DNA of 40,700 nt from the NCBI GenBank assembly GCA_017404555.1, contig JAFRCD010000002.1:123793-164492 (forward strand), read 5' to 3'. The notes beneath the pieces were generated by a model, which was not told the DNA's origin, did not search any database, and saw only the letters and a program-made list of their open reading frames with translations. This DNA comes from Bacilli bacterium (GTDB lineage Bacteria; Bacillota_I; Bacilli_A; RF39; UBA660). Below, piece after piece: positions 1 through 40,700 of the stretch (position 1 is the stretch's first letter; every line of letters starts with the position of its first letter). The position numbers and the translations under genes are program-made.

Positions 1-653
1 GCATTATATTTAATGTTTAAGATATCAGCTAGAATTCTTTTACTACTAGTTTTACCATAACTACCAGTAATACCAATTACTTTTAAATGAGTCATACTAG
101 CTAATTTACTTTTAGCCTTTCTTCTAAAATGATAAAAGACTTGCTTTTCAATTGGAGTATTAATTAACTTAGCTAAGTATACAACAAAGTAATTGAAATA
201 ACTCATGAAAGTAAGTATAACTATTACTAACCAAACTGTTTTAGGATTATCAAAATCTAAAAACATAATTAGAATTGGTATTAAGTATAAAATACTAATC
301 GTCACTAATAATCTTTTGACTCTAGCTGTATAAACAAGAGGTTTTTTATTCTGATTCTTTCTTTCAATATTCATAATTGTAATAAAGCTCAAGATGTAAA
401 TAATCATTAGGATAAAGACCATTATATTGGTATAGACATGGTCTCCAGCAAACGTATAGTATGCATATAAACTAGTTATTAATGCTACAAGTTCAATATT
501 AAAGAACTCTTTAATATTCTTAAAAACCCATTTTAAATAACGATTATTCTCATTATATAAATTTTGTTGAAGCATGTGTAAAGCTCTGGTAGTCTTCTTA
601 ATTACTGCGATTAAGAATAAAAATATAAAAGCTAAATAGAATAGTCTAGTCAT
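1..653 (-). CDS. Membrane-linked Mur ligase family protein (MurF-like), N-terminal part
   Basis: This gene runs off the left edge, so only the first 217 codons are visible. The start is the ATG at 653, preceded by AGGAGG that overlaps the end of the upstream hydrolase gene. The first 170 or so residues hold about five hydrophobic segments and the phrase HMLQQNLYNENNRYLKW. A Mur-ligase P-loop, GITGSYGKTSSK, follows near residue 198. Mur ligases add amino acids to UDP-MurNAc peptides using ATP; MurF adds D-Ala-D-Ala. A membrane domain ahead of a MurF-type ligase is known to me from low-GC Gram-positives, but the substrate cannot be settled because the C-terminal two thirds are missing. It is probably co-transcribed with the hydrolase, whose stop lies one base upstream. 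Confidence 0.8.
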   Translation of the reverse strand, partial: MTRLFYLAFIFLFLIAVIKKTTRALHMLQQNLYNENNRYLKWVFKNIKEFFNIELVALITSLYAYYTFAGDHVYTNIMVFILMIIYILSFITIMNIERKNQNKKPLVYTARVKRLLVTISILYLIPILIMFLDFDNPKTVWLVIVILTFMSYFNYFVVYLAKLINTPIEKQVFYHFRRKAKSKLASMTHLKVIGITGSYGKTSSKRILADILNIKYN

Positions 654-654
654 A

Positions 655-1383
655 TTATTTACCTCCTAAAAAATTATTTAAGATACTAATTACTTGATTT
701 AAGTTTTCTAAATAAGCATAATGGGTTCCTGGTAGTACTATCAAAGCCGCATCTATCATTATTTTTTCTAAATCCTTAGCATATTTTAAAGGGGCTTCAG
801 TATCATTTTCACCCCAAATTAATAAAGTTGGTTCTTCTATTCTTCTAGCATATGGTGATAGGTCTTCATTAACAGTATTGACTAATATTTCTCTCATCAT
901 TGGTGAAGCTGCTTTATAATCACGAGAACCAATATACTTTTTCATGTATTCACCAATACCATTAAGACCTGGTAAAGTCTTTAGCTTCTTTAGTGTTTTA
1001 GTCTTTAGTGATAACTCTTTTACTTCCTTAAAACAAGGGCTACCAAATAAAACTAATTTCTCAATAACATGATCAGCACAATATCTAATAGCCACCCGGC
1101 CACCAAAGGAGTGCCCTATCACTGTTGGTTTATCAATTTTCAATTTCTTAATTAATTCTTCTAACATGTCGGAATAATCATCAACAGTCCAGGCTGTTTT
1201 TGGTTCACTACTTTCTCCAAAACCAGGAAAATCAATAATAGTAACGCGATGATTCTGAGAAAGGGGATCACCAATTGGTTTCATCATTTCAATATTTTGT
1301 CCCCAACCATGTAAAAGAATAACATCACTGCCTTCGCCATATTGTATGTAATTAATATCAGTTTCTTTAATATTAATTCTCAT
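655..1383 (-). CDS. Alpha/beta hydrolase
   Basis: The 242-residue protein has the full alpha/beta-hydrolase signature. There is an oxyanion-loop HGWG near residues 25-28, a nucleophile elbow GHSFGG (90-95, Ser92), an acid in IWGENDTEAP (Asp194) and a C-terminal catalytic histidine in GTHYAYLEN (His221). No signal peptide or membrane segment is visible, so it is likely cytoplasmic. The substrate cannot be deduced; the fold covers esterases, lipases and C-C hydrolases. It ends one base before the membrane Mur ligase, which suggests co-expression and a possible envelope-related role (inference). Translation starts at the ATG at 1383 with GGTGAT upstream. Confidence 0.85.
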   Translation of the reverse strand: MRINIKETDINYIQYGEGSDVILLHGWGQNIEMMKPIGDPLSQNHRVTIIDFPGFGESSEPKTAWTVDDYSDMLEELIKKLKIDKPTVIGHSFGGRVAIRYCADHVIEKLVLFGSPCFKEVKELSLKTKTLKKLKTLPGLNGIGEYMKKYIGSRDYKAASPMMREILVNTVNEDLSPYARRIEEPTLLIWGENDTEAPLKYAKDLEKIMIDAALIVLPGTHYAYLENLNQVISILNNFLGGK

Positions 1384-1398
1384 AATATCACCAATTTA

Positions 1399-1427
1399 AT
1401 TATAGCATTAAACCCAAAAGAAAACAA
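1399..1427 (-). promoter_or_regulatory. Promoter of the hydrolase/Mur ligase unit
   Basis: An extended -10, TGC-TATAAT, covers 1399-1407 on the minus strand. A -35-like TTGTTT lies at 1422-1427 with a 17-base spacer. The -35 lies inside the stem of the terminator of the upstream AAA+ gene. Confidence 0.6.
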
Positions 1428-1449
1428 TTAAATAGTTTTTAATTGTTTT
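1421..1449 (-). terminator. Intrinsic terminator of the Clp-type AAA+ gene
   Basis: Two perfect 12-base arms (1421-1432 and 1438-1449) enclose a 5-base loop and end in CTTTT on the minus strand. The stem overlaps the stop codon region of the gene ending at 1439. Confidence 0.65.
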
Positions 1450-2842
1450 TTAAATTTCCTCTTTTTAAAACCAAAACTTTATTTTGTTCTTTAGGTGACA
1501 ATCTTCTAATTTTCGAAATATTATCCATAGCAATTTGTCTATGAGTTTCATAAATATATTCACAAGAGTTAATCGCAGCTCTAATATCACCTAATTCTAA
1601 ATACTTATGTTCATAGAAAGCAGCATAACTGAAGGCCTTACGAATAATAGAATCACAGATATCCGGATTAGCACTATCTTCTCGATAATCTCTATTCTTG
1701 GAATTAGTTAATCTAATAAGTTCATGATTAATTTTATTAATTTCTGATTCATTATAACGGAACTTTACACCAATAAGATTAGAATATTTCTTATATGATT
1801 GCCTAATTATTTTATCTAAGATCTTCCCTTCAGGTTCTTTAATAGTAATCTTATCAAATCTTCTTTTGAAGGCAGGATCCTTTTCAAAGTTTTTATATTC
1901 TTCTTCGGTAGTAGCTCCTATTATTTTAACATCAGCTCTGTCAATATAAGGTTTAATAATATTGGCTACATCATTAGTACCAGTTCCTTTACCAGCACCA
2001 ATAACAGTATGAATCTCATCTAAGAATAAAATTACATCATCACGACTAGCTAATTCATCAAATAATCCTTTAGTATTTTCTTCTACCATACCAACAAATT
2101 TACAGCCGCTTATTAATTCAGTAGCACTAGTTTTTAAGATTTTCTTATTTTGTAAATATTTAGGAACTTCTCCCTTTTGAATACGATAAGCTAATTCTTC
2201 AACTAAAGCTGTTTTACCTACTCCCGATTTACCTAATATCATCGCACTATTATAGACAAGTGCTATTTCTAATTCTTTAATTTCTCTTTCTCTACCTACA
2301 GCAGGATTAGTTGGATAATTAACGTTAGTTAAATCTTTAGTATATGTCTTAATTGATGAAGTAGGTTTAGTTACTGTTGATCTTTTTTCTTCTAAAGAAT
2401 CTTTTTTACTCTTCATCTCTATATCATTATTATCTGTTGTGACAAAACTAATAGTATCATCTTTTATATTAGGAGCGGCATTTTCTAAATACTTCCAATA
2501 TAAACTAGTTATTTCTTCATCATCTTTAAAATCAGAATTAAAAACAGAAAAATAAAGTAAAGAATATATTTTTCGATCATTATAATCTTCTTTAGCAATA
2601 ACTAAATTAATTAGATTTATCATTTGTTCTCTAGTAAGATCAAATGAAAAGCGAAGAAGAAATTCTGTTTCTTGTCCTTCTTTAGGAGTATCGAAATTAG
2701 CAATTATTCTATAATCATCATCAGAAAACTTAACTCCCAATAAGTGTCTACCAGTAATTTCTTCACTTCCAAATTTTTCTTGTGCTTCTTTTTCATTATA
2801 ATCATTCCAAAAGTAGTCTATTACTTTTTGATTAGTTTTCAT
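1439..2842 (-). CDS. Single-ring ClpA/ClpB-type AAA+ ATPase
   Basis: The 467-residue protein has one AAA+ module that reads like the first ring (D1) of ClpA/ClpB/ClpC. Walker A is GKSGVGKT (204-211), Walker B is ILFLDE (271-276), followed by HTVIGAGKGTGTND, sensor-1 is IIGATT (307-312) and the arginine finger is in RRFD (327-330). The phrase NPAVGRE (179-185) is the usual entry to D1. Residues 1-160 do not look like the Clp repeat N-domain and I do not recognise them. The second ring and the ClpP-binding loop are absent, and the C-terminus ends shortly after the D1 small domain. Complete Clp chaperones are 700-870 residues, so this is a derived or specialised unfoldase-like ATPase with unknown partner. 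It is monocistronic, with its own promoter and terminator. Confidence 0.8.
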   Translation of the reverse strand: MKTNQKVIDYFWNDYNEKEAQEKFGSEEITGRHLLGVKFSDDDYRIIANFDTPKEGQETEFLLRFSFDLTREQMINLINLVIAKEDYNDRKIYSLLYFSVFNSDFKDDEEITSLYWKYLENAAPNIKDDTISFVTTDNNDIEMKSKKDSLEEKRSTVTKPTSSIKTYTKDLTNVNYPTNPAVGREREIKELEIALVYNSAMILGKSGVGKTALVEELAYRIQKGEVPKYLQNKKILKTSATELISGCKFVGMVEENTKGLFDELASRDDVILFLDEIHTVIGAGKGTGTNDVANIIKPYIDRADVKIIGATTEEEYKNFEKDPAFKRRFDKITIKEPEGKILDKIIRQSYKKYSNLIGVKFRYNESEINKINHELIRLTNSKNRDYREDSANPDICDSIIRKAFSYAAFYEHKYLELGDIRAAINSCEYIYETHRQIAMDNISKIRRLSPKEQNKVLVLKRGNLKNN

Positions 2843-2868
2843 ATTACCACCACCAAATAGTGCTTTGT

Positions 2869-2897
2869 ATTATAATACACGAACCATAAAAAAACAA
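2869..2897 (-). promoter_or_regulatory. Promoter of the Clp-type AAA+ gene
   Basis: A perfect TATAAT lies at 2869-2874 and TTGTTT at 2892-2897, 17 bases apart on the minus strand. The -35 falls within the rbfA terminator stem. Confidence 0.6.
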
Positions 2898-2915
2898 GAC
2901 TAATTAGTCTTGTTT
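2888..2915 (-). terminator. Terminator of the rimP-rbfA operon
   Basis: A perfect 24-base palindrome at 2892-2915 (arm AAACAAGACTAA) is followed by seven T on the minus strand. It includes the last rbfA codons and its TAG stop. Confidence 0.8.
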
Positions 2916-3244
2916 ATCTCTTTTATCTTTTCTTCAATACGATTACCATATTCAATTGAATCATCGTAGAAGAATCTTAGTTCTGGAGTATGTCTAATTT
3001 CAATTCTATCAGCTAATAATTTACGAATATATTTACTAGCTTCATTTAAGGCTTTCAAAGTAGAGTTTTTCTTTTCATCATCTAAGACTGTAAAATATAC
3101 TTTGGCATAAGATAAATCATTAGTAACTGTTACTTTAGTTATAGTAACAAATTTAATATCTTCATCTTTTATTTCTTCTGCTAGTATTTTACTTATTTCT
3201 TCCATATAAGTATGATTTAATCTTTCTATTCTAATACTACTCAT
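2900..3244 (-). CDS. rbfA: Ribosome-binding factor A
   Basis: The 114-residue protein matches RbfA in length and sequence. It has the N-terminal RIERLNHTYMEEISKILAEE helix, VTITKVTVTNDLSYAKVYFTV in the KH-like core, and the conserved RHTPELRFFYDDS near the C-terminus. RbfA binds the 30S precursor and helps mature the 5' end of 16S rRNA. It is the last gene of the rimP-nusA-ylxR-infB-rbfA operon, two bases after infB, and its end forms part of the operon terminator. Confidence 0.95.
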   Translation of the reverse strand: MSSIRIERLNHTYMEEISKILAEEIKDEDIKFVTITKVTVTNDLSYAKVYFTVLDDEKKNSTLKALNEASKYIRKLLADRIEIRHTPELRFFYDDSIEYGNRIEEKIKEINKTN

Positions 3245-3246
3245 AC

Positions 3247-5379
3247 TTACCTCTTAATCTCTACTAATTCATAAATTTCAATATTATCGCCAACTTTATA
3301 GTCTTGACAATTCTCTAGTGTAATACCGCAATCCATACCCTTTTTAGCTTCTTTGGCTTCGTCTTGTCCTTTTTGTAGAGTATTTACTTTACCAGTATAG
3401 ACAACTATATCGTCTCTGATAATTCGTGCTAGAGAAGTATTCTTAACATAACCTTCTGTAACATGACAACCAGCAATTAGACCTACTTTAGAGAACTTAA
3501 ATAATTGTCTTATCTCTAAGTTACCAACTACTTTTTCTTCATATTCTGGATCTAACATACCTTTCATAGCATCTTCCATATCTTCAACTAATTTATAAAT
3601 AATATCATAGTTTTTGATACTGACACCATATTCTTTAGCAATATCCATAGTTTTGGCATTAGCTCTAACATTAAAGCCAATAATCATAGCTTGTGATGCT
3701 TGTGCTAAGACAACATCACTTTCAGTAATAGCTCCAACGGCACTACGAACGACATTAACTTTAACACCATCAATATCTATTTTTTCTAAAGCACTTTTAA
3801 CAGCTTCACTACTACCATTAACATCAGCTTTAATGATGACATTTATTTCTTTAATTCCCTCTTTAATCTTACCAAACAATTCTTCTAAACTCATACCACT
3901 GAAATTACTATCTTCTTCTTTAGCTCTTATTTTTCTTTCTTCAGCAATAGCTTTTCCTTGTTTTTCAGTTTCAAATGCCATAAATTTATCACCGGCAGCA
4001 GGCACTTCGGATAGGCCGGTTATTTCTACTGGTGTTGAAGGAGCTGCTGTCGCAATGTTTTCTCCCTTATCATTCTTTAATGTTCGTACTTTTCCATAAC
4101 TAGTTCCTACAACAATTGGATCTCCTAATCGTAGTGTTCCATTTTGAATTAACAAAGTAGCTACACAGCCAGTAGTTTTATCTTTTTTACTTTCGATAAC
4201 AACACCACTTGCATATCTATTAGGATTAGCTTTTAATTCACTCATTGAAGCTACTAAAAGAATATTTTCTAGTAATTCTTTAACGCCATCGCCTTTTTTA
4301 GCTGAAATCTTATTAACAATAACATCTCCTCCCCATTCTTCAGGAGTAAGACCATTATTAGATAAATCTCCCATTATTTTATCAATGTTTTTAGCTGCGC
4401 CTTCTTTATCAATTTTATTAATAGCAACTATAATTGGTACTTTAGCAGCTTTAGCATGATCAATAGCTTCAACTGTTTGAGGCATAATACCATCATCAGC
4501 CGCTATAATAATTACGATAATATCTGTGCATGACGCACCACGAGCACGCATAGCTGTGAATGCAGCATGACCAGGTGTATCAATAAAAGTAATATCTTTA
4601 TCGTCACACTTAACAGAATAAGCGCCAATAGCCTGAGTTATTCCTCCAGCTTCTCCTTCAGCAACACTAGTTTTCCTAATAGTATCTAAAAGAGTAGTTT
4701 TACCATGATCAACATGACCCATAATAGTAACAACTGGAGCTCTCTCAACTAAATTCTTTTCATCTTCTTCAATTTCAAAGTTTTCAAAGTCACTGATATC
4801 GACACTTTCTTCTTTCTTTAAAGTTTTATTATAATCAGTAACAACTATTTCTGCAGTATCGAAATCAATAGTCTGATTTTGATTAGCCATTACTCCTAAA
4901 CCAATTAGCTTTTTAATTATTTCATTAGCGTTAACACCTAATTTATTAGCTAAATCAGCTACTGTCATTTTACTATTATAAACAATGATATTTTCATCAT
5001 CTTTTTTCTCATTACTTTGAAGTTTTTCACGATGCTTATATAAACTCTTTTTTTGTTTTAAAAACTCTTTAGTATTTTCTTTATTCTTAGCTGGTCTTTT
5101 CTTAACTTTTTTAATACTATTATCTTCATCTAAATCAATATTAGTTTCTTCAGCTAATTCAACTGCTTTATCATAAACTTGTTCTTCTTCTGTTTCTTCT
5201 ACTTCTTCTTCCTCTTCTTCGGTACTACTATTGATTTCATTATCAAGTAAGATTATATCTTCATCAGATAATTCAGTATTTTCATCTTCATATGCAATAC
5301 TTAATTTATCACAAAGAGCTTTTATCTCATCAATGCTTTTATTAACATCTAACGCATAATCAGCAAGATTCATCATCAT
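3247..5379 (-). CDS. infB: Translation initiation factor IF-2
   Basis: The 710-residue protein delivers initiator fMet-tRNA to the ribosome and hydrolyses GTP. G1 is GHVDHGKTT (221-229), with DTPGH and NKID motifs following. A small IF2-N domain (about 137-190) precedes the G domain and the C-terminal beta-barrel domains are complete. The first 70 residues include a very acidic stretch of glutamates, then a lysine-rich linker. Three ATG codons in a row (5379, 5376, 5373) follow AGAGGTGA, so the start is uncertain by two codons. It follows ylxR with a 14-base gap; the L7Ae-like ylxQ gene often found between them is absent. Confidence 0.97.
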   Translation of the reverse strand: MMMNLADYALDVNKSIDEIKALCDKLSIAYEDENTELSDEDIILLDNEINSSTEEEEEEVEETEEEQVYDKAVELAEETNIDLDEDNSIKKVKKRPAKNKENTKEFLKQKKSLYKHREKLQSNEKKDDENIIVYNSKMTVADLANKLGVNANEIIKKLIGLGVMANQNQTIDFDTAEIVVTDYNKTLKKEESVDISDFENFEIEEDEKNLVERAPVVTIMGHVDHGKTTLLDTIRKTSVAEGEAGGITQAIGAYSVKCDDKDITFIDTPGHAAFTAMRARGASCTDIIVIIIAADDGIMPQTVEAIDHAKAAKVPIIVAINKIDKEGAAKNIDKIMGDLSNNGLTPEEWGGDVIVNKISAKKGDGVKELLENILLVASMSELKANPNRYASGVVIESKKDKTTGCVATLLIQNGTLRLGDPIVVGTSYGKVRTLKNDKGENIATAAPSTPVEITGLSEVPAAGDKFMAFETEKQGKAIAEERKIRAKEEDSNFSGMSLEELFGKIKEGIKEINVIIKADVNGSSEAVKSALEKIDIDGVKVNVVRSAVGAITESDVVLAQASQAMIIGFNVRANAKTMDIAKEYGVSIKNYDIIYKLVEDMEDAMKGMLDPEYEEKVVGNLEIRQLFKFSKVGLIAGCHVTEGYVKNTSLARIIRDDIVVYTGKVNTLQKGQDEAKEAKKGMDCGITLENCQDYKVGDNIEIYELVEIKR

Positions 5380-5393
5380 TTATCACCTCTTTC

Positions 5394-5657
5394 TTAAGAT
5401 TTTACTATTTCTTCTATTTCTTCATATACTCTCTCTTCTATTGTACTCTCTAATTTCTTTTCTAGAACTTTACTTTTTCGAGCTTGTTTTAGAACCTCTA
5501 AATCTTTTTTTATATAAACTCCTCTTCCATTAGCTCTGGAAGTAGGATCAGCAAAGACTTCTCCCTCTTTATTCTTAACAATTCTAATTAGTTCTGCTTT
5601 AGGTAGTTTTTCTAAGGTTACCACACAAGTCCGCATTGGTATTTTCCTTGTCTTCAT
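5394..5657 (-). CDS. ylxR: YlxR/RnpM family RNA-binding protein
   Basis: This 87-residue basic protein matches the YlxR (DUF448) family. It has MRTCVVTLEKLPKAELIRIV near the N-terminus and SRANGRGVYI further on. The Bacillus homologue (RnpM) binds RNA and modulates RNase P. It is in the standard place between nusA and infB. The start at 5657 has a GGAGGA ribosome binding site. The cysteine pair often seen at the N-terminus is reduced to a single Cys here. Confidence 0.9.
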   Translation of the reverse strand: MKTRKIPMRTCVVTLEKLPKAELIRIVKNKEGEVFADPTSRANGRGVYIKKDLEVLKQARKSKVLEKKLESTIEERVYEEIEEIVKS

Positions 5658-5666
5658 AACTCCTCC

Positions 5667-6818
5667 TTATTCTTCATTACGAATATTGATACCGAATTCT
5701 TGAGCTTGTTCTGGAGTCTTAATATCAATGCGATATTTAGTTAATCTACTAGCTAAACGAGCATTCTGTCCTTTTTTACCAATTGCTAAAGAGAAGTTAT
5801 CTCCCTCAGCAATAACAATTGCTTCTCCTTTTTTAGGATCAGTAACTAGAACAGTTAAATTCTTAGCTGGTGACAAAGCATTTTCAATAAAGACTGCTGG
5901 ATCACTATCGTATTTAACAACATCTATTTTTTCACCATGTAATTCTTCAATAATACGAGCAATTCTACTTCCTTTTTCACCAATACAAGCACCAATTGGA
6001 TCAACATTATTTTTCTCTGACATAACGGCAATCTTACTACGAACACCTGGTTCACGAGCTACTGAATATAATAAGATACTACCATCTACTAGTTCTGGTA
6101 TTTCAGATTCAAATAATCTCTTAACAAAACCATAATGACTTCTAGATAGTAAGATTAGCATTCCTCTTTTGTTATTATCTACTTTAGTAACATATACTTT
6201 TATTTGTGAACCCATTTCAATTTTTTCACCAGGGATACAATCTTTCTTAGGAAGAATTCCATTACATCTTCCCAAATCAATAAAGTAATTATCACTATCT
6301 TCTAAGGCAACTGTTCCTACTAACATTTCGCCTTCTTTATCACCAAATTCATCCATAATAGAAGTTCTTTCAGCTTCTCTAATCTTTTGAACAACTACTT
6401 GCTTAGCAGTTGAAGCTGCAACTCTTCCAAAGTCTTTTGGAGTTACTTCAGTATCAATCGTATCTCCTACTTTTAATTTTTTATCTTGTTTTTTAGCATC
6501 ACTTAATTTAATCTCTGTTTCCGGATTAAAGTATGATAATTTTTCCTTTTCTTCTTCATCTTCAATATTAGCAATTTTCTCTTCATATTCCTCTTTAGAA
6601 ATCTTATCATCTTCTACTACTGTTAAATAAGAATAAACTTTAATATCTCCAGTTTCTCTATCAATTAATACTTTAACATTAGTCTTTGACTTAAAATTCT
6701 TTTTATAAGCAGATGTTAAAGCTAGTTCCATAGCATCATAAACGATTTCTGGATCAATATTCTTTTCTTTAACAATATTATCAACAGCTGCTAAAAACTC
6801 TTTACCACTACCGTTCAT
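5667..6818 (-). CDS. nusA: Transcription termination/antitermination factor NusA
   Basis: The 383-residue protein has the short Firmicutes form of NusA, without the C-terminal acidic repeats of enterobacteria. It contains the RNA-polymerase-binding N-terminal domain (1-125), an S1 domain (about 130-200), KH1 with GACIGEKGSRIARI and KH2 with LAIGKKGQNARLASRL. NusA binds RNA polymerase and modulates pausing and intrinsic termination, which matters for the two T-box leaders in this window. Its start overlaps the end of rimP by 11 bases with GGAGGACAAA upstream of the ATG, indicating translational coupling. Confidence 0.96.
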   Translation of the reverse strand: MNGSGKEFLAAVDNIVKEKNIDPEIVYDAMELALTSAYKKNFKSKTNVKVLIDRETGDIKVYSYLTVVEDDKISKEEYEEKIANIEDEEEKEKLSYFNPETEIKLSDAKKQDKKLKVGDTIDTEVTPKDFGRVAASTAKQVVVQKIREAERTSIMDEFGDKEGEMLVGTVALEDSDNYFIDLGRCNGILPKKDCIPGEKIEMGSQIKVYVTKVDNNKRGMLILLSRSHYGFVKRLFESEIPELVDGSILLYSVAREPGVRSKIAVMSEKNNVDPIGACIGEKGSRIARIIEELHGEKIDVVKYDSDPAVFIENALSPAKNLTVLVTDPKKGEAIVIAEGDNFSLAIGKKGQNARLASRLTKYRIDIKTPEQAQEFGINIRNEE

Positions 6819-7077
6819 TTTGTCCTCCTTTTTCTTTTGAATAAATATCTAATTCATCAATATCTTTTAATAAATCAGTCTTATCTAATTCTTCATTAAT
6901 AATTCTACTAGCATCAGTAATTCTATTTAAATCAATTACTCCTTCACTATCAAGTTCAATGTTTAAAACATATTTACCTTCTTTTTTTTCTTTAAAGATA
7001 GCACTTACTTGCAAATTATCATCTTTAATTAGATTATTAACTATTGTCTCTACTTCTTTTTCCACTTCATCCTCCAT
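6808..7077 (-). CDS. rimP: Short RimP-like ribosome maturation factor
   Basis: The 89-residue product resembles the N-terminal alpha/beta domain of RimP, including the DLNRITDASRIINEELDK segment. RimP assists 30S assembly. Typical RimP has about 150 residues with an SH3-like C-terminal domain, which is missing here; the reading frame simply ends in KGGQNER and overlaps nusA. The gene is first in the operon, as expected for rimP. The start is doubtful. The ATG at 7077 has no upstream Shine-Dalgarno, while GGAGG at 7071-7075 sits five bases before an in-frame GTG at 7065, which I consider at least as likely. The call rests on position plus partial similarity. Confidence 0.72.
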   Translation of the reverse strand: MEDEVEKEVETIVNNLIKDDNLQVSAIFKEKKEGKYVLNIELDSEGVIDLNRITDASRIINEELDKTDLLKDIDELDIYSKEKGGQNER

Positions 7078-7091
7078 TTATAAAATTTAAA

Positions 7092-7111
7092 GAGTGGAAA
7101 CGCTTCCACTC
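7092..7111 (-). promoter_or_regulatory. Leader hairpin of the rimP-nusA operon
   Basis: An 8-base perfect inverted repeat (GAGTGGAA / TTCCACTC) with a 4-base loop lies between the predicted transcription start near 7118 and rimP. An AT-rich stretch follows, but no clean T-run. It could be an mRNA-stabilising stem, a weak attenuator or a protein-binding site. Confidence 0.5.
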
Positions 7112-7124
7112 CATGTCTGCACTT

Positions 7125-7153
7125 ATTATAGCAAAGATACTCTTATTAAGCAA
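7125..7153 (-). promoter_or_regulatory. Promoter of the rimP-nusA-ylxR-infB-rbfA operon
   Basis: A perfect TATAAT (7125-7130) and a weak -35 TTGCTT (7148-7153) are spaced by 17 bases on the minus strand. Confidence 0.55.
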
Positions 7154-7159
7154 ACATTT

Positions 7160-7189
7160 TTGTTATTTTTTCTTTATTTATGATATACT
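7160..7189 (+). promoter_or_regulatory. Promoter of the CPBP protease gene
   Basis: A plus-strand extended -10, TGA-TATACT, ends at 7189. TTGTTA at 7160-7165 lies 18 bases upstream of the hexamer. It overlaps the upstream edge of the divergent rimP promoter region. Confidence 0.55.
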
Positions 7190-7214
7190 TTATTAGTAGT
7201 ATAAAGGAGTTAAT

Positions 7215-7967
7215 ATGGAAGATATTCTAAGCGTTATTTTTATAGTTATTATTTTGGGATTGGTTATTTACTATTTTGATAAGAAAAAAGATATTTTACT
7301 TAAGAATATCTTTAAAGGGGTTTTAGTCTTTTTCCTATTCTATTTTAGTAGTGTCTTTGCGAAAATACCAATGCTCATCTTTAACATTAAATATAATAAA
7401 AGTACTAGTCCTTATTTAAGTATCTTTTCTAATACTTGTTTAGCAATTGTTCTTATTCTTATGTATCGAAAAGAACTTCTTAAAGAGTTTAAAAAATTTA
7501 AAGACAAGTTTAGTGATAATATGGATGTTGGTTTTAGATACTGGATGATTGGTTTAGTAATTATGATGGTCTCTAATATTCTAATAAGTGCTTTTGTTAC
7601 TAAAAACCAAGCTACTAATGAACAATTAGTCCAAGATATGATAAAAAGGATTCCTATTATTATGATTATTAATGCCGGAATTATTGCTCCATTTGTAGAA
7701 GAAATTACTTTTAGAAAGTGTTTTAAAAACATCTTTAAGAACAAATGGTTATTCTTAATTATCTCTTCTTTAGTATTTGGTTCACTACATGTTTTACCTG
7801 GTATCTTTGATGGTGCTAGTATTAGAGAAATATTCTTTCTTCTTCCTTATTCAGCTTTAGGATTTGTTTTTGCACTAATGTATTACGATACTGATACTGT
7901 CTTTACATCTTATACTATGCATGTAATTCATAATACTATTTTAATAATCTTATCGATTTTAAAATAG
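7215..7967 (+). CDS. CPBP family intramembrane metalloprotease
   Basis: This 250-residue membrane protein has about seven hydrophobic segments and the CPBP (CAAX protease / bacteriocin-processing, formerly Abi) motifs. These are EExxxR as EEITFRK (Glu162, Glu163, Arg167), the histidine in SLHVLPG (His192) and the HxxN pair near the end (His236, Asn240). These residues place the active site within the membrane. Bacterial members act in peptide processing, bacteriocin self-immunity or protein anchoring; nothing nearby identifies the substrate. AAAGGAG lies seven bases before the ATG. It starts a two-gene plus-strand island with the metallophosphoesterase, which also has its own promoter. Confidence 0.88.
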   Translation: MEDILSVIFIVIILGLVIYYFDKKKDILLKNIFKGVLVFFLFYFSSVFAKIPMLIFNIKYNKSTSPYLSIFSNTCLAIVLILMYRKELLKEFKKFKDKFSDNMDVGFRYWMIGLVIMMVSNILISAFVTKNQATNEQLVQDMIKRIPIIMIINAGIIAPFVEEITFRKCFKNIFKNKWLFLIISSLVFGSLHVLPGIFDGASIREIFFLLPYSALGFVFALMYYDTDTVFTSYTMHVIHNTILIILSILK

Positions 7968-7987
7968 TTTTTTTTATGGGGAAAATT

Positions 7988-7996
7988 TGCTATAAT
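7988..7996 (+). promoter_or_regulatory. Extended -10 promoter of the metallophosphoesterase gene
   Basis: TGC-TATAAT is a perfect extended -10 on the plus strand. Transcription from here would begin near 8003, after the ATG at 7976, so the downstream ATG at 8012 must be the start used on that transcript. Confidence 0.65.
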
Positions 7997-8011
7997 ATAA
8001 TTGGTGATGAT

Positions 8012-8899
8012 ATGCATACCAGAGAAGAAAAAATGAAAGACATTAGAGAAGTCATTGAAACCGAGGAAGAACGGAAAGCTAGAAAAAGATTTGCTATTAG
8101 AATCTTTAAAATAATTGTGTTTGCATTTTCTTTTGTTGTTCTTTTCTTTTTATATACTTATTTCTATTCTACTAAAGGATTAGTTATTAAAGAAGAGAAA
8201 ATAGTAAATGAAAAGATTCCTGTTTCTTTCAGAGGGATTAAAATAATTCAGTTTTCTGATCTTCATTATGGATCTACTTATTATAATAATGAACTTAAAA
8301 ATGTTATTAATAAGATTAATAAAAGAAGACCAGATATTGTTATTTTTACTGGTGACTTAATTAATAAAGATTATAATCTTAAAGATAGTGATAAAGAAGC
8401 TATAATTGCTAGTTTAAGTAATATTGATGCTACATTAGGTAAATATGCTATCTTTGGTGAAGAAGATAATGATTATACTAATAGTATATTATTACAAAGT
8501 GGTTTTAAAGTTTTAAATAATAGTAAAGATGATGTTTATACTACAACTAATGAATATATTAGTTTAATTGGTCTTAGTATTGATTATAATATTACCCAAG
8601 CATTTACTAATTTTGATAGTAGTAAGTATAATATTTGTATCTTCCATGAACCAGATATTATTACGGAAATATTAAAGGATAAGACTTGTGATTTAGCTTT
8701 AGCAGGACATTCACATAATGGTCAAATCAATGTTCCCTTTCCAATAATAAGAAAACATAAAGGTACTAAATACTATAAAGAGTATTATAAAATAAAAGAT
8801 ACTGACTTATATGTATCAAGTGGTCTTGGTACTAGTAATATTAATGTTAGAGTTGGATCACATCCATCGATTAATTTCTTTAGATTATATAATAACTAG
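8012..8899 (+). CDS. Membrane-anchored metallophosphoesterase with altered active site
   Basis: The 295-residue protein has one membrane segment (about 29-50) followed by an outward-facing calcineurin-like phosphoesterase domain of the YkuE/YaeI type. Motifs seen are FSDLHYG (Asp83, His85), TGDL (Asp115), FHEP (His212) and GHSHNGQ (232-238). The third motif, normally GNHD or GNHE, reads GEED (149-152), so the metal-bridging Asn and the catalytic His are replaced. Activity may be altered or lost. I choose the ATG at 8012 because it follows GGTGAT and an extended -10 promoter; the frame stays open back to 7976. The last bases overlap the convergent dacA gene. Confidence 0.85.
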   Translation: MHTREEKMKDIREVIETEEERKARKRFAIRIFKIIVFAFSFVVLFFLYTYFYSTKGLVIKEEKIVNEKIPVSFRGIKIIQFSDLHYGSTYYNNELKNVINKINKRRPDIVIFTGDLINKDYNLKDSDKEAIIASLSNIDATLGKYAIFGEEDNDYTNSILLQSGFKVLNNSKDDVYTTTNEYISLIGLSIDYNITQAFTNFDSSKYNICIFHEPDIITEILKDKTCDLALAGHSHNGQINVPFPIIRKHKGTKYYKEYYKIKDTDLYVSSGLGTSNINVRVGSHPSINFFRLYNN

Positions 8900-9936
8900 A
8901 AAAGATTAAATAGTCTTTTCTTTTTCTTTAGATAAATAGGTATTTTCTTAATAGTTTTATTACTTAGTTTTATACATAGAACTCCTACTTGATTCTTTTG
9001 AGAATAGTTTTCTTTCATATCAATTCTAATTATTTTTTTTACTTCATCTCTTTCACTACTTGTCAAAGGATAGGAAAAATCCTCTTTAATATAGACTTCT
9101 TTATTAAAGAGCTTTTTATTTATTCTAAAACTTTTTTTATTTACTATTCGGTACTTTTTATACTTAGAAAAGATTTTTTCATATAAATATTCATGAGTAT
9201 CATATTGATTATCATCATCAAGAGTAACTATTGTTAAATTAAGACCATTTTTAGTAGCTGTACTAACAAAGGTTCTTCCGGCTTTAGGTGTATAACCGGT
9301 TTTACCTCCAGTAGTATATTTATATCTATTAAGTAGATCATTGCGGTTAGTCCAAATATAAGTTTTTCCTTTAGTTCTAGTTGTATACTTTTTACTTTTA
9401 GATATCTGTCGATATAATTCTTGTGTATTGTAAGTATAACTTGATAATTTAGCCATATCATAGGCTGTAGAAATATTTCTGGTTTCTTCGTCTAAACCGT
9501 GAGGATTTTTAAAAGTAGTATCTTTCATACCTATTTCTTTAGCTTTAGTATTCATCATTTTAACAAAACTCTTTTCACTACCTGCTGTATTAATAGCTAA
9601 AACTAAAGCTGCATCATTACCACTTCTAAGAATCATTCCATATAGTAAATCTCTAACTGTTATTTTTTCCCCTACTTCAATATAAATATTGGAACCATAC
9701 ATTTTTAATACTTCTTTTCCGACTTTTACTTTCTTATTTACATCAGTGTTTTCTAAAGTAATTAGAGCTGTCATTATTTTAGTAATTGACGCTATTAATC
9801 TTTTATCATGAGTATTATTTTGATATAGAACTCTCCCACTATCCATATCCATTACAATACTAGATCTAGCACTATCTAAGGCATAAGTATTAATAGGAAA
9901 TAAAAGTAATAAAAATAAAAACATATACTTTTTCAT
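8896..9936 (-). CDS. dacA: D-alanyl-D-alanine carboxypeptidase (S11 family, PBP5-like)
   Basis: The 346-residue exported enzyme trims the terminal D-Ala of peptidoglycan stem peptides. A signal peptide (1-19, cut after TYA) precedes the penicillin-binding domain. The active site is complete: SxxK as SITK (Ser50, Lys53), SxN as SGN (105-107) and KTG (212-214). The C-terminal beta domain is short and there is no obvious amphipathic membrane-anchor helix, so it may be only loosely wall-attached. The start codon and ribosome binding site sit in the loop of a 13-base inverted repeat (9921-9960). The 3' end overlaps the convergent phosphoesterase gene by four bases. Confidence 0.93.
   Translation of the reverse strand: MKKYMFLFLLLLFPINTYALDSARSSIVMDMDSGRVLYQNNTHDKRLIASITKIMTALITLENTDVNKKVKVGKEVLKMYGSNIYIEVGEKITVRDLLYGMILRSGNDAALVLAINTAGSEKSFVKMMNTKAKEIGMKDTTFKNPHGLDEETRNISTAYDMAKLSSYTYNTQELYRQISKSKKYTTRTKGKTYIWTNRNDLLNRYKYTTGGKTGYTPKAGRTFVSTATKNGLNLTIVTLDDDNQYDTHEYLYEKIFSKYKKYRIVNKKSFRINKKLFNKEVYIKEDFSYPLTSSERDEVKKIIRIDMKENYSQKNQVGVLCIKLSNKTIKKIPIYLKKKKRLFNLF
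8898..8925 (+). terminator. Terminator between convergent genes
   Basis: Arms AGAAAAGA (8898-8905) and TCTTTTCT (8914-8921) form an 8-base stem followed by TTTTC on the plus strand. It is built from the overlapping 3' ends of the phosphoesterase and dacA genes. Confidence 0.65.
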
Positions 9937-9960
9937 CTTTTCACCTAAAAAAGTATATGT
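9921..9960 (-). promoter_or_regulatory. Terminator-like hairpin enclosing the dacA start codon
   Basis: Perfect 13-base arms (9921-9933 and 9948-9960; ACATATACTTTTT in mRNA sense) enclose a 14-base loop that carries AGGTG and the ATG of dacA. On the minus strand the second arm is followed by TTTTTATTTTTATT, the form of an intrinsic terminator, although these bases also encode the signal peptide. A TATAAT at 9968-9973 could start a transcript exactly at the hairpin. Confidence 0.6.
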
Positions 9961-9974
9961 CTTATTAATTATAA

Positions 9975-10520
9975 TTATTTTAAGTTTTCTAAGAATCCTT
10001 TTAGTTCATCACTACTATTATAATAGAAAGCATAGCCTTCATCTTTGTAACCAACTAAAAGAGAGGTTTTATCTTCACCATAATCAAGTAAGAAATGATC
10101 TTTTCTGTTTTCTCCATCAATATCAGTAGTAATTAAATAGATATAAGCTGGACATGTCCTAGCAGAAGTTGTCTTCTCTACTTTATTAGCTTGCTTTAAT
10201 TTATTTACTACTTCCATAACAGAATCGATAGATAATTCTTTATTATTGATATCTAAATTAGGATTATTATTCTCATCAACACCGTTATCTTTACAAGTTG
10301 ATATATAAGCTTTAGTATTCTCGTCTTTTTCAACTAATTTAACTAATTCGTCTTCTAGTCCTTCATAATCAAAACTTATTTCTTCGGTATCGGTATTATC
10401 AACTTGATTTGATTTTGGACTAGGCTTCTCACTATTATCAATGTATAATAGCACTCCTAAAGTAATACTAATTAGGGCACAGATTACTAGTACCATAATT
10501 GTGAGCTTATTTTTTTGCAT
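9975..10520 (-). CDS. Membrane-anchored extracellular protein, unknown function
   Basis: The 181-residue protein has a short basic start, one hydrophobic segment (about 7-27) and a Ser/Asn-rich linker, then an acidic outside domain of about 140 residues. It has two cysteines, in STCKDNG and ARTCPAYI, that could form a disulfide once exported. I do not recognise a family. Its start (10520, GAGGTGG upstream) is 20 bases after the lysine-rich gene, so it probably belongs to the 11556-9975 transcription unit. Its transcript would run into the hairpin at the dacA start. Confidence 0.7.
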   Translation of the reverse strand: MQKNKLTIMVLVICALISITLGVLLYIDNSEKPSPKSNQVDNTDTEEISFDYEGLEDELVKLVEKDENTKAYISTCKDNGVDENNNPNLDINNKELSIDSVMEVVNKLKQANKVEKTTSARTCPAYIYLITTDIDGENRKDHFLLDYGEDKTSLLVGYKDEGYAFYYNSSDELKGFLENLK

Positions 10521-10540
10521 AGGCCACCTCTATTATTCTT

Positions 10541-10801
10541 TTATTTCTTATTAACCATATCAGTTATTACATCAATAGCTTTAGTTAAAGTATCGTCTTC
10601 TTCTTTTTTCTTTTTCTTCTTTGTAGTGGTTTTCTTCTTAGAAGTTTTATTCTTAGCTTCCATGTATGTTCCTACAGCAGTAACTACTTTACCAATATCA
10701 TCACCATGTTCTTCAACAAAGTCTTTAATATCTTCTAAATCTATTTTATCTTTTTTCTTTTTCTTTTCTTCTACTTTAATTACTTTCTTTTCTTTTGCCA
10801 T
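10541..10801 (-). CDS. Small lysine-rich protein, unknown function
   Basis: The 86-residue product has two charged low-complexity lysine runs flanking a short predicted helix (about 20-50, IDLEDIKDFVEEHGDDIGK), and ends in a second helix. No membrane segment or enzyme motif is seen. Its first residues, MAKEKKVIKV, copy those of the upstream membrane protein (MAKKEKKIVKV), and the two genes share one base at the TAATG junction, so they are translationally coupled. The lysine tracts suggest binding to nucleic acid or to acidic membrane or wall polymers, but this is a guess. Confidence 0.6.
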   Translation of the reverse strand: MAKEKKVIKVEEKKKKKDKIDLEDIKDFVEEHGDDIGKVVTAVGTYMEAKNKTSKKKTTTKKKKKKEEDDTLTKAIDVITDMVNKK

Positions 10802-11556
10802 TATTCCTTCTCCTCGTCTTCTTTAAGTTCAGGAATACATCTTCTACAAGGATCAGTTAAGTTGTTTTCATAAGCAGCTGCGACACTTCCTTCATAAACT
10901 TCTTCACTGCGTGAGAATGCTGGACAATCTTTATCAACATGGTACTTCTTACTATGTTTAGCCCAATATACTTTACCACTTGGAGATACTGCTTTAACTT
11001 CTTTTTCAGCATGTGCTAATTGTTCAGCACTAACAGGATTAAAGTCATAACTAGCAACACCAGCAATTAATAAAGCAATTATAGCTATAGCACCAGCTAT
11101 CCCTTTTTGTTTACCATCTAAGTCTTTATTAGTGAAAATAAAGATTATTACTGGTAAGAAAGCAAGTATAGATAAAATAGTACCTAAATTATTCCATATC
11201 CAGAACTTAGTTTTATCTTTTTCACTAGCAGGATCAATATGATTAGCTTTTTTCCATAGTAATGAACCAGGGACAAAGAATATTAAATCAAGAATAACAA
11301 ATAAAATAACAAATCCCATTAAACTCATTTTAGAGAATAAGTCTATTCTACCAGTTAGTCTTAAGATAGCTATTACTTCCATGACAATAGCTAGTAACCA
11401 ACAAACTATTGCTCCTATCCGATACTTTTTAGCATCGCCTTTAGCATCCTTTCTTTCTTTAGCTTTTATGATTCTTCTGTTTTCATCTAGGGTGTAAGAA
11501 TTAGTATCTTTAGAATCATCAGATACTTTAACTATTTTCTTTTCTTTTTTGGCCAT
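10801..11556 (-). CDS. Membrane protein with C-terminal Cys/His zinc-type domain
   Basis: The 251-residue protein has a basic N-terminal tail (1-45), four hydrophobic segments (about 47-67, 78-100, 122-142 and 151-170) and a cytoplasmic-looking C-terminal domain. That domain reads KVYWAKHSKKYHVDKDC and ends DPCRRC, giving His206, Cys211, Cys237 and Cys240. This YHxxxxC...PCxxC pattern is a small metal-binding module known at the ends of some secreted nucleases and in Ada-like contexts. The function of the combination is unknown to me. It heads a likely operon with the two following genes and has an extended -10 promoter at 11581-11589. Confidence 0.7.
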   Translation of the reverse strand: MAKKEKKIVKVSDDSKDTNSYTLDENRRIIKAKERKDAKGDAKKYRIGAIVCWLLAIVMEVIAILRLTGRIDLFSKMSLMGFVILFVILDLIFFVPGSLLWKKANHIDPASEKDKTKFWIWNNLGTILSILAFLPVIIFIFTNKDLDGKQKGIAGAIAIIALLIAGVASYDFNPVSAEQLAHAEKEVKAVSPSGKVYWAKHSKKYHVDKDCPAFSRSEEVYEGSVAAAYENNLTDPCRRCIPELKEDEEKE

Positions 11557-11580
11557 AAAAATCTACTCCTTTATACCTAA

Positions 11581-11589
11581 ATTATAGCA
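11581..11589 (-). promoter_or_regulatory. Extended -10 promoter of the 11556 unit
   Basis: TGC-TATAAT is present on the minus strand, 25 bases upstream of the start codon. No good -35 is visible at 17 bases, as expected for an extended -10. Confidence 0.6.
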
Positions 11590-11611
11590 TGGTCAAAGAA
11601 AATAAGTAAAG

Positions 11612-11641
11612 AAAAAAGACTATATTAATCATTATATAGTC
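11612..11641 (-). terminator. Terminator of the lipoprotein gene
   Basis: Arms GACTATAT (11618-11625) and ATATAGTC (11634-11641) form an 8-base stem. Six T follow on the minus strand. Confidence 0.7.
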
Positions 11642-12161
11642 CATGTATCTTAGTAATATCCTCATCAGGAATAATAATTATTTTCCACAAATTATTATCT
11701 TTTTCTAAGTCAAAGCTAAGAGTATATTTAACTTTATCAGTTACTTTTTGCATCTGTTTTATTTTATATTTCATAAACTTATCATTATCAACACTTCCAT
11801 CTTTAGCTTTAAAATCTTCTTCATGTTCTAAAATATATTTATCAGCTCTAGCAATAGCTCTAGCATAATCAAAAACTTCAATTTCAACATCTACAACAGC
11901 ACTATCACCATTAACTGTTTCGTTTTTAATTTTGTATGATAAGTTTTGATATTGTTTTTCCATTAAAGCCTTATATTCAGCTTTATTATCATGACTTAAG
12001 CTTTCATCAGCATCTAAAGTAGTTTCTAAATCATTTAATACTTCTTTATCCATAGTTTGGTATTTACCAAAGAACTCTTCAACTCTTTTAGTAGGTGTGT
12101 TCATCATATTCATACAACCAACTAAAAATATTAATGGTAGTATTAATAATATTTTCTTCAT
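11625..12161 (-). CDS. Lipoprotein, unknown function
   Basis: The 178-residue protein starts with a lipoprotein signal: MKKILLILPLIFLVGC, with the lipobox LVGC and Cys16 as the lipidated residue. The mature part is a charged alpha/beta domain with two repeated-looking stretches, VDVEIEVFDYARAIARAD and YTLSFDLEKDNNLWKI. This is the pattern of small NTF2-like or DUF4878-type lipoproteins that pair a helix with a curved sheet, but I cannot assign the family firmly. It is anchored outside the membrane. It appears monocistronic, with GGAGGATAATT before the ATG and a terminator straddling its stop. Confidence 0.75.
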   Translation of the reverse strand: MKKILLILPLIFLVGCMNMMNTPTKRVEEFFGKYQTMDKEVLNDLETTLDADESLSHDNKAEYKALMEKQYQNLSYKIKNETVNGDSAVVDVEIEVFDYARAIARADKYILEHEEDFKAKDGSVDNDKFMKYKIKQMQKVTDKVKYTLSFDLEKDNNLWKIIIIPDEDITKIHGLYND

Positions 12162-12206
12162 AATTATCCTCCATTATTAATATGGTAGATAATTATTTTT
12201 TTATAC

Positions 12207-12230
12207 AAAAAAAGTGCTTAATGCACTTTT
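12207..12230 (-). terminator. Terminator of asnS
   Basis: AAAAGTGC (12210-12217) and GCACTTTT (12223-12230) pair with a 5-base loop. The stem is followed on the minus strand by a run of T, beginning at the asnS stop codon. Confidence 0.75.
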
Positions 12231-13605
12231 AAAAATCACAGGCACCTGGAGTACGATAATATGGTATAACATCTCTGATATTATCAACACCAGTTAGATA
12301 AATAAGTAAACGATCAAAGCCCATACCAAATCCTGAATGAACACAGCCTCCATATTTACGAAGATTTAAATACCAAGCCATATCTTCTGTATTAATATCT
12401 AATTCTTTCATTCTAGTTATTAATTTATCATAATCATCTTCTCTTTGGGATCCACCCATTAACTCACCAGCACCTGGCACTTCTAAATCAACAGCCGCTA
12501 CAGTCTTACCATCATCATTTTGTTTCATATAGAAAGCTTTAATATCTTTAGGCCAGTTATAAATAAAGACCGGTCCATTAAAGTGTTCAGTAATATACTT
12601 TTCATGTTCTCTGGCAATATCTTCACCTTGTTTAGGTTCAAATTCCCATTTAACATCAGCTTTTTGTAATATATCAATTACTTCTTCATGAGTAACTCTA
12701 GTAAATTTAGAGTTAACTAATTTATTTAATTTATCAATAAGTCCTTTTTCTACAAAACTATCTAAGAATTTCATTTCACTTTCAGCATTATCTAAAACAT
12801 ATTTAACTACATATTTAAGCATATCTTCCATAATATCCATGTCTTCAAAAAGATCACAAAAAGCCATTTCTGGTTCAATCATCCAAAATTCAGAAGCATG
12901 AGTTTTAGTATTAGAATTCTCAGCTCTAAATGTTGGTCCAAAAGTATAAGTCTTTTTATAAGCCAAAGCGAATGTTTCTGCTTCTAATTGACCAGATACT
13001 GTTAGAGAAGCTTCTTTAGAAAAGAAATCTTCATTATAATTTACTTTACCATCTTCCATAGGAATATTAGCAAGATCAAGAGTGGTTACATGGAACATAT
13101 CACCAGCCCCCTCACAATCACTAGCGGTAATTAGAGGTGCATGAAAATAGATATAACCATTTTCATTAAAATATTTATGGATAGCATAAGCTGCTATACT
13201 TCTTACACGGAATACTGCTTGAAACAAATTAGTTCTTGGTCGCAGATAAGCCTGTTCTCTTAAGAACTCTCTACTATGTCTTTTTGGTTGAATTGGATAG
13301 TCCTCTGGACAATCACCTAATAAAATAATATCTTTAGCTCTAATTTCAAAAGCTTGTTCTTCCTTAGGAGATTTAACAACAGTACCTAGTACTTTAATTG
13401 AACTACCTACATGATATTTACTAATTTCTTCAAAATTAGTTAGTTTATTATCATAAATAATTTGGGCATGTTCAAAACAAGTTCCATCAGAAAAATCAAT
13501 AAAACCAAATTCCTTTTGTTTACGATGATTCCTTATCCAACCAGAAAGTTCAACATCCTTTTCCATATATTCATTTAGTTTCTCATAAAGTTCTTTTAAA
13601 TCCAT
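12229..13605 (-). CDS. asnS: Asparaginyl-tRNA synthetase
   Basis: This class IIb synthetase charges tRNA-Asn. The 458-residue protein has an N-terminal OB-fold anticodon-binding domain (about 1-105, with VELSGWIRNHRKQKEFGFI). The catalytic core has motif 2, FRAENSNTKTHASEFWMIEP, and motif 3, GFGMGFDRLLIYLTG. The ATG at 13605 is chosen because AGGAGG precedes it; the open frame extends 19 codons further but those codons lie inside the T-box terminator. It is monocistronic and regulated by the Asn T-box upstream. AspRS is excluded because AspRS has a large insertion missing here. Confidence 0.97.
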   Translation of the reverse strand: MDLKELYEKLNEYMEKDVELSGWIRNHRKQKEFGFIDFSDGTCFEHAQIIYDNKLTNFEEISKYHVGSSIKVLGTVVKSPKEEQAFEIRAKDIILLGDCPEDYPIQPKRHSREFLREQAYLRPRTNLFQAVFRVRSIAAYAIHKYFNENGYIYFHAPLITASDCEGAGDMFHVTTLDLANIPMEDGKVNYNEDFFSKEASLTVSGQLEAETFALAYKKTYTFGPTFRAENSNTKTHASEFWMIEPEMAFCDLFEDMDIMEDMLKYVVKYVLDNAESEMKFLDSFVEKGLIDKLNKLVNSKFTRVTHEEVIDILQKADVKWEFEPKQGEDIAREHEKYITEHFNGPVFIYNWPKDIKAFYMKQNDDGKTVAAVDLEVPGAGELMGGSQREDDYDKLITRMKELDINTEDMAWYLNLRKYGGCVHSGFGMGFDRLLIYLTGVDNIRDVIPYYRTPGACDF

Positions 13606-13620
13606 AATATACCTCCTAAA

Positions 13621-13823
13621 AAACAAAAAGAAATGATAAGAAAGTCTAAAAGACGGTACCATTTCTTGTTTAACTTAATTAATATAACGGTATCTACCGG
13701 CTCTATCTACTTAATTCAATAAAGCAACTCCTGAGTGTTCTCCTAAGTTATTTATTAATGAGCTTACACCAAACCTCATCTCGCTTCAATAAATTAAACT
13801 TATTTGTCTCAATCACAGTTATT
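13621..13823 (-). ncRNA. T-box leader of asnS (Asn-specific)
   Basis: The leader runs from about 13823 to 13621. The T-box core AAATGGTACCG (cggtacca at 13654-13661 on the plus strand) lies inside the terminator's left arm, AAGAAATGGTA (13657-13667). That arm pairs with TATCATTTCTT (13628-13638), followed by a T-run. Within the stem I region, GAACACTC contains AAC, an asparagine codon, at 13737-13739 followed by A, and I take it as the specifier. Uncharged tRNA-Asn would stabilise the antiterminator and let asnS be read. The exact fold was not computed. Confidence 0.88.
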
Positions 13824-13829
13824 AACTAA

Positions 13830-13858
13830 ATTATAGTTACAATATATGTTTTTGTCAA
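13830..13858 (-). promoter_or_regulatory. Consensus promoter of the asnS T-box leader
   Basis: TTGACA (13853-13858), 17 bases, then TATAAT (13830-13835) on the minus strand: a perfect sigma-A consensus. It is the strongest promoter seen in the window, as expected for a gene controlled by attenuation. Confidence 0.85.
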
Positions 13859-13873
13859 TTATTTGATTACATA

Positions 13874-15628
13874 TTAATTCCCTTTGTATTTTAAATAACC
13901 AGACCACGTACCATAATAATCAGCAACATTTATTTCTTTGCCAGAAGAATCACCAACAGATCCATCAAAATTGTCATGGGCACCAAGTAATTTTCCTTTT
14001 CCTACGTACATCTCTGTATGACTTCCTGGAGTAATTACAATATCTCCTGGTTTTAAATTATTTACATTAGGGTTTCCAGGTACATATTCAAATTTACCTG
14101 TTTTAGTAAATGCTTTTATCATATTACCTGTATTTGTTGCACCAGCTGCTTTAACTGGTATGCCAGCCTTTTCATAGGCATTAATTATAAGTGAGGAGCA
14201 ATCATAAGAACTACCTTCTCTTACTGCTTGTGAATATCCAATACTATCATTATTAGCTATTTTCTTAGCCCAAGCAACAGCTTTTTCACTAGAAGGGATA
14301 GGTTTTGCAGCAAAAGTACTATTAGGTATATTATTTGTAGTTTTTGATGTGTTATGTACACCTGCCTTAGTTTCTGATGGAGTTTTCCTTCTTAGATTCT
14401 CTATTTTCTCTTTTGCTCCTGACGACTCTATTCCAGCCGAACTTGCTGCTTGTTGTTTTTTTCTGCCTTCTGCTTCTTTTCTACGAGCTTCCTGTAATTC
14501 TTTCATTTGCTTATCTGATAGTTTTCCACTACTAGATTGTTTATTGGCTTTAGCTTTTTGTTCCTGTTCAGCTTTTTTTATCAAGTAGTCATCTTTCGAA
14601 TAAGTTGTGCTCTTTTTAGCTTTATTGGCATTTGTATTTGCATTTTTATTCTTATTGAGGTTGAAATAATCAACTTGTTTTTTGTCAGATATTAAACCTT
14701 TTTCGCGCCACTCTTTACCTAATTCAGTCTCTGGTACTTTAACATTCTTTCCAAGTGTTATTCCTCCAGCTGCTACTGTTCCTGCTGTTGTAGCGGCAGC
14801 ACCTGCTTTATCCTTAGCTCTAATCTTTCTAGCTTCAGCTTCTTGCTGTTTCTTTCTTCCTTCGGCCTCTCTTTTTCGGGCCTCTTGTAATTTCTTATAC
14901 TCAGCTTCAGAAAGTGTTACTGGCGAGGATTTCTTATTTTCCTTAATATCTTTACTAGCTCTATATTTTTGATAAGCAGCTACTGCTCCTCCTGTTGTAA
15001 ATCCCATTGCTACTCCATTTTTGGTAATTAGCCAGGCGCCATTATCTTGTTTTACAAATTTCAAATTTTCATCTATCCAGTATGGGGAAGTTTTACTTGT
15101 AACATTAGCCCCGTTATTCCCTCTAGCAGCATCATATTTATTATAAAATATATTCTTTTGAAAATACTCTTTGAATTCTTTATCGTTCAAAATAGCATCT
15201 ATCTTTTTCTGTTTTAAAGCAAGCGCTTGAGCGTTACCTTTTACGCGGATACTATATTTTTGTAATGTGCTTATTATCTTCTTTATATTTGCATTCATCT
15301 GTTGCTCTAATTTTTCTGCTTCCATCTGTGCTACTGATTGTCCACTTATATTCCACACTTCATCAAATACTTTATAAGTAGTCACTCTATATACATATTC
15401 ATCTTCTCCAACTTTGTTGGTATAGTTATATGATGACTTATATTCCGCAATGTCTTCTCGACCTTCCACCGGCTGTCCGTTATATGAATCTAGTTTTCCC
15501 GCTGCATTCTTAATGGCTTTTAATCGATTGTCTATGCTTGCTAATGTACTATTGATTTTTTCAGCTACTGTAATTAGATATTCGCCTGCTTGAGCCATTT
15601 GTTGTGCATTTGCTTTATGATCTGCCAT
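13874..15628 (-). CDS. Putative T7SS substrate with CHAP-like peptidoglycan hydrolase domain
   Basis: The 584-residue protein has three parts. Residues 1-130 are helical and resemble the N-terminus of the protein at 16769-17737 (SYNGQPVE and YKVFDEVWNISG against TYNGEQVAEE and KVYENIWQIDG). Residues 130-440 are a low-complexity Lys/Gln/Ala/Asn-rich linker that carries a 16-residue repeat at 247-262 and 378-393 (LQEARKREAEGRKKQQ). Residues 445-584 are a CHAP/NlpC-like cysteine amidase or endopeptidase, with SSYDCSSLI (Cys477), GSHTEMYVG (His537) and GAHDN (His551). There is no Sec signal peptide, so export by the neighbouring T7SS is likely (inference). It is preceded by the 97-residue helical protein, 13 bases away. 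No immunity gene is adjacent. Confidence 0.8.
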   Translation of the reverse strand: MADHKANAQQMAQAGEYLITVAEKINSTLASIDNRLKAIKNAAGKLDSYNGQPVEGREDIAEYKSSYNYTNKVGEDEYVYRVTTYKVFDEVWNISGQSVAQMEAEKLEQQMNANIKKIISTLQKYSIRVKGNAQALALKQKKIDAILNDKEFKEYFQKNIFYNKYDAARGNNGANVTSKTSPYWIDENLKFVKQDNGAWLITKNGVAMGFTTGGAVAAYQKYRASKDIKENKKSSPVTLSEAEYKKLQEARKREAEGRKKQQEAEARKIRAKDKAGAAATTAGTVAAGGITLGKNVKVPETELGKEWREKGLISDKKQVDYFNLNKNKNANTNANKAKKSTTYSKDDYLIKKAEQEQKAKANKQSSSGKLSDKQMKELQEARRKEAEGRKKQQAASSAGIESSGAKEKIENLRRKTPSETKAGVHNTSKTTNNIPNSTFAAKPIPSSEKAVAWAKKIANNDSIGYSQAVREGSSYDCSSLIINAYEKAGIPVKAAGATNTGNMIKAFTKTGKFEYVPGNPNVNNLKPGDIVITPGSHTEMYVGKGKLLGAHDNFDGSVGDSSGKEINVADYYGTWSGYLKYKGN

Positions 15629-15641
15629 AATACAACCTCTC

Positions 15642-15935
15642 CTATCTTATTCTCTGTTTTGTAACCATATCTGGTTTAAATTTTCTATCTTTAACAGCAA
15701 TTATCCTACTACCGCTATAACTCATTTTAGGTACATTTTTCTCTAGTTTTTCAATTGCTTTAACTATTTTTGTTGAATCAGTTAGGTTTTGCGCAGAATT
15801 CGATAGCTGACTTGCAGCATCGCCTAATAAATTTGCTATTTGCGTATTTAATAATTCCAATTCGGTATTGATTTGTGAAGCAGCTTCATCTAAAGCTCTT
15901 TTAGCTTCATTTACTTGAGCATCTGATACTGCCAT
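15642..15935 (-). CDS. Small helical T7SS partner protein (WXG100-size)
   Basis: The 97-residue protein is mainly a helical hairpin (about 1-65), with a basic tail KDRKFKPDMVTKQRIR. It lacks a WxG motif. SNSAQNLTDSTKI resembles NNTAEDLSDSSTRI in the 25245 protein. In LXG-type T7SS loci, short helical proteins of this size bind the N-terminal domain of the effector encoded next to them and guide it to the secretion machine. Its place 13 bases before the CHAP-like effector fits that role. The assignment is from size, fold and context, not from a recognised family. Confidence 0.65.
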   Translation of the reverse strand: MAVSDAQVNEAKRALDEAASQINTELELLNTQIANLLGDAASQLSNSAQNLTDSTKIVKAIEKLEKNVPKMSYSGSRIIAVKDRKFKPDMVTKQRIR

Positions 15936-16025
15936 ATAATCACCTACTTTTCTATCTATATACTATTATAACCTTAACAGATTATCTAATAAAATATTTT
16001 TATTTTATCTTTACACTTTATTGAC

Positions 16026-16050
16026 AAAAAAAGATGGATATTTCCATCTT
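16026..16050 (-). terminator. Terminator of the 16674-16059 WXG pair
   Basis: AAGATGGA (16031-16038) and TCCATCTT (16043-16050) form an 8-base stem with a 4-base loop. Seven T follow on the minus strand. Confidence 0.85.
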
Positions 16051-16058
16051 GTTATTTA

Positions 16059-16370
16059 TTATACATTTGAATCATGTAAGCTTGTTTCAGCTGCGCTTTG
16101 TGCAGTAGCCAAGTCTTCAGCTGAAGTTTCAATTCTTCCTTTAATAATTTCTACTTCTTCACTAAAAGCATTTACCATTTGACGCATTTTTGCTTTAATA
16201 TCAGCAATAGCAGCGTCAGTTCTTTCACTCTGTAATCCTCCAGTTGCCATAATTTCAGTATATTTCTTATCTAATGCCTCCATATCAGCATTAATTCTTT
16301 CCTCATATTTTACCTTTAATTCATCCATTTGAGCACGTATTGTGCTTACTTCTACTAAATTCTCTGCCAT
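16059..16370 (-). CDS. WXG100-like helical protein (no WxG)
   Basis: The 103-residue protein is almost all helix with a break at ATGGLQSER (about 42-50), which is the helix-turn-helix hairpin shape of WXG100/EsxA proteins. The tryptophan and the WxG turn are missing. It follows the 94-residue protein by 19 bases and shares its promoter and terminator, so the two probably form a heterodimer that is either a secreted factor or part of substrate targeting. Family membership is inferred from size, hairpin shape and locus. Confidence 0.65.
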   Translation of the reverse strand: MAENLVEVSTIRAQMDELKVKYEERINADMEALDKKYTEIMATGGLQSERTDAAIADIKAKMRQMVNAFSEEVEIIKGRIETSAEDLATAQSAAETSLHDSNV

Positions 16371-16389
16371 TTTTTATCATTCCCTTCTA

Positions 16390-16674
16390 TTATAGTTGTT
16401 CCATTTGACGAGCTAAACGTGCAACTTCACGCATTCCTCGTTCTTTGTTTTCAAGCATATTAACAAAATCATTTCTAGAATCCTGCAAAAATTCTGTTAA
16501 TACTTGAACTTGGCGTTCACCATTTCGAGTCACCCATTTTGGTGCTAATTCTCCTTTAACATTCTTTTCAATAAATTCATTAGTTGTTGTTGAAACTAGA
16601 TTCTTAGTTTCTTCAATAACTGAAGCTAACTTGTCAATTTCTTCTGGACTAAAATATATTGTGTCACTTGCCAT
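16390..16674 (-). CDS. WXG100-like protein
   Basis: The 94-residue protein is a helical hairpin whose turn reads LAPKWVTRNGERQVQ (about 43-57). It has the central tryptophan of WXG100 proteins, but the glycine is displaced (W-V-T-R-N-G rather than WxG). The ends, LASVIEETKNLVS and FVNMLENKERGMREV, fit an antiparallel four-helix dimer. It heads a two-gene unit with the 16370 protein, with TTCCTCC-type ribosome binding site complement upstream and a palindromic motif at 16728-16760 over the -35. Role: probable secreted or targeting subunit of the EssC-driven T7SS. Confidence 0.7.
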   Translation of the reverse strand: MASDTIYFSPEEIDKLASVIEETKNLVSTTTNEFIEKNVKGELAPKWVTRNGERQVQVLTEFLQDSRNDFVNMLENKERGMREVARLARQMEQL

Positions 16675-16706
16675 TTTTATTTCCTCCTATCTTTCTATAC
16701 ACTTTA

Positions 16707-16736
16707 ATTATATTATACTATTTTTATAAATGTAAA
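16707..16736 (-). promoter_or_regulatory. Promoter of the 16674 WXG pair
   Basis: TTTACA (16731-16736) and TATAAT (16707-16712) are spaced by 18 bases on the minus strand. A second TATAAT overlaps at 16712-16717. The -35 is one arm of the palindrome at 16728-16760. Confidence 0.5.
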
Positions 16737-16760
16737 TTGGTAGCTACCAATTTTACATTT
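16728..16760. repeat. Palindrome with TGTAAA/TTTACA arms (operator candidate B)
   Basis: Arms AAATGTAAA (16728-16736) and TTTACATTT (16752-16760) enclose a perfect 14-base palindrome, TTGGTAGCTACCAA, with one extra T. No T-run follows on either strand, so a terminator is unlikely. It overlaps the -35 of the downstream gene. Confidence 0.6.
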
Positions 16761-16768
16761 ATTTGACA

Positions 16769-17737
16769 TTATTTTATTCTGCGATAATATTGCCAATAAT
16801 CCACACCATTGCATGACACATTACCGTCTACGCTATTTTCATGAACCCATAGATCTTTTCCGTTTTTATCTTTACCATAGTAAATACCTATGTGGTTAAC
16901 ACCACTATCTGTTGGTTGCTGAAGAAAAGCTACATCTCCAGGTTTTAGTTCTGATTTGGAAATAGGTGTTGATGCTGCCCAAATAGTTTTAGTACCGCAC
17001 ATTAAGTATCCATCTTCCTCGGTATAACATAGTTTCTTGCCAGTTGTTTTATAATATGCCAGAGCAACAAACCCAGAACAATCAAGACCAGAAGGTGGAA
17101 TGCTTCCGTCTGGTAATGGTTTTCCGCAATCCTCCGGATTGAGCGGTCCTTCTTTAGAATCATACATATGATAAGGGATCATGCCTACATATTCATTAGC
17201 TGTATTTGCAAGCTTTTGTCCTTCATCATTTTTTTGGTACTCTACACTTTTTTCACTTTTACCAAATTCATTTAAAGAATTAGCTATTTTTCTTAAATCA
17301 TTTGCATATTCTAATTCATCACCAATTAATTTTTTGTTTTTGGTAAGTTCTGCTGCCACACTCAATATAACAGCTGCAGCCGCTTTTGCTTGAGTTTTTA
17401 TTTCTTCTTCAGTTTCTTTAACACTATCTTGAATATATTTGGCCTTTTCTAACCCTTCTTCATATCCATCTATTTGCCAAATGTTTTCATATACTTTTTG
17501 TTCATACCTTAAATAACTATATTCTCCATCACTTAAAGTCATAACATGTACCGGTGGCTTTGTGATAGTTGGTTCTTCGGCAACTTGTTCTCCATTGTAT
17601 GTGCTTAAAGCAGTACATGCATTATGCAATTGCATTATTTTACTGTTGATACTTTGAATATCATCCCCTACCTTTTTGGTTAAAGTTGCAATATCATCTA
17701 CAACAGTGGCGAGCCCGCTAACACTAGTATTACTCAT
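16769..17737 (-). CDS. Putative T7SS substrate with NlpC/P60 endopeptidase domain
   Basis: The 322-residue protein has a helical N-terminal region (1-160) that resembles that of the 13874 protein, and a C-terminal NlpC/P60 cysteine peptidase (about 172-322). The catalytic triad is visible: GLDCSGFV (Cys220), NHIGIYYG (His282) and WVHENS (His299). LKPGDVAF is the usual NlpC linker. Such enzymes cut peptidoglycan stem peptides. No Sec signal peptide is present, so T7SS export is inferred from the locus. Its start overlaps the end of the 103-residue helical gene by four bases, implying coupled translation of partner and effector. Confidence 0.85.
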   Translation of the reverse strand: MSNTSVSGLATVVDDIATLTKKVGDDIQSINSKIMQLHNACTALSTYNGEQVAEEPTITKPPVHVMTLSDGEYSYLRYEQKVYENIWQIDGYEEGLEKAKYIQDSVKETEEEIKTQAKAAAAVILSVAAELTKNKKLIGDELEYANDLRKIANSLNEFGKSEKSVEYQKNDEGQKLANTANEYVGMIPYHMYDSKEGPLNPEDCGKPLPDGSIPPSGLDCSGFVALAYYKTTGKKLCYTEEDGYLMCGTKTIWAASTPISKSELKPGDVAFLQQPTDSGVNHIGIYYGKDKNGKDLWVHENSVDGNVSCNGVDYWQYYRRIK

Positions 17738-18045
17738 AGTTTTTGCTTCCTTTCACTATAGGTAGTATTAAGTAGCTTACCCTGAACCGGTTTATATGTA
17801 ATATTTATACTACCAAGTCCGAGAACATTCTTCATTAGGGTAAACGATTCTTCAATATCAATTTTTCTTATTTGCTTTTCGAGCGCAGGGGTTGCCTTTC
17901 GCTTATCAACACTATTTAAAGTAGCAACAATTGCTTCTCGATATCTTTCAACATTCATTCGCAATGTTGTGATTTCTTTAGCTAATTCTTTTTGTTCATT
18001 GATAATCGCTATTTGCTCTTCTATTGACTGTTCAGAGATAGCCAT
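17734..18045 (-). CDS. Small helical T7SS partner protein
   Basis: This 103-residue protein has a long helix (about 5-50, MAISEQSIEEQIAIINEQKE onward), a basic stretch KRKATPALEKQIRK and a C-terminal extension LGSINITYKPVQGK. It resembles the short coiled-coil proteins (YwqH/DUF5082 kind) next to LXG effectors, though I cannot claim a family match. The ATG at 18045 follows AGGAGG; the frame stays open for 19 more codons, but these lie across the promoter. It shares four bases with the NlpC/P60 gene, so the two are probably a targeting-partner/effector pair. Confidence 0.65.
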   Translation of the reverse strand: MAISEQSIEEQIAIINEQKELAKEITTLRMNVERYREAIVATLNSVDKRKATPALEKQIRKIDIEESFTLMKNVLGLGSINITYKPVQGKLLNTTYSERKQKL

Positions 18046-18073
18046 AACAATTCCTCCTATCATATCTAGTTCT

Positions 18074-18102
18074 ATTATAAAGCAAAAATGTAAAGAAAAC
18101 AA
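18074..18102 (-). promoter_or_regulatory. Promoter of the NlpC/P60 effector unit
   Basis: TATAAT (18074-18079) with TTGTTT (18097-18102) lies on the minus strand with a 17-base spacer. The -35 falls within the loop of the palindrome at 18084-18117, and the near arm is in the spacer. Confidence 0.5.
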
Positions 18103-18117
18103 ATTCTTTACATTTTT
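18084..18117. repeat. Inverted repeat with TGTAAA/TTTACA arms (operator candidate C)
   Basis: Perfect 12-base arms AAAAATGTAAAG and CTTTACATTTTT are separated by 10 bases. A third half-site, CTTTACATT, follows at 18119-18126. It could also serve as a weak terminator of the esaB gene, since TTTTT is included in the arm. Confidence 0.6.
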
Positions 18118-18120
18118 ACT

Positions 18121-18375
18121 TTACATTATTATTAATTCTGTTCCGTTACGGATATCAGTATTCTTTAATATCTGCGCTTCATCATAGGCATTACCAGATA
18201 TTCGATTATAAAGTCTTTCATTATTAGTTATATCATAATACCCATTAGATATTTCCACTAAACTTTTAGAAAGTAAGATGACAAGGTCACCAATTCTTTT
18301 ACCAACTGGTAGAAAAACTTCATAATGGCTCTCAATATAGGGGACAAATAATTTTACTAATACTTTATTCTCCAT
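18121..18375 (-). CDS. esaB: EsaB/YukD ubiquitin-like T7SS protein
   Basis: The 84-residue protein matches the YukD/EsaB family: a beta-grasp start (VLVKLFVPYIESHYEVFLP), GKRIGDLVILLSKSL, and a C-terminal DIRNGTELIIM strand. It is a small cytoplasmic ubiquitin-like component of type VIIb secretion, with no C-terminal Gly-Gly and therefore not a conjugated tag. The ATG at 18375 is preferred because GGAAGGTGA lies eight bases upstream; a GTG three codons earlier is possible. It overlaps essC by 11 bases, indicating coupled translation with the motor. Confidence 0.85.
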   Translation of the reverse strand: MENKVLVKLFVPYIESHYEVFLPVGKRIGDLVILLSKSLVEISNGYYDITNNERLYNRISGNAYDEAQILKNTDIRNGTELIIM

Positions 18376-21300
18376 TATCTTCACCTTCCAACACTTTCAT
18401 CTTAATAGCATTACCCTTTTGAATTACATATCCAAAGTTACTTTCAATTGGTTCGTTTAGTTCTCTAAGTGGTGTTACTAAACTATGGATAGTAGATGAT
18501 CCTAGACCTCTTCCAATCCAGATACCTTCATCTAATGCAGCATTAGCTTTAAACCATGTTTCATAAGCAATACTCTTCATATCAATAATTCTAGCTATAA
18601 ATATTAGATGAACATTGTTTAGTTTGTTTAAATAATTACTTAAATTATTCTTAATATCATCTGGTATTAAGTTAATAAACTTATCAATACCATTAATAAA
18701 TACTAATAGAGGTTTATCTCTTTGCTTAGTAACTTCTTCATTAAATCTATTAAAGACATCATCAGTGGCTTTTAGATAAATGCTTTTAGCATAGTTACTA
18801 TTTGTATAAGCATTATTAAGATCTATTACCATAGTATCAATAGTACCAATCATATTAGTTTCCTTAATTACTAAATCAGTAAAGTTATTCATCATTTCTA
18901 CTTCTTCAGAATTAATTAGATTAATTTTACTCTTGGTAAAGTCATAAGTAACTACTCCTAAAGAGATTGCTTCTAATCCTACTGGAATATGTTGATAGTC
19001 AGAGAAAGAAGCTAAAACATCTTTAATAGTAACTTTTTCTGGTAATACTGGTATCTCTGGAGCTACTAGTTTAATATTTTGTTTTAGAGTACTTGTTACT
19101 TGTTTAATGTAATCATTAAGCTTGCTTTCTTCACAAACAGATGCTGTTTGGAATTCAAATATTTCATCACCAATTAGAGCTGCTCCTCTATTATCAGCAT
19201 CAGTTATATCAGGTGCCTTCTTACCAAGTAACATATTATATTCAATTTGTGAAGCAAGTTTTAATGGGATAATATTTGGGAATGATGAACGCATACCAAG
19301 ACGTAGTGACCTATCTGAAATAGCTGTCAAGATAACATGAACACCATATTTATGACCATCACGAGCTATTTTTTGTAAAAGGGTATCTTCATCTTCATAA
19401 GCTTCTTTAAATCCTTCATAACCAGTTACAATTAAGACAATATTAGGCATCGTTTTATTAGAATTCCTAATATAGAAATCATAACTACCATTATACTCTT
19501 GGAAAATACGTTTTCTGTTTTCAATTTCAGAATTTAGTATTCCCAATAATTTGTCTATTTTTTCAGTTTCATTAGCAAATATTACATCTCCTACTTGAGG
19601 AGCGGTTTTATACATCTTAAGAGTTTCACTATCAAAATCCATAATATAGATATTTACCTCTTCAGTAGTATAAGTAGTAATTAGGGAATAAATAATAGAA
19701 TTAGTAATAGTTATCTTTTCATTCATACTATAGATAACTGTATTACCTTTTTCATTTAAGTCAATAGTAAGTAATCCTTGTTTTTGTTCTTTAGGATTAT
19801 CATATTCACCAACAATACTTTGTAAAATAAAGTTTCTTTTAGCAAAGCGATATTTCTTCCGTAATTCATCAACAAAGATATTAGCCTGTAGTTTATCAAG
19901 CCATAGTTTTGGAATAGAAATATTTTCGTTTTTAGCTAAATTACTTAAGTATTTAACAATCTGTGGTAATTGCTCTCCCTTAACAACTGTACTTTCACTC
20001 TTAGGAGCAGAAATAGTCTTAATACTTCTACCTATTCCATCAATAAAGACAATAGAATCATCTCTTTCTTTATAAACTCGTTCTTGAGGAATATATAAAG
20101 CTCCAGAATAAGCAGATTGTCCCATTAAGAATAGTTCGTTATAACCAACTTGTAAATAGAAACGTCCTGCATCTTTTAAATCAGCCGCATCTGGTCTTTT
20201 AATTACTTCGTTAGAATCACTAGCATCTTGAACTTTTAGACAAACTCTAAATCTGGTATTAGACCAAATCTGATCATTGACAATACCACTTGGTTTTTGG
20301 GTCGCTAGAATCAAGTGAACTCCTAGGGAACGACCAATACGTGAAGTTGATATTAATTGATCCATAAACTCTGGTTGTTGCTGTTTAAGTTCAGCAAACT
20401 CATCAGAAATAATTACTAAATGTGAAATAGGTGTTTTTAAAAGTCCTTCACGATAATACTTTTGATATTTATAGATATCAATAGTACCTTCACCTATTTT
20501 TTCTCTGGCTTCATTGAATAGTGCTTGTCTTCTTTTTAATTCACTTTCAATAGATGCTAGAGAACGACTAATATCAGCAGCATCTAAGTTAGTAATTGTA
20601 CCTGCTAGATGAGGAAGTTTAACGCCAGTTTCTTTTGATTCAAAAGCACCAGCTAATCCTCCACCTTTATAATCAATTAAAACAAATGATACTTCTTCTG
20701 GATGATAATTAATAGCCATTGAAAGAATATAAGTCATTAAGAATTCTGATTTACCTGAACCAGTCATACCAGCAACTAATCCATGAGGACCATCTTTTCG
20801 TTCATGTAAATCTAATCTTAAAATATTTCCATGTTCATCAATTCCAATAGGTGCCCCCAAAGATACAATTGGATTATTATTCTTCCAACGATCTAGAGCA
20901 TTAAGTTGTTCTATCATACCAATATCATACATTTCTAAGAAGTTTAAAGTCTTTGGCATAACATAGTTTTCTAATTTATTCCTGATAGGAATATTAGCTA
21001 GTTTTAAAGCACAATAATTAAGATTAAAATTACTATTTTCTTCAATTGTAAACTTTCTTTCTGTTTCTTCAGATAACTCTGATTCAAAAGTAATACCATT
21101 TTTCATATCTTCTAAGTTGATAAAACCATTACACTGCGTTGGTAAGTTAGCTAGATTTGGATTTAAGATTAAGTAACTGAAACCATAATTAACTTTAGAT
21201 TCTAAAACATCACTAGTAATACCAAACTCCTTAGCTTGTTTATAGTCATCAGTAATAATTAAATAGTAAGTAGCAAATCTTTTATAAGCATCAGTTAAAT

Positions 21301-22906
21301 CTTCACTTTCCTTAAACACTTCTTTTCTAGCACTAAGCACTTTTTGTAAATAAGCAGATATCTCTCTTCCTTCTTCAAACTTAGTTGAGAAAAAGCGCAT
21401 ATTTTTACTATCATCAAAAGCATGAGGTAAGAAATGCATAAAATCCCAATATTTAGCTTTTTCTTCGTTAGTGAAGACAATTATTTTTAAATCATAATAA
21501 CTGTGCAAAGCCATTAATTGAACGAGTAAAATGTCTAGAAATTTCTTAGTATAAGCATATTTTCCTGTAATAGATAAAATGTTTTTCTTTACTAAAGATA
21601 ATACTTCTGGTACACCATCAATTTCTTTGTATTTATCTAAAATAACACGCATTTTTTCGTCCATAGTGTCTTCTTCAACACTGAACTTCTCTCCTGGAAA
21701 GTCTAAACCAATATTTAGATCTATTTTTCCAATACCTAAACGAACATTTAGGAAATCATTTTGATGTAGTTCTCTTTCCCAAAGACTACGACTATTTTGA
21801 GTAATAATGTTATAACACTCTAAAGGACTCTTGTTGTTTGATAAAAGAATCTGTTTTTGGTTACCTGCTATTTCTTTTAGTTCTTGTTCTTTCTTTTCTA
21901 AATATTCATTATACTTTTCCTCTATTTTAGCTTTTTTCTTTTTATGTTGTTTTTTCATAAAACGACGATTAAGAGTTGGCCAAAGAAGTGTTCCTCCCAA
22001 CATCGAAAACGACATAACTAAAGTAGGCATAACACTCATAGCATTACCAGTACCATTTCGTAAACTCATAAAAGCTACTACCATCATTACTAAAGAAACT
22101 GATCCCATGGTAAGCATTGGTCCAACCGTCAATAAAAGAGGTGTTTGATCTTCTTCGGGCATTTGCGGATGAGGATCAACTTTAAATGTTTTCTTATCAA
22201 TTACCTGCATAAAACGAGGTGAACGTTCAAAGTAATCTTTTTCTTCATATAATTCTACTTCGCTACTATCTTGTGACAAAGTCTTAGGTGTTCCTTTAGT
22301 TATTTGTTTAGCTGTTAGTTTATTAGAATTTACATGTACTGAATTATGAGGAGCACCAATAATTAAACGATTAGAAAAAGCAATTATTTTTAAACCCATC
22401 AAGAAAATAATATCCCCATGATTAAGTTTCATTTGTTTAGCAACTGGTTCACCATTAACAAAAGCTTTATACTCTCCTCCTGCTTCTTCTAAAACCCAAG
22501 AATTTCCCTTATAAGTTAAATTCAAATTAGAGTTTTCAACCAATTTATTTAAATAACAAATGTCATTAGTTTCTTTATTACCAATAGTAATAGTATTATC
22601 ACCTTTGATTTCATAATACTTTCTATTATCATCGTTAACATTAACTGAATAAATTATAAAATAAGCACCCGTATCTACTTCTTTCAATAACAAAAATTGA
22701 TAATTAGCAAGATAAGCACTCTTAAGCTCTTTATCATCATTAGACATTATTTTATAATTGCGGTTACTAGTAGCTAACCACTTACCATTAGATTCGCTGA
22801 TATTAATAATATTTTTACTTTCATCTTTAATAAAGTAACTTCCGTTTATTTTAGAAGGCAAAGTAAAACTAATTAGTTTTTGTTTAGATATAATATATAC
22901 AAACAT
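18365..22906 (-). CDS. essC: EssC, type VIIb secretion motor ATPase
   Basis: The 1513-residue protein matches EssC. Residues 1-190 cover the tandem FHA-like region (TITIGNKETNDICY, then FVNGEPV with LNHGDIIFLMG). Two membrane segments follow (about 258-281 and 288-311) and then three FtsK/SpoIIIE ATPase domains. Domain 1 has Walker A GMTGSGKS (713-720) and Walker B LVIISDE (about 829-836). In domains 2 and 3 the corresponding loops (YSMNEKITITNS near 1060 and LINSEEVEMMNNF near 1338) lack GxGKS/T, so only domain 1 looks like a normal ATPase. It drives export of WXG100 and effector proteins across the membrane. It has its own promoter and is followed by esaB. Confidence 0.95.
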   Translation of the reverse strand: MFVYIISKQKLISFTLPSKINGSYFIKDESKNIINISESNGKWLATSNRNYKIMSNDDKELKSAYLANYQFLLLKEVDTGAYFIIYSVNVNDDNRKYYEIKGDNTITIGNKETNDICYLNKLVENSNLNLTYKGNSWVLEEAGGEYKAFVNGEPVAKQMKLNHGDIIFLMGLKIIAFSNRLIIGAPHNSVHVNSNKLTAKQITKGTPKTLSQDSSEVELYEEKDYFERSPRFMQVIDKKTFKVDPHPQMPEEDQTPLLLTVGPMLTMGSVSLVMMVVAFMSLRNGTGNAMSVMPTLVMSFSMLGGTLLWPTLNRRFMKKQHKKKKAKIEEKYNEYLEKKEQELKEIAGNQKQILLSNNKSPLECYNIITQNSRSLWERELHQNDFLNVRLGIGKIDLNIGLDFPGEKFSVEEDTMDEKMRVILDKYKEIDGVPEVLSLVKKNILSITGKYAYTKKFLDILLVQLMALHSYYDLKIIVFTNEEKAKYWDFMHFLPHAFDDSKNMRFFSTKFEEGREISAYLQKVLSARKEVFKESEDLTDAYKRFATYYLIITDDYKQAKEFGITSDVLESKVNYGFSYLILNPNLANLPTQCNGFINLEDMKNGITFESELSEETERKFTIEENSNFNLNYCALKLANIPIRNKLENYVMPKTLNFLEMYDIGMIEQLNALDRWKNNNPIVSLGAPIGIDEHGNILRLDLHERKDGPHGLVAGMTGSGKSEFLMTYILSMAINYHPEEVSFVLIDYKGGGLAGAFESKETGVKLPHLAGTITNLDAADISRSLASIESELKRRQALFNEAREKIGEGTIDIYKYQKYYREGLLKTPISHLVIISDEFAELKQQQPEFMDQLISTSRIGRSLGVHLILATQKPSGIVNDQIWSNTRFRVCLKVQDASDSNEVIKRPDAADLKDAGRFYLQVGYNELFLMGQSAYSGALYIPQERVYKERDDSIVFIDGIGRSIKTISAPKSESTVVKGEQLPQIVKYLSNLAKNENISIPKLWLDKLQANIFVDELRKKYRFAKRNFILQSIVGEYDNPKEQKQGLLTIDLNEKGNTVIYSMNEKITITNSIIYSLITTYTTEEVNIYIMDFDSETLKMYKTAPQVGDVIFANETEKIDKLLGILNSEIENRKRIFQEYNGSYDFYIRNSNKTMPNIVLIVTGYEGFKEAYEDEDTLLQKIARDGHKYGVHVILTAISDRSLRLGMRSSFPNIIPLKLASQIEYNMLLGKKAPDITDADNRGAALIGDEIFEFQTASVCEESKLNDYIKQVTSTLKQNIKLVAPEIPVLPEKVTIKDVLASFSDYQHIPVGLEAISLGVVTYDFTKSKINLINSEEVEMMNNFTDLVIKETNMIGTIDTMVIDLNNAYTNSNYAKSIYLKATDDVFNRFNEEVTKQRDKPLLVFINGIDKFINLIPDDIKNNLSNYLNKLNNVHLIFIARIIDMKSIAYETWFKANAALDEGIWIGRGLGSSTIHSLVTPLRELNEPIESNFGYVIQKGNAIKMKVLEGEDNGE

Positions 22907-22934
22907 AACTTACCTCCTAATTATTCCTATTATA

Positions 22935-22963
22935 ATTATATAAGTTTTTTCCCTTTTTGGCAA
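22935..22963 (-). promoter_or_regulatory. Promoter of essC
   Basis: TTGCCA (22958-22963) and TATAAT (22935-22940) are spaced by 17 bases on the minus strand. No TGTAAA/TTTACA palindrome is present here. Confidence 0.65.
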
Positions 22964-22975
22964 GATATTACTAAT

Positions 22976-23001
22976 AAAAAAGAAACTCTTTTTAGTCTCT
23001 T
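22976..23001 (-). terminator. Terminator of the DUF4176 unit
   Basis: AAGAGACT and AGTTTCTT (22980-22987 and 22994-23001) pair with one G-T wobble and a 6-base loop. A T-run follows on the minus strand. Confidence 0.65.
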
Positions 23002-23002
23002 T

Positions 23003-23461
23003 TTAGTCTTCATTTGGATTTTCTAAATTTATTGGAACTTTAGGATTATTCACTGGATTTATAGTTGGGCTGGGATTTTGTGGTGTAGGAACACTTGGAC
23101 TGTTTTCAACGCTTGGCATTACTGAGATATTTTCTTCAATAGGCGTTGAATCTTCTGCACCATTATCTTTTTTAACACTTGCTTTTATTTCTTCATAATG
23201 TGCATTTAATTCTTTATTCATTTCTTGATATTCTTCACTATCATAGCCATTGTATAATACTTTTTCTATTTCATCATGATTAAATACTATAACGATATCT
23301 GAATCTATTATTCCGGCTGGATATGGACATCCTCCATAGTCAAACATGTCAGCGCCTTCTTCTTTTTGTTTAGGAAAAACGCAATAACTAGTTATCATTA
23401 CATTTCTCTTTGCTCCTTTTAATAATACAATTGTTCCAATTGGTAAAAATCTTTCTTTCAT
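23003..23461 (-). CDS. DUF4176 family T7SS-associated protein
   Basis: The 152-residue protein has the DUF4176 pattern: LPIGTIVLLKGAKRNVMITSY, then YGGCPYPAGIIDSDIVIVFN, then DEIEKVLYNGYDSEEYQEM. These proteins occur next to LXG-type effectors in type VIIb loci and act in effector targeting or folding. The C-terminal 50 residues are Pro/Ser/Asn-rich and probably disordered. It lies 19 bases after the 455-residue candidate effector and ends the three-gene unit that starts at 25245. Confidence 0.85.
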   Translation of the reverse strand: MKERFLPIGTIVLLKGAKRNVMITSYCVFPKQKEEGADMFDYGGCPYPAGIIDSDIVIVFNHDEIEKVLYNGYDSEEYQEMNKELNAHYEEIKASVKKDNGAEDSTPIEENISVMPSVENSPSVPTPQNPSPTINPVNNPKVPINLENPNED

Positions 23462-23480
23462 TTTCTCTCCTCTTTTTCTT

Positions 23481-24848
23481 TTATTTCTTCTTTAATTCAT
23501 CTATTGGATTGATTCCTGAAGGGAATTTTTTACTAGCGCCAGGTTTTAATTGATCACTATTAGAGTTTTCATCTTCCATTTCATCTATAGCAGCATTCTT
23601 TACACTTCTTTTTACTTGACCTGTAGTTTCTTTTTTTGCCATATTTCCTGTTAATTCTTGGTAGGTGCCTCTCTCTGCACTTCTTTTAGCCATATTGCTA
23701 TTTTTTCCTCCAACATATTCACCAGCACCATCAACCATACTATCTACCGCGCCCTCTTTCATTGATTTACCAGCTACTTTATATGGGTCTCTTCCCTCAG
23801 CTACATTTTGATTATATCGATCACCAACATTGCTGCCATACTCAGCTATCTTTTTACCTACATCCTTAAATGTTTTAGCAACAGGTGTTTCAGAACCCGC
23901 TTCAATAGCTACTTCATCAATATAAAGTTCACCAGAATACATGGCTTTATTACGTATTGCCGATTTAGAAAAAATCTTTGTTGCTGCAGTTTTAATTCCT
24001 GATGAAATCATACCAAAACCTGTTACATATCCTGCAGTTTGCAATAAATCAGCAGCTCCACCGTTACTCTTTATATAACTATTCTTCTTAAGCTTGTCAC
24101 CAGATTCTTTCCATTTTTCATCAGGTTTTGCCCATGAATCTACTGGCTTCGGTCCTTTAAAAGTAAAATCTTCAAAGTGACCCACAATATCATAAGCTGC
24201 TATATCTAAAAGTCCTTTTTCAAGTTTTTCTAAGCCATAATGACCGGCTATTTTACCTGATATAACATGAAACCCGTCAAATAAACCTTCAGCCATACCA
24301 ACAACACCTTTTTCAACATGCCATAGTGCCATCATCCCAGTTGCATATAATCGTTTAGCCTTATATCTCAAGCTCTTACCTTGCATATCAAAAATACTAT
24401 TAGTTCCACCTACGACTGATTTGCCAAAAGCATCAAATTTGTTTCCTAAAAGATTAGCAAAGGCTGCCGGTAGTTTACCTAATATTGGAATATCCTCTAT
24501 TCTACTAACGCCTTTGCTCCAATCTTTAATATTTTGACTGGCGTTACTAATGGCTGCTATGCTTTTATCTATGTTTTCACTAGCATTACTTGTTTCATTA
24601 CTAATGGAGCTTAGTGGCGATAGATTTATTTCAGTAGCCTTTCGAGCACTTTTGATAATCGATTTGCCACTTTCAACATTACTGTCGGCTTGAGCAACTT
24701 CTTGTTTAGCAGCATTCAATTGACTTTTTACGGTTTTAGTGTGACTTTCATTGTACACGACTCTACCAAGGTCTCTAGCGACACGGTTAGTAATTCTATA
24801 CTTTTCTTTTTGCTTTTTACTAGCCGCTGTAAAATCTGGTAGTGGCAT
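23481..24848 (-). CDS. Candidate T7SS substrate of unknown activity
   Basis: The 455-residue protein has a helical N-terminal region (1-115) with Ser/Ala/Asn-rich heptads (about 40-110), a Gly/Ala-rich hydrophobic middle (118-200, with MMALWHVEKGVVGMAEGLFDG) and a second hydrophobic patch (268-292, TAGYVTGFGMISSG). The C-terminal tail (about 350-455) is polar and charged. No enzyme motif or Sec signal is visible. Its place between a 123-residue helical protein and a DUF4176 protein matches an LXG-type effector operon, so I infer T7SS export. The hydrophobic patches could let it insert in a membrane. No immunity gene is adjacent. Confidence 0.65.
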   Translation of the reverse strand: MPLPDFTAASKKQKEKYRITNRVARDLGRVVYNESHTKTVKSQLNAAKQEVAQADSNVESGKSIIKSARKATEINLSPLSSISNETSNASENIDKSIAAISNASQNIKDWSKGVSRIEDIPILGKLPAAFANLLGNKFDAFGKSVVGGTNSIFDMQGKSLRYKAKRLYATGMMALWHVEKGVVGMAEGLFDGFHVISGKIAGHYGLEKLEKGLLDIAAYDIVGHFEDFTFKGPKPVDSWAKPDEKWKESGDKLKKNSYIKSNGGAADLLQTAGYVTGFGMISSGIKTAATKIFSKSAIRNKAMYSGELYIDEVAIEAGSETPVAKTFKDVGKKIAEYGSNVGDRYNQNVAEGRDPYKVAGKSMKEGAVDSMVDGAGEYVGGKNSNMAKRSAERGTYQELTGNMAKKETTGQVKRSVKNAAIDEMEDENSNSDQLKPGASKKFPSGINPIDELKKK

Positions 24849-24873
24849 ATCTCTCAGCTCCTTTCGTTAATTA

Positions 24874-25245
24874 TCATTGATTATTTTCTCTTTTTAACCG
24901 TTCTTCTCTAAGACGTGCTTGTTCCTGTAAATATCTTAAATGGGCTTTATACTCCTGTAATTGCCGTTGTTGTCTTTGATAAAGTTTCTCAGCCGAAGCT
25001 AAAATAGCATCAGCAGCATTTGCAATTCTAGTACTACTATCAGACAAATCTTCAGCAGTGTTATTCAACTTTCTTTGGGGATTAGTAAATCCATATACTA
25101 AAGTTTTTGCATCAGCCGCGGCTTCACTAGTATATTCGCTTGCTTGTTTCATATTTTTAGCACCTTTTTTAAGCATTTGACATCCTTTTCTAATGGTAGC
25201 TATGTCAATCATATCAGCTTCACTTTTTATTGGGTATAAACTCAT
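24874..25245 (-). CDS. Small helical T7SS partner protein
   Basis: The 123-residue protein is helical, with a coiled-coil C-terminus rich in Gln, Arg and Leu (about 90-120, YQRQQRQLQEYKAHLRYLQE). LNNTAEDLSDSSTRIANAAD (about 60-80) resembles LSNSAQNLTDSTKI in the 15935 protein. It precedes the 455-residue candidate effector by 25 bases and likely acts as its targeting partner (inference from size, position and similarity). The ATG at 25245 has GGGAGAG upstream. Confidence 0.65.
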   Translation of the reverse strand: MSLYPIKSEADMIDIATIRKGCQMLKKGAKNMKQASEYTSEAAADAKTLVYGFTNPQRKLNNTAEDLSDSSTRIANAADAILASAEKLYQRQQRQLQEYKAHLRYLQEQARLREERLKRENNQ

Positions 25246-25273
25246 ATTCTTCTCTCCCTACTATCCTATGATT

Positions 25274-25302
25274 AGTATATACCAATCCTACGTTTTTTAC
25301 AA
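25274..25302 (-). promoter_or_regulatory. Promoter of the 25245-23003 T7SS unit
   Basis: TTGTAA (25297-25302) and TATACT (25274-25279) are spaced by 17 bases on the minus strand. It is back to back with the trpS promoter. TTTACA half-sites lie at 25296-25301 and 25330-25335. Confidence 0.5.
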
Positions 25303-25329
25303 ACAACCAGCCTTCATTTGACAATCCTA

Positions 25330-25357
25330 TTTACATTTTTTGTGTTTGTGTTAAAAT
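25330..25357 (+). promoter_or_regulatory. Promoter of trpS
   Basis: TTTACA (25330-25335), 16 bases, then TAAAAT (25352-25357) with an extended TGT just upstream, on the plus strand. No T-box is present, unlike asnS and ileS. Confidence 0.5.
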
Positions 25358-25377
25358 GATAGTAGGATGTGATTTTT

Positions 25378-26373
25378 ATGAAAAAACAAATTCTTACTGG
25401 TATTAGACCAACTGGTAATTTGCATTTGGGGCACTACTTTGGAGCTGGCAAAAACTATTTGAAATATCAAGATGATTATGATTTCTTTTTGGAAATAGCT
25501 GATGTTCAAGCTCTAACTGATAATTTTGATAATCCTGATAAAGTAAGGGAAAATGTCTATGAAATTACAGCTGATTTATTATCTATTGGTCTAGATCCTA
25601 AAAAAGTTAATTTCTTTATTCAATCAAAAATACCAGAGATTGCCGAAGCAACAGTATTTTATTCTAACTTAGTAACAATTGCACGACTTGAGAGAAACCC
25701 AACCGTTAAAAGTGAAATAGCTCAGAAAAAAGAACTATTTGGTAATAAGGGAGAAAGTATTACTTATGGTTTTTTGGGATATCCTGTATCACAGGCAGCT
25801 GATATAACTATTTTTGATGGCGAATTAGTTCCCGTTGGTGAAGATCAACTACCACTACTTGAACAATGTAGAGAAATAGTAAGAAAGTTTAATTCTATTT
25901 ATGGTACAACTCTAAAAGAGCCTAAGGAAATACTAAGTACTACTACTAGGGTAAAAGGTTTAGATGGTAATGAGAAAATGGGCAAATCTTTAGGAAATGC
26001 TATTTACTTAGTAGATGACGAAGATACTATTGCTAAAAAAATTATGCAGGCTAAAACTGATACTACTAAGATAAAAAAAGATGATCCGGCTGATCCTGAT
26101 AAATGTATGGTTTATTACTATCACAAACTAATCGATAGTAATAACTTAGACAATATCTGTGCTGAATGTAAAAAAGGTGCTCGTGGTTGTGTTGAGTGTA
26201 AAAAAGAACTTATTAAAAACATGAATGAATTTTTAGAGCCAATTAGAAAAGAAAGAGAAAAATATAATCCTGAACTAGTAAAAGAAATATTAGATGAAGG
26301 TACTAAAAAAGCTCAAGAAAAAGCAAAAGACACCATGAAAAGAATTAAGGAAGCTATGAAAATCGATTATTAG
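25378..26373 (+). CDS. trpS: Tryptophanyl-tRNA synthetase, cysteine-rich (Fe-S) type
   Basis: The 331-residue class I synthetase charges tRNA-Trp. HIGH is HLGH (16-19) and KMSKS is KMGKS (200-204). The C-terminal anticodon-binding region carries Cys243-x20-Cys264-x6-Cys271-x2-Cys274 plus Cys261. This corresponds to the spacing of the cluster-binding cysteines in the 4Fe-4S Thermotoga-type TrpRS (recalled as C-x22-C-x6-C-x2-C). The start is the ATG at 25378; the GTG three codons earlier is inferior because the AGGATGTG element spans it. It is inserted in the T7SS region on the opposite strand, between two T7SS units. Confidence 0.95.
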   Translation: MKKQILTGIRPTGNLHLGHYFGAGKNYLKYQDDYDFFLEIADVQALTDNFDNPDKVRENVYEITADLLSIGLDPKKVNFFIQSKIPEIAEATVFYSNLVTIARLERNPTVKSEIAQKKELFGNKGESITYGFLGYPVSQAADITIFDGELVPVGEDQLPLLEQCREIVRKFNSIYGTTLKEPKEILSTTTRVKGLDGNEKMGKSLGNAIYLVDDEDTIAKKIMQAKTDTTKIKKDDPADPDKCMVYYYHKLIDSNNLDNICAECKKGARGCVECKKELIKNMNEFLEPIRKEREKYNPELVKEILDEGTKKAQEKAKDTMKRIKEAMKIDY

Positions 26374-26379
26374 TTTATA

Positions 26380-26407
26380 AAAAAAACATATAAATATATG
26401 TTTTTTT
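26380..26407. terminator. Bidirectional terminator between trpS and WXG genes
   Basis: Arms AAAAAAACATAT (26380-26391) and ATATGTTTTTTT (26396-26407) with a 4-base loop have T-runs on both strands. They would serve trpS and the convergent WXG100 unit. Confidence 0.75.
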
Positions 26408-26419
26408 GTTTGTCATATT

Positions 26420-26716
26420 TTAATTAACACTATATTGTGTTGCACCTTGAACAGCTTTTTCTAGGTTCTGAGCACTTTCTGTCATTTCGCTTTTTACAAC
26501 AGGAATATCATTATCAAAGATTCTAGTCCATTCTTGTAATAATTCTCCTCCCCACTCTGTACTTATAGCTTTACCGGAACCTTCTCCGCCGACATTTTTT
26601 CTAACAACACCATCTAATTCTTCCATAGCAGCATTAACATCATTTACTATGTTAACTATATTTTGGGCATCATCTAAAGCCTCTTGAGTATTTATCTCTA
26701 AACTTTTACCTGGCAT
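26420..26716 (-). CDS. WXG100 family protein
   Basis: The 98-residue protein is a WXG100 helical hairpin with the motif intact as EWGGELLQEW (W-G-G) in the turn. The first helix starts SLEINTQEALDDAQNIVNIV; the second ends AQNLEKAVQGATQ. WXG100 proteins are exported by EssC-type T7SS as dimers and some help export other substrates. I use the ATG at 26716 with AAGGAG upstream, because the longer frame would begin inside the preceding gene. It lies 22 bases after the 98-residue FxG protein and is probably its partner. Confidence 0.85.
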   Translation of the reverse strand: MPGKSLEINTQEALDDAQNIVNIVNDVNAAMEELDGVVRKNVGGEGSGKAISTEWGGELLQEWTRIFDNDIPVVKSEMTESAQNLEKAVQGATQYSVN

Positions 26717-26738
26717 TTTATTTCTCCTTTCTGATCTT

Positions 26739-27035
26739 TTATTTAAAGCTTTCTGAAACTGCATTCATCATTTTATTAAAACTAGCAGTTTGATCTTCCA
26801 TATATTGATCAATTTTATTCAAAGTATTAGTTATATAATTAAAAGTATCTTGTTTTTCATTATATTTGCCTACAAATGCAGTCGCTAAATCACCTTTAAT
26901 ATCACCTTGATTAACTTTATTAACAACATCCTGTAACTTTTGCAAACTATTTCTATAATGGCTACTAGCTTCTTTATAAGCCTCGTTTACAGCGTTTAAA
27001 CTTCCACTATCTGCTGATATATTACCACCCATCAT
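26739..27035 (-). CDS. WXG100-like protein with FVG in place of WxG
   Basis: The 98-residue protein has the length and helical-hairpin shape of WXG100 proteins. The turn reads ATAFVGKYNEKQD, where Phe-Val-Gly takes the place of Trp-x-Gly. A second ATG follows at codon 2. AGGAGGTGAA lies just upstream. It forms a two-gene unit with the true WXG100 protein at 26420-26716, and the pair is likely a heterodimeric secreted substrate or co-secretion factor of the system. Confidence 0.75.
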   Translation of the reverse strand: MMGGNISADSGSLNAVNEAYKEASSHYRNSLQKLQDVVNKVNQGDIKGDLATAFVGKYNEKQDTFNYITNTLNKIDQYMEDQTASFNKMMNAVSESFK

Positions 27036-27064
27036 TTCACCTCCTATTGTTTACTTTCAATTAA

Positions 27065-27092
27065 ATTGTATCATTATATCTAAATATTTCAA
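27065..27092 (-). promoter_or_regulatory. Promoter of the WXG100 pair
   Basis: TTGAAA (27087-27092), 16 bases, then TACAAT (27065-27070) on the minus strand. A TATAAT just upstream (near 27075) is an alternative -10. The inverted repeat at 27098-27127 sits just upstream of the -35. Confidence 0.45.
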
Positions 27093-27097
27093 ACCAC

Positions 27098-27127
27098 AAG
27101 TGTAAAGTTATTGTCGATTTTACACTT
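27098..27127. repeat. Inverted repeat with TGTAAA/TTTACA arms (operator candidate A)
   Basis: Perfect 9-base arms AAGTGTAAA (27098-27106) and TTTACACTT (27119-27127) have a 12-base spacer. It has no T-run on either strand and overlaps the stop codon of the DUF3603-like gene. TGTAAA-N12-TTTACA is the same spacing as at 18084-18117. Confidence 0.6.
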
Positions 27128-27761
27128 ATTTAACGTTGATTAGTTTTAATATATGGAAGATTTTAAAATGATTTTTATTAAAGTTTTTATTAATGTCTGT
27201 AATCATTTTGTTATATTGTTTTTCAATGTTCTTATTGCTTTTATGATAGATTTCTTCATATAAATACTTAATCTTATTGTAATCTTTATTGATATAGGCT
27301 GCTTTTAAATCTTGAATAATATAGTTCTTAATAAACTGTTCTTTCCTGGTATATAGTTTTTCTTTTTCTCTTTCCAAAATTTTATACTCTATACTAATTA
27401 TATCCATATCAGTTACTAAATCTAATATTTCCTCTTCCTCATCTAAAAGTAGTGAACTTATAGTAAGTTTTTCTCCTTTATCACTAAATTCAAAAGCAAT
27501 AGCTCTATTACCATCAGTCAAGATAGTAGCGTATTCTATTCTTTTAATTATTCCTGAAGCAAAGACTTCAGTCTTATTATTAATTTTTTTTAGGAAGTTT
27601 GTACTACATTTAATCTTATTAAAAATAAAATCTTCTAAAACTGATGATTCCACTTTGAAAAGAGGAATATTTTTAATATGTTCAAAATTATCATCAGAAT
27701 TCCATTCAAAAAATTCATACAGTCTTCCATCTAAAAAATTTAAAATAATATCACTTATCAT
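27126..27761 (-). CDS. DUF3603 (YjbA-like) family protein
   Basis: The 211-residue protein resembles the Bacillus YjbA family (DUF3603). It has FLDGRLYEFFEWNSDDNFEH, PLFKVESSVLEDFI, YATILTDGNRAIAFEFSDKGE and the C-terminal helical NYIIQDLKAAYINKDYNKIKYLYEEIY segment. Function is unknown to me. No signal peptide is present. The ATG at 27761 has AAAGGAGAG upstream and shares ATGA with the small membrane gene before it, so the two are coupled. I considered whether it might be a T7SS component but the family match argues against that. Confidence 0.7.
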   Translation of the reverse strand: MISDIILNFLDGRLYEFFEWNSDDNFEHIKNIPLFKVESSVLEDFIFNKIKCSTNFLKKINNKTEVFASGIIKRIEYATILTDGNRAIAFEFSDKGEKLTISSLLLDEEEEILDLVTDMDIISIEYKILEREKEKLYTRKEQFIKNYIIQDLKAAYINKDYNKIKYLYEEIYHKSNKNIEKQYNKMITDINKNFNKNHFKIFHILKLINVK

Positions 27762-27964
27762 TTTTTCTCTCCTTTGAAAACTAAATAGGATACTATTATT
27801 AGGCCTATAAATGTGCATAAACTACCAATATGGGTAAAAATATATTTTAAATAATCTATTATAGTATAACCAAAAGTAATTAAATTTAAATAAATAATTA
27901 GATAGGTAAAACCAATGGTCATTAGACTAAAACCCAATAAAAAAAGCATTATTCTTGATAACAT
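27758..27964 (-). CDS. Small two-segment membrane protein
   Basis: This 68-residue protein has two hydrophobic segments (about 5-28 and 43-63) with a short loop, TIIDYLKYIFTHIGS, between them, and a basic C-terminal tail, KGEKK. I recognise no family. It is coupled to the DUF3603-like gene through a four-base stop/start overlap, so the two products may work together, for example as a membrane anchor for the cytoplasmic DUF3603 protein. A TTACTCC-complement (GGAGTAA) lies before the ATG at 27964. Confidence 0.65.
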   Translation of the reverse strand: MLSRIMLFLLGFSLMTIGFTYLIIYLNLITFGYTIIDYLKYIFTHIGSLCTFIGLIIVSYLVFKGEKK

Positions 27965-28013
27965 AATTACTCCTTTATTTATTATATAGTTATTTAGATA
28001 TATTTATACAAAC

Positions 28014-28038
28014 AAAAAGAGCACTATTTGTGCTCTTT
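28014..28038 (-). terminator. Terminator of ileS
   Basis: AAAGAGCAC (28016-28024) and GTGCTCTTT (28030-28038) form a 9-base stem followed by TTTTTG on the minus strand. The stem includes the last ileS codons and its stop. Confidence 0.8.
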
Positions 28039-31000
28039 CTCTACTTTTATTTTACAAGTTAAGTCATTAAGTTTATACTCTTTATCTAAACCTTTCTTAG
28101 AAGTTATTCCGTTAGCTAGTGTTTCTCTTTTAATATAATCTTCATATTTAGAAAGCATTTCTTTTACTTTATCATCACCTTCATAGTAAATCTTGATGTG
28201 ATCAGTAATTACTAAGTCTAGTTCTTTTCTAATAGCTTGAACGTTGCGGACAAATTCTCTTGATAATCCTTCTAAAATTAAATCTTCAGTAAGAGTTGTA
28301 TCTAGTACTACACAAGTTCTAGTATTAGATGCGCTAGCATAACCTTCTTTTTGTTTTAAAGTAATTAGAACGTTCTCTGGAGTTAGAGTTAACTCCTTAT
28401 TAGAGTCTAGGGTAACTGTTAGACCCTCATCAGAGATTTTACGAACATCATCACTAGACATATTAGCTAAAATATTTTGTAAATCTTTAATCTTAGGACC
28501 TAGTTCTTTACCTAGTACTTTAAAATTAGGTTTAACAATATATTCTAGATATTTAGTCATGTCTTTAGTATATTCAATTTTCTTAACATTTAACTCTTCT
28601 TTAATAATATCAATTAAATCACCAATAATCATTTCATCACTTTCTGGTAGAAGCAATTTACTAATTGGTTGACGCACTTTGATATTAGCCTCTTCTCTAG
28701 CATATCTACCTAAAGAACAAACATCTCTTACTAAGTCCATTCTCTCTTCAGCAGTTTCATTTATTAAATCAGAATTCTCTGTTGGGAAATCTGCTAAATG
28801 AACTGACTCTTCACCAGTTAATTTTTGATATATTTCCTCAGTTAAATAAGGTGTAAGTGGTGCACATAGCTTACAAAGAGTTGTTAGTACTTCATAAGTA
28901 GTTAAGTAAACAGCCTTTTTACTATCACTTAATTTACTATCCCAGAATCTTCTTCTGTTACTTCTAATATACCAGTTAGATAAATCATCATTTAAGAATG
29001 GTACGATTAATTTAGCTACTTTATTAAGATCAAATTCTAAATAAGCATTAGTAACATCTCTTACTAATTTATTTAGTTTAGAAAGCAACCATTTATCAAT
29101 TAATTCTCTTTTTTCTACTGGAATATCATATTCTCTTGGATCGATATTATCAGCATTAGCATACATTTCAAAGAAGGAATATGCATTCTTTAGAGTTGAT
29201 GTAAACTTAGAATATACTTCTTTTACACCCTCTTCATTAAACTTAAGTGGTGTCCAAACTGGAGAAGTATAAAGCATATAGAACCTAATAGTATCAGCAC
29301 CATATTTTTCCATTATAGCAATTGGATCAATAATATTTCCAGTTGATTTAGACATCTTTTTACCATTGGCATCAAGCATCATATCATTGACAACTACATT
29401 TTTGAAACTAGATTCTCCAGAAATAATAGTTGAAATAACTAATAGGACATAGAACCATCCTCTAGTTTGATCAACTCCTTCAGCAATGAAATCAGCTGGG
29501 AATTGCGATTTAAATAATTCTTCGTTTTCAAATGGATAATGATATTGAGCATAAGGCATAGATCCAGAATCAAACCATACATCCATAACATCTTTTACTC
29601 TGGTCATCTTTTTACCACATTTACATTTTAGATGAAGATCATCTACATATGGTCTATGAAGTTCAATCTCCCGAACATTGACATCTTCTACTACTTTTTC
29701 TTGTAGTTCATCAAGAGAACCAATTACTTCTCTATTACCACACTCACATTCCCAAATAGGCATTGGACAACCCCAATATCTATTACGAGATATTCCCCAA
29801 TCAACCATATTGTCAAGCCAGTTCGCAAAACGTTTTTCACCAACAAAATCCGGATACCAATTAATTGCTTTATTGGCTTCAATTATCTTATCTTTATAAG
29901 CAGTTGTCTTAACATACCAAGCTGGTTTGGGATAAGAAATAAGTGGTGAATGACAACGCCAACAATGTGGATAATCATGCTTTATTTTTATTTTTTTGAA
30001 TAATTTATCTTCTTCCTTTAGCCATTTAATAATTTCTACTTCTAAGTCAGAATCCGTTACTAATCTACCCTTCCATGGTCCTTCAGTATAAGTTCCATCT
30101 GGTCCGACTGGATTAACAAAACCAATTCCTTTTTCACGACATACACGATTATCGTCTTCACCATAAGCAGGAGCCATATGAACTATACCTGTACCATCAG
30201 CATCACTAACATAAGTATCCGCAACTACTTCAAAGGCTTTACCATCAACCTTTACAAAAGGCATTAATTGTTCATATTTTTCTCCCTCTAAATCAGATCC
30301 TTTATAAGTCTCTAAGATCTTAACATCATCACCTAAAACACTACTAATTAAAGAGTTAGCAATAATGAATTTATAACCCATAGATTCAACTAAGTTATAC
30401 TCTAAATCAGGATGAACACAAAGAGCAACATTAGCTATTAAAGTCCAAGGAGTTGTTGTCCAAACTAGGAAATAAACATCCTCATCTTTCTTTTTAAAAG
30501 GAAGAATAATAGAATTAACTGGTACTTCTTCATAACCTTGAGATACTTCATTAGCAGAAAGTTCAGTACCACATCTTGGACAATACCAAAGAACTTTATT
30601 ACCATAATAAAGTAAATCCTTTTTAGCCATTTCTTTAATAATCCACCATTCAGATTCAATATAATCATTATGGCAGGTTACATATGGATGATCACAATCA
30701 ATAAATTGACCCATCATATCTGTTACTTTGTTGATTTCATCAATATTAAGAGCCGTGGCTTTATTACATTCTTTACAGAAGTTTTCCACACCAAACTTTT
30801 CAATATCTTCTTTAGACTTAAAACCAAGTTTTTTCTCAACATTAACTTCAATTGGTAGTCCATGAGTATCTAACCCAATCTTTCTAATAACTCTATGTCC
30901 CTGCATAGTTTTAAATTTACAGAAGGCATCTTTAATAGTTTTGGCAAAGACATGATGAATACCTGGTGCGGCATTCGCATATATTGGTCCATCATAAAAC

Positions 31001-31125
31001 ACCCAAGAATTCTTTTCATCTCTAGTTTCAATACATCTTTTTAGAATATCTTGTTTCTTCCATTTCTTTAGAATTTTTGTTTCTACTTCATTTATTTTTC
31101 CTGTTTCTAGTTTTTCAAATTTCAT
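28024..31125 (-). CDS. ileS: Isoleucyl-tRNA synthetase, long form
   Basis: The 1033-residue class I synthetase has the HIGH variant PGIHH (54-58) after GPIYANAA, KMSKS near residues 587-591 (GKKMSKSTGN), the CP1 editing domain (about 200-390) and cysteine pairs (CPRCGTE, CECGN, KCKCGK). The C-terminal part is the helical anticodon-binding region plus a long extension. Length and the divergent HIGH fit the IleS2-like, eukaryote/archaea-related type, which is often naturally less sensitive to mupirocin (family knowledge, not shown here). It follows the exchanger gene by 11 bases, with AGGAGGAAGAAGT before the ATG, and is under the Ile T-box at 32108-32326. Confidence 0.96.
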   Translation of the reverse strand: MKFEKLETGKINEVETKILKKWKKQDILKRCIETRDEKNSWVFYDGPIYANAAPGIHHVFAKTIKDAFCKFKTMQGHRVIRKIGLDTHGLPIEVNVEKKLGFKSKEDIEKFGVENFCKECNKATALNIDEINKVTDMMGQFIDCDHPYVTCHNDYIESEWWIIKEMAKKDLLYYGNKVLWYCPRCGTELSANEVSQGYEEVPVNSIILPFKKKDEDVYFLVWTTTPWTLIANVALCVHPDLEYNLVESMGYKFIIANSLISSVLGDDVKILETYKGSDLEGEKYEQLMPFVKVDGKAFEVVADTYVSDADGTGIVHMAPAYGEDDNRVCREKGIGFVNPVGPDGTYTEGPWKGRLVTDSDLEVEIIKWLKEEDKLFKKIKIKHDYPHCWRCHSPLISYPKPAWYVKTTAYKDKIIEANKAINWYPDFVGEKRFANWLDNMVDWGISRNRYWGCPMPIWECECGNREVIGSLDELQEKVVEDVNVREIELHRPYVDDLHLKCKCGKKMTRVKDVMDVWFDSGSMPYAQYHYPFENEELFKSQFPADFIAEGVDQTRGWFYVLLVISTIISGESSFKNVVVNDMMLDANGKKMSKSTGNIIDPIAIMEKYGADTIRFYMLYTSPVWTPLKFNEEGVKEVYSKFTSTLKNAYSFFEMYANADNIDPREYDIPVEKRELIDKWLLSKLNKLVRDVTNAYLEFDLNKVAKLIVPFLNDDLSNWYIRSNRRRFWDSKLSDSKKAVYLTTYEVLTTLCKLCAPLTPYLTEEIYQKLTGEESVHLADFPTENSDLINETAEERMDLVRDVCSLGRYAREEANIKVRQPISKLLLPESDEMIIGDLIDIIKEELNVKKIEYTKDMTKYLEYIVKPNFKVLGKELGPKIKDLQNILANMSSDDVRKISDEGLTVTLDSNKELTLTPENVLITLKQKEGYASASNTRTCVVLDTTLTEDLILEGLSREFVRNVQAIRKELDLVITDHIKIYYEGDDKVKEMLSKYEDYIKRETLANGITSKKGLDKEYKLNDLTCKIKVEKEHK

Positions 31126-31136
31126 ACTTCTTCCTC

Positions 31137-32090
31137 CTATCCTAGATATATAACATAACTATAATAAATAACAAAAATTGTTAAAAAGACAATTCCTTCC
31201 CACCTATGAATTTTATAATCATTACGAGAGAAGATAAATAGTAAAAAGGCACTAAGTAACATAACTCCAACATCAATATAATTGAAAGCAATATGTCCAA
31301 CGCCACCAAATAAAGCAACTGGCATACCAATAACTACTCCAATATTGAAGATACAACTACCAACAATATTACCAATCGCAATATCATATTCTCCTTTTCT
31401 AGTAGCCATAATACTAGTTACTAATTCTGGTAGAGATGTTCCTAAAGCGACTACCGTAAGAGCTATCATCTTTTGACTAATACCTAAAGCTTTCGCTAAA
31501 AAACTGGCACTATCAACTACTAAATTACTTCCTAAAACAACTGCGACAATACCCAAAATAGTAAAGGCAAATGATTTTACTAATGGCAAGTACTCTTCTT
31601 TACCATCATCATCTATCTTGTTTCTCATCATCGAAATAAGATAATAGACAAAAACAGTAAAGAATAAAAGAATAACAACCCCGTCACTTCTTGTAAACTG
31701 ATTAATATCTTTAAGATTAAATAAACTATCTGATATTAATACTGCGAATAAAGTGGTCATAAGAAGGGTTATTGGTAATTCTTTTTTTACAGTACTATTC
31801 TTAACATTCAAACTATGAATAATAGCACTAATACCAATAATAAGTAATATATTTAAGATATTACTACCAATGACATTACCAAAGACAATATCTCCATTAC
31901 CTGATAAAATTGATTTTACACTGACTGCAAATTCGGGAGCACTTGTTCCAAAGGCCACAATAGTTAGACCTATTAACATCTTAGATACTTTAAAGTTACC
32001 CGCAATACTACTTGCTCCTTCAACAAAGAAATCAGCACCTTTAATCAGGATAACAAAACCAATTATTAATAACAATATGTTTAACAGCAT
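31137..32090 (-). CDS. CaCA family Na+/Ca2+-type exchanger
   Basis: The 317-residue membrane protein has ten or so hydrophobic segments and the two alpha repeats of the CaCA superfamily. The repeats are GTSAPEFAVS (48-57) in the first half and GTSLPELVTS (217-226) in the second, each followed by GNVIGSNILN- or GNIVGSCIFN-type segments. These residues form the ion-binding site. YrbG-like members use Na+ or H+ gradients to move Ca2+ or another divalent ion; which is unknown here. It lies between the Ile T-box and ileS, with AAGGAGGAAAC before the ATG, so its expression should rise when isoleucyl-tRNA is short. Confidence 0.9.
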   Translation of the reverse strand: MLLNILLLIIGFVILIKGADFFVEGASSIAGNFKVSKMLIGLTIVAFGTSAPEFAVSVKSILSGNGDIVFGNVIGSNILNILLIIGISAIIHSLNVKNSTVKKELPITLLMTTLFAVLISDSLFNLKDINQFTRSDGVVILLFFTVFVYYLISMMRNKIDDDGKEEYLPLVKSFAFTILGIVAVVLGSNLVVDSASFLAKALGISQKMIALTVVALGTSLPELVTSIMATRKGEYDIAIGNIVGSCIFNIGVVIGMPVALFGGVGHIAFNYIDVGVMLLSAFLLFIFSRNDYKIHRWEGIVFLTIFVIYYSYVIYLG

Positions 32091-32107
32091 GTTTCCTCCT
32101 TAAGAAT

Positions 32108-32326
32108 AAAAAAGAGACTTCGCCTAAGGACGAAAATCTCGTGGTACCACCTTATTTTATAAGTATTACTTATATCTCTAGACTCTTAACGTGAGTATCC
32201 GTATTTATCTTATCCATAAATCACAACTTGAAAGTGATCTTAGTATAGAAGTAATGCTCTCTTTTCCAGCCAAGAAGAGATTTTCTATCATCCTTTTTTA
32301 TACTACGTCTTTCGCACTTGTTTTTC
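32108..32326 (-). ncRNA. T-box leader of the exchanger-ileS operon (Ile-specific)
   Basis: The leader carries the canonical T-box core AAGGTGGTACCACG (minus strand, 32153-32140). A terminator follows, with arms 32114-32122 and 32131-32140 (GAGATTTTCG / CGAAGTCTC, imperfect), then six T. In the lower stem I, GAAAG (32309-32313) pairs with CTTTC (32230-32234). The bulge before CTTTC reads AGATCA, where ATC at 32236-32238 is an Ile codon followed by A; I take it as the specifier. A low charged-Ile level would open the operon. The secondary structure was read by eye. Confidence 0.88.
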
Positions 32327-32332
32327 TTATAT

Positions 32333-32361
32333 AATATAACATATACTATTTATTTTTTCAA
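32333..32361 (-). promoter_or_regulatory. Promoter of the Ile T-box leader
   Basis: TTGAAA (32356-32361), 17 bases, TATATT (32333-32338) on the minus strand, about 10 bases before the leader. Confidence 0.55.
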
Positions 32362-32370
32362 GGTATTTAA

Positions 32371-33099
32371 CTACTTATTAGTAAGATGCTCCAACAAATC
32401 TTTTTTCTTATTTCTTGATACTAATTCAGTATATTCACCATTTTTAAAGATTATACAATTCTGTTGATAATCAAATCTTTTAATCTTATCAGTATTAACA
32501 ATTAAACTACGATGAGTCCTAAAGAAACGATTGTCAAGTTCTTTTTCCAGTTCAGTTAACCCTTTAGGTATCTTCTCATCACCACTAGTGGTATGAATAG
32601 TACATCTTTTACTATCAGGTTCTTTTTCGATATAAATGATATCTTTATAATCAATAATATTAATATAAGAATTATATTTATAACTAATAGTATTGGGTTT
32701 CTTGTGATAGTTATCTAAAGCTATACTAATAGCTTCTTTTAGTCGCTTAGTAAATGAATCAGCCTTAGTAATAAAATCAAGAATATAAAGTCTGGCTCCC
32801 AGAGCTTCATATTTATATTCAGGATAAGCAGTAATTATGATAATAGTTGATTGCCAATCATTATATTCTTCTCTAATCATTCTAGTGGCATCTATTCCAG
32901 AACCATTATCAGTCATAATATCTAATAAATAGATCTTTTGACCAGTTACTTTCTTAACATCTTTTTCAAAATCACTATTATATTCTGAGTATTCTTTGAT
33001 CTTATACTTGATATCAAAGTTCATCATATAACTATCAATAACTTTAATTTCTTGATTACGAATCTCATTCTTATCATCTACTACTATAAATGTTAGCAT
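32371..33099 (-). CDS. LytTR-family response regulator
   Basis: The 242-residue protein has a receiver domain (1-125) with acidic pocket VVDD (Asp8, Asp9), phospho-acceptor Asp60 in YLLDIM and a TAYPEY switch region. A LytTR DNA-binding domain follows (about 140-240, with DIIYIEKE and FFRTHRSLIVNTDKI). AgrA, VirR and ComE belong to this kind. No histidine kinase gene is next to it. LytTR regulators often control bacteriocin, competence or surface genes; targets here are unknown. It is monocistronic with GGTGATAGC before the ATG at 33099. Confidence 0.9.
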   Translation of the reverse strand: MLTFIVVDDKNEIRNQEIKVIDSYMMNFDIKYKIKEYSEYNSDFEKDVKKVTGQKIYLLDIMTDNGSGIDATRMIREEYNDWQSTIIIITAYPEYKYEALGARLYILDFITKADSFTKRLKEAISIALDNYHKKPNTISYKYNSYINIIDYKDIIYIEKEPDSKRCTIHTTSGDEKIPKGLTELEKELDNRFFRTHRSLIVNTDKIKRFDYQQNCIIFKNGEYTELVSRNKKKDLLEHLTNK

Positions 33100-33144
33100 G
33101 CTATCACCAGGATAATTTTACCATATTTTTCCATTATTTAAAAT

Positions 33145-33170
33145 AAAAAAGAAGTCTATCTTAGACTTCT
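33145..33170 (-). terminator. Terminator of the cysteine desulfurase/thiol operon
   Basis: AGAAGTCTA (33150-33158) and TAGACTTCT (33162-33170) form a 9-base stem with a 3-base loop. A T-run follows on the minus strand. Confidence 0.8.
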
Positions 33171-33173
33171 ATT

Positions 33174-34385
33174 TTAACTAAAAGTAAACATTAACCATTC
33201 TGGTTTAAAGATAACTAATAATCCAATAATAAGCATTATTAGGCCACCAACTAGATGTGAATACTTATTATACTTACTAGAAATAGCTGCAACTTTCATT
33301 GTCTTCATAGCTATTATAAAGATGATAACATCATCAAGCATAAAGGCTAAAGTATAGACAAAGATATACCATAGTGATTTAGGAATGGCAATATCATTTA
33401 TTCCTAAAAGGCCGGTAAACATAGCTGGTAGACCAGCTGAACATGCTAGTTCAATTAAGTTAACTGATAGAGCTAATAAAGCTATACCAATAATACCAGC
33501 TTTAAAGCTCTTTTCAGTAGTATACTTCTTTATCTTTTGAATAATTGGTTTCCTTTTTTTATCATCAACAACAACACAACCAGAGTCATCACTAATAATA
33601 AAGGCTCTAATATTAATGACAGCACCAATTAAAGCTACTACGGCAATAATCAGTTTTAAATATAAAGGATTAAAACCATTTAAAGCTTCAGTAATTCCAC
33701 TCCAGAAAAGAAGTATTAGGAAGTAACAAATTGCTGATGTCAGTAAGAATGTTCCTCCTAACCACCACATTTTCTTTCGATCTTTCATGGTTACTAGAAT
33801 ACTAATTAAGAAGATCAAAACCCACATGGCACATGGATTAAAACCATCTACTAAACCAATAGCAATAGTAGCAGAAATTAAAGATAAATTACGAGCTTTA
33901 ACTTTCCCTATAAATGGGAAATTAAAAGTAGTTGCCTCGTCTTCTTCTTTTTCTTTTTCTTTAAATTTATTCTTTTCAGCTGGTTTATATTTACCTTCTT
34001 CAATTAATTTAACAGCATCAATAGATTTTTCTGTACTATAGAAATCTACTAATCTATCCAATTTTCTACCAATTGAATCGGTATAACCAATAGTTCCTAC
34101 ATCACTAATCACTGTGAAAGGAACACCACTGCTTTCTGTTTTTAATTCTTTTTTTACTTTGTCCATTAACTTTTTATTCTCATCGTTATACCACACTTCA
34201 TAATCTTTAATGACAATATTATCGTATTTAGTCTTTAGATTATCTAAGAATTTTTCTTCTTCAGCACAGTGTGGACATCCACGACCATGAAAAAAATAAA
34301 TAGTTACTTTTTCTTTAGCATTAACACTTACAGTATTTATAAACAAAAAGGAAAAAAGAATTAATACATATAATAACTTCTTCAT
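33174..34385 (-). CDS. Thioredoxin-like domain fused to CcdA/DsbD-type membrane domain
   Basis: The 403-residue protein has a signal peptide (about 1-23), then a thioredoxin-fold domain with GRGCPHC (Cys37, Cys40) on the outside, an acidic/lysine linker (130-155), and a membrane domain with several segments. The membrane domain carries a cysteine in GFNPCAMW (Cys185) and another in IELACSAGLP (Cys315), the pair typical of CcdA/DsbD electron carriers. It should carry reducing equivalents across the membrane to the outer CPHC domain (inference from architecture). It starts one base after the small thioredoxin gene, so the two are coupled. Cysteine pairs are complete, so it is probably active. 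Confidence 0.85.
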   Translation of the reverse strand: MKKLLYVLILFSFLFINTVSVNAKEKVTIYFFHGRGCPHCAEEEKFLDNLKTKYDNIVIKDYEVWYNDENKKLMDKVKKELKTESSGVPFTVISDVGTIGYTDSIGRKLDRLVDFYSTEKSIDAVKLIEEGKYKPAEKNKFKEKEKEEDEATTFNFPFIGKVKARNLSLISATIAIGLVDGFNPCAMWVLIFLISILVTMKDRKKMWWLGGTFLLTSAICYFLILLFWSGITEALNGFNPLYLKLIIAVVALIGAVINIRAFIISDDSGCVVVDDKKRKPIIQKIKKYTTEKSFKAGIIGIALLALSVNLIELACSAGLPAMFTGLLGINDIAIPKSLWYIFVYTLAFMLDDVIIFIIAMKTMKVAAISSKYNKYSHLVGGLIMLIIGLLVIFKPEWLMFTFS

Positions 34386-34386
34386 A

Positions 34387-34641
34387 TTACTTCTCCCTTA
34401 TAAATTCTAACATCTCTTCTTTAGTATGTTCTCCTTTTATTCTCCGGAGTTCTTTACCATCTTCCATAATAATAAAGACTGGTAGAACTGTTCCTGGATT
34501 ATACTTTTCTACTTCTTCTTCATCAAAATCATAATCGAGTGTAGTTGTCTTAATATCTATTTCCTCTAGAACTTCATTCCAGATGTTATTCATAACAACA
34601 CAAGCACTACACCACATGGCATTAATCTTTATTATTTCCAT
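34387..34641 (-). CDS. Small thioredoxin-like protein
   Basis: The 84-residue protein starts with a thioredoxin fold whose active site is MWCSACVVM (Cys11, Cys14). It lacks the N-terminal strand and helix of full thioredoxin and is close to the minimal size of the fold. LPVFIIMEDGKELRRIKG has the cis-proline strand. No signal peptide is present, so it is cytoplasmic. ATG at 34641 is preferred because AGGTGA lies upstream; the GTG at 34650 is upstream alternative. It overlaps the cysteine desulfurase gene by 20 bases and precedes the DsbD-like gene, and it may reduce that membrane protein's inner cysteines. Confidence 0.85.
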   Translation of the reverse strand: MEIIKINAMWCSACVVMNNIWNEVLEEIDIKTTTLDYDFDEEEVEKYNPGTVLPVFIIMEDGKELRRIKGEHTKEEMLEFIREK

Positions 34642-35770
34642 ATAATTCACCTAATTCAGTTAGTTTTTTTGATAGTACTTCAACAAATTTATCAATCTCT
34701 TCTTTAGTTGTCAAATGAGAAATACTTACTCTGAGACTGTGTGCGGCATAATCACTACTCTTAGTAATGGCATAAACAGCCTGAGAAATACCATCTCCTA
34801 CTCCAGATGAACAGGCAGTCTGAGTTGATATATAGATTTCTTCCTCTTCTAAGGCATGCTGCATCGTCTCTGGTTTAATATTCATAACACTGAAATTAAC
34901 AATATGTGGAACAGAGTTTTTAGTACTATTGATATGTACCTTGTCAAGTTTCTCTAACTCTTCCCGTAAATGATCATTTAATTCACAGACATGATTTACT
35001 CGATCTGAAAAATTATCATAAGCAAGACGTAAAGCTTTAGACATTGAAGCAATTAGAGGGGTTGCTGGAGTACCACTACGATAAATAGTAGTTGATTTGC
35101 CACCATGAATTAATGGTTCAATATTAATACCCTCTTTTTTGATTAGACAACCAATTCCTTTAATTCCATAAAACTTTTGGGCAGAAAAGCTAGCTAAATC
35201 AACATTACTAAGATCTACTACTTCTTTACCAATACTTTGCGTAATATCACTATGAAAGAATATCTTTGGATAATTTCTTAGTATTTTACCGATTTCATTA
35301 ATTGGTTGTGATACACCTACTTCACTATTGACACTAGCAATTGATACTAGAATAGTATCTTCTCTAATTAGTTCTTTTAAATTATCTAAATCTACTAAGC
35401 CATCATCATTTATTTTAACAAAATCAACATCAAAACCTAATGATTGAAGATAAGATGTAGGAGCAATAACAGAAGAATGCTCTAACTTAGTTGTAATAAT
35501 ATGTTTACCTCTATTTTGATGTTTTAAACATATACCCTTAACAGCAGTATTGTTAGATTCACTAGCTCCACTAGTATAAATTATTTCTCCTTCTTTAACT
35601 CCTAAGATATCCGCTATCTGTTTTGTCGCATCATCAATTAATTTTTTAGCGTCATGACCTAATTTATGTAATGAGTTGGGATTACCAATAAATCCCTCAC
35701 AAGCTTTATTAAAAGTATTTAAAACTTCCTTATCCACAGGTGTAGTGGCACTATAATCTAAATAAACCAT
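34622..35770 (-). CDS. Cysteine desulfurase (NifS/IscS-like)
   Basis: The 382-residue PLP enzyme removes sulfur from cysteine as a persulfide. The PLP lysine is Lys199 in SAQKFYG and the persulfide cysteine is Cys320 in TACSSG, both in the usual places. YLDYSATTP at the N-terminus and HSDITQSIGK are family signatures. It is a NifS/IscS-type (group I) by the SSG loop. No IscU or SufU scaffold gene is adjacent, so its acceptor (Fe-S, tRNA thiolation) is not identified. It starts a three-gene operon with two thioredoxin-fold proteins. Confidence 0.93.
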   Translation of the reverse strand: MVYLDYSATTPVDKEVLNTFNKACEGFIGNPNSLHKLGHDAKKLIDDATKQIADILGVKEGEIIYTSGASESNNTAVKGICLKHQNRGKHIITTKLEHSSVIAPTSYLQSLGFDVDFVKINDDGLVDLDNLKELIREDTILVSIASVNSEVGVSQPINEIGKILRNYPKIFFHSDITQSIGKEVVDLSNVDLASFSAQKFYGIKGIGCLIKKEGINIEPLIHGGKSTTIYRSGTPATPLIASMSKALRLAYDNFSDRVNHVCELNDHLREELEKLDKVHINSTKNSVPHIVNFSVMNIKPETMQHALEEEEIYISTQTACSSGVGDGISQAVYAITKSSDYAAHSLRVSISHLTTKEEIDKFVEVLSKKLTELGELYGNNKD

Positions 35771-35794
35771 GTAATCACCTTCTAAACATATAAA

Positions 35795-35803
35795 TTATAT
35801 CAA
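35795..35803 (-). promoter_or_regulatory. Extended -10 promoter of the cysteine desulfurase operon
   Basis: TGA-TATAAT on the minus strand follows directly after the T-run of the terminator of the surface-protein gene. Confidence 0.5.
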
Positions 35804-35834
35804 AAAAAAAGGAATAAGTATAGCACTTATCCTT
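35803..35834 (-). terminator. Terminator of the pilin-like surface protein gene
   Basis: Arms at 35809-35819 and 35825-35834 (AAGGATAAGT / ACTTATTCCTT, one bulge) are followed by eight T on the minus strand. Confidence 0.7.
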
Positions 35835-36417
35835 GTTTTTTAATTTTATCAGTTCTCTTTAAAACAATAACAAATACAATAGCACTAATTGCTAAAAGAA
35901 TTAAGAATTTTATAATTAAATCTGCTGTATAAGGATTAATCATTCCTCTTCTACTAGTTCCATGAGAACCTTTATCATCTTTAGATGGATCTACTGGTTT
36001 AACATCCCCACCATCATCAGATGGTCTAATAACAAAAGCAGCTTTAGGCTTTTTATCACCTTCACCTTTTTCTTTAACATATAGTTGATATCTTAAATTA
36101 TCGCCATCACGAGTAATTTCGGCTGTTAAAACATAATATGTATCGGCACCATCTAAAGTTATCTTATAGTCATAGATTCCCACGTGTTCAAAATTAAGTA
36201 TACCAAAGTTTTTTTCTTCCCCTACTTTAATATTAAACTCTTTAATACTAGGTGTTGGTGCATTAGCTGTGATAGGAGTTATCTTAGCTTTATAAGCTTT
36301 GCTGTCCTTGGCATCTACTACTACTTTACAAGTAGGTATTGTAATAGAATCGGCAGCATATACATTAATAAAGCCTAAGCATAAAACCGCAATAATTATT
36401 AAAGCTACTTTCTTCAT
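35827..36417 (-). CDS. Surface protein with pilin-type (Spy0128-like) domain and NPYTAD anchor
   Basis: The 196-residue protein has a signal peptide (about 1-21), a beta domain of about 120 residues that resembles the Spy0128 pilin module (FGILNFEHVGIYDYKITLDG, then YYVLTAEITRDG and LRYQLYVKE), a Ser/Lys/Asp linker, and a C-terminal membrane segment and KR tail. The sorting-signal position reads NPYTAD rather than LPxTG; NPxT-type motifs serve some class sortases (family knowledge). No sortase is seen in the window. The ATG at 36417 with AGAGGTGAAATT is chosen; the frame is open 17 codons farther but over the promoter. Confidence 0.7.
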   Translation of the reverse strand: MKKVALIIIAVLCLGFINVYAADSITIPTCKVVVDAKDSKAYKAKITPITANAPTPSIKEFNIKVGEEKNFGILNFEHVGIYDYKITLDGADTYYVLTAEITRDGDNLRYQLYVKEKGEGDKKPKAAFVIRPSDDGGDVKPVDPSKDDKGSHGTSRRGMINPYTADLIIKFLILLAISAIVFVIVLKRTDKIKKQG

Positions 36418-36445
36418 AATTTCACCTCTTATTATCTTCATCTTT

Positions 36446-36454
36446 AGTATAACA
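36446..36454 (-). promoter_or_regulatory. Extended -10 promoter of the pilin-like gene
   Basis: TGT-TATACT lies on the minus strand about 30 bases upstream of the ATG. It lies within the short gap to the upstream gene, so this gene is at least partly independent. Confidence 0.5.
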
Positions 36455-36477
36455 CATTTATATATCAATTAAAAGTA

Positions 36478-37095
36478 TTACTTCAATTCTACTAACTCTA
36501 ATTTTTTATCTTTATGTACAAATATTAAAGTAGCTTTATCTTGATAACCTTTCCCTTGACGATATTTCCAAGTTGCTTTAACATGATAAGCTTCATTATC
36601 AGTTTGGTCATTATATTGATATTCTTTTTTATCAACACTTTCAATTTCAACTTTAGTTACTTCTGGTAAAGTCTGATGTCTCTTACCATAAAGATCATTT
36701 TCTACATATTTATAGTAAGTGTCTTTCGCATTAACTACGAAGTTGTCAAGAATACTTTCTTCAACAAATTCAACACCACCAACATCAGTCTTAGCTATTT
36801 TATTATCTAAACTGAAGAAATCAATTATAAATAGTTTAGAAAGTAATTCAACATACTTTTCTTCATCCACTTCATCTTTTGATAAAACCTTTTCTAAGTC
36901 TTGGAATGTTTTCTTATAAAGACCACTTTCATTTTCTTTTAACTTATAGCCATACTCAGGTATTTCTTTAATAATCTTTACTTCTTTAACTCCTTGATTA
37001 TAGAAACCAAAGTAATAAATAATACCTCCTAAAGCTATGATAAGTAAGATGAGAATAAATATTAAAAACCTTCTCACACCCTTTTTTAATTTCAT
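36478..37095 (-). CDS. Membrane-anchored extracellular protein, unknown function
   Basis: The 205-residue protein has a basic start (MKLKKGVRRF), one hydrophobic segment (about 10-30) and an exported domain of about 170 residues. That domain has helices early and beta strands late, e.g. EAYHVKATWKYRQGKGYQDK. No cysteines or known motifs are visible. It starts 15 bases after the LTA-synthase-like gene, so it is likely made with that enzyme and acts at the cell surface. No family is recognised. Confidence 0.7.
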   Translation of the reverse strand: MKLKKGVRRFLIFILILLIIALGGIIYYFGFYNQGVKEVKIIKEIPEYGYKLKENESGLYKKTFQDLEKVLSKDEVDEEKYVELLSKLFIIDFFSLDNKIAKTDVGGVEFVEESILDNFVVNAKDTYYKYVENDLYGKRHQTLPEVTKVEIESVDKKEYQYNDQTDNEAYHVKATWKYRQGKGYQDKATLIFVHKDKKLELVELK

Positions 37096-37109
37096 TTTAT
37101 CCCTCCAGT

Positions 37110-39158
37110 CTATTTTTCCACATCTTTAAGCAAGTCAAAGACAATAATATTATTAGAAACATTTAATAGTTTTTCCGTATAATCACTTTTTTCTTTAATA
37201 TATTCTTCACTAACAGCACTATTATCTAAAGATAGATATTCTTGTTTTTGACTATTATAGTAGATTTTATTAGTAACAAAGTTACCATTAGGAAATACTA
37301 CTATATTATTTTTACCAATATCAAATATATCATGACCTAAAGCATATTTATTATAGAAACCTAACATATTACCAAGTGTTGGCATAACATCATACATTCC
37401 CATAACATCAGTTACTTCCATATTGAGATCAGTTCCAGCCATATCTTTAGACCAAATGATAAATGGTACTTTTCTTCCTAATTCATATTTATAATAATCG
37501 AAATCAACATATGTTGGATCATCCTTCTCTTTAACCTTATCCGTATTAGTATCATAATTATAAAGTCTACTATAATCTTTCTTAGGAAGTCTTCCATCAT
37601 GATCACCATAAAGAATTAGAATAGAGTTTTCTAATAAACCTGCTTTATCTAAGTCATTAATAAATTGGCCTAGAGCTTCATCCGCATAATGAACTGATTT
37701 GAAGTAATTACCTAGTTTAGTTCCTTCCATATAAGGATGAGAAATAGTCTCTACTGTCCCATCTTCATTTGTTTTTTCTTCTTTAATATCAACTGGGAAA
37801 TCACCATATTTATCTACTGCGGAGAATGGTGTGTGGTTAGATAACATAATACTTAATCCATACCATTTAGGATGTTTCTCATTAATCTTTACCATTTTCT
37901 GAACTGATTGTGCAAAGAATGATTTATCAGAAAGACCTAATCCTACTAAATCTTCTTTCTTAACATCATAAGTTTCTTTACTATAGAACTTGTCATAGCC
38001 TAAACTCTTATGCATAGTTCTCCGGTTCCAGAAATCAGCATTATTAGCATGCATACTGTAAACATAATAACCTTGCTTTTTCAAAAATTTAGGTGTTGAG
38101 ATATACTCACGATCAAAGTAAGAAACAAACGCAGTTCCGCTTTGAGTTGGCATTAGTGATGTATTATAAGTAAGCTCCGTATCAGAACTAGTTCCAACAC
38201 TAACTTGTGAATAGAAGTTGGAGAAATACATTCCTTCTTGGGATAGTTTATTAAGTGTTGGGGTAAGCTCTTTATCGTTAAACTTAAGTCCAATCGTATT
38301 TGTCTGCATACTCTCACCATGAATAACAATAATATTTTTATCTTTAAAGATATCTGTATATTCATTTTCAGGACTCTTCTTTTTATCTTTAAAATATTCG
38401 TTAAATTCTACTTTAGCTTTATCATATCCAAACATGGAATTAATCTTAGGTTGAACAGAAGCGATCAAATCGTTCACCTGATAAACATATATACCAAAGC
38501 GCATAACAATATATTCTCTATTCCATTGTTTAGTAAATCTTCCTATTTCTAGTGGTGATAGTGTAAGACAGAAGATTGTTGTAATAATACCACCTGCAAT
38601 AATTGTTTTAACAAATTTATTCTTTCTAACTTTTTTGATCTCAACTTTATAATAATCTTTTTTCTTTAAATATCTATGAACTAATATTAAAATTATTGGT
38701 CCAATAATATACATAACATCTTTTACTTGGAAAACGTTCTCAGTAACCGCATCTCCTACTTCACCAATGTATTGAGTAAGTGAAAGCATAGATACAGACG
38801 CAAAAGATGTATAGAAAGTATAATAGATAGAATTAACTGTACAAATAAAAGTAAGTACTAACGACATAATAAAGAAATATGTAAATCTATTCTTTGGCTT
38901 AAATAAGTAACCAAAAGATCCCAATAATACCGCAAAGGCTAAATCAGCCATTATAGGTTTAAAAGCTAAATAATTTTCTATAGTATGCATTGTTAAAAAA
39001 CGAAGCATAGTAGAATTAAGAACACAAGTTCCCACAAACGTCAAAAACAGAACATTATGCTTAAAGTATTTTTTAATCAAATGCTCTCTTTTAACTTTTT
39101 TTAAATACTTAATTGTCTTGTCTTTAGCATCAATAGCGATGCTTTTTATTTTTTTCAT
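37110..39158 (-). CDS. LTA-synthase-like sulfatase-family membrane protein
   Basis: The 682-residue protein has about five N-terminal membrane segments (within residues 25-195) and an extracellular sulfatase-fold domain typical of LtaS, which polymerises glycerol phosphate from phosphatidylglycerol into lipoteichoic acid. Conserved parts are IIVIHGESMQ (metal ligand Glu), SQVSVGTSSDTELTYN (nucleophile region) and LYGDHDGRL (metal ligands Asp and His). By alignment with the LtaS sequence GKTSDAE the nucleophile threonine position is occupied by Ser in this protein. The start is the ATG at 39158, with GGAG six bases upstream, not the TTG at 39200. It lies in an apparent operon with YihY and GGDEF proteins. 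Confidence 0.9.
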   Translation of the reverse strand: MKKIKSIAIDAKDKTIKYLKKVKREHLIKKYFKHNVLFLTFVGTCVLNSTMLRFLTMHTIENYLAFKPIMADLAFAVLLGSFGYLFKPKNRFTYFFIMSLVLTFICTVNSIYYTFYTSFASVSMLSLTQYIGEVGDAVTENVFQVKDVMYIIGPIILILVHRYLKKKDYYKVEIKKVRKNKFVKTIIAGGIITTIFCLTLSPLEIGRFTKQWNREYIVMRFGIYVYQVNDLIASVQPKINSMFGYDKAKVEFNEYFKDKKKSPENEYTDIFKDKNIIVIHGESMQTNTIGLKFNDKELTPTLNKLSQEGMYFSNFYSQVSVGTSSDTELTYNTSLMPTQSGTAFVSYFDREYISTPKFLKKQGYYVYSMHANNADFWNRRTMHKSLGYDKFYSKETYDVKKEDLVGLGLSDKSFFAQSVQKMVKINEKHPKWYGLSIMLSNHTPFSAVDKYGDFPVDIKEEKTNEDGTVETISHPYMEGTKLGNYFKSVHYADEALGQFINDLDKAGLLENSILILYGDHDGRLPKKDYSRLYNYDTNTDKVKEKDDPTYVDFDYYKYELGRKVPFIIWSKDMAGTDLNMEVTDVMGMYDVMPTLGNMLGFYNKYALGHDIFDIGKNNIVVFPNGNFVTNKIYYNSQKQEYLSLDNSAVSEEYIKEKSDYTEKLLNVSNNIIVFDLLKDVEK

Positions 39159-39204
39159 ATACATCTCCAATATTTTAGCATTTATTATTCTTTTTTTCAA
39201 TTTT

Positions 39205-40050
39205 CTAGTCTTTAAATAGTTTAATAACTTGGGTTCTTAAATCCTGTTCATTACTGTTGGAAGCATTAATAATCATTCCTAAAACAAAGACATAAGCTAA
39301 GATGTAAACCCATAGGAAGAGAATAATCAAATTAGATATACTTCCATATAACAAATCATAATGAGCAAATTTATCAACATAGAACGAATATATATAAGTA
39401 GTTATTGCCCAACCAATAGCAGTAAATAACGAACCTATTGTGGTTGTATGTGATTTTATCTTTTGATCAGGCGCAATTATATATATGAACTTAACAATTA
39501 AATAGACAACTATAATCGCTACTGGATATTTTAAGACAGTATAGACATTATAGATTAAAGATACCATATCTTGATTAGCAGCATTATCTCTTATAAGAGC
39601 AAAGATCTGTTTACCAAAAACAGGTACTACTAGTAAGAATAATAGTAGTCCTACTAATAGGAATGTCATACCAATAGCTTTTAACCTTCTTTTAACAATA
39701 CCCCTATCTTTAACTTTATAGATTTCATTAGAAGCTATAATAACTGAATGAGCTCCATTAGAAGCTAAGATAGCAGCCGAAATAAAGAAGACAAGGATAT
39801 TCCAATTTAAACCTTTTCCAGAGACAATATTAATCATCTTATCAGCCAAATCACCAGCTAAAGATGAAGCTAATACTTCTTTTATGGAATTAAGTGATAA
39901 ACCAAAATAAGCACAGACATTAGCTACTAAAGCTAAAAGAGGAATAAAAGAGAGAACGAAGAAAAAGGCAAGCTGTCCTGGTAAGACTCTCATCTGCGGT
40001 TCTTTAAATAATCTTTTAGCTTTGCGCATAAAAACTCGTACTCGCTCCAT
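39205..40050 (-). CDS. YihY/BrkB family membrane protein
   Basis: The 281-residue protein has six hydrophobic segments and the YihY features: PGQLAFFFVLSFIPLLALVAN near the start, SNGAHSVIIASNEIYKVKDRG in the middle, and YGSISNLIILFLWVYILAYVFVLGMIINA near the end. The family was once called RNase BN by mistake; its function is unsettled, with transport or envelope proposals. It ends 46 bases before the LTA-synthase-like start at 39158. GGAGAGGAAC precedes the ATG. Confidence 0.9.
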   Translation of the reverse strand: MERVRVFMRKAKRLFKEPQMRVLPGQLAFFFVLSFIPLLALVANVCAYFGLSLNSIKEVLASSLAGDLADKMINIVSGKGLNWNILVFFISAAILASNGAHSVIIASNEIYKVKDRGIVKRRLKAIGMTFLLVGLLLFLLVVPVFGKQIFALIRDNAANQDMVSLIYNVYTVLKYPVAIIVVYLIVKFIYIIAPDQKIKSHTTTIGSLFTAIGWAITTYIYSFYVDKFAHYDLLYGSISNLIILFLWVYILAYVFVLGMIINASNSNEQDLRTQVIKLFKD

Positions 40051-40068
40051 GTTCCTCTCCTTTTATTC

Positions 40069-40700
40069 TTATTTAAAATCTTCTTTGTTAGTTATCATTT
40101 CCAAAGTAGCTTCATTTATAGCATCATCTAATGTTTTTATTTCATCAGTAATAATTGAATAACCAATAGCAGCACCAAATGAATATGGTAATGACTTAAA
40201 TTCTTTAGTTAGTTTCTTAGTATAAGTAATTATTTGTTTTTCACTATAACCTACTAAATAAATTAAGAATTCGTTACCATCAGTTCTAACTATTTCAGAA
40301 TTCTCTAACTGTGTATTAACAAGGATAGAAGCTGCTTTAACAATTAGCTTATCCCCTTCTTCATGTCCATAATTATCATTGACATATTTGACATTATTTA
40401 AATCAATCATAATAACTGAACGTGGATATACTTTTGCTTCTTCCCATTCATTTATCTTAACATTTAAATAATTTCTGTTCTTTAATGAAGTAAGCATATC
40501 AGTATATTTATGATGATCTAATTTAACATTTTTCTTATGTTTACGACGATATTTAAGTAGTAAATATAATAGTAATAATATTAATAATGGTATAAAGATA
40601 ACAATTAATGCAATAGTATATACTTGTTCAAAAGTGGAATTCTCTAGTATAGAAGCATTTAAACTATCAATACCACTATTACGATAATTATAGTAAGAAT
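40069..40700 (-). CDS. Membrane-bound GGDEF-domain protein, partial
   Basis: The gene runs off the right edge; 210 codons are visible. The reading frame is open back to 40700. It has a polar outside stretch, one membrane segment (about 31-53 of the visible part), a basic KYRRKHKKN turn and a C-terminal GGDEF domain. DLNNVKYVNDNYGHEEGDKL is the canonical nucleotide-binding stretch, but the signature loop reads DGNEF in place of GGDEF (RTDGNEFLIYL), so diguanylate cyclase activity is doubtful. It could be a receptor or a degenerate cyclase. It is followed by YihY after 18 bases. Confidence 0.85.
   Translation of the reverse strand, partial: SYYNYRNSGIDSLNASILENSTFEQVYTIALIVIFIPLLILLLLYLLLKYRRKHKKNVKLDHHKYTDMLTSLKNRNYLNVKINEWEEAKVYPRSVIMIDLNNVKYVNDNYGHEEGDKLIVKAASILVNTQLENSEIVRTDGNEFLIYLVGYSEKQIITYTKKLTKEFKSLPYSFGAAIGYSIITDEIKTLDDAINEATLEMITNKEDFK

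Follow-up and report, generated by a model that had tools for sequence, protein, structure and literature searches.

Which transcripts does a terminator-shaped hairpin act on when its loop encloses the ribosome binding site and the start codon of a gene? The question arises in a 40,700-nt stretch of DNA from a Bacilli bacterium of the RF39 order, called the window below, in which a carboxypeptidase gene begins inside a perfect inverted repeat. The locus comprises the following features:

9975..10520, minus strand: unnamed co-directional ORF, the presumed source of read-through, ending 38 nt ahead of dacB
9973..9978, minus strand: putative -35-like ATAATT of this locus, overlapping the upstream stop codon
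9960-9948, minus strand: 5′ arm ACATATACTTTTT (repeat search), overlapping the conserved -10 element
9952..9959, minus strand: sigmaE/K-type -10 element CATATACT, overlapping the 5′ arm; family motif CATANNNT
9947-9934, minus strand: 14-nt loop TAGGTGAAAAGATG (repeat search), holding the SD sequence and the start codon
9941..9946, minus strand: SD sequence AGGTGA and predicted transcription start region, separated from the -10 element by a 5-nt spacer
9933-9921, minus strand: 3′ arm AAAAAGTATATGT, codons 2-5 (K K Y M) and the first base of codon 6
9906..9920, minus strand: T-rich tail TTTTATTTTTATTA after the 3′ arm, signal-peptide codons
8896..9936, minus strand: dacB-like D-alanyl-D-alanine carboxypeptidase with signal peptide, matching Peptidase_S11 and PBP5_C

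The sequence-only reading of this DNA had described a perfect 13-bp repeat with the SD sequence and ATG in a 14-nt loop, followed by a T-rich run encoding the signal peptide. The repeat with its coordinates and the coding role of the tail were confirmed, the ATG lying at 9936-9934 (minus strand) inside the loop. The gene had been called dacA; its identity as a carboxypeptidase held, but its two domain matches fit the name dacB-like better. It is probably a sporulation-type D-Ala-D-Ala carboxypeptidase and a spore-wall gene. Domain and profile searches found no family match for the ORF at 9975-10520, and a terminator scan found no ordinary terminator between this ORF and dacB. On the 3′ side, a co-directional ORF directly follows dacB in 88 of the 131 loci of relatives. 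The start of 56 of these 88 ORFs matches an SpmA-like pattern of our own design, and a Gate domain was present in all three downstream ORFs of relatives that were tested.

RF39-order Bacilli are spore formers by prediction (PMC10868615), and the genome encodes SigE-, SigG- and SigK-like factors. The SigE-like factor scored 314.8 bits, below the curated cut-off of 339, and the SigK-like factor 297.6 bits, above the cut-off of 252 of its subfamily model. As expected of a gene under sigmaE or sigmaK control, these factors are present here; of the 21 family genomes in which dacB had no match, 20 were tested for sigma factors, and 17 of these also lacked a SigE-level hit. In nine genomes (G005, G051, G070, G072, G074, G111, G117, G128 and G130) neither a dacB match nor a gerM match nor a SigE-level sigma factor was found; this triple absence is consistent with a loss of sporulation.

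The stem consists of 13 perfect pairs including two G-C pairs. Perfect repeats of at least 13 bp with a loop of 3-20 nt occurred twice in the window and in none of 30 Markov sequences of window length. The 440.7 kb of the genome that were covered, window included, contain 371 SD-led starts; only that of dacB was spanned by a stem of at least 13 bp with at least two G-C pairs. Swapped halves of the same 371 starts gave an expectation of 0.125, and the own-genome count alone is only suggestive. A general habit of forming hairpins at start codons was considered for the whole genome and rejected, both on energy (98 signal-type genes, z +0.6; 130 sampled others, z -1.3) and on the length of perfect stems (z +0.2 and z +1.4, respectively).

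As in an intrinsic terminator, the 13-bp stem is followed by a U-rich run, TTTTATTTTTATTA; a G+C-rich stem and a short loop are not found in the dacB hairpin. The standard terminator scan, which requires three or more G-C pairs and loops of 3-8 nt, had no entry between 9000 and 11500, the dacB stem having two G-C pairs and a loop of 14 nt. Rfam gave no match at E≤1 between 9600 and 10600. Three other perfect repeats of at least 12 bp in the window (18084-18117, 1421-1449 and 26380-26407) each contain one or two G-C pairs, so that terminator-like elements in this DNA seem typically to have AU-rich stems. These three, which are perhaps AU-rich terminators invisible to standard scans, are intergenic or sit at the end of a gene, and of the four repeats only that of dacB has an arm in a gene start.

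A conserved promoter element runs through the 5′ arm. After dereplication, 94 of 131 family loci carry the motif CATANNNT ahead of dacB, and its representative in the window, CATATACT, is a CATA-type octamer as expected for the -10 region of a sigmaE or sigmaK promoter. In 103 loci chosen by a score that favors this motif, its C was conserved at 94% against a background of 10%, and the spacer to AGGTG was exactly 5 nt in 89. For the -35 region, the column signal was weak and lay at positions -19 to -16, counted from the C of CATA, where many relatives have a terminator arm. The -35 of sigmaK is AC. In C. difficile, as described in PMC3789822, the -10 boxes of sigmaE and sigmaK closely resemble each other and it is the -35 that sets them apart, being ATA for sigmaE; because a -10 of CATATAAT is given there for a sigmaK promoter, we label the dacB promoter sigmaE/K type.

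A search of the own genome for the pattern CATAYNNT-N4-6-AGGTG found 11 sites, compared with three for the reversed control. Eight of the 11 sites precede an ORF start, genes with Germane, PRC-barrel and LysM-amidase domains among them. The 18-mer CATATACTTTTTTAGGTG is identical at window positions 9942-9959 (dacB) and upstream of a Germane-domain gene (G000:C4:112718-112735), and the promoter pattern precedes gerM in 29 of 30 relatives. At the 371 SD-led starts, TATAAT boxes ending 5-9 nt before the SD sequence were counted 48 times versus 4.8 expected from shuffled upstream sequence, and thus an almost leaderless mRNA starting near the SD sequence looks like a local habit. Judged from the sequence, the own dacB transcript would start near 9946, downstream of the 5′ arm. 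Since most of the 5′ arm is -10 region, it should be absent from an mRNA with this predicted start site. Folding energies agree with its absence: the read-through strand 9975-9900 folds with -17.5 kcal/mol (z -4.2, at 37°C only), and a transcript beginning at 9946 with -8.5 kcal/mol (z -1.0).

Whether start-spanning pairing depends on the neighboring gene was examined in a swap test, in which the duplex energy of the own upstream 60 nt with the downstream 54 nt of each dacB start was compared with that of swapped partners. Neighbor classes were assigned algorithmically, having been defined once the first 151 loci had been seen, and swaps were made within class. Twenty-three of 37 early loci were used (L022, L024-L030 and L032-L037 were left out as class-level, paralogous or distant). 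Of the 365 matching family genomes, 22 loci already in the set, 28 new loci and 100 regions were used; L031 was added separately, and dereplication reduced the 151 loci to 131. Together these gave z -4.7. Loci with a co-directional neighbor and no terminator showed the strongest pairing (n=30, z -5.3; z -4.9 without the window locus), followed by those with a co-directional neighbor and a terminator (n=69, z about -3.8). In contrast, loci with a divergent neighbor had no pairing excess (n=29, z +1.5). The own pairing of the window locus ranked at 0.006 among its swaps.

The idea originated from the first 23 loci (z -5.6). The 108 later loci, collected after the hypothesis had been noted, gave z -2.05 together (p 0.02), with values of -3.1 without a terminator (n=22, p 0.002), -1.9 with a terminator (n=56, p 0.03) and +1.4 for divergent neighbors (n=27). 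A second set was announced before its analysis, and all definitions were left unchanged. It used 70 of 80 genomes (eight with a match starting at residue 47 or later were excluded, as were G154 and G205), and 66 loci were usable, of which 59 were kept. The second set gave z -2.5 together (n=59, p 0.008), -3.6 without a terminator (n=18, p 0.0005) and -0.3 with a terminator (n=35); only three loci had a divergent neighbor. A different helix score, in which higher values mean stronger pairing, yielded 3.7 without a terminator, 2.6 with a terminator and -1.0 for divergent neighbors. After dereplication at 60% protein identity the values were -3.3 (n~11), -4.0 (n~17) and +0.7 (n~7) in the same order. 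Nine controls with displaced windows ranged from z -1.3 to +0.1, with one exception at -2.1. The excess of start-spanning pairing is linked to a co-directional neighbor and is steadiest where no ordinary terminator is present.

Several results count against an attenuator. The excess of the terminator class fades from set to set (z -3.7, -1.9 and -0.3), and 16 of the 30 loci without a terminator rank at 0.15 or worse. Moreover, 150 mixed other starts from the same loci, heterogeneous in composition and start calls, gave z -3.1, which cautions that part of the signal can be imitated by composition. A further point, a mismatched inner pair, came from the alignment of similar relatives.

Ten loci were listed for this alignment, and the eight aligned have CATATA as their -10 and TATATR as a codon pair; L183 and L216 were excluded as they have no like start, and an earlier dereplication had already removed L098, L100 and L110. 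Pairing was kept in 91.3% of 104 cells, and three pairs (1-41, 8-34 and 12-30) had changed on both sides, so the arms do not vary freely without compensation. The covariation score was matched by 14 of 500 shuffles. The loci pair at 11-13 of 13 positions, at all 13 only in L001 and L115. The inner pair held against an attenuator is 8-34: the window has C-G there, L115 has T-A, and the other six loci have a mismatch. Of the 13 positions, two are mismatched in a single locus, L097, which is also the only one of the eight with a divergent neighbor. Support from these eight loci is modest, because they were chosen for having both arms alike.

Other lineages carry start-spanning repeats of different sequence at the same place: ATAGCATATT in L007, CAGTAATAT in L019, GACTAAATAATAA in L182, AAACAACAATA in L217, AGACTTATTAC in L023 and GAACAAAATTA in L329. 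A terminator 5′ arm GGACTAA is common among the relatives. At the dacB starts of L182 and L269 this arm lies upstream and a matching TTTAGTC is found in the signal-peptide codons; these two loci look like captured intermediates in a possible re-siting of the arm.

Perfect stems of the class without an ordinary terminator also carry a terminator-like tail more often than chance stems. Over all sets, five of 48 loci in this class had perfect stems of at least 11 bp versus 0.26 expected. The eight nucleotides after perfect stems of at least 8 bp contained 5.75 T versus 3.72 (p 0.002; eight stems, the window locus included). The best helix of all 30 loci in this class was not followed by more T than in swaps (0.496 of the next eight nucleotides versus 0.521). 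The T-tail excess favors a terminator-like element, from few cases.

From the hairpin, the conserved -10 element, the sporulation sigma genes, the orientation-linked pairing and the T-tail of the stem class, all found computationally, we infer the following as the probable function of the dacB hairpin: it would be a read-through attenuator whose loop holds a sporulation promoter, a ribosome binding site and a start codon. Polymerase arriving from the upstream gene would transcribe both arms, and the AU-rich 13-bp stem with its U-rich run would end or abort the transcript. Any read-through RNA that escapes would hold the dacB start within the narrow loop of the hairpin. In sporulating cells, a mother-cell sigma factor of the sigmaE or sigmaK type would direct polymerase to initiate at the SD sequence, past the 5′ arm, and the resulting mRNA, unable to form the hairpin, would be freely translated. 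The spore gene would thereby stay silent in growth although a same-strand neighbor lies 38 nt away, and spores might be affected in turn. The sequence-only reading had offered an attenuator of upstream read-through as one possibility, and the co-directional pairing excess and the T-run after stems bear it out. A function at the site of the dacB start is likely for the family; we are somewhat less sure that the hairpin acts at the window locus itself.

An alternative that we regard as unlikely is a translation lock only, in which the hairpin of the read-through RNA would mask the initiation region while transcription continues, with the ATG in a tight loop or, in other lineages, paired. The ATG does pair with the CAT of the -10 element at the top of the stem in L019, L188 and L182, and a read-through hairpin of such a kind has been proposed for B. 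subtilis sigG (PMC5942855). In the window, however, both the SD sequence and the ATG lie in the loop and not in the stem, and the T-runs after the eight perfect stems exceed chance. A translation lock may act alongside termination.

Less probable still is a coincidence at this locus, where the conserved -10 element CATATACTTTTT would match the K-K-Y-M codons of the signal peptide by chance and without function, whatever the case in relatives. Each arm has a constraint of its own, the 5′ arm as a promoter and the 3′ arm as codons, the 0.125 stems expected among 371 starts are not negligible, and the covariation among similar relatives is modest. Against this stand the rank of the own pairing among its swaps, the three pairs changed on both sides, the lack of a listed ordinary terminator between the two same-strand genes and the excess that its class keeps without the window locus.

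It is very improbable that the hairpin belongs to the 5′ end of dacB's own mRNA, started near 9961 from the TATAAT at 9968-9973 and serving as the stabilizer or temperature-responsive start of the sequence-only reading: the TATAAT exists and stands 7 nt ahead of the stem, but it falls in the -35/-10 spacer, is absent from the promoter-scan list and is not the conserved element, which is CATANNNT; loci with divergent neighbors need the same own mRNA yet show no pairing excess; a stabilizer is removed because the own transcript is predicted to begin past the 5′ arm, from about 9946, and a thermosensor is unlikely because the SD sequence lies in the loop of a 13-bp stem (folded at 37°C only).

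Hairpins specific to read-through RNA have precedents. The IS10 transposase gene and the T4 lysozyme gene e are protected from upstream transcripts, the read-through RNA folding over the start region. As at dacB, the proper promoter begins inside the fold; unlike dacB, these cases belong to a mobile element or a phage and are translational. We know of no T-tail or orientation-linked recurrence in them. The closest described case that we found is B. subtilis sigG, for which a large hairpin was proposed to block PspoIIG read-through transcripts (PMC5942855), and the dacB hairpin appears to resemble it while being terminator-like and recurrent. As far as that account goes, sigG is a sporulation gene with its own promoter and a hairpin that forms only in read-through RNA from the upstream operon and is impossible in the own transcript, as is predicted for dacB. 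Pairing at dacB likewise occurs where upstream transcription runs in (z -5.3 and -3.8 for co-directional, +1.5 for divergent neighbors). The sigG hairpin has 20+ pairs and a proposed translation block, whereas that of dacB is a 13-bp AU-rich stem with a terminator-like T-tail; the gene and the sigma type also differ, and different sequences are used in several lineages. In Tn916, a terminator near one end acts as an insulator (PMC11658703) and, in that description, shields genes from neighboring transcription as proposed here. At dacB, unlike in Tn916, a promoter, ribosome binding site and start codon lie in the loop, and the 3′ arm is made up of codons.

A wider reading, for and against which we are evenly balanced, is that such elements are self-exempting terminators: the family would repeatedly have moved the 3′ arm into signal-peptide codons, beyond the promoter, SD sequence and start codon; a complete sporulation promoter would then lie in the loop, and the terminator would act on all transcripts except that promoter's own. 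If the attenuator acts as proposed, a compact genome can place a tightly timed developmental gene behind another operon without spare DNA, with an insulating terminator that shares its letters with a promoter, a ribosome site and a protein. Selection of coding sequence for RNA termination could then be tested on a concrete example, and one regulatory structure would have arisen repeatedly from unrelated sequences, a recurrence that searches by alignment would overlook.

That start-spanning pairing is a general trait of genes with sporulation promoters was not borne out, as the gerM starts gave z -0.2 (30 loci). At most starts of L238-L267 (upstream of gerM), L044, L047 and L048, a terminator-like hairpin, a CATA-type -10 and an SD sequence lie within ~60 bp, and at most of them the T-run directly abuts CATA. 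A second start-spanning repeat of the window, TATTAATAAT/ATTATTAATA, lies at 12161 (minus strand), at the start of the gene 11625-12161, which is lipoprotein-like as judged by eye from a cysteine. Repeats similar to it are found at starts in L101, L171 and L207 that were called lipoprotein-like by eye as well.
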